From Rhodobiaceae bacterium (lineage in GTDB: Bacteria; Pseudomonadota; Alphaproteobacteria; Rhizobiales; NORP267): a DNA stretch of 64,000 nucleotides. The stretch spans positions 1 to 64,000 of the forward strand of contig JAGRLG010000040.1 of NCBI GenBank assembly GCA_020441905.1, written 5' to 3'. Positions 1-64,000 of the stretch are shown here, piece by piece. The first letter of the stretch is position 1, and each line of letters starts with the position of its first letter. Made by a program: the position numbers and the translations under genes. The notes below the pieces were generated by a model, which was given only the letters and a program-made list of their open reading frames with translations, was not told the origin of the DNA and made no database searches.

Positions 1-117
1 CAAGGCGCAGCGGTCTTTTCTAGCGGCGCTCGCGCCAAGGCGCAGCGGTCTTTTCTAGCGGCGCTCGCGCCAAGGCGCAGCGGTCTTTTCTAGCGGCGCT
101 CGCGCCAAGGCGCAGCG
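1..117. repeat. 35-bp tandem repeat array, 3 full copies plus 12 bp
   Basis: Three identical 35-bp units occupy 1-35, 36-70 and 71-105, and a 12-base partial unit (106-117) joins them to glnE. The array may extend beyond the window's left edge. The last glnE codons and its stop lie inside the unit at 71-105. Each unit contains CTAG, so each carries a minus-strand TAG; because 35 is not a multiple of 3, these stops fall in different frames. Confidence 0.95.
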
Positions 118-3062
118 CCGAGGACCTCAACGAAAATTTCGCGGACGCGGGACTGGGTGGCGGCGAGGTGGGCGGCCAGCACCGAGAAATCCGGCAAAGC
201 GGCGGCGCGCGCCAGCAGCAATTGCAGGCCACGCGGCAGGCTGGCGTCGTCGAGATCGTTTTCAAGGCAAAGCCGCAGCACCTGGGTCAGGTTGTGATAC
301 AGCGTGCTGGCTTCGAGCAGGTCATCGGCCTGCTCCCCGGAAAGCAAGCCGGCGGCGGCCAGCTTGCGCAGGGAGGCAACGGTGTTCTGGTCGAGAATAT
401 CCGGGTGATCAGCGCCATGGGCCAGTTGCAGGAACTGGGTGATGAATTCCAGATCGACCAGCCCGCCGGGCACGGTCTTGATCTGCCAGGGATCGCTTGA
501 TCCCTTTTCCTCGTCGATGCGGCGCCGCATGTCGATGACATCGGCTTTCAGTTGCCCCAGGTCGCGGCGGCGGCGCAGGGTTTCACCAATGACCTTTTCG
601 ACATCGGCGCGCAGCGCTCCCTCGCCCGATATCACCCGGCCCCGGGTCAAGGCCATGTGCTCCCAGGTCCAGGCGCTGTCGCGCTGATAGGCGGCAAAGC
701 TTGCCAGGCTGGCCGCCACCGGGCCGGCATTGCCCGAGGGGCGCAGCCGCATGTCAACTTCATAAAGTGTGCCCTCGCCGGTCGGTGCCGATATGGCGGC
801 AATCAGACGCTGGGTCAGCCGGGTATAATAGGCCGCCGGAGCGAGCGGGCGGCGTCCGTCCGACGCCGTGGTGTCTTCGGGAAAATCGTAAATGACGATG
901 AGATCGAGATCGGACGCGGCGGTGATCTCGCTGCCACCGAGCTTGCCCAGCGCCAGCACGACGCTGGACCCGCCGGGGACCAGTCCGTGGGTCTGGGCCA
1001 GTTCCTCGCCCGCCGCTTTGTGCAGCCTTTTCACCAGCATTTCGGCAAGCGCGGCAAAGGCGCCGCCAGCCTGGCTGGCGGAGATGGTGCCGGAGAGCAC
1101 GCGCACGCCAATGAGAAATGCCTGCTCCTGGCCGAAACGCCGAGCGCGGTCGAGCATTTCCTCATAGCTGCGGGCCAGACCCAGCGCCGTTTCAAGATGC
1201 TCGGCCAGCACCTCGCGCGACGGCAGTCCGCCGAAGAAATCGGGATCGAGAACGGCGTCGAGAACGGAAGCGCGGTTGCCGAGGGTGGCGGCAAGGCGGG
1301 GAGCCGTTCCCATGATGTCGGCGAGCAGGCCGAGCAGTTCCCCATTGGCGCGCAGCATCGAGAATACCTGCACCCCGGCCGGCAACCGCTTGAGAAAGGC
1401 GTCGAAAGCCAGGAAAGCGGCCTGCGGGTTCGCGGTTTGCGACAGCGCCTTGAGCAGTCCGGGAATGAGTTCGGTAAGCCGCTCGCGCGCCTTCTCGCTG
1501 CGGGTGGCGGCATAGCGCCCGAAATGCCAGCCGCGCACGACGCGGGCAATGTCGGCGGGCGAGGCGTAGCCCATGCGGGAGAGGGTCTGCAGGGTGTCGG
1601 GATCGTCCTCGCCGCCGGTGAAGACCAGGTTGCCGGCCTCGTTCGCAAGTTCGGGCGAATCCTCGAACAGGGCGGCATAGTGGCTCTCGACGCAGCGCAT
1701 GCGCCGGGTCAGTTCCTCCGCCAGCTCGCCGGCTCCGGACAGGGCACAGAACCTGGCAAAGGCGTCCAGCCCGCCCTCGTCCTCCGGCAGGAGATAGACC
1801 TGGTCGTCGTCGCGCATTTGCAGCCGGTGCTCGATACGGCGCAGAAATCGGTAGGCCTCGGCGAGTTCGTCCCGCGCCCCGGCGCTGATCCATTCCAGCT
1901 CGACGAGCCGGTCGAGGGTGGCGAGGGTGCGCCGCTCGCGCAGCACCGGCTGGCGGCCGCCGGCAATCAACTGCTGGGTCTGGACGAAAAACTCGATCTC
2001 GCGAATGCCGCCGCGGCCGAGCTTGATGTTGTGTCCGGCGACGGCGATGCGGCCATGCCCCTTATAGGCATGGATCTGCCGCTTCATGGCATGGACGTCG
2101 GCAATCGCCGCGAAATCGAAATATTTGCGCCAGATGAAGGGCGCCAGCTCGCGCAGGAAGACCTCGCCGGCGGCGATGTCGCCGGCCATGGCGCGGGCCT
2201 TGATCAGCGCCGCGCGCTCCCAGTTCTGGCCCATGCTCTCGTAGTATTGCAGGGCGGCGGCAAGGGAAATGGCGGCGGCCGTGGCCCCGGGGTCGGGGCG
2301 CAGGCGCAGATCGACGCGAAAGACATAGCCGTCGGCGGTGCGCTCCTGGAGAAGCTTGACCAGGTTGCGGGTCAGCCGGACATAGAATTTCGACGGCTCC
2401 AGACCCTCGCGCAGACGGCCGGCCTCGGCGTCGTAAAGAATGATGAGGTCGATATCGGAGGAATAATTGAGCTCGCCGGCGCCGAGCTTTCCCATCGCCA
2501 GCACGATATATCCGCTGCCGACGGACGGATTTTCAGGATCGAGGGGCAGAAAATCGCCGCTCGCGGCGGCCTGACGCAGCAGGATATCGATCGCCGCTGC
2601 GACGGCGACATCGGCGCCGCGCGAAAGGCTGGCCGTCACCTCGTCGATGGTCCAGGCGCCGGAAATATCGCCCAGGGCCACGAGCAGCGCCAGTTCCTGG
2701 CGAAAGCGGCGCAGCGCGGTCATGGCCTCTTCGGTGGACACCGCACCGGCACTGACCGCGCGCAGATCGCCGATCAGCGCGGCAAGGCGGTTCTCCGGCG
2801 CTTCGCGCAGGCAGCGCAGCAGGCGTCCGGGATCCTGGCGCATAAGGTCGGCGAGGAAGGGCGAGGCGGAAAACACACCATCAAGCAGCTCGCTCACCGC
2901 CGGGCGGGCGGCGAGGAGCGCGTCCAGTTCGCCGTCCAGACCGGCGGCCTTGGCGGCGCTGACAAGATCGCCGCGCCGGTGCGCCGCCGCCTGCTTATCG
3001 GCGACACCGGGACATTCGGCGATGCGCGCCGCCAGTGCATTGTCCGCGCAACTTACGTCCAT
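90..3062 (-). CDS. glnE: Bifunctional glutamine synthetase adenylyltransferase / adenylyl-removing enzyme GlnE
   Basis: GlnE attaches AMP to, and removes AMP from, a tyrosine of glutamine synthetase, so tuning ammonia assimilation to nitrogen status through PII. The 990-residue length fits the family. Two nucleotidyltransferase domains are visible: GKLGAGELNYSSDIDL at residues 191-206 (adenylyl-removing half) and LGKLGGSEITAASDLDL at about residues 700-720 (adenylylating half), each with the D-x-D metal pair. The start is an ATG at 3062, 33 bases after the kinase stop, so it is probably the last gene of the degP-regulator-kinase-glnE run. The oddity is its 3' end: the codons for the last residues (APWRERR) and the stop lie in a 35-bp repeat unit that is duplicated downstream. 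Confidence 0.95.
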   Translation of the reverse strand: MDVSCADNALAARIAECPGVADKQAAAHRRGDLVSAAKAAGLDGELDALLAARPAVSELLDGVFSASPFLADLMRQDPGRLLRCLREAPENRLAALIGDLRAVSAGAVSTEEAMTALRRFRQELALLVALGDISGAWTIDEVTASLSRGADVAVAAAIDILLRQAAASGDFLPLDPENPSVGSGYIVLAMGKLGAGELNYSSDIDLIILYDAEAGRLREGLEPSKFYVRLTRNLVKLLQERTADGYVFRVDLRLRPDPGATAAAISLAAALQYYESMGQNWERAALIKARAMAGDIAAGEVFLRELAPFIWRKYFDFAAIADVHAMKRQIHAYKGHGRIAVAGHNIKLGRGGIREIEFFVQTQQLIAGGRQPVLRERRTLATLDRLVELEWISAGARDELAEAYRFLRRIEHRLQMRDDDQVYLLPEDEGGLDAFARFCALSGAGELAEELTRRMRCVESHYAALFEDSPELANEAGNLVFTGGEDDPDTLQTLSRMGYASPADIARVVRGWHFGRYAATRSEKARERLTELIPGLLKALSQTANPQAAFLAFDAFLKRLPAGVQVFSMLRANGELLGLLADIMGTAPRLAATLGNRASVLDAVLDPDFFGGLPSREVLAEHLETALGLARSYEEMLDRARRFGQEQAFLIGVRVLSGTISASQAGGAFAALAEMLVKRLHKAAGEELAQTHGLVPGGSSVVLALGKLGGSEITAASDLDLIVIYDFPEDTTASDGRRPLAPAAYYTRLTQRLIAAISAPTGEGTLYEVDMRLRPSGNAGPVAASLASFAAYQRDSAWTWEHMALTRGRVISGEGALRADVEKVIGETLRRRRDLGQLKADVIDMRRRIDEEKGSSDPWQIKTVPGGLVDLEFITQFLQLAHGADHPDILDQNTVASLRKLAAAGLLSGEQADDLLEASTLYHNLTQVLRLCLENDLDDASLPRGLQLLLARAAALPDFSVLAAHLAATQSRVREIFVEVLGAAPWRERR

Positions 3063-3094
3063 ATGTCCTTGCCCAATGCCGGAGATTCCGCGGT

Positions 3095-4555
3095 TCAGCC
3101 GTGCCGGGCGGGCAGGATCATACGAACCGCCAGCCCCGGCGAATTGTCCTCGAGTTTCAATTCACCCTTGTGCAACCGCGCGACCGCCGCCGCAAGACTC
3201 AATCCGAGGCCGCTGCCAGGTCGCGAACGGCTGGTTTCCAGCCGGACGAAACGCTGCACCACCCGCTCGCGCTCGGCCTGGGGGACGCCGGGGCCGTGGT
3301 CGCGAACCGCGATTTCAACCGAATCGCCGCTGGCCGCAACCGAAACCGTGATCTCGCCCGGCGCCTCCCGCCCAGCTGCCCTGGCCGATTTTGCCGATTT
3401 CGCCGATTTGCCGTTGACCGCGCCGCGATGGCCGCCGGCTGCTTCGGGCAGGCCGTATTTCAGTGCATTGTCGATGAGGTTGGCAATGGCCTGGGAAATC
3501 AGTTCGCGGTCGCCGGCCAGCGGCGCCGGTCCATTGGCCTCCACCTTGAGAACGGCGCCGGCCTCCTCGGCAATGGGTTCGTAGAGCTCGGCGACGTCGC
3601 TCGCCACGGTGGCGGCATCCAGCCCGGCAAAACCGGCCCGCGCGGCGCCGGCCTCGGCGGCCGCGATCGACAGCAGGGCGTTGAAAATCCGGATCAGCTG
3701 ATCGGATTCCTCGATGGTCTGCTCGAGGGCGCGGCGGCAGATGTCGGGAGAATTGCCCTGGCGCAATGCCGTCTCGGCGCGGGTGCGCAGCCGGGTCAGC
3801 GGCGTCTTCAGATCGTGGGCTATATTGTCGGAAACCTCCTTCAGCCCCGCCATCAGCCGCTCGATGCGGTCGAGCATGGCATTGAGGCTGAGGGCGAGAC
3901 GGTCCAGTTCATCGCCGGTGCCGGCTTCGGGAATGCGCTCGGAAAGATCGCCGGCCATGATGCGCTGGCTGGTCGCCGCCATGGCATCGAGGCGGGCGAG
4001 CAGGCGGCGGCTGGCAATGAGGCCGCCGGCGATTCCCAGCGCAATGGTCAGGCCCAGCCCCCAGAACAGGGCCGATGCAATGACGCGCTGGAAGCTGCGC
4101 CGCTCCTCGATGTCGCGGCCGACGATGAGGCGAAAGCCGCCAGCCAGAACATAGGTGCGCGCCAGGGCCTGGCGCTCGGATACCTGGCCGCCATCGACGC
4201 GGCGGAAGGAGAATTCATACCAGCCCGCGGCCTCGGTGACCTCGGCCGGCGCGCCATAAAGATTGCCGGCGAGCGGCCGGAAACTGGCATCGGTCATCAG
4301 ATAGAGATCGTTGCCGGCAATGGCGGCGCGTTGCTGGACGGCGGCCAGCAGGCGCACGGTGCCGCCGGCGGCATATTGTTCGGCAAGGCCGCGCGCTTCG
4401 GTTTCGATGGCCTCGTTGAGCTGGCGCGAAAGCAGAACCGTGGTCGAATAGTAGATATAGCCGATGACCAGGGTCGCCGAGAGGGCGAAAAAGGCGAGAA
4501 ACAGCACCGCCAGGCGAAAGGCGGAGGCGCGGACGAGTTTAGCTAAGGTCGTCAC
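3095..4555 (-). CDS. Sensor histidine kinase (HAMP, HisKA, HATPase)
   Basis: Membrane sensor kinase of 486 residues. The N-terminal membrane segment (about 12-36) is followed by a periplasmic region, a second membrane segment (about 158-182) and a HAMP linker. The phospho-acceptor motif HDLKTPLTR has its histidine at 247. The ATP-binding domain shows NLIDNALKYG, a DHGPGV box and GSGLGLSLA. The start is a GTG overlapping the upstream regulator gene by 17 bases, which implies translational coupling. Its partner is the OmpR-type regulator directly upstream. The position between a DegP gene and glnE resembles FeuPQ-like pairs of Rhizobiales, but the signal sensed cannot be read from sequence. Confidence 0.9.
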   Translation of the reverse strand: MTTLAKLVRASAFRLAVLFLAFFALSATLVIGYIYYSTTVLLSRQLNEAIETEARGLAEQYAAGGTVRLLAAVQQRAAIAGNDLYLMTDASFRPLAGNLYGAPAEVTEAAGWYEFSFRRVDGGQVSERQALARTYVLAGGFRLIVGRDIEERRSFQRVIASALFWGLGLTIALGIAGGLIASRRLLARLDAMAATSQRIMAGDLSERIPEAGTGDELDRLALSLNAMLDRIERLMAGLKEVSDNIAHDLKTPLTRLRTRAETALRQGNSPDICRRALEQTIEESDQLIRIFNALLSIAAAEAGAARAGFAGLDAATVASDVAELYEPIAEEAGAVLKVEANGPAPLAGDRELISQAIANLIDNALKYGLPEAAGGHRGAVNGKSAKSAKSARAAGREAPGEITVSVAASGDSVEIAVRDHGPGVPQAERERVVQRFVRLETSRSRPGSGLGLSLAAAVARLHKGELKLEDNSPGLAVRMILPARHG

Positions 4556-5219
4556 TGATCATGTATCCCGCGCCGCGCACCGTGTGCAGCAATGGCGCGG
4601 CGAAATCGCGGTCGATCTTGGCACGCAGCCGCGAAATATGCACGTCGATGACGTTGGTCTGGGGGTCGAAATGATAGTTCCAGACATTTTCCAGCAGCAT
4701 GGTGCGGGTCACCACCTGCCCCTTGTGGCGCATCAGATAGTCGAGCAGGGCGAATTCGCGCGGTTGAAGCGGAATCGCTTTTCCACTCCGGCGCACGGTA
4801 TGGGCAAGGCGGTCGAGCAGCAGGTCGCCGGCCTGGAGCACGGCCTCGCCCGCCTCCGGCGCCTTGCGGCGCGCCAGCACCTCGATGCGGGCGAGAAGCT
4901 CGGAAAAGGCATAGGGCTTGGTAAGATAATCGTCGCCGCCGGCGCGCAGGCCCTTGACCCGGTCATCGACTTCGCCAAGAGCGGAAAGGATGAGCACCGG
5001 GGTCTGGTCGCCCGCCTTTCTCAACTCGGCAATCACCGACAGACCGTCGCGGCGCGGGATCATGCGGTCGACGACGAGCACGTCGAAACTGCCGGCCTGG
5101 GCCATCTCCAGGCCCTCCTCGCCGTCACCGGAATGATCGATGACATGGCCGCTTTCCTTGAGCGCCCTGACCAGATAGCCGGCGGTTTCGGCGTCGTCCT
5201 CGATGAGAAGAATTTTCAT
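4539..5219 (-). CDS. OmpR-family response regulator
   Basis: Transcription regulator of 226 residues. The receiver domain (about 1-118) has the acidic pocket ED at 7-8, phospho-acceptor Asp51 in VVDRMIPRRDG and the conserved Lys in DYLTKPYAF near residue 100. The C-terminal winged-helix domain (about 128-222) has the usual DPQTNVIDVHISRLRAKID signature. It is co-transcribed with the kinase that overlaps its 3' end. The 107-base gap to degP upstream holds a 10-bp hairpin. A FeuP-like role is plausible from synteny only. Confidence 0.9.
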   Translation of the reverse strand: MKILLIEDDAETAGYLVRALKESGHVIDHSGDGEEGLEMAQAGSFDVLVVDRMIPRRDGLSVIAELRKAGDQTPVLILSALGEVDDRVKGLRAGGDDYLTKPYAFSELLARIEVLARRKAPEAGEAVLQAGDLLLDRLAHTVRRSGKAIPLQPREFALLDYLMRHKGQVVTRTMLLENVWNYHFDPQTNVIDVHISRLRAKIDRDFAAPLLHTVRGAGYMISDDLS

Positions 5220-5286
5220 GGGTGTTTCTTAGCGCAAATCGTCCGGCAGCGGCAAAGTGGAGGGATTCACTTGCCGCTGCCGGGAA

Positions 5287-5320
5287 TACCCGCCGCATCA
5301 GGGGCTTGCAGCGGCGGGTA
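5287..5320 (-). terminator. Hairpin between degP and the response regulator gene
   Basis: Arms 5287-5296 and 5311-5320 form a perfect 10-bp GC-rich stem with a 14-base loop, just after the degP stop on the minus strand. No T-run follows, so it is either a weak terminator, a processing site or an mRNA-stabilising end rather than a canonical intrinsic terminator. Confidence 0.45.
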
Positions 5321-5326
5321 CATGGC

Positions 5327-6883
5327 TCAAGCCGCGTCGAGATCAAGGGCGACGAAGTGCTGGCCCTTGCTCGACTTGACGAACAGCAGCACCTTGGCGC
5401 GCTTGGCCTGCGTGACCTCGGAAATGATCCGGGCCACGTCTTCCGGCGTGCTGACGTCGCGGTTATCGACCTTCAGGATGACATCTCCGGTCTCAAGGCC
5501 CTTGTCCGCGGCCTCGCTGCCATCGGCAACGCCGACCACGACCACCCCTTCATCGCCGGCGTCAGGCACCTGGGCCGCCGCGCGCAGCGCCAGGCCCAAC
5601 TGGTTGACGGCCATCTCCTTGGCGGGCTCCGGGCTGACGCTGGCCTGCTTTTCCTCTTTCTGCCGCCCGAGCTTCACGCTCAGCGTCTGGGGCTTGCCAT
5701 CACGCAGGATCTTGATCGCGGTCCGCTCTTCGGGATTATGGGCGCCGATCTTGCGCGCCAGATCCTTGGCGTCCTTCACCTCGCGGCCATCGACCTCGAG
5801 AATGACGTCGCCCAGCTTCATTCCCGCGGCCTGCGCCGGGCTGCCGTTCTGGACATCCGACACCAGGGCGCCGGCGGCGTCCTTGAGGCCGAGCGAGTCG
5901 GCGATGTCACGGGTTACCGGCTGGATCTGGACGCCGAGCCAGCCGCGGCTGACCGAGCCGGTGTCGCGCAACTGCGCGATCACGCCCTTGGCGACTTCGG
6001 CGGGAATGGCGAAACCGATGCCGACGCTGCCGCCGGAGGGCGAATAGATGGCGGTATTGATGCCGACCACCTGGCCCTTGAGATTGAAGGTCGGACCGCC
6101 CGAATTGCCTTTGTTGATCGGCGCATCGACCTGGATGAAGTCGTCGTAAAGCCCGGCGCCGATGTCGCGGCCGCGGGCGGAGACGACACCGACGGTGACG
6201 CTGCCGCCAAGCCCGAAGGGATTGCCAACCGCCAGCACCCAGTCGCCGATCTCGATGTCGTCATCGGTAAAGGCGACATAGGGAAATTCGCGCGATGCGT
6301 CGATCTTGAGCAGGGCGAGGTCGGTCTTTTTGTCGGTGCCGACGATCTTGGCGGTATAAACCGACCCGTCGTCGAGGGTGAGTTCAACTTCCGAGGCATT
6401 GTCGACAACGTGATTGTTGGTCACGACATAGCCGTCTTCGGAAATGATGAAGCCGGAGCCCTGGGCCAGTGCTCGCCGCTGGCCGCGAGGCGAAGGGCCG
6501 TGGAACGGGTCCGGCATGCCGCGATCGGGAAACATGTCCTTGAACCATTCGGGAACGTTGAAATTGTCCGGCCAGTTGCGGAACTGCCGCCGCTGGTCCG
6601 AATCCGACGCCACCTCGGGTTCGGAAACCTTGACCTTGACGCTGACCACCGCCGGGCGGACATGCTTGACGATGGGGGCAAAGGACATCGGCACCATCAC
6701 CGGCGCCTCGACCCTGTTGCCGAGCGGCTGGGCCACGGTTTGCGCCTGCTGGGCGAAGGCGCCCGACCACAGGACCGATACCGCGACCATCGCCGCGCCA
6801 AGGGCAGCGGCGACCAACAGGCCTAGTCCGCGGCCGCCGTCCCGGCGTGAGGCGCTGTCGAGAACGTATTTGCCATCGTGCAT
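5327..6883 (-). CDS. degP: Periplasmic serine protease of the DegP/HtrA (Do) family
   Basis: Periplasmic quality-control protease and chaperone of 518 residues. A membrane/signal segment lies at about 20-45, ending in AFAQQ. The catalytic triad is His158 in TNNHVVDN, Asp188 in KTDLALLK and Ser261 in NKGNSGGP. Two PDZ domains follow (about 305-395 and 420-510). I chose the ATG at 6883 because GAGGAG lies 8 bases upstream; a TTG two codons earlier is less likely. It follows the cytochrome c maturation genes as in rhizobial cycHJKL-degP clusters, though here an OsmC-fusion gene is interposed. A 16-bp tandem duplication sits just upstream of the ribosome-binding site. Confidence 0.93.
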   Translation of the reverse strand: MHDGKYVLDSASRRDGGRGLGLLVAAALGAAMVAVSVLWSGAFAQQAQTVAQPLGNRVEAPVMVPMSFAPIVKHVRPAVVSVKVKVSEPEVASDSDQRRQFRNWPDNFNVPEWFKDMFPDRGMPDPFHGPSPRGQRRALAQGSGFIISEDGYVVTNNHVVDNASEVELTLDDGSVYTAKIVGTDKKTDLALLKIDASREFPYVAFTDDDIEIGDWVLAVGNPFGLGGSVTVGVVSARGRDIGAGLYDDFIQVDAPINKGNSGGPTFNLKGQVVGINTAIYSPSGGSVGIGFAIPAEVAKGVIAQLRDTGSVSRGWLGVQIQPVTRDIADSLGLKDAAGALVSDVQNGSPAQAAGMKLGDVILEVDGREVKDAKDLARKIGAHNPEERTAIKILRDGKPQTLSVKLGRQKEEKQASVSPEPAKEMAVNQLGLALRAAAQVPDAGDEGVVVVGVADGSEAADKGLETGDVILKVDNRDVSTPEDVARIISEVTQAKRAKVLLFVKSSKGQHFVALDLDAA

Positions 6884-6900
6884 TTTCAAATCTCCTCAAT

Positions 6901-6932
6901 TGCAACGATCGTCGGCTGCAACGATCGTCGGC
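6901..6932. repeat. 16-bp direct repeat, two copies, 5' of degP
   Basis: TGCAACGATCGTCGGC occurs at 6901-6916 and again at 6917-6932. Each copy contains the palindrome ACGATCGT. The pair abuts the degP ribosome-binding site, in the 175-base gap between degP and the OsmC-fusion gene, so it lies in the 5' untranslated region or promoter of degP. Confidence 0.85.
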
Positions 6933-7058
6933 GGCCGCCGCCTGGCCGCCGGATATCTCTTCGGTGCATTTATGGAGCGCGCCACCTTACGGCAATCTGA
7001 AGGCCGCATTAAAAATCGGTAATGTTGGGCAAGGGCGCGCCGCCGTGGGGGGCGAAAG

Positions 7059-8300
7059 TCACTCGTGCCCGGCTTCACGGGTGACAATGATCGAGCTTTG
7101 CTCGAGCGTGCGATGGACCGGGCACATATCGGCGATTTCCAGCAGCCGCGTGCGCTGTTCGTGGGTTAGATCGCCGGCGATGGCAATGGCGCGCTCGAAA
7201 CGGTCGACGCGCCCCTCCCTGCCCTCGCATTCGGCACAATCGTTGGCATGGACCCTGTCATGGCGGATTTCGACCGAGACGTTTTCCAGCGGTAATTTCT
7301 TGCGCTCGGCATAGAGGCGCAGCGTCATCGAGGTGCAGGCGCCAAGGGCGATGGCGAGGAAATCGTAAGGTGAAGGGCCGCTATCCATGCCGCCGACATC
7401 GGCCGGCTCGTCGGCGGTGAGGCGGTGGCGTCCGGCAAGGGCCGCCTGCTGGAACCTGCCCTGCCCGGTTTCGGCCACCCGGACGGTGCCGGCGGGAACG
7501 CCAGCTTCTTCCCCCATCCCGGTTTCGGCCGCCTCGTCGAGGAAGCGCGCCGCCCAGACGGCAATCATATCGGCGGCGAAGACGGCGTCGCGGCGGTTTG
7601 ACAGCAAATGGTCGGCGCCGTGAAGCGAAACGAAGCTTTTGGGGTGCTTGGCGGCGGCAAAGATGCGCCCGGCGTTTTCAATGCCGACGGTGGCATCCAG
7701 CGGCGCGTGGAGGACCAGCAATGCGCGTTTCAGATTGGCAATGCGATCGGACAAGCTTTGCCCCCGAACATCGTCGAGAAACTGCTTGCGGATGGTGAAT
7801 TGGCGTCCGGCCAGGGTGACCTGGGCCGCGCCCGTGGCCTCGATCTCGTCCAGTTGGGCATGGAAGTTTTCCACCACATGGGCGGCATCGGCGGGGGCGC
7901 CGATGGCTGCCACCGCCTTGACCTCGGGAATGTCGCCAGCCGCCGCCAGCACCGCGGCGCCGCCAAGCGAATGACCGATGAGCAGCGCGGGCGCCTTGCG
8001 GTTGTCGCGCAGCCAACGGGCCGCCAGCACGAGGTCGGCGACATTCGACGAGAAATTGGTATTGGCGAATTCGCCCTCGCTGGCGCCAAGACCGGTGAAA
8101 TCGAAGCGCAGCACGCCATAGCCATGGGCGGCGAGCGCGGCGGCGATGCGCGAGGCGGCGAAAATATCCTTCGAACAGGTGAAGCAATGGGCGAACAGCG
8201 CATAGGCGCGCACCGGGCCGTCGGGCAGATCGAGGCGGGCGGCAAGGGCGGCATTCTGGCTGCCGGCAAAGGTGATGCGGTTGGTCGGCGCTGTCATCAT
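7059..8300 (-). CDS. Fused alpha/beta hydrolase - OsmC-like protein
   Basis: Two-domain protein of 413 residues. Residues about 1-255 form an alpha/beta hydrolase with the nucleophile elbow GHSLGG (Ser111). Residues about 270-410 form an OsmC/Ohr-like domain with the paired redox cysteines Cys322 (ALGACTSM) and Cys393 (DMCPVHRT). OsmC-type proteins reduce organic hydroperoxides; the substrate of the hydrolase half is unknown. This fusion is a recognised family architecture, so it is not an assembly artefact. It lies in the same direction between ccmH and degP, interrupting an otherwise familiar gene order. A cytosolic location is expected because no signal peptide is present. Confidence 0.88.
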   Translation of the reverse strand: MMTAPTNRITFAGSQNAALAARLDLPDGPVRAYALFAHCFTCSKDIFAASRIAAALAAHGYGVLRFDFTGLGASEGEFANTNFSSNVADLVLAARWLRDNRKAPALLIGHSLGGAAVLAAAGDIPEVKAVAAIGAPADAAHVVENFHAQLDEIEATGAAQVTLAGRQFTIRKQFLDDVRGQSLSDRIANLKRALLVLHAPLDATVGIENAGRIFAAAKHPKSFVSLHGADHLLSNRRDAVFAADMIAVWAARFLDEAAETGMGEEAGVPAGTVRVAETGQGRFQQAALAGRHRLTADEPADVGGMDSGPSPYDFLAIALGACTSMTLRLYAERKKLPLENVSVEIRHDRVHANDCAECEGREGRVDRFERAIAIAGDLTHEQRTRLLEIADMCPVHRTLEQSSIIVTREAGHE

Positions 8301-8340
8301 CGGCTCCCTTGTTGGCGGCGCCGGTGGCAGGCCGGCGCGA

Positions 8341-8802
8341 TCAGTCGTCGGCGACGAGCTTTTTCAGTCGCTCCTTCTCCGCCTCGCTGAGTTCAGCGGC
8401 GGCGCCCGCGGGCAAGGCCCGCTTGCGCCACAGCACCAGCCCCCCGGCGATCAGCGCGAGCGGCGGGACAAGCCAGAGTAACAGCGTATGAAGCGCAAAG
8501 CGCGGCTTGAGCAGCACGAACTCGCCGTAGCGCTCGACGACAAAGGAGAGCACCTCGCTGTCGCTGGCGCCGGCGCTGAGGCGTTCGCGCACCAGAACGC
8601 GCAGATCGCGGGCCAGCGGAGCATTGGAATCATCGATCGACTGGTTTTGGCAGACCAGGCAGCGCAATTCGGCGGAGATGGTGCGGGCGCGGGCCTCCAG
8701 CGCGGGGTCGGCCAGCACTTCGTCCGGCTGCACGGCAAGGGCCGGACCCGCCGACAGGGCCAGGCACAACGCGATCAGAAGGCGGGCGAGCATGGCTGTC
8801 AT
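8341..8802 (-). CDS. ccmH: Cytochrome c maturation protein CcmH (CycL)
   Basis: CcmH is a membrane-anchored periplasmic thiol-oxidoreductase that keeps apocytochrome c haem-binding cysteines reduced during System I maturation. The 153-residue protein has a signal peptide (about 4-23), the family motif [11 protein letters not shown] with Cys48 and Cys51, and a C-terminal membrane segment (about 104-123). The start ATG at 8802 overlaps the ccmF stop in an ATGA, which decides it over longer in-frame starts. It ends the ccmI-E-F-H operon. Confidence 0.93.
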
Positions 8803-10784
8803 TCCGCCGGCTGGACCCTGGCCGCGGCGGGGGCGGCGCGGCGCGGCGCGCCCACCCTGAGGCGGCGGTCGGAGAGCGAGAATATGGCGCCGATCATCAT
8901 GATCACCGCGCCCCACCAGATCATGGTGACGAAGGGATTGTCGTAGATCCGCACCGTATAGGCGCCGCCTTCCGCGTCGTCGCCGAGAACGACATAAAGA
9001 TCGCCGGACAGGAAAGAGCGAATGCCGGCTTCGGTGGTCGGCTGCTTGCGCACGGTATAGACGCGCTTGGCGGATTTGAGCACGGCCACCGTCCGATCGC
9101 CCTCGCGGGCGGTAAAGACACCCGCGGTCTGGGTGTAATTGGGGCCCTGTTCGGGCACCACGCCCTCGAAGGTGACGGTGCGGCCGGCGACGGCGACGCT
9201 GTCGCCCGGCTTCATGACGGTGATGACCTCGGTGCGCCAGGCCGAAACCGAAACGATGCCGAGAACGACGACGCCAAGGCCGAAATGGGCCAGCATGGTG
9301 CCATAGGCGGAGCGCGGCAGGCCGCCGAGCCGGCGCACGACCTGGCCCAGCGGCGCGCGGCCAGCGCCAACCCGCCAGGCAAGCTCGAACAGGGCGCCGA
9401 GCATGACCCAGGCTGCAAGACCGATGCCGAAGGGCGCGAGAACCGGCCCGCCCCAGCGCAGCCAGGCAAAGAGCGCGGCGACGGCAAGGGCAGCGAAGGC
9501 GACCGCGAACAGGCGCTGGGCGACGCCAAGGAAATCGCCGCGCTTCCAGGCCAGCATGGGGCCGAAGGGCACCAGCGCCAGCAGCGGGATCATCAGCGGG
9601 CCGAAGGTCATGTTGAAGAAGGGGGCGCCGACGGAGATTTTCTGGCCCGTCAGGGCCTCCAGCGCCAGCGGGTAGAGCGTGCCGACAAACACCGTCAGCG
9701 CGGCGGTGGTAAGGAAGAGATTGTTGATCACGAGCGCGCCTTCACGGCTGACCGGGGCGAAAAGGCCGCCCTGGCGCAGCAATGGCGCGCGCCAGGCAAA
9801 GAGCGACAAGGCGCCGCCGACAAAGAGCATCAGGAGCACGAGGATGAAGACGCCGCGCGCGGGGTCGGTGGCAAAAGCGTGGACCGAGGTCAGAACGCCC
9901 GAGCGGACGAGGAAGGTGCCCAGCAGCGACAGCGAAAAGGTGAGGATGGCAAGGAGGATGGTCCAGATCTTGAGCGCCTCGCGCTTTTCCATGACGATGG
10001 CCGAATGGAGCAGCGCGGTGCCCGCGATCCAGGGCATGAAGGAGGCGTTTTCGACCGGGTCCCAGAACCACCAGCCGCCCCAGCCGAGTTCGTAATAGGC
10101 CCACCAGGACCCCATGGCGATGCCTGCGGTAAGAAAGGCCCATGCCAGCAGGGTCCAGGGCCGCACCCAGCGCGCCCAGGCGGCATCGACACGGCCCTCG
10201 ATCAGCGCGGCGATGGCAAAGGCGAAGGCAACCGAAAAGCCGACATAGCCGGCATAGAGCAGCGGCGGATGAATGGCGAGGGCGAAGTCCTGGAGAATGG
10301 GGTTAAGCCCCTGGCCCTCGCCGGGGGCGGGATCGAGGCGCAGGAACGGATTCGAAGTGGCGAGAATGAAGACCAGGAATGCGCTCGCCACCCAGGCCTG
10401 CACGGCAAGGACGATGGCGCGCAGGCGAACCGGCAGGTTGGAGCCGAACAGCGCCACCAGGGAGCCGAAAAAAGCCAGGATCATCACCCAGAGCAGCATC
10501 GAGCCCTCATGGTTACCCCAGGTGCCGCTGATCTTGTAAAGCAGCGGTTTGTCGGCATGGGAGTTCTGCCACACATTGGCCACCGAATAATCGGAGCGGA
10601 CATAAAGGGCGATCAGCATTGCGAAGGCGGCGGCGATAAACAGGAATTGTCCGCCGGCCAGCGGGCGGGCAAGGCCCATCAGGGCGGCGTCGCCGCGCCG
10701 CGCCCCCCAGATCGGGGCCACGGACTGCAACAGCGCCAGCGCCAGCGCCAACAACAAAGCAAAATGTCCGATTTCGGCAATCAT
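8799..10784 (-). CDS. ccmF: Haem lyase subunit CcmF (CycK)
   Basis: CcmF is the integral membrane core of the haem lyase that joins haem, handed over by CcmE, to apocytochrome c. At 661 residues it has the usual length with many membrane helices. The tryptophan-rich WWD motif is [18 protein letters not shown] at about 235-252. Conserved histidines are present, for example in the periplasmic loop [10 protein letters not shown] near residue 171. It starts 33 bases after ccmE and overlaps ccmH by 4 bases, so the genes are co-translated. Confidence 0.95.
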
Positions 10785-10817
10785 TCCGGCATCCGCCTTC
10801 CGTGTTCCGGTCCGGCC

Positions 10818-11264
10818 CTACTTCTGTCCCGACTTTTCCTGCCAGACGCCCTGTTTCTTCAGGGCGTCGGCAACCTCGCGAGGCATGTAGTTTTCGTCGT
10901 GCTTGGCCAGCACGCTGTCGGCGACGAAGTGGCCACCGGCATCGAGCACGCCCTCGACAACGACGCCCTGGCCCTCGCGAAACAGGTCCGGCAGCACACC
11001 GGCATAGACGACCTTGATCGTTTTTGCGGTGTCGGTGACGGTGAAATGCACCTCGGCGCCATCGCCGCGCGAAACGCTGCCCTCCTCCACCAGGCCGCCG
11101 ACGCGAATGCGGGCGCCCGGCGCGATGGCCTTTTCGGCAATTTCGCTGGGGCTGTAGAAGAACACGATGGTGTCGCGCAGCGCCGTCAGCACCAGCCCGG
11201 CAGCCAGCGCCAGCACGGCCAGGGCAGCGCCGATCACGGCCAATCTCTTTTGCTTTCGCGTCAT
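10818..11264 (-). CDS. ccmE: Haem chaperone CcmE (CycJ)
   Basis: CcmE covalently binds haem in the periplasm and delivers it to CcmF. The 148-residue protein has one N-terminal membrane anchor (about 8-28) and an OB-fold domain. The signature [10 protein letters not shown] holds the haem-binding His122 and Tyr126. It sits in the standard place between ccmI (116 bases upstream) and ccmF. Confidence 0.95.
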
Positions 11265-11380
11265 TCGACCCTGCCTGTCACTTCTCCTGCCGGCTCTATT
11301 GCCGCGTCCTGGCCAAGGGCCCGCAAGAAAACCCTCATTAGCGGCCCGCCGTCCTTGATGCGCGTCAACATGGCGCGCGG

Positions 11381-12499
11381 TTACGGCGCCAGCCGCAATT
11401 CCCTGGCCATATCCTCGATCTGCGCCAAGGCTTCGGCCTCGCCGGCGAAATTCTTGCGCGCCGACACCGCCGCCTGGCGAGCATCCTCAATACGGCCCAG
11501 CACACTATAGGACCGCATCAGGCGCAGCCAGCCGTCGAGATCGCGGCCATCCTGGCCCAGCCTTTCGGCAAGGCGGCTCACCATCTGATTTATCATCTGC
11601 TCGCGTTCGGCCACGTCCGGCGATTCTGCCGGCTGCTGCGGCGCCGGTATGTCGCCGGCCGGCTTGCCAAGCTGCTCGGTCACGGCGGCAAGGCGCTGCA
11701 CGACCACCGGACGCCAGGGCGCTTCCGCCGGAGCGTCGGCAAGAAGCGCGCGCCAGGCCTGTTCGGCCTCGCCGAGCGCGCCCTGCTGCTCATGGGCCAT
11801 GGCGAGATAGAAACGCGGCCGCACCAGGCTTGGCTCCAGGGCCAGGGCGCGGGCAAATGCCTCGCGGGCGCTGGCGCCCACGGTTCCGCCTTCGGCCTGG
11901 GTCAGAGCCTCGCCAAGACCGGACAGACGGCCGGCGCTTTCGCCGACCAGCCGCAGGGCATTGCGATAGGCGGCCGCCGCATCGTCAAAGCGGCGGATCT
12001 TCAGATAAAAGGGGGCGACGATATCCCAGCCCTTGCCATCGTCCGGATTGGCGCGCAGATGGGCCTCGATACGGGCGAGCAGGATCTCCGGATCCTGCTG
12101 CTCCGGCGGCCTGGCCAGGCGCTCGGCCAGCGCCATGCCCGGCAGTTGCGGCGAACCCAGCAGAAAATAGCCTCCGAATCCGATGGCGGCGACGAGGAGG
12201 GAGAGCGCGAGTCCGAGCCCGGCGAGACGGCGGCGCGGCAGCGGCCTTGCCTGGGCAGTGCTTTCCAGCCCGGAGCCGGCGGCAAGCAGGCGGCGGGAAA
12301 TTTCGGTGCGCGCGGCTTCCGCATCGGCTGGCGCAACCAGACCGCGCGCGATTTCCTCCTCCAGGTTCTGCAATTGGTCGCGATAGACCTCGATATCGCT
12401 GCCGCCGGGAGAGTCTTGTCCGGGGCGCGGCCGGAGCAGAGGAACCGCCACGATGGCGATCGCCAGCACGGCCATGGCTGCGAAAATTGTCCAGAGCAT
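11381..12499 (-). CDS. ccmI: Cytochrome c maturation protein CcmI (CycH)
   Basis: CcmI is an apocytochrome c chaperone that presents the haem-binding site to the CcmFH lyase. The 372-residue protein starts at ATG 12499 with a membrane segment (about 1-20), followed by a cytoplasmic region beginning [15 protein letters not shown] typical of the family. A second membrane segment lies near residue 105-120, and TPR-like helical repeats occupy the C-terminal periplasmic half. A longer reading frame exists to 12946 but its extra residues look like non-coding translation and would cross the divergent soxB control region. First gene of the ccm operon. Confidence 0.88.
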
Positions 12500-12644
12500 G
12501 ATTCTAAAACTGTTCCCCTTCGTACGCGGCGCAGCCATGCGCCGCCTGTACGGTCCGGAATTTCGCCCCTGTCTAGCGCAATCCGCGCCCGCGCGACAGA
12601 CGATCCCGATCAGATAGGCGTGATCGCGCGAAAATGCCACATCC

Positions 12645-12705
12645 GGCGCCGAATTATCAATATTCGGCGCCAGAATTGAGATGGCGCAATAAATCCGAAT
12701 ATAGA
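12645..12705 (+). promoter_or_regulatory. Strong dyad and candidate promoter of the sox-like operon
   Basis: A perfect 10-bp inverted repeat GGCGCCGAAT / ATTCGGCGCC (12645-12654 and 12662-12671, 7-base loop) lies in the 282-base gap between divergent ccmI and soxB. Immediately downstream is a sigma-70-like promoter: TTGAGA at 12676-12681 and TATAGA at 12700-12705 with an 18-base spacer. The dyad therefore abuts the -35 box, as expected of an activator site. No T-run follows, so a terminator is unlikely. The rest of the gap shows nothing recognisable. Confidence 0.5.
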
Positions 12706-12781
12706 TTGGTCCTAGAGAGGTAAAATCGCAGGTGTTAAAGTCAGCCTTGCAAATCGAGTCTATGCGGGAGTCGGCGGCCGC

Positions 12782-14089
12782 ATGCAGCGTTTTTCGGTCT
12801 TCACACTGGCGCGCAATGCGTGGGGCCACAATCGGAGCTGGCAGCCGCATTGGCGCAGCGCGGTCCCGGACGGCGAATATGACCTCGCCATTGTCGGCGG
12901 CGGCGCCCATGGTCTTGCCACCGCCTATTTTCTGGCCCAGCGCCACGGGATGCGCAAGGTCGCGGTCATCGAGAAGGGTTGGATCGGCGCCGACGACAGC
13001 AGCCCGACCATTCTGACAATCCGGCCGGATACCGTCGCGCAGCCAGGAGGCGAAATCTTCGAATTGACGCGCAAGCTCTATCGGGCGCTGTCGCGCCAGC
13101 TCAATTTCAACATTCAGTTTTCCTCGCGCGGCGTTGTCGGCCTGTGTTTCGACGAGGCGGATTTGAGAGCCGGCAGGGCGACCATGGAAACCGCGCGCGC
13201 CAGCGGCACCGCGATGAAGATGATCGGTCCGGACAAGGCGGCGCGCGCGGTACCCGGCCTAGGGCGCGCGGGCGCCAAGCGGCTGGGCCTTGCCGGCGCC
13301 CTGTACCAGCCCAAGGGCGGCATGATCAACGCCGATGCGGTGGCCTGGGCGCTTGCCCGCGCCGCCGACGCGCAGGGGGTAGACATTGTGCAGAACTGCA
13401 CCGCGACCAGCCTGTCCTGGCGCGGCGATCGCATTGCCGGGGTCGAGACAAGCCTGGGTCCGGTCCGGGCAAAGCGGGTCGCCCTTGCCGCCGGGGCGGC
13501 GAGCGCCGCATTGGCGCAAACGTCCGGTATCGCGCTACCCCTGGCCGCGGCGCGCTTGCGCACCATCATGTCGCAGCCGGTGCGCCCCTTCCTCAATCCG
13601 GTCATTACCGCGCCGGCAATGAATATCCAGATTTATCAGGCCACCGGCGGCGAGGTTCTGGTCAGCGAGATCGAACCTTCACCCGGCCCCGGCGGAGACT
13701 GCGGGGACGGCGGAGGCGGCGATGCTTCGGCTTTTCAGGCGCTCGCCAACGGATTGGTCAAACTGTTCCCCGATCTTGGCGCCTTGCAGGTGGCGCGCAG
13801 CTGGTCACGCCCGGTTTGCTATACCTATGACGGCAATCCGCTGGTCGGACGGACCCAGGTGACGGGCCTCTACCTCAATTGCGGCTGGGGCGCGGCGGCC
13901 TTTCAGGCGGCGCCCGTTTCCGGCATGATTCTCGCCGATGCCATTGCCGGAGAAGTTCCCCATGAGGCCGGAGCGGCCTTCCTGCCCGGCCGCCTGGGAG
14001 CGATAAGGATTGCCGACAGCGACGGCCAGGAAACGACCTGGGTGCGGCCGGCCGGGGCGGCGGAAAGCGCAAAGGCGCAATGGTCATGA
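12782..14089 (+). CDS. Sarcosine-oxidase-like beta subunit (SoxB-like), divergent
   Basis: FAD-dependent amine oxidase subunit of the heterotetrameric sarcosine oxidase family, 435 residues. The N-terminus (MQRFSVFTLARN) and dinucleotide fold (DLAIVGGGAHGLATAYF at about 34-50) match SoxB, as does GALYQPKGG at 172-180. Two key regions differ. The region where typical SoxB reads GGTARHDAVAW reads GGMINADAVAW here, so the histidine that carries covalent FMN is replaced by Ala184. The usual GRNTTIIRSNY segment is also replaced. The substrate and cofactor set may therefore differ from sarcosine oxidase. The stop overlaps the alpha gene start in ATGA; no delta-subunit gene fits between them. Confidence 0.8.
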   Translation: MQRFSVFTLARNAWGHNRSWQPHWRSAVPDGEYDLAIVGGGAHGLATAYFLAQRHGMRKVAVIEKGWIGADDSSPTILTIRPDTVAQPGGEIFELTRKLYRALSRQLNFNIQFSSRGVVGLCFDEADLRAGRATMETARASGTAMKMIGPDKAARAVPGLGRAGAKRLGLAGALYQPKGGMINADAVAWALARAADAQGVDIVQNCTATSLSWRGDRIAGVETSLGPVRAKRVALAAGAASAALAQTSGIALPLAAARLRTIMSQPVRPFLNPVITAPAMNIQIYQATGGEVLVSEIEPSPGPGGDCGDGGGGDASAFQALANGLVKLFPDLGALQVARSWSRPVCYTYDGNPLVGRTQVTGLYLNCGWGAAAFQAAPVSGMILADAIAGEVPHEAGAAFLPGRLGAIRIADSDGQETTWVRPAGAAESAKAQWS

Positions 14090-17000
14090 GCGCCGGCAAA
14101 GCGAGCGGCGGCGATTTCCGGGTGGCAGCGGACGGCGAAGCCGGCGGGGCAATCCAGGACGGCAGCTTGATTGATCGCAGGCGAGAGTTGCGCTTTCGCT
14201 TCGACGGGCGCAGCTACCGGGGATTTGCCGGCGACACGCTGGCCTCGGCGCTGCTGGCCAACGGGGTCAGGGTTTCGAGTTGGAGCCGGCGCATGCAGCG
14301 TCCGCGCGGAATTACTGGAATCGGTGCCGACGATGCCGACGGGCGGGTCATTCTGCGCGACGGACGCCGCTCGATCGAGGCCCGCGCCACCGAGATTCAG
14401 CTTTTTGACGGCTTGCGAGCGAAAAGCCGCACAAGCGGGCCGGCGGCACGGCTGCTGGCGCGCATGCTGTATGGGCAGCTGGGCGCCCTGACGCGCGCCG
14501 GAGCGCAGTACAAGACCTTCAAGGCACCGGGGCGGATTTCCTGGGACCTGTTCGAGCCGCTGGTTCGTCATTTCTCCAATTGCCCGCCGGTACCCCGCGG
14601 AAACGCGAGCGGGGAACATTTTCACCTTCATTGCGATGTGCTGGTCATTGGCGGAGGGGCGGCCGGCGTCTGCGCCGCCCGGGCGGCGGCGGCGGGCGGG
14701 GCACGGGTGGTGATGTGCGAGCAGTCGGCCCGATTTGGCGGCGTGTCCGACCTCTATCCGGCGAAGATCGAGGGGCTGGCGGCGGCGGACTGGCTGGGGC
14801 GGCAATGCGCCGGTCTTGGCAAGTTGTCCAATGTGCACCTGCTGGCGCGCACGAGGGTTGTCGGCAGTTGGGGCGGATCCCAGGTGCTGGCGCTGGAAAG
14901 TTGCGCCGGCGCGGGAACCGGAAAGCACGGCGAAGCTGACGACAACCAGATCCGCGAGCGCCTGTGGCGGATCACGCCGCGGCGCGTGATCATCGCCACG
15001 GGTTCGGCGGAGCGCGCATTCCTGTTTGCCGACAATGACCGGCCGGGGCTGATGATGTCGATGGCGGCGCGCGGCTATCTTTCGCGTTTCGGCGTCGTTC
15101 CCGGCCGCAAGGGCATCGTGTTCACCAATAATGACGACGCCTATCTGACCGCGGTGGCTCTGCATAAGGCGGGGGCGGAAATCGTCCGCATTGTCGATAC
15201 CCGGCCCCATCCGGAGGGCATGGCCGCGGGAATGGCAATGGGCGCCGGCGTGCATTTGAGTTTTGGCTCGGCGATATCGGGCATCGAAACGGACAAGAGC
15301 GGCAGGATGATCAGCGGCGTGAGGATCATTCCGACCCTTCGAGCGGCGGCGCGCGGCTCGGCGCCGGAACGGGTAGCCTGCGACTTCGTGTGCATGTCCG
15401 GCGGGTTCGAGCCGGTGGTGCCGGAATTGGGCAGCGCCTTTCTTGACGCCGTGGCCAGGGCGCCAGGGAGCGGCGAAGCGCAAACCGAACAGCCGGGAGA
15501 TGCGCCGCGCATCCTTGCCGTGGGCGCCGCCAACGGCACATTGGCCCTGGCCGATATAATCGCCGAGGCAAGCGAGGCGGGAATGGCGGCGGCACAAGAA
15601 CGGCCCCCGACGCAAAGCGAGGAGGGAAAGCCGCCCGGTGGCCCGGCGGAGAACAGCGCCGACGGGCGCCTCGCGCCGGCCGGCTGGACGATCCGCCTGC
15701 CCGGCGGCGTTGGCGAAAGGGACCATCATTTCGTCGATCTTCGCGCCGATGTCACCGTCGCCGACATTGAGGTCGCCGTTCGCGAGGGCTATCGCAGCCC
15801 GGCGCTGCTGCGGCACTATACCGGCCTCGATGCTCCGGACGGAACCTTGCGCGCGGGCAATCCCAAGGCGCTGGCGGTCCTGGCCGCCTTCACCGGAACT
15901 TCGCCCGGCCGGTCGCCCGATGACCGCCCCACCTATGGGCCCGCGATATCGTTCGGCGCCCTTGCCGGCATCGATGCCAGCCATGCACGCGAAGATACCG
16001 CCGCCGCGCTGCGCCAGATGCCTCTGGCCGAACAGCACCGCAAGGACGGCGCGATTCTTTCCGCCATAGCCGGATGGGAGATACCGTCCAGCTACCCCTT
16101 GTCCGGCGAAACACAGGCCGCAGCCTCATGGCGAGAAGCGGCGGCGGCGCGCGCCAGCGCCGGCATGACGGATCTCTCCGCCCGGGGAAAGTTCGATTTC
16201 AGCGGACCGGGCAGCGCGCGAATGCTTTCGCTCCTCACCGAGAACGATGCCGGCACACTCGCTGTTGGCGACTGCATGAGCAGCCCAATGTTCGATGACC
16301 ATGGGCGCCTTGTCGACTTGATGCTGGCCGCGCGGCTGACAGAGGGGCGCTTCACGCTTTTGACTGGCGCCCATTCGGCGGCGCTGGCGTGGCGGCGCAT
16401 TCGCGCGCTCATGCGGGATGGCGGAAGAGCCCTCCGGGTGCTGGCCTGCCCGGTCAGCGAGCAATGGGCGCAGTTCGCCATTGCCGGGCCGAACGCCCGC
16501 GATGTGCTGCGCTGGCTGCCGATCAAGGGCATGGAATGGGACGGGGAAGCTTTCCCGCCGAATTCGGTGCGGCAGGGAGAGTTTGGCGGTTATCCCTTGA
16601 GGATTTTCCGCACGCTCGAAACTGGAGAACTGGAATATGAAATCGCCATCGGCGCGCGCCATGCCGGAAATCTCTGGCGCTCGATCTGCGACGCCGGCAA
16701 GAAATTCGAACTGACGCTGCTCGGTATGGCGGGCCGGGACTTGATGCTGCTGGAGGTGGGGCGCGTTCGTGGTGCGATTGGCAGCGGCCGGCAGGACGTG
16801 GTGGGGCTGCTCAGCGACGATCGCCAGAAGATCCTCCCCCCCGGCGCCCAGATCGTCCTCGATGACGCGGTTGGACAAAGTGCAGTTATCGCCCATGTCG
16901 CGGCCAGTGCGCTGAGTCCGGCGCTGGGACGGTCGATCGCGCTGGCGGCGATAACCGATGGCCGGGCTTTGATCGGCCGGCCGGTGCGGGTGGTGACAGC

Positions 17001-17121
17001 CGATGACGGCCAGGCAATGGCCGAAATCGTGGATCCAGTGTTTCTGGCCGCTGACAACCCGGCTCCCGAATCCGTGACAGATGAATCTGGGCCTGGCGGG
17101 GGAGAAGGCGACGATGAGTGA
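14086..17121 (+). CDS. Sarcosine-oxidase-like alpha subunit (SoxA-like)
   Basis: Large subunit of 1011 residues when started at ATG 14086, which overlaps the soxB-like stop; an ATG two codons upstream is possible. The N-terminal 2Fe-2S-like fold carries the family segment GFAGDTLASALLANGV. A dinucleotide-binding domain (DVLVIGGGAAGVCAA, near residue 185) follows, and the C-terminal third is a GcvT/aminomethyltransferase-like domain that in the family passes the one-carbon unit to tetrahydrofolate (GMTDLSARGKFDF, EQWAQFAIAGPNARDVL). Conservation is partial throughout, matching the divergent beta subunit. It overlaps the gamma gene by 8 bases. Confidence 0.82.
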   Translation: MSAGKASGGDFRVAADGEAGGAIQDGSLIDRRRELRFRFDGRSYRGFAGDTLASALLANGVRVSSWSRRMQRPRGITGIGADDADGRVILRDGRRSIEARATEIQLFDGLRAKSRTSGPAARLLARMLYGQLGALTRAGAQYKTFKAPGRISWDLFEPLVRHFSNCPPVPRGNASGEHFHLHCDVLVIGGGAAGVCAARAAAAGGARVVMCEQSARFGGVSDLYPAKIEGLAAADWLGRQCAGLGKLSNVHLLARTRVVGSWGGSQVLALESCAGAGTGKHGEADDNQIRERLWRITPRRVIIATGSAERAFLFADNDRPGLMMSMAARGYLSRFGVVPGRKGIVFTNNDDAYLTAVALHKAGAEIVRIVDTRPHPEGMAAGMAMGAGVHLSFGSAISGIETDKSGRMISGVRIIPTLRAAARGSAPERVACDFVCMSGGFEPVVPELGSAFLDAVARAPGSGEAQTEQPGDAPRILAVGAANGTLALADIIAEASEAGMAAAQERPPTQSEEGKPPGGPAENSADGRLAPAGWTIRLPGGVGERDHHFVDLRADVTVADIEVAVREGYRSPALLRHYTGLDAPDGTLRAGNPKALAVLAAFTGTSPGRSPDDRPTYGPAISFGALAGIDASHAREDTAAALRQMPLAEQHRKDGAILSAIAGWEIPSSYPLSGETQAAASWREAAAARASAGMTDLSARGKFDFSGPGSARMLSLLTENDAGTLAVGDCMSSPMFDDHGRLVDLMLAARLTEGRFTLLTGAHSAALAWRRIRALMRDGGRALRVLACPVSEQWAQFAIAGPNARDVLRWLPIKGMEWDGEAFPPNSVRQGEFGGYPLRIFRTLETGELEYEIAIGARHAGNLWRSICDAGKKFELTLLGMAGRDLMLLEVGRVRGAIGSGRQDVVGLLSDDRQKILPPGAQIVLDDAVGQSAVIAHVAASALSPALGRSIALAAITDGRALIGRPVRVVTADDGQAMAEIVDPVFLAADNPAPESVTDESGPGGGEGDDE

Positions 17122-17755
17122 CCGCGAAGCCGCCCAGGGCGAAGGGGCAGGAGCGGCTGCCTCGATAGTGCGTCACGGCTATTTGAGCATTACCGATATC
17201 ACCGACCGGGGCATGATCGACCTGCAAATCGCCGAGCCGGAGACGGCTCTGGTGGAAGTGGTGTCGGAGGCGCTGGGGGCGGTGTTGCCGGCCGACGCGC
17301 ATCACAGCAGCTCGAACGGCTCTCTGACCATCCTCGGGCGCGGGCCGGGACATTGGGTGATTTCTTGCCCGGCGAGTGAAACGGCGCGATGGACGGGGCG
17401 CCTTGAAACCGCCATCGCCGGCAATCTGGCAATGGTAACCAGCATTGGCGAGGGCTACAGCATCCTGCGCCTGCGCGGCGACGCAGCAGGCGGCGCGCTG
17501 TTGCGCGGTGCCGACATCGATCTTTATGGGCGCGAGGGCAATCAGGGGGCCGTATCCCACACCCGGCTGGCCGGAGCCGAGATCATGATCCATGCCATCG
17601 ATGCCGGCAGGCGCGGTTTCGATCTATATGTGCCGCGTTCGCTGTCCGGCCATGTCGCCCGCTGGCTGGAAGACACGGCGCGCAACAGCGCTATCGTGAC
17701 GCCTTTCGCCGCCGCGTCCCCGACCGCACAACCGGCTCAACCGTCACGGACCTAG
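17114..17755 (+). CDS. Sarcosine-oxidase-like gamma subunit (SoxG-like)
   Basis: Small subunit of 213 residues when started at ATG 17114. Weak similarity to SoxG, itself related to GcvT folds, is supported mostly by position after the alpha gene and by segments such as RGPGHWVISCP. It completes a beta-alpha-gamma set in which delta is missing. No purU (10-formyltetrahydrofolate hydrolase) or glyA follows, unlike many sox operons. Its TAG stop and that of the convergent gene are the two strands of one CTAG at 17752-17755. Confidence 0.65.
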   Translation: MSDREAAQGEGAGAAASIVRHGYLSITDITDRGMIDLQIAEPETALVEVVSEALGAVLPADAHHSSSNGSLTILGRGPGHWVISCPASETARWTGRLETAIAGNLAMVTSIGEGYSILRLRGDAAGGALLRGADIDLYGREGNQGAVSHTRLAGAEIMIHAIDAGRRGFDLYVPRSLSGHVARWLEDTARNSAIVTPFAAASPTAQPAQPSRT

Positions 17756-19167
17756 CTGGCGGCCGATTTTTGGGGCTTGTGATTGAAACTCAAGGCCGAT
17801 GCGGCACTACGCTGGAACAGACGGGCCTGCTCAGCGCCTGACATCCGCTGAACGTAGCGAGCCGCCGCTTCGACCAAACCGATCGCCTTGTCCTGTTCCC
17901 GGGGGGTGCAGGTGCGCAGCCGTTCGATCAGTTGGTCGCAAAAGAGATCAAGAGTAGCCTCCACTTCGGAGCGGACGCGGCTGACAAGGTCGTTGAGAGC
18001 CAATTCGGCCAGCAGCGCGCGCGCATCCTCCAGAAGGTGGATCGCGGAATCGGCGTTGGCTACATCGACAGGGTCCGGCGTTTCGAGGATTTCGGCACGG
18101 ACGCTGCGAAATACCGCCCTCAGGAGGCCGGGCGCCCTGGCAATTGCGACGCCAAGGCGATCCGACAGGCCGGCGCGGGCAACAGCAAGGCGTCTGGCCC
18201 AGGCGTCGCGCGGGGTCAGTTCGGTTTCGACCCGCAAACCATGCGCCAGCGCATAATATTTTTGAAGCAAGGCGTGGAGTTTGCCGTAGTCGCCAGTTGC
18301 TTCAACGCGCTCGACAATGGCCTCGGCAAGCCTTTCGACATCATAGACGATCAATTCACCGGCAACGCCGAACGGGTGGGCTTCCAGAGCCGAGGCCAAA
18401 TCGGAGCCCGCCATGCGTTTTGAAAGGCGAATGATCTGTTCCGGCCTGGCAAGCCGGTGCATCAACAGAGCCACGCCATAGGCAAGCATCTGCGGGCGGC
18501 CGTGAACATAGTGGTTTAGCGCGCTAAGGCAGCGTATCTGCTTGCCCTCGTCCAATTCCTCTATGATGGCGGGAAACCCGTCAGCAAGGGCGGCCATGGC
18601 TTCGGCATCGGCAAAGACATCGGCGCAGTCGCGGGCGTCGTCCAATGCCGTTCCGCCACCCAGCTGCGCGCGCAAGCGGCGCTCCATCTGTTCGTCACTA
18701 TCGGCATCGGCCAGACGTTTTCGAATGGCGCGGACCGCCACAACGCGAGCGGCGGCGACCATTTCGTGAGCCTTTTCCAGCTTGCCCTGGCCAAGAAACC
18801 GGTCGGCGGCAACAAAAAGATCGGAAAAAAACGCCGGCTTGAGGTCACGTTCCAGCCACTCAATAATGCGGTCGGGCGAACCGGCATCGATGCGGGCATG
18901 CTGTTTTTGCGCCTGCGATGCCCTGCGGATAAAGGGTATGATCGGCTCCAGAAAGAGCCGCTTTGCGGAATAGACCGACGCCATGGGCAATTTGCCCGCA
19001 AGCGCAAGCTGGCGGGCCGTCGATAAAATCAAGACGCCGTCGCCCGAATCGATCTCTCCAAGAGCCTGTGCGCGTTCGACCTTGCCGAGAAGGGCGGCAA
19101 GCCCGTCGGCAGGCAAGGCCTGCAGATACTTGTCCAACTGCCCGAGAACGGCGCGCGGAAGCGGCAT
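17752..19167 (-). CDS. Hypothetical alpha-helical protein
   Basis: I do not recognise this 471-residue protein. It is soluble, lacks a signal peptide or membrane segment, and is rich in Ala, Leu, Arg and Asp with long predicted helices, so a helical-repeat fold is likely. The ATG at 19167 (MPLPRAVLGQL) was chosen because residues further upstream look like non-coding translation. It converges with the sox-like operon and shares its stop palindrome. It probably forms its own transcription unit; nothing nearby suggests a function. Confidence 0.75.
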   Translation of the reverse strand: MPLPRAVLGQLDKYLQALPADGLAALLGKVERAQALGEIDSGDGVLILSTARQLALAGKLPMASVYSAKRLFLEPIIPFIRRASQAQKQHARIDAGSPDRIIEWLERDLKPAFFSDLFVAADRFLGQGKLEKAHEMVAAARVVAVRAIRKRLADADSDEQMERRLRAQLGGGTALDDARDCADVFADAEAMAALADGFPAIIEELDEGKQIRCLSALNHYVHGRPQMLAYGVALLMHRLARPEQIIRLSKRMAGSDLASALEAHPFGVAGELIVYDVERLAEAIVERVEATGDYGKLHALLQKYYALAHGLRVETELTPRDAWARRLAVARAGLSDRLGVAIARAPGLLRAVFRSVRAEILETPDPVDVANADSAIHLLEDARALLAELALNDLVSRVRSEVEATLDLFCDQLIERLRTCTPREQDKAIGLVEAAARYVQRMSGAEQARLFQRSAASALSFNHKPQKSAAS

Positions 19168-19301
19168 GGCCAAAACGGTCCAATATTTTCCAACCCAAGA
19201 AAAGCCGGGAATATATTGGTGTCTAGAGCTTAAGAATGGATTTAGTTTCCTAGCGCCGCGGCAAGACCTGAGGCGGCAGGGCCAACAAGCCGGCCAATAA
19301 A

Positions 19302-19330
19302 GCAAGGGCGGGATCTTCGCCCGCCCTTGC
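19302..19330 (-). terminator. Intrinsic terminator-like hairpin after the glycine-zipper gene
   Basis: A perfect 11-bp stem GCAAGGGCGGG / CCCGCCCTTGC (19302-19312 and 19320-19330) with a 7-base loop is followed on the minus strand by TTTATT. It lies 40 bases beyond the stop of the glycine-zipper lipoprotein gene and would end that operon. Confidence 0.6.
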
Positions 19331-19370
19331 CGTCCATTTCTTACATTCTGTGCGGCACACCTGCCTGGTT

Positions 19371-19856
19371 TCAGCTCACAGTCTGCCAGGTCCCATCGGG
19401 GCGCCGGCAGGCAGTTCCGCTCGCGGTCTGGGGCCTGCCGTCAACAAAAATGGTGTGGGTATAGGTGCGGCACTGGTTGCCGCTGCTTTCATAGGCGGGA
19501 CCGGGAACGACCTCGCCATAATGGCCGCTATCGGGGTTGGTCCATCCGACCTTGGCGCCGGAACGGCCGTATTCCAAGGCCTGATACTCGGCCGCCAGGG
19601 CGCGCTCGCGGTCGCGTTCGTCAAGCGCGGTGCCAATTTCATGGCCAATGAGGCCACCAAGAACCGCGCCGATCGCGGTGGCGGCAACGCGCCCTCCGCC
19701 GGAGCCGATCTGGTTGCCGATCACGCCACCGGCAATTGCCCCGGCGACCGTGCCGATTCCGGCCTTCGGCCCGCCACCATAGCCCCTGCTGTCGCTGCAC
19801 GCGGCCAAGCCCGTTGCCATCGCAATCAGGATGACCGTCGTTCTAATGATTGTCAT
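19371..19856 (-). CDS. Glycine-zipper outer-membrane lipoprotein
   Basis: Lipoprotein of 161 residues. The signal peptide ends in the lipobox LAAC with Cys20. A glycine zipper (about 30-72: GIGTVAGAIAGGVIGN and GAVLGGLIGHEIG) resembles the 17-kDa surface antigen family, and is followed by a C-terminal domain with two cysteines (NQCRTY and TACRRPDG). An envelope-integrity role is likely. It lies downstream of the PhoPQ-like genes in the same direction (102 bases), so it may belong to their operon or regulon. Confidence 0.8.
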   Translation of the reverse strand: MTIIRTTVILIAMATGLAACSDSRGYGGGPKAGIGTVAGAIAGGVIGNQIGSGGGRVAATAIGAVLGGLIGHEIGTALDERDRERALAAEYQALEYGRSGAKVGWTNPDSGHYGEVVPGPAYESSGNQCRTYTHTIFVDGRPQTASGTACRRPDGTWQTVS

Positions 19857-19958
19857 ATCGGTGCCCCATTTATTTTGGTTAGCGAAAGGGAAAGCATCTG
19901 GCGGACATTCAGTCCTTTGGGTACGCCGGTTCTGCCTATTGGCGGAATCCGGCAAAAC

Positions 19959-21347
19959 TTAGACAATTCTCGGCGCTGCGGGAAGCTCTACCTCGACCCG
20001 TAACCCGCCCGAGGGCGACGCCGACAGGTTGATCTTTCCGTCATAGAGTTGCACCAGTTCGGCCACGATCGCCAGGCCAAGGCCGGACCCTGGTGTCGAT
20101 TCGTCGATCCGGGCGCCGCGGCGCAGGACTTCGGTACGCTCGGCGGCGTTCAGCCCAGGCCCGTCGTCGTCGACAACAAGACGAACGCGGCTGTCCCCGC
20201 CTTTCTTCGCGCTGCTGGAAACCTCCACCGTTGCGGTAATCCGCCGTGCCGCCCATTTGCAGGCATTGTCGAGAATATTGCCAGCCAGTTCCTCGAAATC
20301 CTGCTTCTCACCGGCAAAAACCGCATCCTCCCGGCAGGTCAGGCTTATGGCAATGCCGCGGCGGGCATGAATCTTCTCCATGGTCCGCGCCAGCGCCATC
20401 AGGACCGGCCGCATGTCGGTGGTGACACCGATAAGGTTTGAGCGCGCCGCTATGCGGGCGCGCTCCAGATGACGGGCGATCTGGTCGCGCATGATGGCGG
20501 TCTGCTCCGCCACCTTGCGGCCCATGGGCGAGCGCGCACCGGCAACTTCATTGGTGATGACCGAGAGCGGCGTCTTGAGGGCGTGGGCGAGATTGCCGAC
20601 ATGGGTGCGGGCACGTTCGACTATGGCGCTATTGGCATCGACGAGGGCATTGAGCTCCCGTGCCAGGGCGTCGATTTCGCTTGGGAATTCGCCGCTCAGG
20701 CGCTGCGCCGCGCCGCCGCGGATGTCGGCGAGCTGGCGGCTGATGGTTTGCAGCGGGCGCAGGCCGTAAAGAACCTGGAACAGTGCGGTGGCCGCCATCG
20801 CGGCGCCGAGAAGGCCGAGGGCCCAGATCACGCTGGAACGGAAGGCGGCCACTTCGTCTTCGATTTCGCGCTGGTTCCCGGCCACGGCGAAGGAATATGC
20901 GGTGCTGGAATCGGCAAAGGAAATGCGCCGCTCGACTATGCGCAGGGGTTCGCGCTGGGGACCGGGGCCGTCTGCCTCGCGGATTCCTTGCTCATCGGCG
21001 GGCACGCCGGCCTCGCTCGGCAGGCCGAAGCGCTCAATCCATAAAGAGGGCGAGGCGAAGGCGGGGGCATCTCCGGCCTCGGCCCTGGTGATCTGCCAGT
21101 ACCAGCCGGAAAACAAGGTGTCGAAACGCGGCTCGCCGACATTGCCGACCTTGGCGATTTCACCGTTTTCGTTCCAGTCGACCGAGGCGATGAGGGATTT
21201 AAGATAGACATGGAGGCGCTCGTCGAAATTTCGCTCGACCGAATTGCGGTAGAGGCCGGAGAGCAGGAACCCGGCGACGATGAGCAAAGCCAGGCTCCAG
21301 CCGGCGGCAGCCAGGAACAGGCGGACGGCGAGCGATCTAATCTTCAT
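19959..21347 (-). CDS. Sensor histidine kinase, PhoQ-like
   Basis: Membrane sensor kinase of 462 residues from ATG 21347 (another ATG three codons upstream). Membrane segments lie at about 8-30 and 175-195 around a periplasmic sensor domain. The dimerisation motif NLAHALKTPLSV holds the phospho-accepting histidine, and the ATP-binding domain shows NILDNACKWA, DDDGPG and GSGLGLAI. The HALKTPL form is typical of PhoQ-like kinases of proteobacteria. It overlaps the regulator gene upstream. Divalent cations or envelope stress are possible signals by family only. Confidence 0.88.
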   Translation of the reverse strand: MKIRSLAVRLFLAAAGWSLALLIVAGFLLSGLYRNSVERNFDERLHVYLKSLIASVDWNENGEIAKVGNVGEPRFDTLFSGWYWQITRAEAGDAPAFASPSLWIERFGLPSEAGVPADEQGIREADGPGPQREPLRIVERRISFADSSTAYSFAVAGNQREIEDEVAAFRSSVIWALGLLGAAMAATALFQVLYGLRPLQTISRQLADIRGGAAQRLSGEFPSEIDALARELNALVDANSAIVERARTHVGNLAHALKTPLSVITNEVAGARSPMGRKVAEQTAIMRDQIARHLERARIAARSNLIGVTTDMRPVLMALARTMEKIHARRGIAISLTCREDAVFAGEKQDFEELAGNILDNACKWAARRITATVEVSSSAKKGGDSRVRLVVDDDGPGLNAAERTEVLRRGARIDESTPGSGLGLAIVAELVQLYDGKINLSASPSGGLRVEVELPAAPRIV

Positions 21348-22008
21348 CGCCGCCATCGCGCAGCCGATAGCCCATGCCGCGCACCGTCTCGATCAGGTCG
21401 GCGCCGAGTTTCTTGCGCAGGCGGCCGACAAAGACCTCGATGGTATTGGAATCGCGGTCGAAATCCTGATCGTAAAGATGTTCGGTGAGTTCGGTGCGCG
21501 ACACCACCTGTTGCTGGTGATGCATGAGAAAGGCGAGGAGACGATATTCAAGCGATGTCAGCTTGACCGGGGTGCCATTCACGGTGACCCGGGCGGCGCG
21601 GGCATCGAGGCGCAGGGGGCCGCACTCGATCTCGTTGGTGGCATGGCCGGCGGCGCGGCGCAGCAGGGCGCGCAGGCGGGCCAAGACCTCCTCCATATGA
21701 AACGGCTTGGCAACATAGTCGTCGGCCCCGGCGTCGATGCCGGCAACCTTGTCGCTCCAGCGGTCGCGGGCAGTGAGGATGAGCACAGGAGCGGTGCGCC
21801 CGGCGCGGCGCCATTTTTCCAGGACGCTGAGACCATCGAGCTTGGGCAGGCCGAGATCAAGCACGATCGCGTCATAGGGTTCGGTATCGCCGAGAAAATA
21901 GCCTTCCTCGCCATCCCTGGCGCTGTCGACGACATAGCCGGCGTCGGACAGCGCGGCGGCGATCTGCCGGTTGAGATCCTCGTCATCCTCGACAACCAGA
22001 ATTCGCAA
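21337..22008 (-). CDS. OmpR-family response regulator, PhoP-like
   Basis: Regulator of 223 residues. Its receiver domain has Asp51 in IVLDLGLPKLDG and Lys in DYVAKPFHMEE; the winged-helix domain ends NTIEVFVGRLRKKLGADLIETVRGMGYRL. It overlaps the kinase start and follows the PepSY gene by 48 bases, forming PepSY-regulator-kinase. PhoP-like assignment rests on its kinase partner and general similarity. Confidence 0.9.
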   Translation of the reverse strand: MRILVVEDDEDLNRQIAAALSDAGYVVDSARDGEEGYFLGDTEPYDAIVLDLGLPKLDGLSVLEKWRRAGRTAPVLILTARDRWSDKVAGIDAGADDYVAKPFHMEEVLARLRALLRRAAGHATNEIECGPLRLDARAARVTVNGTPVKLTSLEYRLLAFLMHHQQQVVSRTELTEHLYDQDFDRDSNTIEVFVGRLRKKLGADLIETVRGMGYRLRDGGDED

Positions 22009-22056
22009 ACCGCTCTCCCTCCTTCATGGACCGGCAGCTTGGCGCCGGCCAAACCG

Positions 22057-22368
22057 CTATCTGATCTGTCCGCTGCGGGCGTCCACGACCAGCCGGCGCA
22101 CCCGCCCTCCCGGTCCCAATACCGTGAGCTGATAGACGAAGCCGCTCCCGGCGGTGCACAACTGGCCGTTGATGACATCGACGCCAGCCTGGCGGCGCAG
22201 GCTGGCGACAATCGGCCCCAGCGCCGCTGCCTGCCCCGACGCCACGACCGCGCGCGCCTCGTCGGGCGAAAGGCAGGCTGCCCGCGCGGCACCCGCCGGC
22301 AGGATGAATGCGGCAAGCAGGAAAGCCGTTGCGAGAGCCAGTTGGCGCGGGTGGAAAATTGCATTCAT
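22057..22368 (-). CDS. Small secreted PepSY-like protein
   Basis: A 103-residue exported protein with an N-terminal signal peptide (about 8-30, ending AARA) and a short C-terminal domain QLTVLGPGGRVRRLVVDARSGQI that matches the PepSY pattern of strands ending in a D-x-x-G-x-I turn. PepSY proteins near PhoPQ-type systems are common and may act as periplasmic modulators. Two cysteines (CLSPDEA and QLCTAG) could form a disulphide. ATG at 22368 was preferred over one six codons upstream. Confidence 0.65.
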   Translation of the reverse strand: MNAIFHPRQLALATAFLLAAFILPAGAARAACLSPDEARAVVASGQAAALGPIVASLRRQAGVDVINGQLCTAGSGFVYQLTVLGPGGRVRRLVVDARSGQIR

Positions 22369-22417
22369 GGTGTCGAGATAGCCCAATCAGTCTGAACCAC
22401 GGGTGAACGGCGGCCGC

Positions 22418-23089
22418 TCAGTCATGAAAGACCGCGAACTCGTCGAGAGGCGCGCGCTCGGTGCGGAAGGCATTTGCGGGCGCGCTTTCGTCGCCATAGC
22501 CAATGGCCATGCCACAAAACAGCATCTGGGAGGCGGGCAGTTGGATATGGGCGGCGACCGCGCCATGCCAGGCTGCCCAGGCTTCCTGGGCGCAACTGTG
22601 CAGGCCGCGCTCGCGGGCCAGCAGCATGACGGCAAGTATATACATGCCGACATCGCTCCACTGCGGCGGCCCCAGGGCGCGGTCGAGCGCGAAGAACAGG
22701 CCAACCGGCGCGCCGAAGAATTCATAATTGCGCTGCCACTGGCGCTGGCGGGCCTCGGTGTCTTCGCGCGCGATGCCGAGAGCACGGTAAAGATCCATGC
22801 CGGTCTTGAAGCGGCGGGTGCGATAGGGTTCGGCCAAGTGCGGCGGATAGATGTCGTATTCGGTGCCCTCGCCCACCGGCGCGGCCACGAAACGCCGGCG
22901 GATATCCTCGACAAGTCCGGTCAATGCCTTGCCGGCGACGACGTGGACCTGCCAGGGCTGGAGATTGCCGCCCGACGGCGCCTTGCGGGCTTCGTCGAGG
23001 ATTTCCCGGATAACGGAAAGGGAAACCGGCCTGTCGAGAAAAGCGCGGCAGCTGAAACGCGACCTCAAGGCTTCGGTGACCTGCATCAT
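22418..23089 (-). CDS. Nitroreductase-family flavoprotein
   Basis: NAD(P)H:FMN-dependent reductase of 223 residues from ATG 23089 (or 23086). Family features are the FMN-binding start SRFSCRAFLDRPV, the segment EARKAPSGGNLQPWQVHVV, SDVGMYILAVMLLA and the C-terminal AIGYGDESAPANAFRTER. Substrate cannot be told from sequence; nitroaromatics, quinones or enones are typical. It stands between the PepSY gene and the lysis end of the GTA cluster and is probably a chromosomal gene rather than GTA cargo. Confidence 0.9.
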   Translation of the reverse strand: MMQVTEALRSRFSCRAFLDRPVSLSVIREILDEARKAPSGGNLQPWQVHVVAGKALTGLVEDIRRRFVAAPVGEGTEYDIYPPHLAEPYRTRRFKTGMDLYRALGIAREDTEARQRQWQRNYEFFGAPVGLFFALDRALGPPQWSDVGMYILAVMLLARERGLHSCAQEAWAAWHGAVAAHIQLPASQMLFCGMAIGYGDESAPANAFRTERAPLDEFAVFHD

Positions 23090-23158
23090 TCCCCCGTTCG
23101 CCGTTGGTGCCGACCGCAAGACCAGGCGGCTCAACGCAGATTCGGCGCAAAAATCATT

Positions 23159-23578
23159 CTAGTCCAGTCTGTAGAAGAAGTGACTGCCTAGCAGCGCCAC
23201 CGGCTGGCGCCCGGCCGCCCAGGCGGGCTGCTCGTCATGGCGATGCAGCAATACGGCGCCGCCGGTTGGATCGCCGCATTGGCCGGAAAGAACCTGGCAG
23301 GCTATGGCCAAGGCGCGGTAGCAAGCCACGCCACTCTCACCCGGAGCGCCGATTTGCAAGCCGCCGGTCCGCTTGCCGTTTTCGCGGGCGATACTGCGGC
23401 AGGCTTCAGCCAGGGAGCCATCGCCGAATTGCCAGCCTTTGGCGCCAAGCGCCTGGTCGCGGCGGTTGCGCGCCAGCCAGGCCAGCGCAACCTGCGCCTC
23501 GTCCGGCTCGCCGGCGGCCCCCGACAGCACGGTGGCGGCCAGCGTCATGGCATCAGACAGAGTCTCGAACAGGGTCAT
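23159..23578 (-). CDS. SleB-like cell-wall hydrolase (Hydrolase_2 family)
   Basis: Small protein of 139 residues from ATG 23578. The C-terminal block DPTGGAVLLHRHDEQPAWA...ALLGSHFFYRL matches the SleB signature in which DPTGGA is followed by H/N, W and GxHxFYR. The N-terminal half keeps AAGEPDEAQVALAWLARNR, where the family has EARGE-x-x-x-GQ-x-AVA-x-V-x-NR; the first Glu is lost but the second is present. It has no signal peptide. It is the last gene of the GTA lysis end, about 70 bases past the spanins, and probably cuts peptidoglycan during particle release or uptake. Confidence 0.6.
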   Translation of the reverse strand: MTLFETLSDAMTLAATVLSGAAGEPDEAQVALAWLARNRRDQALGAKGWQFGDGSLAEACRSIARENGKRTGGLQIGAPGESGVACYRALAIACQVLSGQCGDPTGGAVLLHRHDEQPAWAAGRQPVALLGSHFFYRLD

Positions 23579-23645
23579 GGAAAACCGCACCGGGTAAGGA
23601 TAATAGAGGATTATGTTCCTATTTTGTTCCGGTTTGCGCCGGGGG

Positions 23646-23885
23646 TCAAGAGGCGGGCACCCCTCTTGTGCCCAATGCCTCCCTTCTGTCCTCGCCGCAA
23701 AGCCTCATCCACACCCGGTTGTGGGACTTGGCCTGGGCGATGGTGCCGGGGGTATCGCGGCGCGACCAGCGCACGGGCTCGGACACCCGGCAGTAGCTGT
23801 CAGTCACGGCGGAATCCGTCATCTTCTGGCAGCCGATCCCCAGGGAGTTCCCGGCGAGCATCACGAGCAGCAAGCACAATTTCAT
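23646..23885 (-). CDS. Putative o-spanin (Rz1-like) overlapping the i-spanin gene
   Basis: A 79-residue protein with a short hydrophobic N-terminus ending in a weak lipobox (GIGC, Cys19), suggesting an outer-membrane lipoprotein. The segment DSYCRVSEPVRWSRRDT with a later HNRVWMRLC resembles the conserved pattern of small lysis proteins of tailed phages. The start at 23885 has GGGAGG six bases upstream. Its first 86 bases overlap the 3' part of the preceding gene in another frame, the Rz/Rz1 arrangement. With the upstream protein it would bridge inner and outer membranes for the last lysis step. Confidence 0.6.
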   Translation of the reverse strand: MKLCLLLVMLAGNSLGIGCQKMTDSAVTDSYCRVSEPVRWSRRDTPGTIAQAKSHNRVWMRLCGEDRREALGTRGVPAS

Positions 23886-24018
23886 CTTCCGCCTCCCTTG
23901 CCCGCGCTTGTTCCTGGGCCTGGCCTTGCGCCCTCGCCCCCGCATTTTCCAGCGCGCGCGCCAGACGCGAGATCAGGGAGACAAAGGCCAGAGCCAGGCG
24001 GATCCAGTTCACCACCAA
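23800..24018 (-). CDS. Putative i-spanin (Rz-like)
   Basis: A 72-residue protein with one N-terminal membrane segment (WIRLALAFVSLISRL) followed by a highly charged helical stretch (about 27-60) rich in Ala, Arg, Glu and Gln, and the C-terminal RLPEDDGFRRD seen in small alphaproteobacterial phage proteins. Start codons TTG-GTG-GTG occur in series three bases after the holin stop, so coupling to the holin is likely. It is short for an i-spanin, so spanin function is inferred from topology and overlap. Confidence 0.55.
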   Translation of the reverse strand: MVVNWIRLALAFVSLISRLARALENAGARAQGQAQEQARAREAEDEIVLAARDARRELPGDRLPEDDGFRRD

Positions 24019-24021
24019 TGC

Positions 24022-24225
24022 TCATGCAATCCGTGCCGTCGCCTTGACGCGGAAGACGATGGCCGAAAGAAAAGACAGCGCCTCGACCAGTTTCATCACC
24101 GCGTCGACAGCCTCGCCCTGCTCAAAGCCGGGATTGAAGCCGATAGCGTCGGCGAGGACGGCGGCAAAGCCGATCACCGCCGCCCAGACGGTGCGGCTCC
24201 GCAACATGGATTTGATATCGTTCAT
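24022..24225 (-). CDS. Phage-type holin
   Basis: A 67-residue membrane protein with two hydrophobic segments (about 13-30 and 48-60), starting MNDIKSMLRSRTVWAAVIGF, a form common among small holins of alphaproteobacterial phages (S-R-T-V-W-A near the N-terminus). AGGAGA precedes the ATG. It lies between endolysin and spanin genes, which supports a role in opening the inner membrane for the endolysin. Confidence 0.75.
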   Translation of the reverse strand: MNDIKSMLRSRTVWAAVIGFAAVLADAIGFNPGFEQGEAVDAVMKLVEALSFLSAIVFRVKATARIA

Positions 24226-24258
24226 TGTCGGTTCTCCTGTTGGAATATTCGGTCGGAT

Positions 24259-24957
24259 TCAGCTACCCGCAGGCGCGAGCGCAGCAAGCCGTGCCCAGGT
24301 GACGGGGCCGATGATGGCGCGGGGCCTGAGGCCCTCATTGCGCTTGAAGGCGATCACCGCGCGAGCGGTTTTCGGGCCGAAATCGCCATCGCTGGGACCG
24401 GGCCGGTATCCCAGGCGGGCCAGCATGCGCTGGGCCTCGCGCACCTTTGGCCCCTGAGTGCCCTGCATGAGCCAGAAATTGGTGTCGGTGCGTATTTCGC
24501 TATTTGCCGAAGCCGTGAAATGGCGCCGGGCATTGGCGGGTTCGCGAAAGCCGAGCACGCGCGATCTGGCGAAGCGGCGGATATCCACGCCGTCGCCCTG
24601 ATTGCCGCCAAGACACCAGACGGAAGCATCCGACACCCTGTCGACAAAGCCGACATGGCCCTGCCATGGCGAAGCGCCGCGCCGGAAGACGACGATGCAG
24701 CCGCAATAGGGATCCTTGACCTCGCCGCCCCATTTCAGGAAGGAGCGCGCGGCAAGGCTCTTGGTGCCCTCGATACCGGCGAGGGCCAGCATGGCGTTGG
24801 CGAAGGCGGCACACCATGGCACCGCGTCGTCCTTGACCCAGCCGGCCCCGGCGAGGCGGTAATAGTCGAGAATGCGGGGATTGGCGCCCTGTCCCGCAAT
24901 CTCGCGCTGGCCGATCTCGGCGCTGGCCAGCGCATACCAGGAGGGGACAGGGGTCAT
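24259..24957 (-). CDS. Endolysin: TIGR02594-type amidase/peptidase with peptidoglycan-binding domain
   Basis: A 232-residue lysin from ATG 24957. The N-terminal CHAP/NlpC-like domain (about 5-140) has catalytic Cys49 in VPWCAAFANA and His101 in WQGHVGFVD. The C-terminal domain (about 165-228) is a peptidoglycan_binding_1 fold (VREAQRMLARLGYRPG, DGDFGPKTARAVIAFKR). There is no signal peptide, so export needs the holin downstream. A terminator lies just upstream (24991-25013), separating lysis from tail genes. Confidence 0.85.
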   Translation of the reverse strand: MTPVPSWYALASAEIGQREIAGQGANPRILDYYRLAGAGWVKDDAVPWCAAFANAMLALAGIEGTKSLAARSFLKWGGEVKDPYCGCIVVFRRGASPWQGHVGFVDRVSDASVWCLGGNQGDGVDIRRFARSRVLGFREPANARRHFTASANSEIRTDTNFWLMQGTQGPKVREAQRMLARLGYRPGPSDGDFGPKTARAVIAFKRNEGLRPRAIIGPVTWARLAALAPAGS

Positions 24958-24990
24958 CGGCCCGCCCTCCCCGCTGGCGCTTCCGGGCAC

Positions 24991-25013
24991 AAAAAAGCCG
25001 CCCCGGGGGCGGC
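24991..25013 (-). terminator. Intrinsic terminator before the lysis cassette
   Basis: On the minus strand a GC-only stem GCCGCCCC / GGGGCGGC (25006-25013 and 24997-25004, tight loop) is followed by TTTTTT (24996-24991). It lies between the 65-residue gene and the endolysin gene and would limit lysis-gene expression from the tail operon. Confidence 0.75.
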
Positions 25014-25042
25014 GGCATTCAGGCGGCTGTTCCTGTCGCGCT

Positions 25043-25240
25043 TCATTTTTGCGCCACCCCGGACCTGTCGCGGCGGGTAGCGACACGGCGGCGCAGCGCC
25101 TCGCGCCGTTTCCCGAACTCGGCTGGAAGCGCGCCTTCGGCAAGAAGCCGCTTTTCCATCGCCCTGATCACTTCATGGTCACTGGCCGCCAGCTGGTGTC
25201 GCGCTGCCTGCTGTTCGTCCATTAGCCGTATTGCGCTCAT
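25043..25240 (-). CDS. Small charged protein of the GTA tail region
   Basis: A 65-residue helical protein (MSAIRLMDEQQAARHQL start) with many Arg, Glu and Ala and no membrane segment. AGGAG lies upstream of the ATG, and the gene follows the tail-fibre-like gene by 9 bases. Short proteins of this sort follow DUF2793 genes in other alphaproteobacterial prophages, as I recall; function unknown. Confidence 0.7.
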   Translation of the reverse strand: MSAIRLMDEQQAARHQLAASDHEVIRAMEKRLLAEGALPAEFGKRREALRRRVATRRDRSGVAQK

Positions 25241-25249
25241 GTCGTCTCC

Positions 25250-27052
25250 TCACATCCACTGCTCGACAACACCGCGCAGCGATATGTCGATGCTGTTGGC
25301 GGTCGCCACCCGCCATTTCATCGCCGTGCCCGAAGGCTGGCCGGAAAGGTCGATCTCGGCGTCTTCGAAGGCCAGGGTGCCGTCCGCCAGGCTGACCGCC
25401 AGCGCCAGGTTTGCCGCCGTCCAGCTGGCACCGCCGTCGCGCGAGCAATAGCCGATCAGGTCGGTGTTGAGGGTCAGTGCTCCGGCATCCGCGCCGCCGA
25501 CCTGCAAGTGCAGCCTTGCCGTGTCCGGCGCGGTATTGGCGGTGAATGCCTTTGACCGGCAGTCCATGTTGTTCGGGGTTCCCTGATACGACACCCGCAG
25601 CAGGGGCACCGAGGCTGTGTCCTCGCCAAACCCGCTCTGCCCAGCGCCGGTAATGTCCCCGGCCTTGTAGGACCGCGCCGCCGATGCGTATTGAAACGAG
25701 GTGGCGGCGCCGACAAAAATTCCGGCCTGATAGGTGCCGCTGGCAGGCACGGCATAGGGCGTGGTCAGCGTCTTGGCTTCCCAGCCGGTGCCGCCATGGG
25801 AAAACCCGCCTTGCGAAACCACGATGTCGTAATTGCCCGCCGAATTCCGCTTGCCGATTTTCACCGTGAGACTGATGGCGGCGGTCGAATACACCCAGAT
25901 CTTGGTCACCGTCTTCGAGTTGTCGATGGTCCAGGAGCGGTCGAAATAGGTGTATGAGCTTTGATTGGCACTTGCGGCCACCGAATGCCCGCCGTCCTCG
26001 GTGGTTTCACCGCCAGTCGGCTTGATCTGTCCCGCCGTTCCGCTGTCGATATTGGTCGAGGCGCCGGTGTCGATGTCGGAGGCATCGTCAAGCGGATCGG
26101 CAATACCATCGGACATATTGATGCGGTCGCCGTCATCGGCGGCCTGCTTGAGGAAAAGCAGGCGAATGTCGCGCTCTATGCCCGCCTGGGCGAGGCCGCC
26201 ACCACCAAGCGCCGATATCGCCTGGGCGATACGCAGGGGCGAGAAGGAGCGCAGCGCCGTTTCGGTGCCAGCTTCCGCCTCACCCTGAGAAGCGGCGGCG
26301 GGATTGGCGAGCGTCGCAGCTTCGATGCCATCGAGCAGATCGGCATCAAGGCCGGAGCCGGCGCCGTCATTGCCGCCATGCCATAGCGCATTGCCCTGCG
26401 AGGCAAGGGCGCCGGTGGCGGAATCGATTTTCAGGGCGTCGATCCAGGCGGCGCCATCGCTGGAAACCTTGAAATGGAAATCCTCGTCGCCAACGAGCCC
26501 GATTTCAGCGCGTCCGGAATAGGCGCTCTGGAACAGGAAGGACGCGGTATTGGCGCCGTCCTCCTTGTTGACCTTGAGGCGGATATCGCCATCGCCGCCG
26601 TTTGCCGCCTCGAGCGCCGTGAACAGGGCGTTGTTGAGCTTGGCGGCGAAGGGGTTGGCGCCGTCGGCTGTGGTGCCAACGCCAAGCTGCGGCACGTTCT
26701 GCGGCGAAATGAGAGCGGCGAAATCGCTCCAGCCGGCACCGTCATGGATGATGACCGACTGTTCGTCGCCGATATAGGCGCGAAGCCCCTTGAAGGGTGA
26801 ATAGAAGCGCCAGTCGCCGTCAATGCGAAAGGCGATGCGGCCCTCCTGGCCGGTCCAGGCGCCGCTTGCCGGCGACGCCACGAGCCAGGCGTCGCCCTCG
26901 GCCGGGGACGCCGGCGGGTCGGCGAGATCGCGGTCGAGGAGGAAAAGATGGGCCAGCGCGTCGAGGACCACCAGAGCCTCGTTGTGGGTGACGTGCTTTT
27001 GCGCCTGCGCCGCCTCGATCAGCGGCAGGGCCATGCGCGGGGTGTCAGACAT
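25250..27052 (-). CDS. DUF2793-containing tail-fibre-like protein
   Basis: A 600-residue protein from ATG 27052. The N-terminal DUF2793 domain begins TPRMALPLIEAAQAQKHVTHNEAL, the hallmark of this phage/GTA family, and runs to about residue 110. The rest is rich in Gly, Ala, Asp and Ser with repeated beta-like segments, as in distal fibres or baseplate decorations. The start overlaps the end of the host-specificity gene by 8 bases. A receptor-binding role is likely. There is no enzymatic motif. Confidence 0.82.
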   Translation of the reverse strand: MSDTPRMALPLIEAAQAQKHVTHNEALVVLDALAHLFLLDRDLADPPASPAEGDAWLVASPASGAWTGQEGRIAFRIDGDWRFYSPFKGLRAYIGDEQSVIIHDGAGWSDFAALISPQNVPQLGVGTTADGANPFAAKLNNALFTALEAANGGDGDIRLKVNKEDGANTASFLFQSAYSGRAEIGLVGDEDFHFKVSSDGAAWIDALKIDSATGALASQGNALWHGGNDGAGSGLDADLLDGIEAATLANPAAASQGEAEAGTETALRSFSPLRIAQAISALGGGGLAQAGIERDIRLLFLKQAADDGDRINMSDGIADPLDDASDIDTGASTNIDSGTAGQIKPTGGETTEDGGHSVAASANQSSYTYFDRSWTIDNSKTVTKIWVYSTAAISLTVKIGKRNSAGNYDIVVSQGGFSHGGTGWEAKTLTTPYAVPASGTYQAGIFVGAATSFQYASAARSYKAGDITGAGQSGFGEDTASVPLLRVSYQGTPNNMDCRSKAFTANTAPDTARLHLQVGGADAGALTLNTDLIGYCSRDGGASWTAANLALAVSLADGTLAFEDAEIDLSGQPSGTAMKWRVATANSIDISLRGVVEQWM

Positions 27053-30000
27053 GGATCGTCGCTCTCCTTGCTGTGCCCCGGCCATGAGTTGGCGAGAGCT
27101 GGTAGACGTCGATTTCGAATTGCTGGGGCAGATCGCCAAAATCGCTGGCGATATCCCCGGCGGCATAGAGGACCTGGCTGGTGGCGGTGCTCAGGGTGCG
27201 CAGCACGTTGCCGGCATCGAGGATATCGACCTCATAGGCCTCGCTCTCCTCGCCGAGCGGCACCGACACCTGGTCCCAATTGTCGCCGCCGGCCCTGCTG
27301 CGCCGGATCCACGAGAGCAGCACATCGCCGCCAAGCCTCCTGCCGCGCACATGGACGGGGCTGAACGGCTTGAGTCCCTGCCCGGAAAGCGTGGCCTGCA
27401 TCACGCCATAGCTGGCGTCGCCATGGCTGCGCGAGGCCGGGCCGAAACGGAAGACATAGGGGATGCCGATATCCTCCACCGACATGGCGAGGCGCTCGAT
27501 GGCGCCATCGAGCAGCACGAACGCGGATCCCGCCGGAGCGCCACCAGCCATTGCCGCCTCGCTGCCGGCCTGGCCGCGCAGCAGCATCGAGATCTGGTAG
27601 CTGTTGGCGCCAATGAGATCGGCTTCGGCGAACTGGATGATCTCCCAACCGCCACTGGCCGAGCGGATGGCGGCCAGATTCGCCCCGGCGAGAACCTCGC
27701 CTGGCGTCGCCGCGGCCAGGGTCCCGGCATAGAGCCGGATCTGGAATCTGCTGGCGCGGTCCCAGCGTGCCGTCGGACCGGGTTCGAGCGCGGTGGTCAG
27801 TTCGCCCAGGGTGCCCGGCGCCTCGATGCGCTGCATGAACTCGAAGGCGTTGCCGTCGCGCGAGCGGTACAGCGCGATAGCGCCGGGCCAGGGCACCGAC
27901 AGCGCCGCCAGCGCAGCGCGCGGCGTCGGCTCGCCTCCAGGCAACGCCGGAATGTCGAGAAGCGCAAGATGGGGCGGCGCCAGCACCGGCGTCGCCGCAG
28001 GCTCGAAGCCGCGCGGCGGGGTCGGCCCGGCGCGAAACACCGAGCGCGCGATGGAGCGCCCGCGCGCCTGGCGGTCGTGGCCGTCGGCGATCTCGCTGAG
28101 TCGCACCGCCTGCGGGCCTGCCGGGGTAACCAGATCGACGATATCCCCCACTTCGAGGGCAATGCGGCTCGGCGGCAGCACGAATTCAGACGTTTCGCGG
28201 GCCACCCACAGGTCCTGGAGCCAGCTGTCGGCAATCGCCTGGGCCTGGCCGTGGGTGGTGACAATCGGCAGGTCGGCCCTGGCATCGCGACGGCTCGCGG
28301 CAACCAGGCGGCGCGATTCAACCGCCGCGATACGATAGTCTCCACTGCCATCCATGTAATTGAGGCCGACGGCAACCGGCAATTCGCTTTCCTGGGCGCG
28401 GGTGATGTGAAAGGGCATGGCCTTTTCGCGGGCTGCCAGGCCGGACGGATCGAGGGTCGCCAGCGTCGCGCCGTCGCGGTGGCGGAAGGCGATCTCGCCG
28501 CCGCTTTCAAGCGCATCAAAGAACCATGCCAGCCCCAGCGGCTCGAGCGCCTCGCGCGCACTCATCGGACGATCGACGACATAGCCGTCGATGACACCAC
28601 GCAGGCGTGCGGCATCGAAGGCGGCGAAACCGTAGTCGCCGAGGATCGCGGCCACCAGCCGGTCGAGCGGCGCGGCGCCGATACGGCCATTGATCCAGTG
28701 TCCGCGCTCCCAGTTCGGCCCATCGGCCCACACCGAGGTCAGATAAGGAAAATAGGGATGCGGGCGGGCATCCCAGGTCCAGATATGGATCCGCCCGGGA
28801 TCGACCATGGGGCCGCCATAGACGGTTGAGACCGGGTTGGAGCCGGGCAGATGGGCCGGGTCGGCGGGGTTCCAGTAGGTCAGCAGCGCCTCAATGTGGC
28901 GGCGCTGGATGAGGTCGTCCCGCGCGCCGCTGGAATAATGGGGAAAGGCGGATTCGGCCGATTTGGGGTCATGGAAGACATTGGGCTGGTTTGCACCCTT
29001 GTCGATCGCCGGGCAGCCGGCCTCGGTGAACCAGACCGGCTTGGACTGCGGCACCCAGGCGGTCGGGCTGGCCGCCTCAATACCTCCAGGACGGTCGAAA
29101 TGCTGGTTCAGCCACCAGCCCGTGAGATCCTTGAAGCGGAACACCCAGGGCTTGCCATGGGCGCCATCGGTGATCGGAGTGCGGATCTGGGCGTCGCGGT
29201 CGACCTCGCTGGCATAGTACCAGTCATAGCCCTCGCCGCCGGCGATATTGGCGCGCAAATAGTCGAGATCGTAGGGCGATGAAGCCCCGGCGAGGGCGTC
29301 GGCATGGGCCTCGCCATCGCGCCAGTCGGCCAGCGGCATGTAATTGTCGATGGCGACGAAATCGATGTCGTCGCAGGCCCACAACCCGTCGAGATGGAAG
29401 AAGACGTCGCCGGAGCCGTCTTGGGGATGATGGCCGAAATAGTCCGACCAGTCGGCGCCATAGGAGATCTTCGTATCCGGTCCCAGAATGGCGCGCACAT
29501 CGCCGGCCAGCGCCGCCATCAGCGCGGCGAAAGGATAATGGCTGGCGCTGTCGCGAATTTGCGCCAGCCCCTTCAGCTCCGAGCCGAGCAGAAAGGCGTC
29601 TACGCCGCCGGCCAGGGCGCACAAATGCGCATAGTGCAGCACCATGCGCCGGTAGGACCATTCGGCCGGCCCGTGATAAGTGACGGTGTCACCCGCCGGC
29701 GTGAAATCGGACGGCGCGCAGGTGCCGAAAAAGGATTGGATCTGGGCAAGCGCGGCAGCGCTCTTGTCGGGCGAGCCGGAAACGCCCGGCGCCGGATCGC
29801 AGGTGATGCGGCCGCGCCAGGGATAGGCCGGCTGGCCCGCAGCCCCGCCATAGGGGTCGGGCAGCGCGTTGCCGGGGGCGATATCCATCATCAGAAAGGG
29901 ATAAAAGACGGTCTTCTTGCCGCGCGCGGCGATATCCTGGATGGCGGCGATGACGGAAGCGTCGGCGGGGGTGCCGCCGAAGGCGGGGCGGCCATCGAAC

Positions 30001-30968
30001 AGCGAAACCTGCTGGGCGCTGGAGCGCGCCAGCCCGCCGACCTGCCAGGTGCGCCCGGTTGTCACCTTTTGCGCGGAATCGATGCCGGGGCGGACGAGGC
30101 AGGTGCCGCAGCGCAGGTCGCTGCCGAACCAGGAGACGACGAGGGACAGCGAGGACAGGTTTTCGCACGCCGCGGCGAGGTCATCCATCGATCGCGTCCA
30201 GTCGGTGACGGCGCCGCCGGCATGGCTGTTCTCGGTTTCGGCGTGGCCGACTTCAACCTGGCGCGACACGGCCTGGGTATCGTAGCCGAATTCGGTCGTG
30301 CCGGGGATGACGGTAACGGCGTTGATACGCTGTTCAAGAACGTCAATGGCGCGAAACACTTCGAAGGACAGCTGGGGCAGGCGGTTGCCAAAATTTTCCA
30401 GCGCCAGGCGCTCGAAGACGACATAGGCAAGGCCGCGATAGGCCGGCGCGTTGCCGGCACCCTCCTTGGCCTCGATGAGGGGATCAGGAAGCTGGTCCGC
30501 GGCGCCGTTATAGATGCGCATGGCGAGGGTGGACGTATCGAGCAGCTTGCCGTCGGCCCAGACGCGGCCGATGCGGGTGACAGGCCCTTCGCACAGGCCA
30601 AGGGCGAAATTGGCGTAGTAACGGTAGCTGGTGGTCGTGGTGGCGCTGCCGCCGCCATATTTGCCGCCCGATGAGCGCTCGGTGCGGGTGACCACATCCT
30701 CCTCGAAGCGGGTGGCCCAGATGAGCTGGCCAGCGAGCCGCGCGCGGCCATAAATGCGCGGAATCGGGCTACCCTCGCTCGAAGACTGGACATCGAGTTC
30801 CTTGAGCCTCGGTCCCTCGACATGGCGCGCCGGGGCGTCGCGGGAAAACAGCGCCTGGTCGATGGCGCGGCCGGCAAGAGCACCGGCGGCGCGCCCCGCC
30901 AGAGCGCCGACCGGCCCCAGGGCGGCGCCAGCCGCCTGGCCGGCCACTTGGAGAAGAAGGGTTGCCAT
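27045..30968 (-). CDS. GTA host-specificity/baseplate megatron protein (g15-like)
   Basis: The largest structural protein, 1307 residues. The N-terminal segment is Ala/Gly-rich and helical (about 1-40), followed by a phage-tail domain (KELDVQSSSEGSPIPRIYGRARLAGQLIW). A TIM-barrel-like domain follows at about 430-730 (for example LGSELKGLAQIRDS, ISYGADWSDYFG, WFTEAGCPAIDKGANQPN), and beta-rich C-terminal modules. Length and domain order match Rhodobacter GTA g15, the hub and cell-contact protein. It overlaps the peptidase gene by one base (TGATG), so the two are co-translated. Confidence 0.93.
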   Translation of the reverse strand: MATLLLQVAGQAAGAALGPVGALAGRAAGALAGRAIDQALFSRDAPARHVEGPRLKELDVQSSSEGSPIPRIYGRARLAGQLIWATRFEEDVVTRTERSSGGKYGGGSATTTTSYRYYANFALGLCEGPVTRIGRVWADGKLLDTSTLAMRIYNGAADQLPDPLIEAKEGAGNAPAYRGLAYVVFERLALENFGNRLPQLSFEVFRAIDVLEQRINAVTVIPGTTEFGYDTQAVSRQVEVGHAETENSHAGGAVTDWTRSMDDLAAACENLSSLSLVVSWFGSDLRCGTCLVRPGIDSAQKVTTGRTWQVGGLARSSAQQVSLFDGRPAFGGTPADASVIAAIQDIAARGKKTVFYPFLMMDIAPGNALPDPYGGAAGQPAYPWRGRITCDPAPGVSGSPDKSAAALAQIQSFFGTCAPSDFTPAGDTVTYHGPAEWSYRRMVLHYAHLCALAGGVDAFLLGSELKGLAQIRDSASHYPFAALMAALAGDVRAILGPDTKISYGADWSDYFGHHPQDGSGDVFFHLDGLWACDDIDFVAIDNYMPLADWRDGEAHADALAGASSPYDLDYLRANIAGGEGYDWYYASEVDRDAQIRTPITDGAHGKPWVFRFKDLTGWWLNQHFDRPGGIEAASPTAWVPQSKPVWFTEAGCPAIDKGANQPNVFHDPKSAESAFPHYSSGARDDLIQRRHIEALLTYWNPADPAHLPGSNPVSTVYGGPMVDPGRIHIWTWDARPHPYFPYLTSVWADGPNWERGHWINGRIGAAPLDRLVAAILGDYGFAAFDAARLRGVIDGYVVDRPMSAREALEPLGLAWFFDALESGGEIAFRHRDGATLATLDPSGLAAREKAMPFHITRAQESELPVAVGLNYMDGSGDYRIAAVESRRLVAASRRDARADLPIVTTHGQAQAIADSWLQDLWVARETSEFVLPPSRIALEVGDIVDLVTPAGPQAVRLSEIADGHDRQARGRSIARSVFRAGPTPPRGFEPAATPVLAPPHLALLDIPALPGGEPTPRAALAALSVPWPGAIALYRSRDGNAFEFMQRIEAPGTLGELTTALEPGPTARWDRASRFQIRLYAGTLAAATPGEVLAGANLAAIRSASGGWEIIQFAEADLIGANSYQISMLLRGQAGSEAAMAGGAPAGSAFVLLDGAIERLAMSVEDIGIPYVFRFGPASRSHGDASYGVMQATLSGQGLKPFSPVHVRGRRLGGDVLLSWIRRSRAGGDNWDQVSVPLGEESEAYEVDILDAGNVLRTLSTATSQVLYAAGDIASDFGDLPQQFEIDVYQLSPTHGRGTARRATIHV

Positions 30969-31402
30969 CAGTCCTCCGTGCCGGGAAAGGCAAATGCGTG
31001 TTCAAGGCGCCTGGAAAAGGCGGGCACCAGCGCCACTTCGCGCACGCCATGGCGGCGATGGGCGTGAATCATGCGCCCCGGCGCGGTGAGCACCGCGACA
31101 TGGGCGATCGCGCGCCCCGGCAGCCAGCGGAAGGCCAGCACATCGCCGGGGCGCGCGCGCTCTGGCCCTACCGGCTCGAGATGGCGCGCAAGTCCGTCCA
31201 GCAGCGGCTCGCCAAAGGCAAGCTCGCCCCAGTCGGCGGCGTAAGCGGGGACAGGCTCCGCCGCGCGGCCATAGAGATCACGGTAAAGGCCGAGAATGAG
31301 TCCAATGCAGTCGCAGCCGATGCCGCGCAGCGCGGCACGGTGATGAAATGGGGTGCCGCACCAGTTGCGGGCGGCGGCGATAATGTCGGCGCGCGAAGGC
31401 AT
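30968..31402 (-). CDS. NlpC/P60 tail peptidase (g14-like)
   Basis: A 144-residue cysteine peptidase that opens the recipient cell wall at the tail tip. The NlpC/P60 motif is GIGCDCIGL with nucleophile Cys32, His101 in RAIAHVAVL and a further His near 113-115 (MIHAH). It lies between the DUF2163 gene and g15 as in Rhodobacter GTA. Confidence 0.93.
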   Translation of the reverse strand: MPSRADIIAAARNWCGTPFHHRAALRGIGCDCIGLILGLYRDLYGRAAEPVPAYAADWGELAFGEPLLDGLARHLEPVGPERARPGDVLAFRWLPGRAIAHVAVLTAPGRMIHAHRRHGVREVALVPAFSRRLEHAFAFPGTED

Positions 31403-31411
31403 GGCGGGTCT

Positions 31412-32305
31412 TCAGCCGGCAAGGCTGGCGCCGTTATTGGCGGTTTCGCCGCGCACCGGGTAGGAAATGGCGAAATCATTGCCCGGCATATGCGGAAAGC
31501 CCCGGAAATTGGGGCCGTTGGCGAATTTGGCGCGGCAGGTCGAGAACTGCTTGTCGCAGCCGGCGCGGATTTCAAAGCCGTCACCCGCGGCAAGGGCGAG
31601 CCGCATCGGCTGCCACAGGTCGATTTCGGCGCCACTGGCGCCGACGCGGTGGGTTTTGGCCTCGATGCGCCGTCCTTCGTTGCCTCCCGAGGTAAAGGTC
31701 ACCAGACCGCGCGAGAACCAGCCCGAGGCGAAAGCTTCAAGGCCAGAGGCGGCAAAGCTGGCCTGGTCGCGCACGGAGGTGATGGTGCCCGACGCGCTGT
31801 AAGCCGGATCGTCGATGTCGACGGTGCAGCGCGCATCGCCGAGATCGGCATCGCAGGTGAACTGGATGACGCGCCCCTCCGGCTGGTTCAGCACATGGGC
31901 CAGGCCACGGATTTCGGCGTTGAACGCAGTATCGGAGCGGCGCACCTCGCCGAGATTTCCTTTGCGCAGCAGCAGGCGCTGGGCAGGTTCGGCCCAGTTG
32001 ACGAGAAAGATCTCCACCTGCGCGTTGTCGAACAGGCCGCACGCCAGCGCCTCTTCGTTGAGATGGGCCGAGGACAGGGCACCGGCCGCCTCCAGATTGT
32101 CGACCCCAAGACCAAGTGAGGATACCATTTCGCCGGCCTCGAAGCCGGCGGCGGCCTCGAAGCTGGTGCCGTCAAAGGCAAGGTCGCGGTCGTGATCGGT
32201 GAAACCGAGCGCCAGGCCGTCGGCGCGCACAAGCCGCCAGCAGCGGCACAAGGTGGTGGCGCCGCCATCGAGGTGGGCCTGGAGGCCGTCTGGCAATTGT
32301 CTCAC
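31412..32305 (-). CDS. DUF2163 baseplate protein (g13-like)
   Basis: A 297-residue protein. The family's beta-rich fold with paired cysteines is visible (CRCWRLVRADG, FTCDADLGDARC, GCDKQFSTCRAKFANGPNFRGFPHMPG); the last segment resembles the C-terminal phage_BR0599-type signature. It starts at a GTG that overlaps the upstream stop in GTGA; a much longer open frame upstream of this GTG is a shadow of the DUF2460 gene. The cysteines may bind a metal or iron-sulphur cluster, as shown for Rhodobacter GTA hub proteins. Confidence 0.9.
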   Translation of the reverse strand: MRQLPDGLQAHLDGGATTLCRCWRLVRADGLALGFTDHDRDLAFDGTSFEAAAGFEAGEMVSSLGLGVDNLEAAGALSSAHLNEEALACGLFDNAQVEIFLVNWAEPAQRLLLRKGNLGEVRRSDTAFNAEIRGLAHVLNQPEGRVIQFTCDADLGDARCTVDIDDPAYSASGTITSVRDQASFAASGLEAFASGWFSRGLVTFTSGGNEGRRIEAKTHRVGASGAEIDLWQPMRLALAAGDGFEIRAGCDKQFSTCRAKFANGPNFRGFPHMPGNDFAISYPVRGETANNGASLAG

Positions 32306-32928
32306 AGCCGGATCTCCGTCAGGGGAATGTCGGGTATGGCACCGGCCTCGAAAGCGGACAGGTCGATTTCCAGAAAGTCGGTGTCGAAGCGCACCGGAAC
32401 GTCGAACTCGAAACCTGCCGTCAGCTGGACGCCGGCGCCGGGCGGCGCCTCGAAAGTGACAAGGCCGATAGCGGTATCGAGGCTCCAGCCGCTGGTGACC
32501 TCGCCGCCGTCCAGAGCGAGGCGCACGCTTCCCGCCACCGGCTTGGCAATGATCCGCGCCCAGGGGGCGAAAGCCGCGCCGTATGTCTTCACAAGCTGGA
32601 AGCTCTGGGCCTCGCCGTCCCCGGCGCCGATCACCTGGTCGATCGGGGTGATGCCGCTGCCCGGCGGGGCGGAGGAAAAATCCATACGGTCCTTCCAGCG
32701 AAAGCCGTGCAGCCGCCCCCGGCGCTCCTCGAAAAATGCAATGACCTCGTGGAGCGCGGCCAGCGACTTGACGCCATAGCCGGCATTGTAGCGGCGCCGT
32801 GAATCGGCCCAGCGCGCATTGCGTTCCTCGCGCCCGGAGCCGAGCAGCACGATATCGGTGCGCCGCTCCGGCCCGCCGCGGGCGCCCAGCGACACTTCGA
32901 CGGGAAACCGTGTTTCGTGAAAGGCCAT
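32302..32928 (-). CDS. DUF2460 distal tail protein (g12-like)
   Basis: A 208-residue protein of the TIGR02217/DUF2460 family: FHETRFPVEVSLGARGGPERRTDIV at the N-terminus (abridged by family position), EERNARWADSRRRYN, RGRLHGFRWKDRMDF and GAGDGEAQSFQLVKTYG. In GTAs this is the distal tail ring protein that joins tube and baseplate. ATG 32928 was chosen over an in-frame start six codons upstream, since the family begins at this point. Confidence 0.92.
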   Translation of the reverse strand: MAFHETRFPVEVSLGARGGPERRTDIVLLGSGREERNARWADSRRRYNAGYGVKSLAALHEVIAFFEERRGRLHGFRWKDRMDFSSAPPGSGITPIDQVIGAGDGEAQSFQLVKTYGAAFAPWARIIAKPVAGSVRLALDGGEVTSGWSLDTAIGLVTFEAPPGAGVQLTAGFEFDVPVRFDTDFLEIDLSAFEAGAIPDIPLTEIRL

Positions 32929-32942
32929 GGCTGCGTCTCCGC

Positions 32943-33506
32943 TCACAGATTGCGCTGGCCGCGGGCCACCGCCCGCGACACCATGGCGCCGATCTGGGTT
33001 TCGGAGCGGCGGAAGCTGGCGGCGTCCGGGCTCGATATATTGAACGTGATCTGGGTCGCGCCGGCGCTGCCATTGCTGCGCACGCCAAGCTGGCCGTCGG
33101 CACCGCGCGTCAGCGGCAGAATGGCTTCGGCGCCGGCTTCCCCTGCCAGGCCGAGACCGCCGGAGCCAAGCGGAAACAATGCCGGCGCGTCCAATACGCC
33201 GCCGCGGGCAAAGGGTGTGACGGCAAGGCCCTGGCCGCCGCCAATGGCGCCGAGCGCATTGTCGAGAAAGCCCGCCAGCCCGCTTTGCAGCGGCTGAAGC
33301 GCGCTTTTGAGCGCCATGCGCGACAGGTCGAGCGCCAGGGAGCGCAGCACGTCGGAGAGCGAATTGCCGCGCAAAACCGCGCCTTCCAGGGCCGAGGTGA
33401 TGGAGCGGCCAAAGCCTTCGGCCATGCGCGTCGCCTGCTCAAGCTCGGAGCGGAAGCGGGAGCTGTCGGCGGTGATATCAACGGAAATGGTGTCGAGCGT
33501 CGTCAC
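32943..33506 (-). CDS. Short tail tape-measure protein (g11-like)
   Basis: A 187-residue protein. The long N-terminal helical region is followed by a Gly-rich middle and the C-terminal segment FARGGVLDAPALFPL...GLAGEAGAEAILPL typical of tape-measure proteins of small siphoviruses. The short length implies a short tail, as in GTAs (Rhodobacter g11 is about 219 residues). The GTG start at 33506 has AAGGAGAT 7-8 bases upstream and overlaps the preceding gene by 29 bases. Confidence 0.88.
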   Translation of the reverse strand: MTTLDTISVDITADSSRFRSELEQATRMAEGFGRSITSALEGAVLRGNSLSDVLRSLALDLSRMALKSALQPLQSGLAGFLDNALGAIGGGQGLAVTPFARGGVLDAPALFPLGSGGLGLAGEAGAEAILPLTRGADGQLGVRSNGSAGATQITFNISSPDAASFRRSETQIGAMVSRAVARGQRNL

Positions 33507-33708
33507 TTGGGCTATCTCCTTGTGCGGGCGCGGCAATGTCGGGAAAGCGCCGCATCAAAGCTTCAAGACCGGCGCGGGCGGGGCCGGAGGCAGCGCCGCG
33601 GGGGCCGCGCGCGGCGGCGCGCAGCTCGCGTGGGGTCATGGCCCAGAACTGGGCCGGGGCAAGTCGCAGGACGCCCAGGCCGAAACCCATGACTTCAGAC
33701 CATGGCAT
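33478..33708 (-). CDS. Tail assembly chaperone-like protein (g10.1-like, TIGR02216/DUF2376)
   Basis: A 76-residue protein beginning MPWSEVMGFGLGVLRLAPAQ with the family's W-x-x-MTPREL segment. It sits between g10 and the tape-measure gene and overlaps the latter, as tail assembly chaperone pairs do. In larger phages this pair is made by a frameshift; here the two are separate genes. Confidence 0.85.
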   Translation of the reverse strand: MPWSEVMGFGLGVLRLAPAQFWAMTPRELRAAARGPRGAASGPARAGLEALMRRFPDIAAPAQGDSPSDDARHHFR

Positions 33709-33728
33709 GAGAGCGGCCGGGCGGCTGG

Positions 33729-34091
33729 TCAGCTCCCGGCCGGCGGAGGGTTTGGCCCGCCCGCCGCCTCCCCGCCTTTGTCTCCGGCGCCAAATGTGGC
33801 GGCGAGCAGCCTGGCGACGATGGCGACATACCCGGCGGCGCCCTGCCCGGCCCTCATCGCGGCGACCTCCTCGTCGCTGATCTGGCTGCCGGCGCCGCGC
33901 AAGCCGGCGCCGATGATGCGGATGGCATCGCGCGAGGCGATGCGGCCTTTTTCAAAGCGTTCGGCAAGGGCGAGCAGGTCGCGCTCGCCCAGCGCGCCCT
34001 CCAGTTCGGCGAGGGCGCCAAGGGTCAGGCAAAGGGTGAAGCGGCGCCCGTCAAGCTCGGCCTCGATTTCGCCGCGGTGGGGATTTGCCAT
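33729..34091 (-). CDS. GTA tail assembly protein (GTA_gp10 family)
   Basis: A 120-residue protein. The family pattern is clear: HRGEIEAELDGRRFTLCLTLGALAELE, then a helical part and an acidic/proline tail. It follows the major tail protein gene by 9 bases, the chaperone position used in GTAs and HK97-like phages. Confidence 0.9.
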   Translation of the reverse strand: MANPHRGEIEAELDGRRFTLCLTLGALAELEGALGERDLLALAERFEKGRIASRDAIRIIGAGLRGAGSQISDEEVAAMRAGQGAAGYVAIVARLLAATFGAGDKGGEAAGGPNPPPAGS

Positions 34092-34100
34092 CGCTGCGCC

Positions 34101-34514
34101 TCACAGGGCCTGGAAGGACAGGCTGCCCGCCGATTCAAGGGCTATCTCGAAGGTCAGCTCGCCATCGTGGCGGCCGGAAAATTCCAGCGCCGAAACCTGG
34201 AAGGGACCTTCAATGGCGCCGAAATCCGGGATCACGACCTGCCAGTCGCGGATGGTGCCGTCGAAGAAATAGCTGCGGATTGTGGCATCCGACTGCTGGT
34301 CCTTGAACAGTCCGGCGCCGGAAATCGCGGCGCGGCGCACCCCGGCGCCTTCGAGCAGCTCGCGCCACTGGCCGGCGGATTCGGCATGGGTGGCATCCAC
34401 GCTCTCGGCGTTGAAGCTCAGGCTGCGCGAGCGCAAGCCGGCGACGGTGACAAAGGTGCCGACGCCATCGGCATCGACCTTGAGGAGCAGATCCTTGCCC
34501 TTCTGCGCTGTCAT
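34101..34514 (-). CDS. Major tail tube protein (g9-like)
   Basis: A 137-residue tail tube protein (TP901-1-like family) starting MTAQKGKDLLLKVDADGVG. It continues with LRSRSLSFNAESVDATHAES, FEG-type segment QVSALEFSGRHDGELTFEIALESAG. The ATG at 34514 was chosen; more upstream residues would run into a terminator at 34561-34585. This gene starts the tail block of the cluster. Confidence 0.93.
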   Translation of the reverse strand: MTAQKGKDLLLKVDADGVGTFVTVAGLRSRSLSFNAESVDATHAESAGQWRELLEGAGVRRAAISGAGLFKDQQSDATIRSYFFDGTIRDWQVVIPDFGAIEGPFQVSALEFSGRHDGELTFEIALESAGSLSFQAL

Positions 34515-34560
34515 GTCTTGTCCTCTCGAAAAATGGGTTCGGCCTGCGCACGCAGGCAAC

Positions 34561-34585
34561 AAAAAAGGCCCCGGAAAGGGGCCTT
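34561..34585 (-). terminator. Intrinsic terminator between connector and tail blocks
   Basis: On the minus strand a perfect 8-bp stem AAGGCCCC / GGGGCCTT (34578-34585 and 34565-34572, 5-base loop TTTCC) runs into TTTTTT (34566-34561). It lies between the tail-terminator gene stop and the major tail protein start and is the cleanest terminator of the cluster. Confidence 0.85.
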
Positions 34586-34619
34586 GGATGCGGGGATGTG
34601 GTCGTGACGCTGCCTGGCG

Positions 34620-35027
34620 TCAGTTCACGGTTTCGGTTACGGCGCGGTAGCGCAGGATGCCATGCACGGTTTCGCCGTCGGGGTCGCGGCGGGCATCGGC
34701 ATATTCGAAGCGCAGATTGACCAGCACGTGGCCGGGGAGCTCGATCGGCACGTCCTTGAGCACCTCGTTGACGGCGGCGATGATGTCCAGGGTTTCGCGG
34801 GTGCCGCCGGCGCGCGACCAGACATGCAGGGTCAAAAGATGCTCGCGGCCGTCCTCGGTGCCGGTGCTCCAGTCGCGCACGGCGGACTGGCCGAGGGTGA
34901 GATAGGGAAAGCGCGCATTGTGCGGCACATGGTCGTAGACATGGCCGGCGCCGATCAGGCTTTCCAGCTGCGCATTGTTTATCAGGGCGTCATAAATGCC
35001 CTTCTGAAGGTTCCAACTGGCGTTCAT
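34620..35027 (-). CDS. Tail terminator protein (DUF3168, g8-like)
   Basis: A 135-residue DUF3168 protein: LQKGIYDALINNAQLESLIG, VYDHVPHNARFPYLTLGQ, HVWSRAGGTRETLDIIAAVNEVL and a C-terminal DPDGETVHGILRYRAV. DUF3168 proteins cap the growing tail tube. ATG 35027 matches the family start. A 99-base gap separates it from the upstream gene. Confidence 0.92.
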   Translation of the reverse strand: MNASWNLQKGIYDALINNAQLESLIGAGHVYDHVPHNARFPYLTLGQSAVRDWSTGTEDGREHLLTLHVWSRAGGTRETLDIIAAVNEVLKDVPIELPGHVLVNLRFEYADARRDPDGETVHGILRYRAVTETVN

Positions 35028-35126
35028 TGCACTTTGGTCCTTGTACAACCGAACGGCACTGGTTTTTGACATGGGGTGGTGGCAGCACTAAGGCAATCGC
35101 CACTCTCCCAATCGTGATCGCGAGCT

Positions 35127-35504
35127 TCACCAGGATCGCGAGGGCGCACCAAGGCGCCGCACCAGTGTCCGGCCGATATGGTTTATGAAGGGTAAAGCGG
35201 AGGCGACGGCCCGCAAGAACCAGGGCTGCGCCGGAACGGCGCGGGTGCCGAATTCCAGCGCCGCGGCACGCCGCGACAAAGCAGTGACGCGGTAGCCTTC
35301 GCCATTGGCCAGGCCCGAGATTTCAAACTCATCCTCAACAGCCGAAGGCGCCAGTTCCGGCGCGGCGCCCTGCAATTCGCGCATTGCTTCATCGCGCAGC
35401 CGCTTGGCCGCTTCGCCCAGTGCCTCTTCGATGACGCCGGAGCTGGCGTGCCGGCGCAGCCGGGCCAGCCGGTTGCCGCCATCAAGGCGCGCCGATAGCT
35501 TCAT
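35127..35504 (-). CDS. HK97-gp10-like head-tail protein
   Basis: A 125-residue protein with the HK97 gp10 signature near its C-terminus (AALEFGTRAVPAQPWFLRAV) after a helical N-terminus (MKLSARLDGGNRLARLRRH). It would act at the neck between adaptor and tail terminator. Start ATG 35504 overlaps the upstream stop in ATGA. Confidence 0.85.
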   Translation of the reverse strand: MKLSARLDGGNRLARLRRHASSGVIEEALGEAAKRLRDEAMRELQGAAPELAPSAVEDEFEISGLANGEGYRVTALSRRAAALEFGTRAVPAQPWFLRAVASALPFINHIGRTLVRRLGAPSRSW

Positions 35505-35842
35505 TGCCCGCGCTCCTCGGCGAGGCATTCGAGAAAGGCACGCGCCGCGCCGCCCGGGTCATAGACGGCGCGGATCTCCATCACCCGCTCGCCAAGGCGC
35601 AGGCGCATGTTCGGCTCCACGCCGGCGATGAACCGGAAACGGATGCGCCAGCGGATGGTGGGCTCGGAGCGCTCGAAGGCAAGGGCCTCGCCGCCCGACA
35701 GCGGGGTCATCTCGGCCCAGAGGCTGGCTACCGGCAGCCAGGACACAGTCTCGCCGCCGGCACCGTCTGGTGTCGGCGAAGGCGCCTCGAGCACAAGGCG
35801 CGCGGTGAGGGCGCCGGCGCCCTGCCCCTCGCGCGCGCTCAC
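35501..35842 (-). CDS. Head-tail adaptor / closure protein (g7-like)
   Basis: A 113-residue SPP1 gp16-like adaptor: SWLPVASLWAEMTPLSGGEALAFERSE and IRWRIRFRFIAGVEPNMRLRLGERVMEI. It starts at a GTG overlapping the upstream stop (GTGA at 35839-35842); the longer frame upstream lies inside the previous gene. Confidence 0.88.
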   Translation of the reverse strand: MSAREGQGAGALTARLVLEAPSPTPDGAGGETVSWLPVASLWAEMTPLSGGEALAFERSEPTIRWRIRFRFIAGVEPNMRLRLGERVMEIRAVYDPGGAARAFLECLAEERGQ

Positions 35843-36417
35843 AGCCCCACCGCCCGGAATGGCGTGATCAGGGCGCTGACGGTATGGGGCACATACACCG
35901 CGCCGGCACCGAAGCCGACCGGCTCGCGATTGGCATACCAATGGGCGACGAGCTGGCGGATGGCCTGGCGCAGCGAAGCCGGCACGTCTTCGGCGTTATC
36001 GCCGTAGCCGGCGGTAAAATCGATCTCGATGCCGCCGAAGGGGCGCCCCGGCCTTGGCCAGGCCTTGTGGCCGCGCATGGCGAGGCGCGCCGGTACGCCC
36101 GAGGTTTCAACGAGATAATTGGCGGCGTCGATGGTGAGGACAATGTCCTCGTCCTCATAGACCCGCACCGCGCCGACTGCTTGCACCGGGCCGAGGGGAA
36201 TGGAGAGGATGTTGCGGCGCGGCCAGTCGTCGAGCACCAGACGCCAGGATTGCGTCATCAGCACCCGACCGGTGAGGGTTTCGACATGGAGCCGGGCCGA
36301 GGTGATGAGGCTCTGGATCAGGGTGTCCTCATCGCCATGATCGACACGCAGATGGCTCTTGGCCTCGGCCAGCGTGAGCGGCTCGTCCAATGGCCCTGAA
36401 AGCAGGATGGTGGTCAT
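35839..36417 (-). CDS. Head-tail connector protein (g6-like)
   Basis: A 192-residue connector of the HK97 gp6 / phiE125 gp8 type: EPLTLAEAKSHLRVDHGDED at the N-terminus, SARLHVETLTGR, and DVPASLRQAIRQLVAHWYANRE at the C-terminus. It forms the ring below the portal. First gene of the connector block, after the terminator at 36465-36524. Confidence 0.92.
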   Translation of the reverse strand: MTTILLSGPLDEPLTLAEAKSHLRVDHGDEDTLIQSLITSARLHVETLTGRVLMTQSWRLVLDDWPRRNILSIPLGPVQAVGAVRVYEDEDIVLTIDAANYLVETSGVPARLAMRGHKAWPRPGRPFGGIEIDFTAGYGDNAEDVPASLRQAIRQLVAHWYANREPVGFGAGAVYVPHTVSALITPFRAVGL

Positions 36418-36464
36418 GTTGCGTTGCGCCCTTCCTGGCATCGGCACGATTCTGGTTTTCCCGG

Positions 36465-36524
36465 AAAAAAGAAACGGCCCGGAGGAGATGGACCCACGCG
36501 AGCATGGATCCGGCCGCCGGGCCG
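36465..36524 (-). terminator. Intrinsic terminator after the major capsid gene
   Basis: On the minus strand CGGCCCGG / CCGGGCCG (36517-36524 and 36475-36482, long 34-base loop) is followed by TTTCTTTTTT (36474-36465). It lies between the major capsid stop and the connector gene start, so capsid mRNA could be made in excess over downstream genes. Confidence 0.65.
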
Positions 36525-36552
36525 CCAGTTTGGGGAGGGAACGGGATTGAAC

Positions 36553-37809
36553 TTAAGAGGCGGAGAACTTCAGCAGCTTGATGGCATTGAAGTCCTGCAC
36601 CCCGCCGCCGACGCGCTTGGTGGTGTAGAACAGCACATAGGGCTTGGCGGTGAAGGGATCGCGCAGCACGCGCACGCCGAGGCGGTCGACCACCAGATAG
36701 CCGCGCTTAAAATCGCCAAAGGCGATGGCGGCGGCATCGGTGGCGATGTCCGGCATGTCTTCCGACTCGGCGATGGGGAAACCCATCAGGGCGGCGCTGC
36801 CGCCGGGCTGTATGCTGGGCTGCCAGATATAATTGCCGTCGGCGTCCTTGATCTTGCGGATCTCGGCCTGGGTCGAGCGGTTCATCACCCAATGCGCATT
36901 GGCGCGGTAGCCCGAGCGCAGCGAATAGATCAGGTCGATCAGGTTGTCGGAAGGATCGGAGGCGGCAAAATCGCCGTCAACGCCGGTTGCGGTGTAGCCG
37001 AGATTGCCCCAACTCCAGGAGGTTTCCGCGACCTGGGTGTAGTTCAAGAAGCCGGTCGGCTTGGCATTGCCGTCGCCGGTGACGAAGGCGGCGCCTTCCT
37101 GCTCGGCAAAGGCGGCCTGCACCTCCTCGGCGATCCACTGGTCGATATTGACCGCGGCATCGTCGAGCAGCGTGCTGGTGGCCGCCGGCATGGCGTAGAG
37201 CTCCATGGTCGGGAAAGCCAGCTCGGCCAGCGTCGGGCTGCCGGTCTGCGGCCTTGCGGCGGTTTCGCCGACCCAGCCGGTGGCGGCGCCCGCCGTCGAG
37301 AACGGCTTCTTGTAGACGCTGGCGGAAACCTGGCGGACGCCGGAAATGGCGCGAATCGGCGACAGCGACGCGAGGCGGCGCGAGATCTCGCGCTCGGTTT
37401 CCTCCGGCACCAGATAGCCGCCATCGGGATCGGACGCGACCGACAGCGCCTTGGCCTCAAGGGCATGCAGATTGGCCGCCTCGCCCTTGCGGATATAGCC
37501 GTCGAAAGCCTGCTTGTGCTCGCGGGCCGACACCGTCATCACCCCCTGCTCGCCGGCAAGGCGCGGGCGCAGGCTCTTGGCGCACATTTCGTCCATGCGC
37601 CTCTTGGTGTCGTCGAGGGCACGGTTGATGCGCTCCATCTTTTCGGTGGTGACGACATCGGGGGCGACCCGGCGCTCGATCTGCGCCAGGCGCTCGTCAT
37701 TGGTTTCCTTGAAGGACTCGAAAGCGGACATGAAGTCGTCGAAGGCGTCGACGACCTCCAGCGAAGTCGGGGCCGCGCCGGCGGCCTTGGCGGTATAGCT
37801 ATTGCTCAT
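36553..37809 (-). CDS. HK97-fold major capsid protein (g5-like)
   Basis: A 418-residue capsid protein. The N-terminal scaffold-like delta region (about 15-105) is helical and charged (SLEVVDAFDDFMSAFESFKE), to be removed by the protease. The HK97 fold follows: DPDGGYLVPEETEREI, PIRAISGVRQVSASVYKKPF, GWVGETAARPQT, WIAEEVQAAFAEQEGAAFVTGDG and GFPIAESEDMPDI. ATG 37809 is preferred to a TTG one codon earlier. It follows the protease gene by 4 bases. Confidence 0.96.
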   Translation of the reverse strand: MSNSYTAKAAGAAPTSLEVVDAFDDFMSAFESFKETNDERLAQIERRVAPDVVTTEKMERINRALDDTKRRMDEMCAKSLRPRLAGEQGVMTVSAREHKQAFDGYIRKGEAANLHALEAKALSVASDPDGGYLVPEETEREISRRLASLSPIRAISGVRQVSASVYKKPFSTAGAATGWVGETAARPQTGSPTLAELAFPTMELYAMPAATSTLLDDAAVNIDQWIAEEVQAAFAEQEGAAFVTGDGNAKPTGFLNYTQVAETSWSWGNLGYTATGVDGDFAASDPSDNLIDLIYSLRSGYRANAHWVMNRSTQAEIRKIKDADGNYIWQPSIQPGGSAALMGFPIAESEDMPDIATDAAAIAFGDFKRGYLVVDRLGVRVLRDPFTAKPYVLFYTTKRVGGGVQDFNAIKLLKFSAS

Positions 37810-37813
37810 CAAT

Positions 37814-38506
37814 CTACCTCATGGATTTCAGGGTGGAGGCGGCCCGGCGCAATTTTTGCGCGAAGCGGGCCAGTTCGATCTCTGCTCCCCCAGCGTCCTG
37901 CATGGCGGTGAGACCCTTGAAGCCGGAGCGCATCAGCGCCCGGACCTGGGAACGCGAAAACCCAGCTTCCCGCGTGAGCCAGCGTTCCAATTCGCGCCGT
38001 GTCGGCACCGCGCCCGGCGCGGCCTGCTTGACGGCGCTGACGCGCGCCTCGGGCAGCATGGGAAAGGTGACGATGGAGATTTCCCACAAGTCCACCTTCT
38101 CGATGCGGCGGATGCCGGATTTGGGGTCGGTGCGGCCCTTCACGGTGCGAAATCCGATGGAGAGGCCATCCAGCGCGCCGCCGCGCATCAGGCTGAGCAC
38201 CTCGCGGGCGCGGGCGACGTCGCGCAGCAGCTGGCCACGCACGAAAAGGCCGGCCTCGTCCTCGCGGATCTCGCGCCACACGCCGATCGGCTCGGCGGGG
38301 TCATGCTGATACAGGAGCTTGATGCCGGACGCGCCGCGCGCGGCGATGGACTCGGCGAAGGCGCCGGGCAGCACCATGTCGCGCCCCAGGTCCTCCTTGC
38401 CGAACAGGCTGGCATAGCCCGTAAAGCTGCCGTCGGTATCGACGCGGTCCAGGTTCACGGGCGCGAACTTGGTTTCATGGGCGAAGGGCAGGCTTTGCGC
38501 GGTCAC
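37814..38506 (-). CDS. Prohead protease, HK97 family (g4-like)
   Basis: A 230-residue serine protease (peptidase U35 family): GSFTGYASLFGKEDLGRDMVLPGAF, KLLYQHDPAEPIGVWREI with the catalytic His, GGALDGLSIGFRTVKG with the catalytic Ser, and DLWEISIVTFPMLPEA. It cuts the capsid delta domain during assembly. The start is a GTG at 38506, supported by a GTGA overlap with the 70-residue gene; a longer in-frame ATG at 38632 would lie wholly in that gene. Confidence 0.93.
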   Translation of the reverse strand: MTAQSLPFAHETKFAPVNLDRVDTDGSFTGYASLFGKEDLGRDMVLPGAFAESIAARGASGIKLLYQHDPAEPIGVWREIREDEAGLFVRGQLLRDVARAREVLSLMRGGALDGLSIGFRTVKGRTDPKSGIRRIEKVDLWEISIVTFPMLPEARVSAVKQAAPGAVPTRRELERWLTREAGFSRSQVRALMRSGFKGLTAMQDAGGAEIELARFAQKLRRAASTLKSMR

Positions 38507-38715
38507 TGGCTTCTCCTGGGTTTGGGCCGGAAAGAGGCCCCCTGGCGAAGGGCCGGCTGGCGGATTGCTGGCGCGGCGGCGCCCTCGACGAGGTGCGCCA
38601 TGCTGGCGGCAAAGGCGGCGAAGACGGCGCAATGATCGGGCTGCCCGCGATGCCGGGCGCCGGCGGCGCGGATCCGCCCGCCAAGGGCGCGCAAAACACG
38701 GATAGGCAGGCTCAT
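38503..38715 (-). CDS. Small GTA protein, 70 residues
   Basis: A short gene easily missed: ATG 38715 overlaps the stop of the upstream 63-residue gene (ATGA), and its TGA overlaps the protease GTG (GTGA). The product begins MSLPIRVLRALGGRIRAAG and is basic, with a helical middle (CAVFAAFAASMAHLVEG). I do not recognise a domain. The double coupling to neighbours is the chief evidence that it is real. Confidence 0.65.
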   Translation of the reverse strand: MSLPIRVLRALGGRIRAAGARHRGQPDHCAVFAAFAASMAHLVEGAAAPAIRQPALRQGASFRPKPRRSQ

Positions 38716-38903
38716 GCGCCGGGGCCGCCCAGCATCCGCGTCAGGCGGGCGATCTCGGTGACGAAATCGTTGAATCTGGTGTTGGAGCGCACCAGCTCGC
38801 GCAGCGCCCAGACCAGCAGGCTGCTGGCCCCAGATGCCCACAGGAACAAGGCGAGATGGGCCAGGTCGCCACGCTGAATGAAGCTGCTCGCAATTTCGTC
38901 CAT
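38712..38903 (-). CDS. Small membrane-type GTA protein (g3.5-like, DUF6127-like)
   Basis: A 63-residue protein beginning MDEIASSFIQRGDLAHLALF with one hydrophobic helix (about 15-36) and a charged C-terminus. A gene of this size and sequence type follows the portal gene in alphaproteobacterial GTAs. Function unknown; the DUF6127 label is from memory. Confidence 0.75.
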   Translation of the reverse strand: MDEIASSFIQRGDLAHLALFLWASGASSLLVWALRELVRSNTRFNDFVTEIARLTRMLGGPGA

Positions 38904-38949
38904 TGCTCATCGGTCTTCTCATGTGAATTCTTTTGCGGATATCGGCGGG

Positions 38950-40221
38950 CTAGGCCGGCGCGCGCCCGCTGCCTTGCAGCGGGCCATAGCCGACCGCCGC
39001 CCTCTTCTCGTCCGGGGTGAGGAAATCGGCCTCGCGCAGCCGGTTCCACAGCGCCTCGCGCTCGGCCCCGAGGGCATCGATGCGGTCGAGATCGACGGCA
39101 AGGCGCAGATCGGCGCCGAAGGCCGGGGCCAGCCAGGCGGAAAACGCCTTGGCGAACTTGCCCGCCAGCGGCAGCACGCCCTGGCGCCAGAAGGCGCGGT
39201 TGGCCTCCTGGTAGTTGGAATAGGTATTGTCGCCGGGAATGCCGAGCAGCATGGGCGGCACGCCGAAGGCAAGGGCGATATCGCGCGCCGCGGCGTGCTT
39301 GGCGTCGGTAAAATCCATGTCGCGGGGGGAAAGGCTGGTCGCCTTCCAGTCCAGCCCGCCCTCCAGCAGCAGCGGCCTTCCGGCATTTCCCGCGCCCTGG
39401 AAGCCCTGCTCCAATTCCTCTTTCAGCCGCTCATATTGTTCGTGGCTGAGGCCCATTCCGGCTTCCGCCGGGGCATAGACCAGCACGCCGGAGGGCCGCG
39501 CCGAATTGTCGAGCAGGGCCTTGTTCCAGCTTCCCGCCGCATTGTGGATATCGACGCTGGCGGCGGCGGCCTCCAGCGGGCTCATGCCGTAATGGTCATC
39601 GGTGGGGTGAAACAGCGCGAGGTGCAGGATTGGCCGCGCGCCGCCGGCGCCTTCAGCGTCGAAGCGCATGGTCTGGCCGCCGGCGGAATATTCATAAGAT
39701 TCCGGCCAGCCTTCGGCGCCCGGCACCACCTTCATGCGGTCGGGGCGCAGCACGTGCAGCTCGCGCGGGGCGCCGGAAAGCGACACCTGCTCCAGATAGG
39801 CATTGCCGGAAATCATCAGATGGCCGAACAGGGCCTCCAGCATCTCGGCGCCGCCCTGGCGCGGATTGGGCCGCTCCAGAAGGTCGAGCAGCGGATGGGT
39901 GTCGAGTTCGCGTCCGCCCTCATAGGCCAGCCAGGTCAGCGAGCCGGCGGCTTCCGAGATCATGCGCACGCAGCGATAGACCACCGCATTGCGGGCAAAG
40001 CCTTCCCTCGCCAGGGCGGCATAGTCGCGCGGCGTCCACACCGGCCGGCCCTGGCTTTGCAGCGCGATGAGGGCGCCGGTGGCCGAAGCCTTGGCGCCAG
40101 CCAGCCGGCCGGCAAGCGGCCCGCCCGGCGCGGCGGCGGGCGTGGCGCCCGGTTTGGCAGCGGACATGGCAATGCGATCCGCGCCCAGCCAATGGCCGAG
40201 CCGGTTGAACAATGAGGGCAT
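38950..40221 (-). CDS. Portal protein, HK97 family (g3-like)
   Basis: A 423-residue portal subunit forming the DNA-entry ring. Family segments include ARNAVVYRCVRMISEAAGSL, HLMISGNAYLEQV, PIHH-like HLALFHPTDDHYGMSPLEAA, GVPPMLLGIPGDNTYSNYQEA and FWRQGVLPLAGKFAKA. Unlike the overlapping genes downstream it has its own strong ribosome-binding site (GGGAGG five bases before ATG), fitting its position just after the inserted HEPN cassette. The 109-base gap between the cassette and this gene is AT-richer and shows no other signal. Confidence 0.95.
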   Translation of the reverse strand: MPSLFNRLGHWLGADRIAMSAAKPGATPAAAPGGPLAGRLAGAKASATGALIALQSQGRPVWTPRDYAALAREGFARNAVVYRCVRMISEAAGSLTWLAYEGGRELDTHPLLDLLERPNPRQGGAEMLEALFGHLMISGNAYLEQVSLSGAPRELHVLRPDRMKVVPGAEGWPESYEYSAGGQTMRFDAEGAGGARPILHLALFHPTDDHYGMSPLEAAAASVDIHNAAGSWNKALLDNSARPSGVLVYAPAEAGMGLSHEQYERLKEELEQGFQGAGNAGRPLLLEGGLDWKATSLSPRDMDFTDAKHAAARDIALAFGVPPMLLGIPGDNTYSNYQEANRAFWRQGVLPLAGKFAKAFSAWLAPAFGADLRLAVDLDRIDALGAEREALWNRLREADFLTPDEKRAAVGYGPLQGSGRAPA

Positions 40222-40330
40222 GATGCCTCCCGTTAGGAAATTGAAAACGTTATGCTAGGAGTTTTGTTGGCGATCGGACAAACCGAATAGACAAATCCGT
40301 TTCCGAAGGCCCGGGCAGGAACCAAGTATT

Positions 40331-40801
40331 TCAGTTCCTGTTCTTAAAAAGCACGTAGGCAGCAAATGCACAACGGTCACGCCTATGCTCAACTTCAAAC
40401 GCACGCATAGCTTCCTCAGCAGCATTTATGTCCTGTCGCACAGCAGATTTTGAGAAACTAACTGTTGGGTCATAATCCGCTTTATGTCTTTTTTCCTGCA
40501 TCGCAACAAACATATTGGCAAAATCTTCAATTCCCTTCGGGAATTTTGATATTATTTCTCCGTTGCGACATGTATTTTTCGCAAACCCATGTTCTAATGC
40601 ACGGTATACTTGTCGCCACGCCTCATTACTTCGGGTAGATTTTGTGCCGCCTATCAAGAGATTGGCGCCACAAGCAGCCAGCGTATGAAATAAAGCATAG
40701 TACGCAGTACTTGTAGCTCTTCGCAATACTACTTGCGAAGGCTTGCCGTTAGAAACGGTAAGCATGCGTTTTGACAGATCTATATAGTCACGCGGCTTCA
40801 A
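40331..40801 (-). CDS. HEPN-domain protein (UPF0332-like) inserted in the GTA cluster
   Basis: A protein of about 156 residues. The HEPN/UPF0332 core is seen in VVLRRATSTAYYALFHTLA (about 25-43), a long helical middle, and RHKADYDP near residue 115, where the family has R-x-x-ADY. HEPN proteins are often ribonucleases or parts of toxin-antitoxin and defence modules, but the classical R-x4-6-H pair is not clear here, so activity is uncertain. TTG at 40801 near the upstream stop is my preferred start; a TTG at 40834 or ATG at 40765 is possible. The gene is AT-richer than its neighbours (33% and 50% GC in two 60-base lines counted by hand), suggesting acquisition. Confidence 0.7.
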   Translation of the reverse strand: MKPRDYIDLSKRMLTVSNGKPSQVVLRRATSTAYYALFHTLAACGANLLIGGTKSTRSNEAWRQVYRALEHGFAKNTCRNGEIISKFPKGIEDFANMFVAMQEKRHKADYDPTVSFSKSAVRQDINAAEEAMRAFEVEHRRDRCAFAAYVLFKNRN

Positions 40802-41078
40802 AGCCGAGTTTCCGCGCGTCGTTCTTTGAGACAAACGACATGAGCGGGAACGCCGCTTCGCCCGCCTCTTTTAGCTTGGGCCGAAGGTGCCTAACCATGC
40901 TTGCAACCTTCGCAGCATCCAGGTCCGACTTGGCCTCGAATATGATCGTAACATCAAGAACCGAGTCATCCTCGTAATCTAGGCTACGTTCAACCGAAAC
41001 CTTAAGAATCTTCACGCCATCAAGGCGGCTCTTGACGAGATCGCTTATTAATTTTTCGATTCGTGATTCAGAGATCAT
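40788..41078 (-). CDS. Partner protein of the HEPN gene, unknown family
   Basis: A 96-residue protein with a helical N-terminus (ESRIEKLISDLVKSRL), a strand-rich centre (ILKVSVERSLDYEDDSVLDVTIIFEA) and the C-terminus VRHLRPKLKEAGEAAFPLMSFVSK. It lacks the G-S and D-x-D motifs of MNT nucleotidyltransferases, so it is not a classical HEPN/MNT partner. GAGGTGA lies six to seven bases before ATG 41078; a further ATG exists at 41108. It overlaps the HEPN gene, implying coupled expression and a possible antitoxin or adaptor role. The 157 bases to terL upstream are AT-rich without a clear promoter. Confidence 0.7.
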   Translation of the reverse strand: MISESRIEKLISDLVKSRLDGVKILKVSVERSLDYEDDSVLDVTIIFEAKSDLDAAKVASMVRHLRPKLKEAGEAAFPLMSFVSKNDARKLGFEAA

Positions 41079-41235
41079 GGCGCTCACCTCAGATTGGAGC
41101 CGGACCATATCAACAACCGTTCCAATATCAAATCACGTGTCCGTAAAAATTCTTACCCCAGTTAACAATATTAGACCAGCGGATCCGCAATACCAATTGG
41201 CTAGCCACTCCAAAGAAATCCGCAATGGGATCCAA

Positions 41236-42585
41236 TCAGAGCGGGCGGATCCTCGGCCCCGCCCCTCCCCCTTCCAGCATCAGGGCGGTGAGGGCCCAGA
41301 CCAGGGCATCGACGCGGTCGGGGCTGCGCCCGCCCGACAGGCCGTCGGGGCCAAGGTCGCACATCTCGTCCTCGAGCTGCGGCAGGGCGCCGACATGGGC
41401 GACGCGGCGCTGCTCGTAAAGGGCGGCCACCGGCTCGGCCCTGGTCCATTTGCCCCTTGAGGCGCGCACCGCCCTGATCGGCAATTGCGGCGCGACCTGG
41501 CGCAAAACCGCCTCGGCCATCTCGCCGCCCTGGTTGACCTCGACGACGAGGCGGTCGGCGCCAAGCTCCTCGAACAGGGCGACGGCGCGGCGTGCCCAGG
41601 CCGCCGGCTTCAGCCCCCTTTCGCTGCGGTCGGCGAGCACATAGGCGCGCCCGTCCGCGCCTTTTCCCGCCGCGACAATGCCGCAGGCATCGGCGTTGCG
41701 GCCCGAGGATGCCGGCGGGTCGACGGCGACGACGACGCGGGCAAGCTCCGGCGCGGCGGTGATGCGCGCGGCCTCGATCTCGGCGCGCGACCACAGGGCG
41801 TCGGGGCGGTCTTCCAGCACTTCGCCGTCCAGTTCCTGGCGCCCCAGCCGGGTGCCCGCATAGCCCGCGACCACGGTCTTGAGGAAGGCGGGGGCGAGAT
41901 TGTGGGCGTTGGCCCTGGTGGCGGCCCTGGAGAGCACGGTGTCGGGGGCGGCCATCAGCTTCCTGATCAGCGGAATGGCGCGCGGCGTCGTGGTCACGAG
42001 CTGGCGCGGCGCCTCGCCGAGGCGTAGGGCGAATTGCAGCATGTCCCAGGTCTCCTGCGCATAGCGCCACTTGGCCAGTTCGTCGCACCACGCAAGGTCG
42101 AATTGCGGGCCGCGAAGCGAGTCCGGCTCCTCGGCGGAGTACATTTCCGCCACCGCGCCATTGGGCCAGACGAGGCGGCGGCGGGCAATTTCAAGCCGAG
42201 GTTTTTCACCTATCGGGTGAACTGAAAGCAAGCCAGAAATACCATCGACCATGACCTCGCGCACGTCGGCCATGGTCTGGCCGACGAGGGCAATGCGGCC
42301 CGCCGGAGCGCTGGCGAAGGGCGGGCGCCCCAGCGCCATGGCGCGCACCCATTCGGCCCCTGCCCTGGTCTTGCCGGCGCCGCGCCCGCCCAGCATCAGC
42401 CAGGTCGTCCAGCCGCCTTCGGGAGGCATCTGGTCGGGGCGCGCCCACAGCGGCCAGTCATGGGCGAGGAACTCAAGCTCCCTCGCGCTCAGGGCCTTCA
42501 GGAAGCGGCTCACCGCCCCGGGATCTCGCGAGGCGAGCAAATTTTCGCGCAAGCTCGGCGCGCAGGCGCTCGATGTCGCGTTCAT
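41236..42585 (-). CDS. Large terminase ATPase/nuclease (g2-like)
   Basis: The DNA-packaging motor, 449 residues. Walker A is LGGRGAGKT (65-73), Walker B lies in QFDLAWCDELAKW and the coupling segment is LVTTTPRAIP. The C-terminal RNase H-like nuclease shows VVVAVDPPASSGRNADACG, VVEVNQGGEMAEAVL and the final DRVDALVWALTAL. The ATG used overlaps terS by 113 bases; a GTG at 42513 would reduce this to 41. In GTAs this enzyme packages host DNA by headful. Confidence 0.95.
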   Translation of the reverse strand: MNATSSACAPSLRENLLASRDPGAVSRFLKALSARELEFLAHDWPLWARPDQMPPEGGWTTWLMLGGRGAGKTRAGAEWVRAMALGRPPFASAPAGRIALVGQTMADVREVMVDGISGLLSVHPIGEKPRLEIARRRLVWPNGAVAEMYSAEEPDSLRGPQFDLAWCDELAKWRYAQETWDMLQFALRLGEAPRQLVTTTPRAIPLIRKLMAAPDTVLSRAATRANAHNLAPAFLKTVVAGYAGTRLGRQELDGEVLEDRPDALWSRAEIEAARITAAPELARVVVAVDPPASSGRNADACGIVAAGKGADGRAYVLADRSERGLKPAAWARRAVALFEELGADRLVVEVNQGGEMAEAVLRQVAPQLPIRAVRASRGKWTRAEPVAALYEQRRVAHVGALPQLEDEMCDLGPDGLSGGRSPDRVDALVWALTALMLEGGGAGPRIRPL

Positions 42586-43003
42586 CTGGCGCGCCAGCCT
42601 CCCTTTCCTGCCCGCCGGGGCCTTTCATGCCGTCTTCAAGTTCGATCAGCTTTTCCAGGGTGCGGGCCAGGGTCGCAAGAGTGCGCGCTTCGCGCTCTCC
42701 GGCCGGCTCCGGCTGGCCGCTGGCGCCGTTTTCGGCGGATCCGGTCTGCGGCGCGGCGGCGCCCAGATGGCGCTCAAGGCGGCGATAGAGGCTATCCAGC
42801 AGCGCCGCGCGGCCCGATTTCCCGCCGCCGCCCCCGGCCCCGCCCGCCCTGTCGCGGCGGCGCGGCCAGCCCCGCGCGGCGATGGCGCGGTATAGCGGGC
42901 CTCTGGCGACATGGTAGCGGGCGCAGATCCTGGCGACCGGTTCGGCGCTCTCGACATAGGCGCGCCTTATCGCGGCCCAGTCGGGCGCGTCGTCACTTTC
43001 CAT
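42473..43003 (-). CDS. Small terminase-like protein (g1-like)
   Basis: A 176-residue protein. The N-terminal helix-turn-helix-like region (DWAAIRRAYVESAEPVARICARYHVARGPLYR, in part) resembles DNA-recognition domains of small terminases, and the C-terminal half is a charged coiled-coil-like region. GTA small terminases have lost sequence-specific recognition in studied systems. First structural gene after the promoter and leader terminator. Confidence 0.85.
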   Translation of the reverse strand: MESDDAPDWAAIRRAYVESAEPVARICARYHVARGPLYRAIAARGWPRRRDRAGGAGGGGGKSGRAALLDSLYRRLERHLGAAAPQTGSAENGASGQPEPAGEREARTLATLARTLEKLIELEDGMKGPGGQEREAGAPDERDIERLRAELARKFARLARSRGGEPLPEGPEREGA

Positions 43004-43010
43004 GCGTTCT

Positions 43011-43217
43011 TCATTTCCGGATTATGGGTCCCGGTTCGGGGAGCCTGGATGAAGTCCTCGCCGGCCTGGGCAAAAAGAAAACCGCCGCGCAGGATCCCGG
43101 CGGCGGCAACGGCGGCGGTTTCCACCCCCGGGGGATTTTGTGGCCAAGATAGCCTAGGCGGCCGGAAAGAGCGCCGCCGCCAATTGTGGCGGGCTGTGAA
43201 CGCAACTGTCCGACCAT
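43011..43217 (-). other. Possible leader reading frame of the GTA transcript
   Basis: An open frame of 68 codons starts with ATG at 43217, where transcription from the promoter at 43224-43252 would be expected to begin, so it would be leaderless. It ends at 43011, 8 bases before terS, and runs through the leader terminator. The product (MVGQLRSQPATIGGG start, Pro-rich centre) is not recognised. It could be chance. Confidence 0.2.
43072..43121 (-). terminator. Leader terminator upstream of the small terminase gene
   Basis: On the minus strand AAACCGCCG / CGGCGGTTT (43113-43121 and 43079-43087, loop with its own GC pairing) is followed by TCTTTTT (43078-43072), giving TTTTCTTTTT overall. It lies about 95 bases downstream of the promoter -10 box and about 70 bases before terS. 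No other gene ends here, so it acts as an attenuator-like element of the GTA leader. Confidence 0.7.
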
Positions 43218-43223
43218 AGCTGT

Positions 43224-43252
43224 TTTGTACCAGTTCACCGTGACGGTGTCAA
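43224..43252 (-). promoter_or_regulatory. Candidate GTA promoter with palindromic operator in the spacer
   Basis: On the minus strand a perfect -35 box TTGACA (43252-43247), a 17-base spacer and TACAAA (43229-43224) form a strong sigma-70-like promoter pointing at terS. The perfect palindrome CACCGTCACGGTG (43236-43248 on the plus strand reads CACCGTGACGGTG) fills most of the spacer and touches the -35 box, as an operator would. An AT-rich run lies upstream (43257-43296). The remaining part of the 659-base gap holds the terminator and repeats listed separately. Confidence 0.65.
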
Positions 43253-43332
43253 CACAAACTTTTCCTATTTCGTAAATTTTTTCGGGAGTTTTTTTGCCGG
43301 GTCTGCCGGCGGGCGCTGGAGCGCCACCAGCG

Positions 43333-43372
43333 GAGGGCGACTGAGGGCAACTGAGGGCGATTGAGGGCGGCG
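43333..43372. repeat. 10-bp tandem repeat, four copies
   Basis: Four units of the form GAGGGCRAYT, the last degenerate, upstream of the GTA promoter. Not in any supported gene. Confidence 0.8.
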
Positions 43373-43408
43373 GAAGGAAGAGCCGGCCGGGCATCGCGCC
43401 ATCTTGCA

Positions 43409-43507
43409 GGCAGCCCGTCTTCGGGGCAGCCCGCCTTGGGGGCAGCCCGTCTTGGGGGGCAGCCCGTCTTGGGGGGCAGCCCATCTTCGGGGCAGCCGAT
43501 CCTTGAG
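43409..43507. repeat. 16-17-bp tandem repeat, five to six copies
   Basis: Units of GGCAGCCCGTCTTGGG (one base longer in two copies) start at 43409, 43425, 43441, 43458 and 43475, with a partial sixth from 43491. There are no spacers, so this is not a CRISPR array. It lies between the GTA promoter and ycgN-like gene. Confidence 0.9.
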
Positions 43508-43590
43508 GGGGGTGCCGGTCTACAGCGTCATCCGGTCAACCGCCGCCAGCCTGGCTTGCCGGTCCTGCAAGTCCTGCCGGTCAAGCCGGC

Positions 43591-43626
43591 CCTGCGGGTC
43601 TGGCCGGTCCTGCGGGTCTGGCCGGT
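43591..43626. repeat. 18-bp tandem repeat, two copies with degenerate flanks
   Basis: CCTGCGGGTCTGGCCGGT occurs at 43591-43608 and 43609-43626; related CCGGTCCTG-type words precede it from about 43556. It ends 36 bases before the stop codon of the YcgN-family gene. Confidence 0.8.
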
Positions 43627-43662
43627 CTGGCGCAGTATGGTTCGGGTCCTGGCCGGTGGGGA

Positions 43663-44130
43663 TTATTTCCAGCCCCGGTCGGTGCCGGGGCGGATCAGGA
43701 TATGGTCTTGAAGGTCGTCCTCGTCGATGCCCTCTTCGCCGATGGCGAAGCCGCGCACCGAAATACCGGCCTCGTGCACGCTTTCGCGGCGGCCGGAATT
43801 CAGCGGATGCCAGGAAGGGAGCGGCCTGCCCTCGCCGATCAGCCGGTAGGCGCAGGTTTCGGGCAGCCAGCCCAGCGTGGCGACAGCCTCGGGGGTAAGG
43901 TCGAGACAGCCGGGAATGCGCGCCGTGCGATGGGCGTAATCGGTGCAACGGCAGCTCGCAATGTCCAGAAACTCGCAGGCGACCCTGGTATAGGCCAGTT
44001 CGAGGGTGTCTTCATCTTCAAGCTTGATAAGGCAGCACTGGCCGCAGCCGTCGCACAGCTGCTCCCACTCCTCGCCGCTCATTTCAGACAGTTTCTTGCT
44101 CTGCCAGAAGGGCGCCTTGCCACTTGTCAT
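43663..44130 (-). CDS. YcgN-family cysteine cluster protein (UPF0260)
   Basis: A 155-residue protein from ATG 44130. The UPF0260 pattern is clear: FWQSKKLSEMSGEEWEQLCDGC, CGQCCLIKLEDEDT, CEFLDIASCRCTDYAHR and CLDLTPEAVATLGWLPETCAYR. Eight or more conserved cysteines suggest metal or iron-sulphur binding (CxxCxxxCC-like cluster). Function unknown. It is the minus-strand gene upstream of the GTA control region, 659 bases away. Confidence 0.92.
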   Translation of the reverse strand: MTSGKAPFWQSKKLSEMSGEEWEQLCDGCGQCCLIKLEDEDTLELAYTRVACEFLDIASCRCTDYAHRTARIPGCLDLTPEAVATLGWLPETCAYRLIGEGRPLPSWHPLNSGRRESVHEAGISVRGFAIGEEGIDEDDLQDHILIRPGTDRGWK

Positions 44131-44224
44131 CTTCCGCCTCGGATCTGCCGGCCCCTGCCCCGGCATAGCGCGGAACGGGCCCGCGCGCCGCCCGGCAACA
44201 ATGGCAGGATATATCCTATGCGGC

Positions 44225-44491
44225 TCAGAGAAACTCAATGCCGGCGGCGCGCCCCATGCGCCAGGCGATGCGCCCGCCGACGGGCTTGGCAAGACCGTCG
44301 ATCTGAAGCGATATCCTGTCGGGCAGTTCATCGATGCGGCTGGTCACGATACGGCAGCCGCTCTTGTGGGCGTCGCGAATCATGCAGCGGACGGACAGCG
44401 AACTTCCGGTGCCCGTCGCCGTCGCCCACAAGGCGACCGCGCGGCGTTTGCGGGTGCGTTGTTCGCGGCCTTGCGGTTGGGGATCTTTCAT
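44225..44491 (-). CDS. PilZ-domain-like protein
   Basis: An 88-residue protein whose C-terminal half (SGCRIVTSRIDELPDRISLQ then GGRIAWRMGRAAGIEF) fits a PilZ domain, a c-di-GMP-binding fold. The N-terminus has basic KRR and RTRKRR-type residues, where PilZ needs R-x-x-x-R. Cyclic-di-GMP binding is possible but unproven. The 254 bases to the divergent PBP gene should hold both promoters; I see no clear boxes. Confidence 0.65.
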   Translation of the reverse strand: MKDPQPQGREQRTRKRRAVALWATATGTGSSLSVRCMIRDAHKSGCRIVTSRIDELPDRISLQIDGLAKPVGGRIAWRMGRAAGIEFL

Positions 44492-44745
44492 CTGGCGGGC
44501 ATCTTGTGCTGCTGTCGTGCGTTGCCGCGGCGGGCATGGCTTCTTATCTAGCGCGGTGAAGTAAACTGGCCGTAAAAGCCGCGCCTTGCGAAGGCGGACA
44601 GGCCCCGGGCGGCAAAAAAATCCGCCCGGCGCGGCGGGCGCGGCGGCGAGAAAGGCGACAGGGGCGCGAGCGGGATGATATATAACGATGGCGCTGTCCG
44701 CGCACCGGGGGCGAAAAGGACAAAAGGTCGGTGAAAGGCCGGAAA

Positions 44746-47037
44746 ATGGGACACAAGCCCAAAGTCAAGCGGATGCGGCTGCTGGAGTTCGATTCCTGGA
44801 TCGACTCAACCCTTTACGACACGCTCCATATGCTGCGGGACAGGTACGACGCCTATTCGGCTTGGATTGCCCGCTTTCATGTTTCCGGCCTGCGCCGCGT
44901 CATCATCGAGCTGGTGTCCGACGCGACCTCCTTTTCCATTGTCGGCGGCATCCTCATGCTGGCGCTGGCCCAGCCCGCTTTCGAGGAAACCGACGACGCC
45001 TGGCGCAGTTCGAACCAGTATTCGGTCAATTTTACCGACCGCTACGGCCGCCCGATCGGCAAGCGCGGACTGCTGCACAACGATGCGGTGCCGCTGGATG
45101 AGATTCCCGATCACATGATCAAGGCCGCCCTGGCCACCGAAGACCGGCGCTTTTTCGAGCATTTCGGCATCGACGTCATCGGCCTGTTCCGGGCCATGTC
45201 GGAAAATGTCCGCGCCCATGGCGTGGTTCAGGGCGGTTCGACCCTGACCCAGCAGTTGGCAAAGAACTTGTTCCTGACCCCGGAGCGCACGCTCGACCGC
45301 AAGATCAAGGAAGCCTTTCTCGCCCTCTGGCTGGAAGCGCGCCTGACCAAGCGTGAAATACTGAAGCTCTATCTGGACCGCGCCTATCTTGGCGGCGGCA
45401 CGGTCGGCGTCGATGCCGCGGCGGAGTATTATTTCGGAAAGTCGGTGCGCGACGTCACCCTGGCGGAGGCGGCGATGCTGGCCGGGTTGTTCAAGGCGCC
45501 GACCCGCTTTGCCCCCCATCTCAATCTTCCCGCGGCCCGCGCCAGAGCCAATGTGGTGCTCGACAACATGGTGGAATCGGGCTTTCTCACCGAAGGTCAG
45601 GCCTATGGCGCCCGCCAGCGCCCGGCGACGATTGTCGACCGCAGCGAAAACGAAGTGCCCAACTATTTCCTCGACTGGGCATTCTCGGAGGTTCAGCGTC
45701 TCAACAAGGGCAACGACTTCGTGCTGACAGTCAAGACCACCGTCGATATGACGATCCAGCGCGCGGCGGAAGCGGCCATCGAATCGGCGCTGCGCCAGAA
45801 CGGGCCGCGCTACGGCGCCGAACAGGCCGCCATGGTGGTGATGGATCTCGATGGCGCGGTGCGCGGCATGGTCGGCGGCCGCGACTACGGCGAAAGCCAG
45901 TTCAACCGCGCCGTCGACGCGCTGCGCCAGCCGGGATCCTCGTTCAAGCCCTTCACCTATCTGACAGCGCTGATGAACGGCTTCACGCCGGAGTCGGTGG
46001 TTGTCGACGCGCCGATCACGATCGGCAACTGGTCGCCGAAGAATTATGGCCGCTCCTATCGCGGGCCGGTCACGCTGACCACGGCCTTGACCCATTCCAT
46101 CAATACCATCCCGGTGCGGCTTTCGCAGTCGTTCGGCCGCGACAAGATAGCCGAAACCGCCCACAAGATGGGCATTCGCAGCAATATCGTGGTAACCCGG
46201 GCGCTGCCGCTGGGCGTCGCCGAGGTGACCGTTCTCGACATGACCAGCTCCTATGCCGCATTTGCCAATGGCGGCAAGCAGGCGACAGGTTACGCGGTGC
46301 TGGAGATCCGCAATTCCAATGACGAGATTATCTATGATCGCCGCCGGGACGAACCCCCGGCGCCGCAATTGATCGAACCCCAATATGCCGCCCAGCTCAA
46401 TTTCATGCTCAGCCATGTCCCCGAATTCGGCACTGGGCGGCGGGCGCAACTCGACTTCACGGTTGCTGCCGGCAAGACAGGGACGACGCAGGCTTATCGC
46501 GACGCATGGTTCATGGGATATACCGGCAAGTACTGCGCCGGCGTGTGGTTCGGCAATGACGATTTCACCTCAACGCACAGAATGACGGGCGGGTCGCTGC
46601 CGGCCATGACGTGGAAGGAAGTCATGGCGCTGATTCACACCGAGCAGGATATCCTGCCCATTGTCGGTGCCATTGACCCCAGAGGCATCATGCCAACGCC
46701 GGAGGAAACCGCGATTGCCGACGCCGAGGGGCGGCCCAGCGCCACCCAACTGGGGCTGACGGCGCGGCCATCGACGCTTTCGGAGCGCATGATCCGCACC
46801 CTGGACCATCTGGAAAAGCTGTTTTCCGATGCGCCCCCGGTTACCGCGAATAGCGGTCCCTCGGCGGCGCGCGAGGAAGGCCCCGGCTCCTTCAGCCTGA
46901 ACCGGCGCGAGGGCGCAACCCGGGCCAGCCAGGATGAGGCGGATACCGGCTCCATCGGCAAGGGGCCTCAGGGCGCGCTCAAGGCAGCCGAGGGGCCGAA
47001 CCAGCGCGGCGGCAATCCGCCACTGGAGCTGCGTTGA
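44746..47037 (+). CDS. Class A penicillin-binding protein (PBP1A-type transglycosylase/transpeptidase)
   Basis: Bifunctional peptidoglycan synthase of 763 residues. A membrane anchor lies at about 60-78. The glycosyltransferase domain has the catalytic Glu132 in ATEDRRFFEHFG and GGSTLTQQLAKN. The transpeptidase has SSFK with Ser398, SIN at 451-453 and KTG at 577-579. The tail after about residue 640 is low in conservation. ATG 44746 is preferred over a GTG at 44731 for its AAAGG spacing. It heads a plus-strand run with DUF1214 and DUF1254. Confidence 0.93.
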   Translation: MGHKPKVKRMRLLEFDSWIDSTLYDTLHMLRDRYDAYSAWIARFHVSGLRRVIIELVSDATSFSIVGGILMLALAQPAFEETDDAWRSSNQYSVNFTDRYGRPIGKRGLLHNDAVPLDEIPDHMIKAALATEDRRFFEHFGIDVIGLFRAMSENVRAHGVVQGGSTLTQQLAKNLFLTPERTLDRKIKEAFLALWLEARLTKREILKLYLDRAYLGGGTVGVDAAAEYYFGKSVRDVTLAEAAMLAGLFKAPTRFAPHLNLPAARARANVVLDNMVESGFLTEGQAYGARQRPATIVDRSENEVPNYFLDWAFSEVQRLNKGNDFVLTVKTTVDMTIQRAAEAAIESALRQNGPRYGAEQAAMVVMDLDGAVRGMVGGRDYGESQFNRAVDALRQPGSSFKPFTYLTALMNGFTPESVVVDAPITIGNWSPKNYGRSYRGPVTLTTALTHSINTIPVRLSQSFGRDKIAETAHKMGIRSNIVVTRALPLGVAEVTVLDMTSSYAAFANGGKQATGYAVLEIRNSNDEIIYDRRRDEPPAPQLIEPQYAAQLNFMLSHVPEFGTGRRAQLDFTVAAGKTGTTQAYRDAWFMGYTGKYCAGVWFGNDDFTSTHRMTGGSLPAMTWKEVMALIHTEQDILPIVGAIDPRGIMPTPEETAIADAEGRPSATQLGLTARPSTLSERMIRTLDHLEKLFSDAPPVTANSGPSAAREEGPGSFSLNRREGATRASQDEADTGSIGKGPQGALKAAEGPNQRGGNPPLELR

Positions 47038-47083
47038 TGGCGGATAGGCGACAGCGGCCACAAGACGGGCCAACGGGGAGGCA

Positions 47084-47731
47084 ATGAGTTTTTTTTCGGG
47101 TGGGGTAAGGGCGCTGCGCCGCATTCGTGCCGACAGCGCCCGCGACTGGCAGCCATGGAGCAACCGCTTCAACCTGGCCATGGCGCTGGCGATCTCGGTG
47201 GTGGCCGGGCTCGGCGGAACATGGTTCGTGCTGGCGTCCAGCCGGGGCATACGAGCGATAGAATCCGGGCCGTGGCGGGCGGTGATCGAGATTGGCAGCG
47301 CGCAGGCCAACCCCTATGCGCGCGCAATCATTGCCCGCCAGGGCTCGGCGCCGATGCTGGCCGCCGAACTGATCTCATTCACCGCGGCGCGCGATTCCCT
47401 GGGCGGTCAGCTGCGCAGCGGTTGCGTGTATCAGCTGCGCGGCACGCAGATCGAAACCCGCCTATGGACACTCGCGGTCCTCGATTCGAAAGGCCATATC
47501 CTGCCCGCCGACGGCGGCCGGCACCAGATCACCAGCCTCGATGTCGTGCGCGAGCCCGACGGCTCATTCGAGATAGCCCTGGCCGAACGGGCCACCCCCG
47601 GCAATTGGCTGGCGACGGGCCGCGACCACAAATTGTCGTTGTCGATGCGCCTTTACGATACGCCGCTCTTTGCCAATGGCGGCCTTGCCAGCCTGGCCAT
47701 GCCGGAAATCGTTCCGGTGCGCTGTTCTTGA
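47084..47731 (+). CDS. DUF1214 membrane-anchored protein
   Basis: A 215-residue protein with one membrane segment (about 28-50) and a periplasmic DUF1214 domain: NPYARAIIARQGSAPMLAAE, RLWTLAVLDSKGHILPA, and the C-terminal KLSLSMRLYDTPLFAN. GGGAGG precedes the ATG. It is paired with DUF1254 as usual; the function of this pair is unknown. Confidence 0.88.
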   Translation: MSFFSGGVRALRRIRADSARDWQPWSNRFNLAMALAISVVAGLGGTWFVLASSRGIRAIESGPWRAVIEIGSAQANPYARAIIARQGSAPMLAAELISFTAARDSLGGQLRSGCVYQLRGTQIETRLWTLAVLDSKGHILPADGGRHQITSLDVVREPDGSFEIALAERATPGNWLATGRDHKLSLSMRLYDTPLFANGGLASLAMPEIVPVRCS

Positions 47732-47744
47732 GGAGGCAAGGCAG

Positions 47745-48344
47745 ATGAAATCGGTCCTCCTCTCCGTCGTCGCCGGCCTGATCCTCGGCGCGCTCATTCA
47801 TATCGCTTCGATCCTGACAATCCCATGGGCGGCGGAAAACAACGCGTGGTCGCGGCTAAGGGGGCTGGCGGAGATCAACGAAGTGCGGCGCATCGAACCC
47901 GATGCCAGCGGAAAGTCGGATCTGCCGGACTTGGATCCCGCGATGCATTATGCGGTCTGCCACTATGATCTCGCCCGCGGGCCATTGCAGATCCGTGCCC
48001 CGGTGCCCCGCACCTATTGGTCGCTGGCGCTCTATGACCGCCTTGGCATCAACTACTATGTCATCAACGACCGGATCGTCGGGCCGGGCGAGCTGGAAGT
48101 CTGGGTGGCGAACAAGACCCAATTGCTCGAAATCGAACCCGAGGACAGCGAAAATTCCGGGACATCGGGAGAAGGCGAAAGCAAGGACAGGTTGATCGTC
48201 GGCGCGCCCCGGCAGCAGGGCTTTGCCGTTTTCCGCCTGCTGGTCCCCGGCGCGAGCTTCGAACAGACGGTCGAACAGGCCCTCTCCGGCACCAGTTGCG
48301 CCACCATCATCCTGCCGGGCGCGCCGGGGGCGGGCAACGGCTAG
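47745..48344 (+). CDS. DUF1254 protein
   Basis: A 199-residue membrane-anchored protein (hydrophobic segment about 4-28). DUF1254 features are DPAMHYAVCHYDLARGPLQI and VPRTYWSLALYDRLGINYYVIND. It follows DUF1214 by 13 bases with AGGAGG upstream of ATG 47745. It is shorter than fused DUF1254/DUF1214 proteins of other bacteria. Confidence 0.88.
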   Translation: MKSVLLSVVAGLILGALIHIASILTIPWAAENNAWSRLRGLAEINEVRRIEPDASGKSDLPDLDPAMHYAVCHYDLARGPLQIRAPVPRTYWSLALYDRLGINYYVINDRIVGPGELEVWVANKTQLLEIEPEDSENSGTSGEGESKDRLIVGAPRQQGFAVFRLLVPGASFEQTVEQALSGTSCATIILPGAPGAGNG

Positions 48345-48348
48345 GCCG

Positions 48349-49149
48349 TCACCGGTTGGCCGGGGTGACCATGGCTGGCGCTTCGATAATGTGAATGCCG
48401 CTTGCACCGGATCGATAGCCCGGCTGGCTGGACGGCATCGGCGGCCGCTGGCCATTGGCAGCAGCCAGTTGCGGCGCGGCGTCGCTGTCATAAATGCCGA
48501 GGATCTCGATCATCAGCGCCGAGCGGTCGGTAAGGTCGCGAAGGGCCAGGCGGGCCTCCGATTCCAGCCGGTCGGGGGCTTCGATGCTGCCGCGGTCCAT
48601 GGCATAGGCGTAGGCATTTATCCGGGTATCGGTGGCGTCGACGATCTTGGCGATCGCGGTGCGGTTGGCCTGCGCCCGGGCGGTGACGGTCTTGTCGGCG
48701 CCGGGAACCGCGCCCTCAGCCAGGTCTGCCAGGCGCATCCTTTCGCGATCATCGCGGGCGACGCGGAACGCGATCTCCGCCAGGGGCGGCAGCAACTGGT
48801 CATCATCGCGGATATCCGAGATCATCTGCGCCCAGAACGAGGAATTGGAGGCGCGGCGCTGAAAACGGATGGCGGCATAGTTGTATTTTTCGTCGCCGCG
48901 GCCGGCGGTGTTGAGAAAGTGATAGGCACGGGTGCGCAATTCGCGCTCGTCGTCGGTAAGCGTGGAGCCGACCAGCGCTTCGTCTTCATTGGTAAAACTG
49001 CCAAACCCGGTGGAATGGAAGCCGAGAACGGCAAATGGCGGCGCCACCGGCCGGCCGAGATCGCCAATGCGGGTGCAACCGGCAGCGCCGAGCGCCATTA
49101 ACGCAATCACGAGGACGCCGCGGCCGGTTCGCACGATTTCCAGTCTCAC
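48349..49149 (-). CDS. Hypothetical lipoprotein
   Basis: A 266-residue protein with a signal peptide ending in a lipobox GAAGC (Cys25), starting at a GTG three bases after the upstream small gene. The mature part is mostly helical and charged (DDDQLLPPLAEIAFRVARDD, in part). I do not recognise the family; it looks like a conserved Rhizobiales envelope lipoprotein. It converges with the DUF1254 gene (4-base gap). Confidence 0.75.
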   Translation of the reverse strand: MRLEIVRTGRGVLVIALMALGAAGCTRIGDLGRPVAPPFAVLGFHSTGFGSFTNEDEALVGSTLTDDERELRTRAYHFLNTAGRGDEKYNYAAIRFQRRASNSSFWAQMISDIRDDDQLLPPLAEIAFRVARDDRERMRLADLAEGAVPGADKTVTARAQANRTAIAKIVDATDTRINAYAYAMDRGSIEAPDRLESEARLALRDLTDRSALMIEILGIYDSDAAPQLAAANGQRPPMPSSQPGYRSGASGIHIIEAPAMVTPANR

Positions 49150-49152
49150 AGC

Positions 49153-49356
49153 CTATTTTCCGCCCGTCTTGTGGCGGGGGCCGCGCTTGCCCGGCGGCGC
49201 CGGGAGGCGCGAAGCGAGATCGAACTCGTCATGCTCGACCCGCACGCCGGGGAATATGAAAATTTCGCAGGAATGGGAACTACTGCCGGACGCGGGGCGC
49301 GGCTTGTTCAAAGTACCCGAGCAACGTTTGGGTATGAATTCCAGGATTGTCGCCAT
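49153..49356 (-). CDS. Small protein of the MATILEF type
   Basis: A 67-residue protein beginning MATILEFIPKR with a central SCEIFIFPGVRVEHDE segment. Small proteins with this start and an IxFFPGVRxE core recur in Rhizobiales, as I recall; function unknown. It shares direction with the lipoprotein gene downstream. The 225 bases upstream to the DUF2336 gene hold a weak tRNA-like stretch that I rejected. Confidence 0.7.
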   Translation of the reverse strand: MATILEFIPKRCSGTLNKPRPASGSSSHSCEIFIFPGVRVEHDEFDLASRLPAPPGKRGPRHKTGGK

Positions 49357-49581
49357 GGTCTTCACTCTCTCCTGCCCGGCGCGGCGACAAACTGGCCAAC
49401 GACGGGCCCGAAAATGTGGCGGTGCCGGAACCCGAACCCCGACTTGAAGGCCCAATCCGGACTGCCGATTACATCCATTTAATCTTCGTCAAGGTTAAGA
49501 AAGCGATAACGGTTGTCGGCTAGCATATTGCCCAAAGGCGGCGCTGGGCTGGCGCCGCTGCCAAGGGGAGATCAGGTTTCC

Positions 49582-50880
49582 ATGAAATTCACACAGTCTG
49601 GCGGGACCAAGTCGAGCTTGGGTTCGGCAAGCGTTTCCACGAATAATGACGGCCGCCACCGCCGCGATGCCGTCTTGCGCGTCCTTACCGATCTTTTCGT
49701 CCTCGACGGCGACCGGCAGGCCCCGGACGAGCGGGCGCGCCAGGAAGAACTGATGATCGCGCTGGCCAGCGAGGCTGGCATGGTCATGCGCCAGGAAGTG
49801 GCGGAGCGTCTGGCTCCGCTGGCCAATCCGCCGGCGCGCCTGATCTCCATGCTGGCGCGCGATATCATCGCCGTCGCCGCCCCCATCCTGCGCCATTGCG
49901 AGGGGCTGGAGGATCTCAAGATTGCCGACATCGTGCTGACCACCAGCGTCAAGCATGCGCGCGCCGCCGCCGAACGCGCTTTGCCCGGCATTGCCACCGC
50001 CGAGGCGATCATCGCCATCGAGGACCGCGAGGCGATCCTGACCCTGATCGCCAATCAAAACGTCATTTTCTCCAAGGCGGCGCTGGAGCGGCTGTGCCGG
50101 CTGGCCCGCAACGACGCGGTAATCGCCAACAAGCTGATGGCGCGCGGCGCGATGCCGCCAATGGCGGCGGCAACGCTGTTCTGGAGCGCCGACAGCACCC
50201 GGCGCGAGGCCATTATCGCGCGTCTGGAAAAAGAGCCGAGCTGGCCGCTGGACCTGTCGCAGATGCAGCCGCCAATGCGGGTTGCCGATGCGCGGAGCCG
50301 CCACGCTGCCCATCGCGGCTTGCTGGCGGTGCTGAAGGCCGGCCGGCGCGACGATTTCCGCGCCATCTTCGGCCGCGCCATGGGCCTCAAGCCGCAGCTC
50401 GAGGAGCGCATATTCGCCGACAAGGGCGGCGAGACATTCGCCATTGCTTGCCGCGCGGCCGGATTTGCCGAACAGGAGTTCGCGACGCTCCTGCTGCTCT
50501 ACAACCGGGAAATCGGCAGTTCCGTGCAGCGGGTGTTTGCGCTGCGCGGCTTCTTCGCCGCGGTCAGCGAAGACCTGGCATGGCGCATGATCACGGCCTG
50601 GAACGCCAGCCTGCCGCGAAAAAGCGCGGCAACGGCAACCGCCGGCGCCAGCCCGGAACAGATCAGAACGGCCTTGCACAATGCCGAGATCGTGGTCGCC
50701 GAGACGGCGGCGCAGGCCCGCCCGGCGCTGCCTTTGCGCGGTGCCATGTACGAACCGGTCGGCGTGCGCGCCGAGCGGGTGAGCGCCGTGCCACCGGCGC
50801 GCCCCGTGCATCCGGCAAGCGAGCATGCCGCCACCCTGCCAAGGGGAAGCGGGCGCACGGCCGGCGGCGGACGGCGCTGA
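49582..50880 (+). CDS. DUF2336 protein
   Basis: A 432-residue helical protein. The DUF2336 domain is recognised in RHRRDAVLRVLTDLFVLDG, VMRQEVAERLAPLANPPARL, MLARDIIAVAAPIL and ILTLIANQNVIFSKAALERL, a HEAT-like repeat pattern common in Alphaproteobacteria. AAGGGGAG lies upstream of ATG 49582. Function is unknown. It converges with the DUF1491 gene (8-base gap). Confidence 0.88.
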   Translation: MKFTQSGGTKSSLGSASVSTNNDGRHRRDAVLRVLTDLFVLDGDRQAPDERARQEELMIALASEAGMVMRQEVAERLAPLANPPARLISMLARDIIAVAAPILRHCEGLEDLKIADIVLTTSVKHARAAAERALPGIATAEAIIAIEDREAILTLIANQNVIFSKAALERLCRLARNDAVIANKLMARGAMPPMAAATLFWSADSTRREAIIARLEKEPSWPLDLSQMQPPMRVADARSRHAAHRGLLAVLKAGRRDDFRAIFGRAMGLKPQLEERIFADKGGETFAIACRAAGFAEQEFATLLLLYNREIGSSVQRVFALRGFFAAVSEDLAWRMITAWNASLPRKSAATATAGASPEQIRTALHNAEIVVAETAAQARPALPLRGAMYEPVGVRAERVSAVPPARPVHPASEHAATLPRGSGRTAGGGRR

Positions 50881-50888
50881 CCGCCCGG

Positions 50889-51248
50889 TCAGCTCTGACG
50901 GTCTTCGCCCCGCACCAGGTGATCGGCTAGAAGGTGGCGGCCGTCGCGGTCTTCAACCGCCAAAACCCAGAGGTCTGAGTCAAACTCGGCCTCACGGGCG
51001 ATCAGGGCATCGGCATCGCCTTCCGCCAGCCAGGCGCCATCGCGGGCCGGGATCCACTTGCGCTCGCCATCGCCGGTCAGCATTTGCGGAGCGGGAACGA
51101 AGAGGCGGGTGCGCTCGCCGGCGGCCACCAGCTTGATGAATATGGCGCCGGCGGAAGGATCGCCGCGACGCGCGACAACGGCAAAAATGCCGTGGCTGGC
51201 GCATTGGCGCAGATAGGCGGCAACCCATATTTCCGATTTCAGGCGCAT
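50889..51248 (-). CDS. DUF1491 protein
   Basis: A 119-residue protein of the DUF1491 family: MRLKSEIWVAAYLRQCASHG, GDPSAGAIFIKLVA and DSDLWVLAVEDRDGRHLL. It is widespread in Rhizobiales, with unknown function. ATG 51248 is the family start; upstream in-frame residues are non-coding in character. Confidence 0.9.
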   Translation of the reverse strand: MRLKSEIWVAAYLRQCASHGIFAVVARRGDPSAGAIFIKLVAAGERTRLFVPAPQMLTGDGERKWIPARDGAWLAEGDADALIAREAEFDSDLWVLAVEDRDGRHLLADHLVRGEDRQS

Positions 51249-51318
51249 GACGGGGCTTGTTGCACGCCCGGCCCGCAACTGTCGAGGCCGATCGAGGGGG
51301 CAGCGGCCCGGCCTGCCA

Positions 51319-51993
51319 TCACCCGGCGCTGTTTTCCTCAAGCGGGATGCCGGAGGCGGCAGAGAGTTCGCGCACCAGCGGCGCGGTCATTTCGCCGGTC
51401 ACCGGCAGGCCGCGGTCGCGCTGGAAACGCTCTATGGCGCGGCGCGTGTCGCCGTCCAGCTGTCCGGAAACGGCGCCGGGAGCATATCCCAGATTGACGA
51501 GCACCATCTGCACCGCACGCACGCGGCGCTGCTCCGCGCTCAGCGGCTGGGGCCGGCGCACCGCCGGGCCATCGCCGTTCGACTTGCGGGCATGGGCCAG
51601 CAGGGCCTCGTCGGCAACCGCGACCGGGGCGAGGCCATGGGCCTTGCGATAGGACATGACGGCGTAGTGCGTTCGCGGGCCGTCGAGGCCGTCAATAGCG
51701 CCGTCATAAAACCCCATGTCGAACAGGGCGCGCTGGAGGCTGGCGAGCTGCTCGCCGCGCAGCGGCGGCGACTTGTTCGCGGACGGCGCCGGGTCCGCCG
51801 CGGCGGTGGCGATATTTGCCGCGCCGCCACTGGCTGTGGCCGGGCCCTGCGCCGACAGCACGGCTGGCAACTGGGCCGGCACGGCAAACAGGGGGGCGGG
51901 ATGGCGTCCCTCCTGGAGCCATAGCGCATTGACCCAGACCGTGCCCACCAGGAGGGCACCGATCGCGATCGACTTTCTAGCCCTGACCTTCAT
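51319..51993 (-). CDS. Membrane-anchored peptidoglycan-binding protein
   Basis: A 224-residue protein with an N-terminal membrane segment (about 8-27) and two peptidoglycan_binding_1 domains: about 80-125 (LASLQRALFDMGFYDGAIDG) and about 155-210 (RAVQMVLVNLGYAPGAVSGQ, RRAIERFQRDRGLP). It likely tethers the inner membrane to the cell wall. It lies between the DUF1491 gene and the PAS kinase gene, all on the minus strand. Confidence 0.85.
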   Translation of the reverse strand: MKVRARKSIAIGALLVGTVWVNALWLQEGRHPAPLFAVPAQLPAVLSAQGPATASGGAANIATAAADPAPSANKSPPLRGEQLASLQRALFDMGFYDGAIDGLDGPRTHYAVMSYRKAHGLAPVAVADEALLAHARKSNGDGPAVRRPQPLSAEQRRVRAVQMVLVNLGYAPGAVSGQLDGDTRRAIERFQRDRGLPVTGEMTAPLVRELSAASGIPLEENSAG

Positions 51994-52025
51994 TGGTACC
52001 CTCCTTTCAATCCCGTCCGCCGTTT

Positions 52026-53915
52026 TCAGGCCAGACGCTTCAGCGCGACAATATTGCCGTCTCCGGACCTCGTTTCCGCTTCTTCGCGTTGCGGCAGGCA
52101 CACGGTGACGGCAGTGCCGCGCCCCGGTTCGCTGTCGATTTCGATGCTGCCGCCATGGAGCCGGGCCAGGGCGCCGGCAAGCGCCAGGCCAAGACCGGCG
52201 CCCTCATGGGCACGGTTGTAGGAATCGTCGGCGAGCGCAAATGGCTTTCCCAGGCGCGGCAGATCGCCGGGCGAAATGCCGATGCCCTGATCGGCCACCG
52301 TCAGCGCGACGTCATTGCCGCGCCGCGCCGCCGTCAACAGCACCCTGCCCGGCTTGCCGGAAAACTTGATGGCATTGGACAACAGGCTGTCGATGATGCG
52401 GGCGAGCGCGCGGTGATCGGCGCAAATCTCGCCGATGCCGCCGTCGATCCTGGTTTCCAGCTCCAGTCCGGCGCCGGCAGCCGCTTCGCCATGGGCCGCG
52501 CAGCTGGCGGCAAACATCTCGTCGAGCGCGACGGGCTGAATGTCGAGTTCGTAGTCGCCCGATTCGAGACGCGACATTTCCAGGACATGGCTGACCATGC
52601 CAAGGAGCCGCTTGCCGCTTGCGGTGATAATGCCGGCATATTCGCCGCGCCGCGCCGGATCGGTTTGGCCGCCAGCGCCGAGGATCTCGGAAAAGCCGAT
52701 GATGGCATTGAGCGGGGTGCGCAACTCGTGGCTCATATTGGCCAGGAAGCGGCTTTTGGCGCGGTTGGCGGCCTCGGCCTCGTCGCGCGCCAGTTCGAGG
52801 GCCTGCTCATAGGCCTTGCGATCGGTGATATCGCGGCTGACGGCGACGACGCCGCGAATGCCGCGGCTGGCAAAAGGATCGTCCAGGATCACCGGGCGGC
52901 AGCGCATTTCGATCCAGACGGCGGGCATCTGTCCTGCCTCCGGCGCCGGCACTGGCACTGGCACTGGCACTGGCACTGGCCCGGGGCCGTGGCCGGAACC
53001 GGAGCAGGCAGGCAGACGGCGGTCGGTGCGCAGGCGGAATTCGACGCGGGTCGGCTCGCCGCTATGGGCGGCGCGGGAAATCGCGGTCAGGAAAGCCGGC
53101 CGGTCGGCAACGAGCACGCAGTCCAGCAGGCCGTCATTGACCAGTTCGTCCGCCGGCACCCCGATCATGCGTTCGGCGCCCTGGGAAATGAAGGTGACGC
53201 CGCCGTCGACGCTGTGGCAGGAGATCATGTCGGTGGCGTTTTCGGCCAGAAGCCGGTACTGGCGCTCGCCGGCGCGCACCGCATGCTCGGATTCGGAATG
53301 AACCTTGTGGGTGGTGACGGCTAGGCCGCCGGCATAGAGAATCGCCGAAAGGATCCCGAACAGCCGCATGGTCTGGGCGTCGGCGAAGAGCGCGCGTGGC
53401 GGCGGCAGCAAGCCGGCATATTCGACCGCCAGCAGCCCCAGCAGGGCCGCGCAGGCCAGCGCCGCGGCGGCGATGACCGTGCGCCGCGACAAGGACAGGG
53501 CCGCCTCCACCGGGATAACGGCAAACCACGGCAGCAGGAAGGACGCCGCGCCTCCGGTGAGGGCGGCGCCAAAAGTGACCAGCCCGGTCAGATTGACGAG
53601 GGACAGCAACTGGGCCTTTTCATAGCTGCCGCTGCGCGAGAGCATAAAGGCAATGGCAATCGGCGAGACGAACCAGGCGAAGGCCAGGCCCTCGGCAAGA
53701 CCGGGGGCGCCATAGACAGCCATATAGACCGGCAGCGCCAGAAGGGCCGCGCAGCCGCCCATTACATGCGAGGCGATGAAGCCGCGATGGCGCGCCGCCG
53801 CCAGCCGGTCGGCGCGGGCGGACGGGTGCACAAGGCCGTCGACAAAGGCGGCAAGTCCGCGTGTAGGGTCCAAATCACTCACCGGGTACAAACGCAAATA
53901 CGCGCGTTCTTTCAT
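52026..53915 (-). CDS. PAS-domain sensor histidine kinase
   Basis: A membrane kinase of about 629 residues. Several membrane segments fill residues about 40-180, a PAS domain follows (about 210-350), then HisKA with FLANMSHELRTPLNAIIGF (His near 395) and a HATPase domain (LLSNAIKFSGK, DQGIGISPGD, GAGLGLAL). It has no receiver domain. The overall form recalls PleC/DivJ-type cell-cycle kinases of Alphaproteobacteria but I cannot settle which. An in-frame CACTGG-type repeat inserts a Val-Pro run inside the PAS domain. The start may be ATG 53915 or 53939. Confidence 0.85.
   Translation of the reverse strand: MKERAYLRLYPVSDLDPTRGLAAFVDGLVHPSARADRLAAARHRGFIASHVMGGCAALLALPVYMAVYGAPGLAEGLAFAWFVSPIAIAFMLSRSGSYEKAQLLSLVNLTGLVTFGAALTGGAASFLLPWFAVIPVEAALSLSRRTVIAAAALACAALLGLLAVEYAGLLPPPRALFADAQTMRLFGILSAILYAGGLAVTTHKVHSESEHAVRAGERQYRLLAENATDMISCHSVDGGVTFISQGAERMIGVPADELVNDGLLDCVLVADRPAFLTAISRAAHSGEPTRVEFRLRTDRRLPACSGSGHGPGPVPVPVPVPVPAPEAGQMPAVWIEMRCRPVILDDPFASRGIRGVVAVSRDITDRKAYEQALELARDEAEAANRAKSRFLANMSHELRTPLNAIIGFSEILGAGGQTDPARRGEYAGIITASGKRLLGMVSHVLEMSRLESGDYELDIQPVALDEMFAASCAAHGEAAAGAGLELETRIDGGIGEICADHRALARIIDSLLSNAIKFSGKPGRVLLTAARRGNDVALTVADQGIGISPGDLPRLGKPFALADDSYNRAHEGAGLGLALAGALARLHGGSIEIDSEPGRGTAVTVCLPQREEAETRSGDGNIVALKRLA
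52948..52980. repeat. Hexanucleotide tandem repeat (GGCACT), 5.5 copies, within the PAS kinase gene
   Basis: Five full GGCACT units and a GGC, in frame, encode a Val-Pro repeat (VPVPVPVPVP) in the PAS region of the kinase. Copy-number changes would alter the protein by two residues per unit without a frameshift. Confidence 0.9.
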
Positions 53916-54419
53916 TTTCAGCTGCGCCAATGCTGGCATTGCGCCTTTAAGGAAGGATGAAACCGGCGGCGCCCGATCCCCCATCCGCCCGCCAGAACGG
54001 GAAAAAACACCAACTTTTCGCGGCGATTGCGGTCATGGTTAACGTCGCGTAAACGGTCCTGGCCCGGCCCAGGATGGGGCGCGCGGGCGGCGGGCGGCAA
54101 CGCGGCAGCGCGCCTGGGCGAGGGCCGGATGCGGCGGCTGCGCCGGCGGCGAAACTGACGATTCCTGGTAAACCATTGTAATTGAATATATTTTTTTCCT
54201 GGCGGAGAGCGTCTCCGGCTGCGGCCAAGGCGGAAATTCGATTCAAATTTGAATCTATATTTCAGACAATTTAAGTACAGACTGAACTATTAGAACTTTT
54301 TTCAAATGCGAATATTATTGTCTTCAAATATGATTTAAGTTGTATCGCCGTTATTTCGATAGTATAAAATCGCCGATGCTAGAACTTGCCCCATCGAGAA
54401 TATGAAAAAGGGCAAGGTC
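53916..54419. promoter_or_regulatory. AT-rich divergent control region with CtrA-like site and GANTC palindrome
   Basis: This gap of about 500 bases separates the PAS kinase and DUF5330 genes. TTAACGTCGCGTAAA at 54039-54053 matches the CtrA pattern TTAA-N7-TTAA with one mismatch. A perfect 16-bp palindrome GATTCAAATTTGAATC at 54240-54255 contains two GANTC sites, the methylation target of CcrM. The interval 54170-54400 is visibly AT-rich, unlike the surroundings. Together they suggest cell-cycle control of one or both genes. Confidence 0.45.
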
Positions 54420-54881
54420 ATGTTTCTCATTCGTACAGCTTTCTGGTTGTCAGTCATTATTCTTCTGCTTCCGGCCGAAGAGTCCTCCACCGGGCCGCAG
54501 CAGGCCGCGCAGGCCAACGTTGACGCGACGTCCGTGATCAGCGCCGCGCGCTCCACCGTCTCCGACATCTCCGGGATCTGCGAGCGCAGCCCCGATGTCT
54601 GCCAGACCGGCGGCGCCGCGCTCGACACCTTTGTCAAGAAGGCGCGCTATGGCGCCGGACTGGTCAGCCGCGCGATCTGGGGCGACACCTATTCGCCGCA
54701 GCCCAGCCGCGCCGTTCAGACTCCCCAAGGTGGCCAGATGGGCGGCCAGATGGGCGGGCAGGTGCCGCAAGCCATCAATTACGGCGGCCAGCCGTTCGCG
54801 GCGCCGGCCTCGCAGAGCACCTTGCAGCCGGCCGACCGCGCGCCGGCCTGGAGCGGCCCGACGCCGGAACGTCCGGTCTGA
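54420..54881 (+). CDS. DUF5330 protein
   Basis: A 153-residue protein starting with a hydrophobic segment (MFLIRTAFWLSVIILLLP) and the DUF5330 core SAARSTVSDISGICERSPDVCQ with two cysteines. The C-terminal third is Gln/Gly/Pro-rich (GQMGGQMGGQ). The family is conserved in Rhizobiales, often next to sufE as here; function is unknown, probably envelope-associated. An ATG six codons upstream is possible. Confidence 0.85.
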   Translation: MFLIRTAFWLSVIILLLPAEESSTGPQQAAQANVDATSVISAARSTVSDISGICERSPDVCQTGGAALDTFVKKARYGAGLVSRAIWGDTYSPQPSRAVQTPQGGQMGGQMGGQVPQAINYGGQPFAAPASQSTLQPADRAPAWSGPTPERPV

Positions 54882-55000
54882 TCCGCAACGCCTGAAGACC
54901 AAGGCTGCCACCGTGGGCGCATCTGGCAGGTACAGCGCCCAAGGCCGGAAGGCAGCGAAGGAAGTGAATGAATACCCGGCGGTCATTTCCGCCGAGCCGA

Positions 55001-55040
55001 CGCCGCGGGCGGTTCAACCCTGCCCTTTCCGCCCGCGGCG
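55001..55040 (+). terminator. GC-rich hairpin between DUF5330 and sufE
   Basis: A perfect 12-bp stem CGCCGCGGGCGG / CCGCCCGCGGCG (55001-55012 and 55029-55040, 16-base loop) lies 120 bases after the DUF5330 stop. No T-run follows, so it is a possible terminator or mRNA end structure only. The rest of the 280-base gap shows nothing else. Confidence 0.4.
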
Positions 55041-55161
55041 ACCGGCACCCCTCCTGGCCCGCCACCAGGATGAAACCCCTTGCGGCACAGCGGCAAATAA
55101 TTGACTTGCCTCAATCAATCGCAAGGTGGCGCCGCTGGGCCAACCGGCCTATATTTTGGCA

Positions 55162-55632
55162 ATGAGCTCCTCACCAGACACATCGCTGCCGCCGATCGAC
55201 CAGATTCTCGATGACTTCGAGTTTCTCGACGACTGGGAAGATCGCTATCGCTACGTCATCGAACTCGGACGCAAGCTGCCGCCCTTCGAGGAAACGCGGA
55301 GGACCGCGGAAAACAAGGTTCAGGGCTGCGTCAGCCAGGTCTGGCTGAGTTCGGACGTCGTGGCCGGCGGCGCCGGCAACGGCGAAGGCCCGCGCCTCAC
55401 TTTCCAGGGCGACAGCGACGCCCATATCGTGCGCGGACTGATCGCGGTGCTGTTTGCAGTCTTCAACAACCTTACTCCGGCGGAAATTCTGGAGGCCGAT
55501 CCAAGCGGGGTCTTCTTCAAGCTGGGTCTGCGCGACCACCTGACGCCGCAGCGCTCCAACGGACTCAATTCCATGGTCGAGCGCGTCAAGCGCGATGCGC
55601 GGCAGGCGCAGCAGGAAACCACCGCTTCTTGA
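55162..55632 (+). CDS. sufE: Cysteine desulphuration protein SufE
   Basis: SufE takes sulphur from the desulphurase SufS for iron-sulphur cluster building. The 156-residue protein has the sulphur-accepting Cys56 in NKVQGCVSQVW, preceded by YVIELGRKLPPFEE, and the C-terminal GLRDHLTPQRSNGLNSMVER, both typical. ATG 55162 gives the family length. It converges on gafZ-like (9-base gap). Confidence 0.94.
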   Translation: MSSSPDTSLPPIDQILDDFEFLDDWEDRYRYVIELGRKLPPFEETRRTAENKVQGCVSQVWLSSDVVAGGAGNGEGPRLTFQGDSDAHIVRGLIAVLFAVFNNLTPAEILEADPSGVFFKLGLRDHLTPQRSNGLNSMVERVKRDARQAQQETTAS

Positions 55633-55641
55633 GAAATATGT

Positions 55642-56502
55642 CTAGCTGCCGCCGATTTCCGGCCGGTAGTCCTCCGTGCCCCAGTGGCGGGTCCGGCGGG
55701 CAGTGGCGCCAGACGGCGCCGGACCCATGCCATAATGGCGGGCAAGGCGGGTCAGGGCCAGCTGGAGGATGAGTTTGCCGGAGCGGACAGGCCAGTCGCG
55801 GTCGCGCTCGGCTTCTTCCAGCCCCTTGAGAAAACAACAGACATCGAGCAGGACGCCGCCCAGTTCGGGGCCCACCGCGCCAAGGGCGCGGTCAAGACGG
55901 GTGCGCGCCGCTATTGCCGCGTCGAGCAGATCGGCAGCGCCAGCAGGTCCGCCGCTGCGCCGCTTGGTACGCCCGGCGACCGGCGACCAGCTGGCGGTGA
56001 TGGACGGCGTCAGCCCGGCCTTGGTGAAGTCGGCGCGCAGCCGCTCGCCGGCGGCAAACTGATAGTCGTCGATCAGCGGCACCCCGGCGCGCGATTTCCG
56101 CCGGCGCAGCCACGTCAATGGCGATTCGGCGGCGTTGACATCCAGCGTTTCAACCCGCCCGTCGACGGTAAATGGCCGTTGCTCGATCTCGCCATGCTGG
56201 CAGTGAAAGGGGTCGGATGCCGCATTGTAGCGGCGCAGCCAGGCCCTGCCGCTGGCCGACACCGCCAGAACATTGCCGCTGGCCGGCGCGACAAGATCCA
56301 TCTGCCGCATTGCCGCCACCAGGCCGGCATGCAGCCTTGCCACCGCCGCGCCGTCGCGGCGCGCCAGCACCGGCGCCGCGCCCTTGCCGGAGGAAATGCA
56401 GAGGTCCTCGCGGCTCAGTCGTGTCAGCAAGGCGGCGATTCTGGCCGGGCGCATGGCGGGCGCCTTTTGCGAGACGGGGATTTTTCGCGCGGCGCCGGTC
56501 AT
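55642..56502 (-). CDS. GafZ-like GTA activator subunit (DUF6456 family)
   Basis: A 286-residue protein. The C-terminal region matches DUF6456, the C-terminal half of Rhodobacter GafA: AESPLTWLRRRKSRAGVPLID, GERLRADFTKAGLTPSITASW and DVCCFLKGLEEAERDRDWPVR, LALTRLARHYG. The N-terminus is helix-turn-helix-like. In Caulobacter, GafY and GafZ together activate GTA transcription; in Rhodobacter the two are one protein. Its ATG overlaps the gafY-like stop in ATGA, so the pair is co-translated. Assignment is by domain and context; direct activity is inferred. Confidence 0.78.
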   Translation of the reverse strand: MTGAARKIPVSQKAPAMRPARIAALLTRLSREDLCISSGKGAAPVLARRDGAAVARLHAGLVAAMRQMDLVAPASGNVLAVSASGRAWLRRYNAASDPFHCQHGEIEQRPFTVDGRVETLDVNAAESPLTWLRRRKSRAGVPLIDDYQFAAGERLRADFTKAGLTPSITASWSPVAGRTKRRSGGPAGAADLLDAAIAARTRLDRALGAVGPELGGVLLDVCCFLKGLEEAERDRDWPVRSGKLILQLALTRLARHYGMGPAPSGATARRTRHWGTEDYRPEIGGS

Positions 56503-56957
56503 GCGCTCACCGCTTCAAGAGTGCCGAACAGGCGCGCGCGCAGGGTCTGCTCCAGATAGTCGAGACTGGCATCGAAACGGGGATCCTCGCGGCGCTCTTC
56601 AACCAACCGGCAGGCATGGGCCACCGTTGTGCGGTCGCGGCCAAACAGACGCCCGGCATCGGTGTAGGACAGGCCAAGACCGACATGGGCCAGATACATC
56701 GCCACCTGGCGCGCCTTGGCGACATTGGCGCGGCAGCGCGTCGGCGCCTGCAACTCGCTGGCAGGCACCAGAAATGCCGAGGACACGGTGTGTGAAACCA
56801 TCTGTCCGAGGCCGCTCGCGCCATGCTGGCGCCCGGCCCGGCGCTCGCGGCTCTGGCCAGGGCAAGCGCCGCCCGGGGCGGGCGGGCCGGCCCGGTTCGA
56901 AATCTGTTGGTAACCCGATGCTTTTTCTTGCCGCCCGGCATGACTTGTACCCATCAT
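56499..56957 (-). CDS. GafY-like GTA activator subunit (DnaA domain IV-like)
   Basis: A protein of about 152 residues. Its C-terminal part is a DnaA domain IV-like DNA-binding fold: ARQVAMYLAHVGLGLSYTDA and FGRDRTTVAHACRLVEE (about 105-121), close to the DnaA box-binding signature GRDHTTV-x-HAC. A free-standing DnaA-C-like protein fused or adjacent to DUF6456 is the mark of GafA/GafYZ. The start is uncertain: ATG 56957 has GGGAG ten bases upstream; 56954 and 56966 are alternatives. It is divergent from the XRE repressor. Confidence 0.78.
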   Translation of the reverse strand: MMGTSHAGRQEKASGYQQISNRAGPPAPGGACPGQSRERRAGRQHGASGLGQMVSHTVSSAFLVPASELQAPTRCRANVAKARQVAMYLAHVGLGLSYTDAGRLFGRDRTTVAHACRLVEERREDPRFDASLDYLEQTLRARLFGTLEAVSA

Positions 56958-57110
56958 CACCACCATTCTCCCGTGTGCCCACTGTATACTCTTGTCTAGG
57001 TTGTAGGAATAAATCCTTATTTGTGGATTTTTACCGATTTTGTAATCACCGGGGATAACTTTTTGCGGTAACGGAACAGGGTCGAATGAAAACAAGAGAA
57101 TGGGGGCGTC
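56958..57110. promoter_or_regulatory. Divergent control region of gafYZ-like and rogA-like genes
   Basis: This AT-richer 153-base interval carries the inverted repeat AAATCC-N8-GGATTT (57011-57016 and 57025-57030), a plausible XRE operator, and a looser TACCG...CGGTA pair around 57032-57071. I could not pick convincing -35/-10 boxes on either strand. It must hold the promoters of both genes. Confidence 0.45.
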
Positions 57111-57677
57111 ATGCAAACCAGAATCCGTGAACTCCGTAAGCGCCGCGGCATGACGCTGCAGCAGGTTGCCGACATCGTGCGCACGACGCCGCAGACGGTC
57201 CAGCGCCTGGAAACCGCCAATATGACGGTTTCGATGGACTGGCTGAGGCGCCTGGCGAGCGCCTTCGGGGTACCGCCGGCCACGCTCATCGCCGACGACG
57301 CGAACCGTGCGATTCCGCTGCTTGGCAGGATCGGGCGCGAGGGGGCAGGAACCTGCACCCGCGATATGGCGAAGAATGACCTCATGACCTTCGATATCGC
57401 CGCCGAAGACCCGGTGGCAGTACAGTTGGAGGCCGATATCGGAGACTATGCCGCCGGCTCGTATCTGATAGGAAACCGGTTGTTCGGCGCGGACATCGTC
57501 AATGCCCACGGCGCCGATTGCATCGTCATGACAAGAAACGGGCGAATCCTGCTGCGCCGCCTGTTGTGGCGCGATGGCGGCATTTCCCTTGTTCCGCTCG
57601 CCCCTTCAGGCGATGTCCGGTTCGACGCCGAGATCGAATGGGCGGCGCGGGTCATCATCCAGCTGCGCTATTTCTAG
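57111..57677 (+). CDS. XRE-family repressor with S24-like C-terminus (RogA-like)
   Basis: A 188-residue regulator. The N-terminal XRE helix-turn-helix is IRELRKRRGMTLQQVADIV and TPQTVQRLETANMTVSMDW (about 4-60). The C-terminal half (about 75-185) resembles phage-repressor S24 domains without clear Ser/Lys catalytic residues. Caulobacter RogA is an XRE repressor of gafYZ next to those genes; the divergent arrangement here is the same. GGGGG lies four to five bases before the ATG. Function as the GTA repressor is inferred from family and position. Confidence 0.75.
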   Translation: MQTRIRELRKRRGMTLQQVADIVRTTPQTVQRLETANMTVSMDWLRRLASAFGVPPATLIADDANRAIPLLGRIGREGAGTCTRDMAKNDLMTFDIAAEDPVAVQLEADIGDYAAGSYLIGNRLFGADIVNAHGADCIVMTRNGRILLRRLLWRDGGISLVPLAPSGDVRFDAEIEWAARVIIQLRYF

Positions 57678-57781
57678 CGTCCCGAACCGGGTCCGCCGCG
57701 CCATCTCGATGACAAAACTAATCCCCGCCGCGCCAGATGCCGCCATCCTTTGCGTTCCAATGGATCGCATGGAGGACGGCA

Positions 57782-58315
57782 GTGCAACGGCAAAGACTGG
57801 AATGGCTCGCGGCACCGCGCAGCGGCGCCGGCCGCCGAAGCCAGGCGAACCGGCTTTTTTGTCTTGGCGATGACTATCCCGGGGCGGCGCAGGCAAGCGG
57901 ACTAGCGGCCCTCGCGCGGATCAACCGGGATCTGCGCGACGAACGCCGCCTGGGCAGGGCCGGCCACTGGCGCTACGATCTGGAGCGGCACATTGCGCTG
58001 GCCCAGGCGCAAACGCGCATGGTGCGGCTGCTCAAGAGCCGCACCATGGACCACTTTACAGGAAAAACAAAGGCTTACGGATGTGAAGTTACGGGTTTAA
58101 CGCAACATGAAACCCGGAACCAACCGCCAGGCAGAACGACGCTCAGGCTTTGCGCCGGCGCTGCTGGCCCAGACCCATCTTCTTTGCCAGCGCCGAACGC
58201 GCCGCGGCATAGTTGGGGGCAACCATCGGATAGTCTGCGGGAAGGCCCCATTTCTCGCGATATTCTTCCGGCGACAAGTCGTAATGGGTGCGCAAATGGC
58301 GCTTCAACGACTTGA
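57782..58315 (+). CDS. Hypothetical protein, uncertain 3' end
   Basis: From a GTG at 57782 with GGAGG six bases upstream, the frame encodes a basic, helical protein ([37 protein letters not shown]). G or C dominates third codon positions up to about 58050, then this bias is lost, and the last 172 bases are antisense to mucR. Either the true gene ends earlier through a sequence change, or the tail is non-conserved. No known domain. An ATG 45 bases upstream is in frame. Confidence 0.35.
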
Positions 58316-58565
58316 ATTTCTTGCCATCCTCCAGACAGACAATGTGTTCCGGGGTGATGGATTTCTTCGGCGACACGGCAGGCTTCTGCGGTTCCAACTG
58401 CGCGCCCGGCTCGCCGCCAGATATTCTTGCAAGGGCAGCATGTACATCTGCGATCACCTGCGGAAGATCACCGACCGCGACGACATTGTTGCTGACATAT
58501 GCCGATACAATATCGGCTGCCAGTTCAATCAGTTCGCCCTGCATTGTCGATTCGGCCATATTCAT
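58143..58565 (-). CDS. mucR: MucR/Ros-family zinc-finger transcriptional regulator
   Basis: A 140-residue H-NS-like regulator typical of Rhizobiales. The zinc-finger domain reads [21 protein letters not shown] (abridged; Cys77, His90, His94), followed by [21 protein letters not shown]. The N-terminal helical part serves oligomerisation. MucR silences AT-rich genes and controls cell-cycle and surface genes; in this window the AT-rich HEPN cassette and the 54.2-kb region would be natural targets. The start may be ATG 58565 or 58559. Confidence 0.94.
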
Positions 58566-58866
58566 ATCGGTTAGCCCTTCTGCGTAAAAACGTACCTATT
58601 CATCCGAGAAGAAATCCGCTGCTGCCTCTAGCCGAACTTCCGCCTAACGCAACGAAATTTTCCAAACGCTGTCAGACTTTCATATAGAGTATTATTTGAT
58701 ACTATTCAATATCGTCTTTTAGACTAAATACTGGCCGTCATACCATAAAATGGGATTTTGTTTAGTTTTCCCGACACAACTAACGTAACGTAATGCGCTT
58801 TGTGAGAAATATGATGGGGGCAGGCCGCTACTTTACTGTAAGTAAATTTACCCCGTTTTGAAAATT
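58566..58866. other. AT-rich gap upstream of mucR
   Basis: About 300 bases without a supported gene. It is AT-rich, especially 58661-58760, and must hold the mucR promoter region. AT-rich tracts here suit MucR autoregulation, but I see no defined operator or terminator. It ends at the stop of the antiporter operon. Confidence 0.5.
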
Positions 58867-60555
58867 TCAGACATAGTAGGCGACAAGATATATCGCGAGA
58901 AGAACTGTCGCCCAGAACGCCATGCTTCCCGTCGGCCAGGTGCGGGCCAATATTCCCTGCGGGCCATGATGCTTGTGAATCTGGCCCAGGAACCGCTCGA
59001 TGCCCTTCTCGGCGCGAGCGAGGGCGGCCCAGCGAACCCTCCCCGATGCTCTGGCCACCCAGCGCGCCACCGCCGGCAGGGCCTTGCGATAGCTCCACTC
59101 GGCATCGATGTTCACCCCTGGCACTTCCGGCGGATAGAGCCGGGTTTGCATCAGCACCGCCACGCCAAGGCTGGCAAACAGCAGCAGCTGCACCTGGGTC
59201 AGGACGTGGTCGGAGGTATAGGGCGCATAATCCACCGGGAACGGCAGCAGGGAGTAGAGCACCCAGGGATAGGTGCCGTTGAAGATACAGACCACGGCGG
59301 CGATGCCCATGGCGATGAGCATGTTTTTCGGCGCCTCGGGGACGCGATGGCCTGCATCGTGGGCAAAAAAGGCAAAGAATGGAATCTTGATGCCGGCGTG
59401 TTCGAGGACACCGGCTGAGGCGAACAGCAGCGCCAGCCAGATGATCGGGTGGCCATCCTCCAGCGCCGCCACCATGACCATGGACTTCGACACGAAACCT
59501 GAAAACAGCGGGAAGGCGGAAATCGAGGCGGCGCCGACGATGCAGAATCCCGTCGTCCACGGCATCGACTTGTAGAGGCCGCCGAGTTCCGAAGCCTTGG
59601 TGGTACCGGTGCGCAGCATGACCGCGCCCATGGACATGAACAGCAAGCCCTTGAAGATGACGTCGTTGAAAGCATGGCTGACGGCGCCATTGACGGCGAG
59701 CGCGCTGCCCAGACCGATGCCGCAGACCATGAATCCGATCTGGTTGATCATGGAATAGGACAAGACCCGGCGCAGATCGTTCTCGATGACGGCGAAGAAG
59801 ATCGGAAACATGGTCATCGCGGCGCCGATATAGATCAGGATCTCCGTACCGGCGAAGCTGCGCGCAAGGGCATAGACCGCCACCTTGGTGGTGAAGGCGG
59901 ACAGGAAAACGGCGCCGGTCGGGGTCGATTGCGGATAGGCGTCGGTGAGCCAGTTGTGCAGCAGCGGGAAGCCGCATTTGATGCCGATGGCGAGGAAGAT
60001 CAGCCAGGGGCCGAGGCCGTCGAGCGCCATCTTGCCGAAAGCGATCGAGCCGGTCTGATGGGCATAGACCAGGACACCGGCAAGAAGGACGACGCCGGAC
60101 AGGATCTGGAACAGCAGGTAGCGCATGGTGGCGCCATAAGAGGTGGCGCTGCGCGCGGCCAGCACCAGGAAGGCGGAACTGACAGCCAGTATCTCCCAGA
60201 ATACAAACAGCGAGAGGAGGTCGCCGGCAAAGACCGCGCCAAGCGCGCTGCCGGCATAGACCAGCCCCGAAACATTCTGCATGCGATCCTTGACGTGGAG
60301 CGAAAACAGAATGGCGAGGAAGGCGGCAAGGTGGAACAGAATGCCGAAAAGGAAACTCAGCTTGTCGACGCGAACGAGGGTCAGGGTGTAGTCGAACAGA
60401 TGGATCTGGGCGGCATTGCCGTCCGCCAGCAAAAGCAGGTTGAGGCCGCCGAGCAGCGGCACCGCCAGCATGATGGCGGAGCGCAGGATGCCTCCGGTCA
60501 CCAGCGCCAGCGCGGCGCCGAGGAAAAAGATCAGGAACGGGGCAATACTAGTCAT
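58867..60555 (-). CDS. MrpD/NuoL-like antiporter subunit, third copy
   Basis: A 562-residue multi-helix membrane protein of the proton-conducting transporter family (complex I NuoL/M/N and Mrp D). The proton-path segment IKCGFPLLHNWLTDAYPQS and ENDLRRVLSYSMINQIGFM mark the family. The extra C-terminal extension is hydrophilic with a last membrane helix (about 540-560). It ends an operon of three related subunits. ATG 60555 overlaps the small-protein stop; a longer frame upstream crosses that gene. Confidence 0.88.
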   Translation of the reverse strand: MTSIAPFLIFFLGAALALVTGGILRSAIMLAVPLLGGLNLLLLADGNAAQIHLFDYTLTLVRVDKLSFLFGILFHLAAFLAILFSLHVKDRMQNVSGLVYAGSALGAVFAGDLLSLFVFWEILAVSSAFLVLAARSATSYGATMRYLLFQILSGVVLLAGVLVYAHQTGSIAFGKMALDGLGPWLIFLAIGIKCGFPLLHNWLTDAYPQSTPTGAVFLSAFTTKVAVYALARSFAGTEILIYIGAAMTMFPIFFAVIENDLRRVLSYSMINQIGFMVCGIGLGSALAVNGAVSHAFNDVIFKGLLFMSMGAVMLRTGTTKASELGGLYKSMPWTTGFCIVGAASISAFPLFSGFVSKSMVMVAALEDGHPIIWLALLFASAGVLEHAGIKIPFFAFFAHDAGHRVPEAPKNMLIAMGIAAVVCIFNGTYPWVLYSLLPFPVDYAPYTSDHVLTQVQLLLFASLGVAVLMQTRLYPPEVPGVNIDAEWSYRKALPAVARWVARASGRVRWAALARAEKGIERFLGQIHKHHGPQGILARTWPTGSMAFWATVLLAIYLVAYYV

Positions 60556-60799
60556 CGTAATAGTCTTCCTCGCGCCGCACGATCTTGCGCAGTTCCTTGG
60601 ACACCAGCACCAGCACGACGATGCCAATGAAGCCGTAGAGGCTGTAGAAGCTGAACAGGCCTTCCCACGGGTGAACGACGTGGCGGTGGACAACCAGTTC
60701 CGCAAGCACCGAAACGGCGCACAGCGCATACAGGGCGTGGATGACCCGCCTTATATTCTTCGGGTCGTCGAACAGATGGCGTTTTCCAGGCTTTGCCAT
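60548..60799 (-). CDS. Small membrane protein of the antiporter operon
   Basis: An 83-residue protein with two hydrophobic helices (about 19-36 and 46-68) and a charged, Asp/Tyr-rich end (RREEDYYDD). It sits between two MrpD-like genes, overlapping one and 12 bases from the other. I do not recognise a named subunit; the size is like MrpF/MrpG or small complex-I helpers, but the motifs do not settle it. Confidence 0.75.
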   Translation of the reverse strand: MAKPGKRHLFDDPKNIRRVIHALYALCAVSVLAELVVHRHVVHPWEGLFSFYSLYGFIGIVVLVLVSKELRKIVRREEDYYDD

Positions 60800-60811
60800 G
60801 GCGTATTCGTC

Positions 60812-62275
60812 CTATCTGACGGCGATCTGGCCAAGCAGATCGAAAATGGGGCCGGGGAAGAAGAACAAGGCGATGCAGGCCAGCGATGTTGCCCCGATGG
60901 CGATGAGGCAGGGCAGCGGCGCTTCCTTTATCGCCGTCTTTCCCTTTGGCGCCGCGCCGCCGTCAAAAAAGGCCCGGATCGGGATCGGCAAGAGATAGGC
61001 CACATTCAGCAGCGACGAGATCATAAGCACGGCGACCACAAACACCTGGTCGGCCTGAAGGGCGCCAAGCGCGAGATACCATTTGCTCCACACCCCGCCC
61101 ATCGGCGGCAGGCCGATGATGCTCAGCGCGCCGACGGCGAAGGCCGCGAAAGTGAAAGGCATGGCGCGGCCAAGCCCTTTCATGTCCGAAATCTCGGTCT
61201 TGTGGGCGGCGGTGTAGATGGCGCCGGCGCAGAAGAACAGGGTGATCTTGCCGGCCGCATGCATCGCGATCTGAAGGCCGCCGCCGATCATCGCCGGGCC
61301 GGTTGCCAGCGCCGCGCCGAGGACGACATAGGACAATTGGCTGATGGTGGAATAGGCCAGCCGGGCCTTCAGGTTATCCTTGGTCATGGCGATGAGCGAG
61401 GCCAGCAGAACCGTCGCCGCCGCGACATAGACCAGCCACTCGCCCTGCCCGCTTGCCGCCAGGGTATCGATGCCGAAGATATAGACGACGACCTTGAGCA
61501 TGGTGAAGACGCCGGCCTTGACCACCGCCACGGCATGAAGAAGCGCGCTGACGGGGGTCGGCGCCACCATGGCCCGCGGCAGCCAGAAATGCATCGGCAT
61601 CACCGCCGCCTTGCCGATACCGAAGGCGAAAAGGCCGAGCAGCAGGCCGATGGCCGCCGGCGCCACGGTTGAAGGCAGCACGCCGCCGGGGGTGAAGGAC
61701 ACGGTTCCGGCGAGATACCAGGTCCAGATGATGGCCGGCAGCAGCAGCAGCATCGAGGACCCGAGCAGCATCAGCAGATATACCCGCCCTGCCCTTTTCG
61801 CATCCTCGTTGCCCTTGTGGGTGACGAGGGGATAGGTGGAAAGGGTGAGCACCTCATAGCCCAGGAACAATGTGAACAGATTGCCCGAATAGGCGATCAC
61901 CATTACCGAGGAGATGGCGACGGCAAAGCAGACATAGAACGGCGTCTGGCGCGGTTCCTTGTTGCCGCGCATATAGCCGATCGAATAGATCGAATTGACG
62001 ATCCACAGGCTCGAGGCGACAACGGCGAAGAGCATGCCAAGCGGCTCGATCGCGAAAGCCAGCCTCAGACCAACCCCGATGTCCAGCCCGCCGGCTTGCG
62101 GGCGCTCGCCGCCCATAACCGAAACCAGCAGGATCATGGTGACGGCAAAGAGCGCGAGGGCCGCGGTCAGCGTCACGCCCTCGCGCAGGTCCGGCCACTT
62201 GTGAAACAGCGGGATGAGAGCCGCGGCGAGAAGCGGGATGACGACCGCCGCAATGAGGAGTGTCGAACCGCTCAT
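60812..62275 (-). CDS. MrpD/NuoM-like antiporter subunit, second copy
   Basis: A 487-residue proton-conducting transporter with about 14 helices. Signature segments are GKAAVMPMHFWLPRAMVAPTP, with the Lys and His of the proton path, and KDNLKARLAYSTISQLSYV. The start overlaps the upstream subunit's stop in ATGA. Paralogous to the neighbours on both sides; Na+/H+ or K+/H+ exchange is likely for the complex. Confidence 0.9.
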   Translation of the reverse strand: MSGSTLLIAAVVIPLLAAALIPLFHKWPDLREGVTLTAALALFAVTMILLVSVMGGERPQAGGLDIGVGLRLAFAIEPLGMLFAVVASSLWIVNSIYSIGYMRGNKEPRQTPFYVCFAVAISSVMVIAYSGNLFTLFLGYEVLTLSTYPLVTHKGNEDAKRAGRVYLLMLLGSSMLLLLPAIIWTWYLAGTVSFTPGGVLPSTVAPAAIGLLLGLFAFGIGKAAVMPMHFWLPRAMVAPTPVSALLHAVAVVKAGVFTMLKVVVYIFGIDTLAASGQGEWLVYVAAATVLLASLIAMTKDNLKARLAYSTISQLSYVVLGAALATGPAMIGGGLQIAMHAAGKITLFFCAGAIYTAAHKTEISDMKGLGRAMPFTFAAFAVGALSIIGLPPMGGVWSKWYLALGALQADQVFVVAVLMISSLLNVAYLLPIPIRAFFDGGAAPKGKTAIKEAPLPCLIAIGATSLACIALFFFPGPIFDLLGQIAVR

Positions 62276-63750
62276 CTTCCCCCCGCAAGCAGCGCCTCGG
62301 CGGCCCGGCCGGCTATGTCGACGGTCAGCGAGGTATCAATTCCGAAATAGATGGTTGCGGCGACCAGCAGCCAGAGCGGTATCAACATGGAGGGCGGCGC
62401 CTCGCCGACCTTGGCGTTTTCCGCCGTCGGCTCGCGGAAATAGGCTGCTTCCACCACCCGGCCAATATAGACAACCGAGATCAGCGAACTGGCGACCAGG
62501 GCGAGGACCACCCACCACCAGCCTTTTTCCAGCGCCGCCAGCGCCAGATACCATTTGGATATGAAGCCGGCGGTGCCGGGCACGCCGATAATGGCCAGGC
62601 CGGCGGCGACGAATCCGGCCATGGTCAGCGGCATGCGCCGTCCGATGCCGGCAAAATTCTCAATACGGCCGTTTCCGGTGCGGTAGACGATGGCGCCGAC
62701 CGCGACAAACAGCGCGCCCTTGATCAGCGCGTGGTTGAACAGATGGACGATACCGCCGGTGAGGCCGGTCATGCTGGCGATGCCGATGCCCAGCGTGATG
62801 TAGCCGATCTGGGCCACCGAGGAATAGGCCAGCATGCGTTTGATGTTGTCCTGAAACACCGCCACCGTGGAGGCGGCGAACATGGCCGCCAGCGACAGGA
62901 TCAGCAGGATGTCCGAGATCGGCTGCACCTGGAACACGAGGCCGATGCCGAAAACGAAATAGAAATAGCGCAGGATCAGGTAGACCGCGGTCTTGGTCGC
63001 CGTCGAGGCGAGAAAGGCGGTGGTGAAGGACGGCGCGTAGGCATAGGCGTTGGGCAGCCAGACATGGAGCGGAAAGAGCGCGAATTTCAGGCTGACGCCG
63101 ACGGTGAGGAAGGCAATGGCGGCAAAGAGCGGGCGCGTCGCCGCGATGTCGCCGAGCCTTCCTGCCATGTCGACCATGTTGAGGGTTCCGGTCTGGACAT
63201 AGAGCAGGCCGACGGCAATGACATAGAAGGTGGCGCCTATGGTGCCCATGATGAGGTACTGATAGGCCGCCAGCAGCGCCCGGCGGTCGCGGCCCATGGC
63301 AATCATGGCGTAGGACGACAGCGAGGAAATCTCGAGGAAGACGAAGGCGTTGAAGGCGTCTCCCGTGGAGGCGATGCCAAGCAGGCCGGCGAGGCAGAGC
63401 AGATACATGGAATAGAACCAGGCCTGCTTGTCGTCGTCGATCTCGCTCATCACGGAAAGGCGGGCGAAGGGCATCATGACGGCGGCCGGAACCGACACCA
63501 GAAGCAGCATGAATACGGACAGCATGTCGATGCGGTATTCGATGCCGATAGGCGGCGCCCAGCCACCCATCGCATATGAAATAGGGCCACTCGACAGCAC
63601 CTGGATCAGCATGGTGAAGGCGATCACCGGCATCGCCAGCGAGACGGCGAAGGCGATAGCCCATGCCGCCCAGCCGCGGCGGACGAGAGAGGCAAGCAAG
63701 GCCGCGAAAAGCGGCAATACAACCATTATGGCGGGAAGGTGGGCGGTCAT
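62272..63750 (-). CDS. MrpD/NuoN-like antiporter subunit, first copy
   Basis: A 492-residue proton-conducting transporter. Signature segments are LKFALFPLHVWLPNAYAYAP and QDNIKRMLAYSSVAQIGYI. It follows the MnhC/NuoK-like gene with an ATGA overlap and precedes the second copy likewise, so these subunits are made in a fixed ratio. Confidence 0.92.
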   Translation of the reverse strand: MTAHLPAIMVVLPLFAALLASLVRRGWAAWAIAFAVSLAMPVIAFTMLIQVLSSGPISYAMGGWAPPIGIEYRIDMLSVFMLLLVSVPAAVMMPFARLSVMSEIDDDKQAWFYSMYLLCLAGLLGIASTGDAFNAFVFLEISSLSSYAMIAMGRDRRALLAAYQYLIMGTIGATFYVIAVGLLYVQTGTLNMVDMAGRLGDIAATRPLFAAIAFLTVGVSLKFALFPLHVWLPNAYAYAPSFTTAFLASTATKTAVYLILRYFYFVFGIGLVFQVQPISDILLILSLAAMFAASTVAVFQDNIKRMLAYSSVAQIGYITLGIGIASMTGLTGGIVHLFNHALIKGALFVAVGAIVYRTGNGRIENFAGIGRRMPLTMAGFVAAGLAIIGVPGTAGFISKWYLALAALEKGWWWVVLALVASSLISVVYIGRVVEAAYFREPTAENAKVGEAPPSMLIPLWLLVAATIYFGIDTSLTVDIAGRAAEALLAGGR

Positions 63751-64000
63751 TCTTCGCTGATCATTTCAAAGATTTCGTCTTCCTCGATGGTGCCGAAAGC
63801 CTCGTTGATGCGGACCACAAGGGCCAGGCCAAGCGCCAGCGTGGCGACCCCGACGACGATGGCGGTCAGGATGAGGACATGGGGAAGGACATTGGAATAG
63901 ACGGAAAAGCCCTCGCCGATGATCGGGGCCGTGCCGCCGAGGATCTTGCCCGGCGAGATGTAGAGCAGGTAGACGCTGGTCTGGAACAGCGACAGGCCGA
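63747..64000 (-). CDS. MnhC/MrpC (NuoK-like) subunit, partial at window end
   Basis: The C-terminal 84 codons of a small three-helix subunit are in the window: GEGFSVYSNVLPHVLILTAIVVG-type helix (shortened: NVLPHVLILTAIVVGVATLA) followed by LALVVRINEAFGTIEEDEIF. The PHVLILTAIVV segment is the hallmark of MnhC/NuoK. The 5' end lies beyond 64000; its stop overlaps the next subunit's ATG (ATGA). Confidence 0.88.
   Translation of the reverse strand, partial: GLSLFQTSVYLLYISPGKILGGTAPIIGEGFSVYSNVLPHVLILTAIVVGVATLALGLALVVRINEAFGTIEEDEIFEMISEE

Follow-up and report, generated by a model that had tools for sequence, protein, structure and literature searches.

The stretch of DNA analysed here, which we call the window, comprises 64,000 nucleotides of a Rhodobiaceae contig (JAGRLG010000040.1) and contains a complete RcGTA-like cluster, a virus-like set of genes through which this bacterium would send DNA to neighbouring cells and in which ordered head-tail genes go together with GTA-specific families (matches to GTA_TIM, Rcc01698_C, GTA-gp10, DUF2460, HK97 capsid, protease and portal). 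Between its large terminase and portal genes lies an insert carrying two minus-strand open reading frames, one for a HEPN/UPF0332-like protein and one for an overlapping partner of 96 residues (Table 1). An initial sequence-only reading had described these two genes, the AT-richness of the block and the strong ribosome-binding site that the portal gene keeps for itself, and all three descriptions hold; the block itself is larger than the 750 bases or so first given to it, at about 1.0 kb. GC content falls from about 0.69 to 0.45-0.49 over 40250-41250, and GC3 is 0.39 in the HEPN gene and 0.61 in the partner gene, whereas the GTA genes on either side have 0.83-0.86. The genome (about 2.8 Mb) holds a single copy of the pair.

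Table 1. Coordinates of the insert, its flanking genes and the replacing pair in a sister genome
Feature	Coordinates	Strand	Remarks
GTA portal (flank)	38950..40221	-	own Shine-Dalgarno GGGAGG 40231-40226, 4 nt before ATG
AT-rich insert	40222..41235	.	between large terminase and portal genes
HEPN gene (presumed toxin)	40331..40801	-	156 aa from TTG 40801; alternative TTG 40834 gives 167 aa
Partner stop / HEPN start overlap	40788..40801	-	14 nt
Partner gene (presumed antitoxin)	40788..41078	-	96 aa; ATG 41078; from ORF, linkage and predicted KH type-II-like fold
Partner Shine-Dalgarno GAGGTG	41090-41085	-	6 nt 5' of ATG; sequence read
Promoter-like TTGATA-16-TATGGT	41104..41131	-	just 5' of partner Shine-Dalgarno; not above chance
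GTA large terminase (flank)	41236..42585	-	borders the insert
SocA_Panacea protein, 89-aa partner beside	L231:3277-4127	-	slot where sister genomes hold the HEPN pair

The HEPN gene had been read as starting at 40834. We consider the downstream TTG at 40801 probably the true start, because it creates the 14-nt overlap that occurs more often than any other geometry in the family (35 loci) and because 68 of about 104 loci agree on one register for the start of the HEPN domain when counted from the stop of the partner. Translational coupling of the two genes through this overlap is likely. The insert lies in an orientation compatible with co-transcription with the GTA cluster; a promoter scan at the insert returned one site where 1.2 were expected, and no convincing repeats flank the insert in the window.

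The HEPN protein and its partner

Taken alone, the Pfam HEPN match of the window protein falls short of the cut-off (15.2 bits where 22 are required; E 0.024), yet the assignment is firm because profile and structure add to it. The family profile matches AF0298 (2hsb) at E 4.7e-5, and the AlphaFold model (AF2, 76 sequences; pLDDT 93.7) finds its best solved counterpart in the same protein (Z 11.1), followed by the sacsin HEPN domain (9.3) and HepT (8.0). The predicted model and the profile place the protein in the HEPN superfamily, with its four-helix core fold, and structure prediction thus supports the fold on which the sequence-only reading depended. The canonical Rx4-6H motif is absent from all 76 members, with no histidine at +5 to +7 after R116. 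Eleven positions are invariant among them (Y45, Y46, F49, W73, R78, H82, Q113, R116, D120, Y121 and P123), and H50 is present in 75 of the 76. Since the canonical motif is missing family-wide, calling the protein an RNase requires an alternative active site. Such activity is possible by analogy, because HEPN-T and AbiV proteins are described in the same motif state, with an aspartate replacing the histidine and another conserved histidine that may serve, in the HEPN survey (PMC3710099).

The partner matches no Pfam, NCBIfam or PADLOC family and has no sequence link to any known antitoxin. The GS...DxD motif of MNT proteins is not conserved in the 76 partners, nor is there an MNT Pfam match, in agreement with the first description of a protein of unknown family lacking this motif. 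By its predicted model (pLDDT 94.5; topology alpha-beta-beta-alpha-alpha-beta) the partner is a KH type-II-like fold. With regard to the GXXG/AXG loop of KH type-II domains, the feature noted is a G/S at position 60 that interrupts the two paired helices. Its top solved matches are KH type-II proteins, namely ERAL1 (Z 9.2; 2.5 Å over 85) and Era (8.3-9.0), with RbfA (7.9; 2.5 Å over 77) and ribosomal S3 (up to 7.6) further down, an overall KH range of 7.3-9.2 that lies only moderately above the usual background. Because these values exceed the background no more than moderately and a profile comparison with RbfA (hhalign) gave a probability of 0.3%, hence no sequence link, we claim a KH-II-like fold and not homology. 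Foldseek returned a single MNT row for the partner (7aer, E 5.8e-3), among unrelated two-layer folds; we rejected identity as an MNT protein because of the missing motif and the topology of the model. Nucleic acid is the usual ligand of KH-like folds, and the partner might, by analogy, be an RNA-binding cofactor instead of an antidote.

The pair is a conserved and mobile unit

A search for the same pair elsewhere, proposed in the sequence-only reading, found it widely. With an iterated partner profile, the partner lies directly upstream of 117 of 120 HEPN ORFs, the remaining three being at contig ends, and the same profile found no partner away from a HEPN gene in this set of loci. Of 297 genomes of the host order, 18 encode HEPN homologues (this count includes the genome of the window), as do 30 plasmids, of which 27 are from Rhizobium. 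Pair-bearing plasmids come from Rhizobium and Acidisoma, and some copies adjoin replication genes. The number of relatives reported from a scan across species genomes is 512, and the best 80 of these 512 are distributed over at least seven phyla (Alpha- and Gammaproteobacteria, Chloroflexota, Acidobacteriota, Latescibacterota, Spirochaetota, Rhodothermota and Marinimicrobia). The GC content of the module is about 9 points under that of its flanks, and lower than them in 96% of 56 loci. The pair thus spreads horizontally as a unit, and gene order, overlap and tight linkage bear out the earlier suggestion of an acquired, toxin-antitoxin-like organisation.

Comparison of the window with its relative L080 gave pS 0.88 and pN 0.22 for the HEPN gene and pS 0.79 and pN 0.31 for the partner gene; low pN against near-saturated pS indicates that both genes are under purifying selection. 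Mean column identity is 46% in the HEPN alignment and 32% in that of the partner, which appears from these sequences to evolve faster.

Two other origins were considered and rejected. An element borne by an integrase or transposase does not fit, the best-represented neighbour families holding no mobility gene and the window no convincing flanking repeats. Phages as the main origin do not fit either, with only three loci found in two scans of IMG/VR, two of them in GTA-like contigs; GenBank phages gave no match to the pair. Chloroflexota loci L115, L129 and L151 carry two or three HEPN-partner copies inside 12 kb, and DUF58/DUF4129 genes recur among the neighbours surveyed. In 43 of 56 loci the pair and its upstream neighbour point in the same direction, while downstream genes have no bias. 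Insertion of the pair near 3' ends or terminators is possible. In a search mostly outside the subscription literature, we found no published paper on this pair.

The terminase-portal slot

The two flanking genes had been taken as normally adjacent in GTAs. This stands for most of the 129 junctions examined in the host order (median 168 bp, measured from the terminase end to portal residue 42) and fails for a sizeable part, as 37 are longer than 500 bp, 32 of them longer than 800 bp. The slot is permissive for cargo, given these 32 long junctions and the variety of what they hold: a HicA/DUF1902 pair, sulfhydrylase-like, SDR and regulator genes. In one genome (G056; L196:379-819, minus strand) a HicA toxin and its DUF1902 (HicB-like) partner occupy the interval, and in three genomes of one genus (G096, G059 and G011; L171, L175 and L194) an O-acetylhomoserine sulfhydrylase-like gene lies there on the opposite strand. 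The site is not unique, because an enlarged gap between portal and protease is frequent too, with values above 1 kb in about 20 genomes on visual reading. One genome (G235:C90:248974-265915) has two terminase copies about 15 kb apart and an expanded portal-protease gap. A keyword search of the accessible GTA-cluster literature returned no mention of junction cargo.

An empty site was found in the two nearest relatives read there, both of the same family (L028 and L030). Most related GTAs lack the pair, and only four of the roughly 120 HEPN-bearing loci in hand lie in this slot, which does not support a pair special to GTAs. Besides the window, these are two IMG/VR contigs (L077, whose HEPN frame is broken, and L078) and a Sphingopyxis MAG (L146). 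The HEPN of the window falls together with that of L080, a locus on a chromosome flanked by ppx and an RNase D-like gene, and that of L078 falls together with a Blastomonas locus that has no GTA gene in its vicinity. A single clade of junction copies was rejected (p-AU 0.011). These groupings with non-GTA loci, together with the rejected one-clade tree, indicate that the slot was reached independently.

Discussion

We propose, with a probability of about 0.65, that the insert constitutes a toxin-antitoxin-like module of two genes, translationally coupled and spread horizontally, that settled in a permissive GTA slot. Gene order, overlap, linkage, spread over phyla and plasmids, low GC and a faster-evolving partner all fit this reading. 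The organisation resembles that of type II systems, being a small, tightly linked and horizontally mobile two-gene operon with the presumed antitoxin upstream, a position common in type II pairs according to the HEPN survey (PMC3710099). The strongest clue is an allelic exchange. In G028 and G107 the pair lies between an SDR gene and sdhA; in G138, of the same genus and with flanks 94-97% identical, that slot holds a SocA_Panacea protein (E 5.3e-10) and an 89-aa partner. As the 89-aa neighbour has no Pfam match, this second pair is only presumed to be a toxin-antitoxin system.

In the mechanism that we envisage, the upstream partner would be translated first and would bind and silence the HEPN protein. 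The latter, of AF0298/UPF0332 type, may bind RNA and probably cleave it, or else stop translation, with the invariant R116, D120 and Y121 and the conserved H82 and H50 as a putative site in place of the canonical Rx4-6H; its toxicity, its neutralisation and an RNA target are presumed from this model. Having landed in the terminase-portal slot in the orientation of the GTA genes, the module may be transcribed with the cluster. Coupling of the pair to particle production is speculation, and a stabilising effect on the cluster, also suggested in the sequence-only reading, would be hypothetical. It is tempting, and rather doubtful, to go further and suppose that a KH type-II antidote senses the state of RNA or ribosomes and releases the HEPN protein, which in GTAs would couple particle production with RNA shut-off in the producing cell.

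An alternative that we regard as unlikely is anti-phage defence by abortive infection, in which the KH-fold partner would restrain the HEPN protein until components of phages or GTAs, or RNA damage, are detected, in the manner of Tha or AbiV. The HEPN model is structurally related to AbiV (9bj6, titled as an RNase in a two-component antiphage system), although at a low Z of 5.8; both proteins may make similar use of an alternative histidine, and prophage-borne HEPN systems with an inhibitor exist, as in Tha/Ith (PMC11087260). Against this, neither protein matches PADLOC, and the link to defence islands that the sequence-only reading raised was not found: in about 40 loci, with crude gene calls, the neighbours are mixed housekeeping genes with no enrichment of defence genes and no sign of phage origin. 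LypABC is an example of an immune-like system bound to GTA biology (PMC13236601).

Improbable, in our view, is a functional GTA gene pair, kept because it regulates or assists GTA production, for example by shutting off host RNA when particles are made. Its presence in four GTA-like clusters, in the same slot and orientation after separate acquisitions, would suit such a role. However, nearly all sampled GTAs of the host order lack the pair, the only copy found within a GTA among the 18 HEPN-bearing genomes is that of the window, the slot takes varied and unrelated cargo, and long portal-protease gaps occur as well. Most improbable is an inactive remnant, a non-toxic RNA-binding HEPN/KH pair drifting as passenger DNA, which would agree with the lost canonical motif and the broken frame of L077 and is opposed by the 11 invariant positions, the low pN and a pair that is never split in complete loci.

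The analysis defines a widespread and unnamed two-gene HEPN module, and it shows the GTA terminase-portal junction to be a repeatedly used landing slot, reached by this module in at least three independent events. The antidote-like partner is of a kind not described before; because it is not an MNT protein, a new mode of neutralisation of HEPN proteins becomes testable.

Among known systems, HepT-MntA (HEPN-MNT, type VII) is similar in its two-gene operon with a small partner upstream and HEPN downstream, and HepT-type structures match the HEPN model at Z 6.7-8.0. In contrast, the partner described here lacks GS...DxD and has a KH type-II-like model, and the HEPN protein lacks RX4HXY. The HEPN-T/UPF0332 group (AF0298, 2hsb, PF05168) provides the best profile and fold match and, in the accessible sections of the survey, shares the aspartate in place of the catalytic histidine and a conserved histidine elsewhere. 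Its Pfam family itself matches weakly (8 of 76 members at E<0.01), and those sections describe no obligate KH-like partner. The partner shares its topology with KH type-II proteins such as Era/ERAL1, RbfA and ribosomal S3, unlike them in sequence. Finally, the SocA/Panacea-containing pair is located in a sister genome at the corresponding chromosomal slot, whereas its proteins are unrelated to those of the HEPN module.
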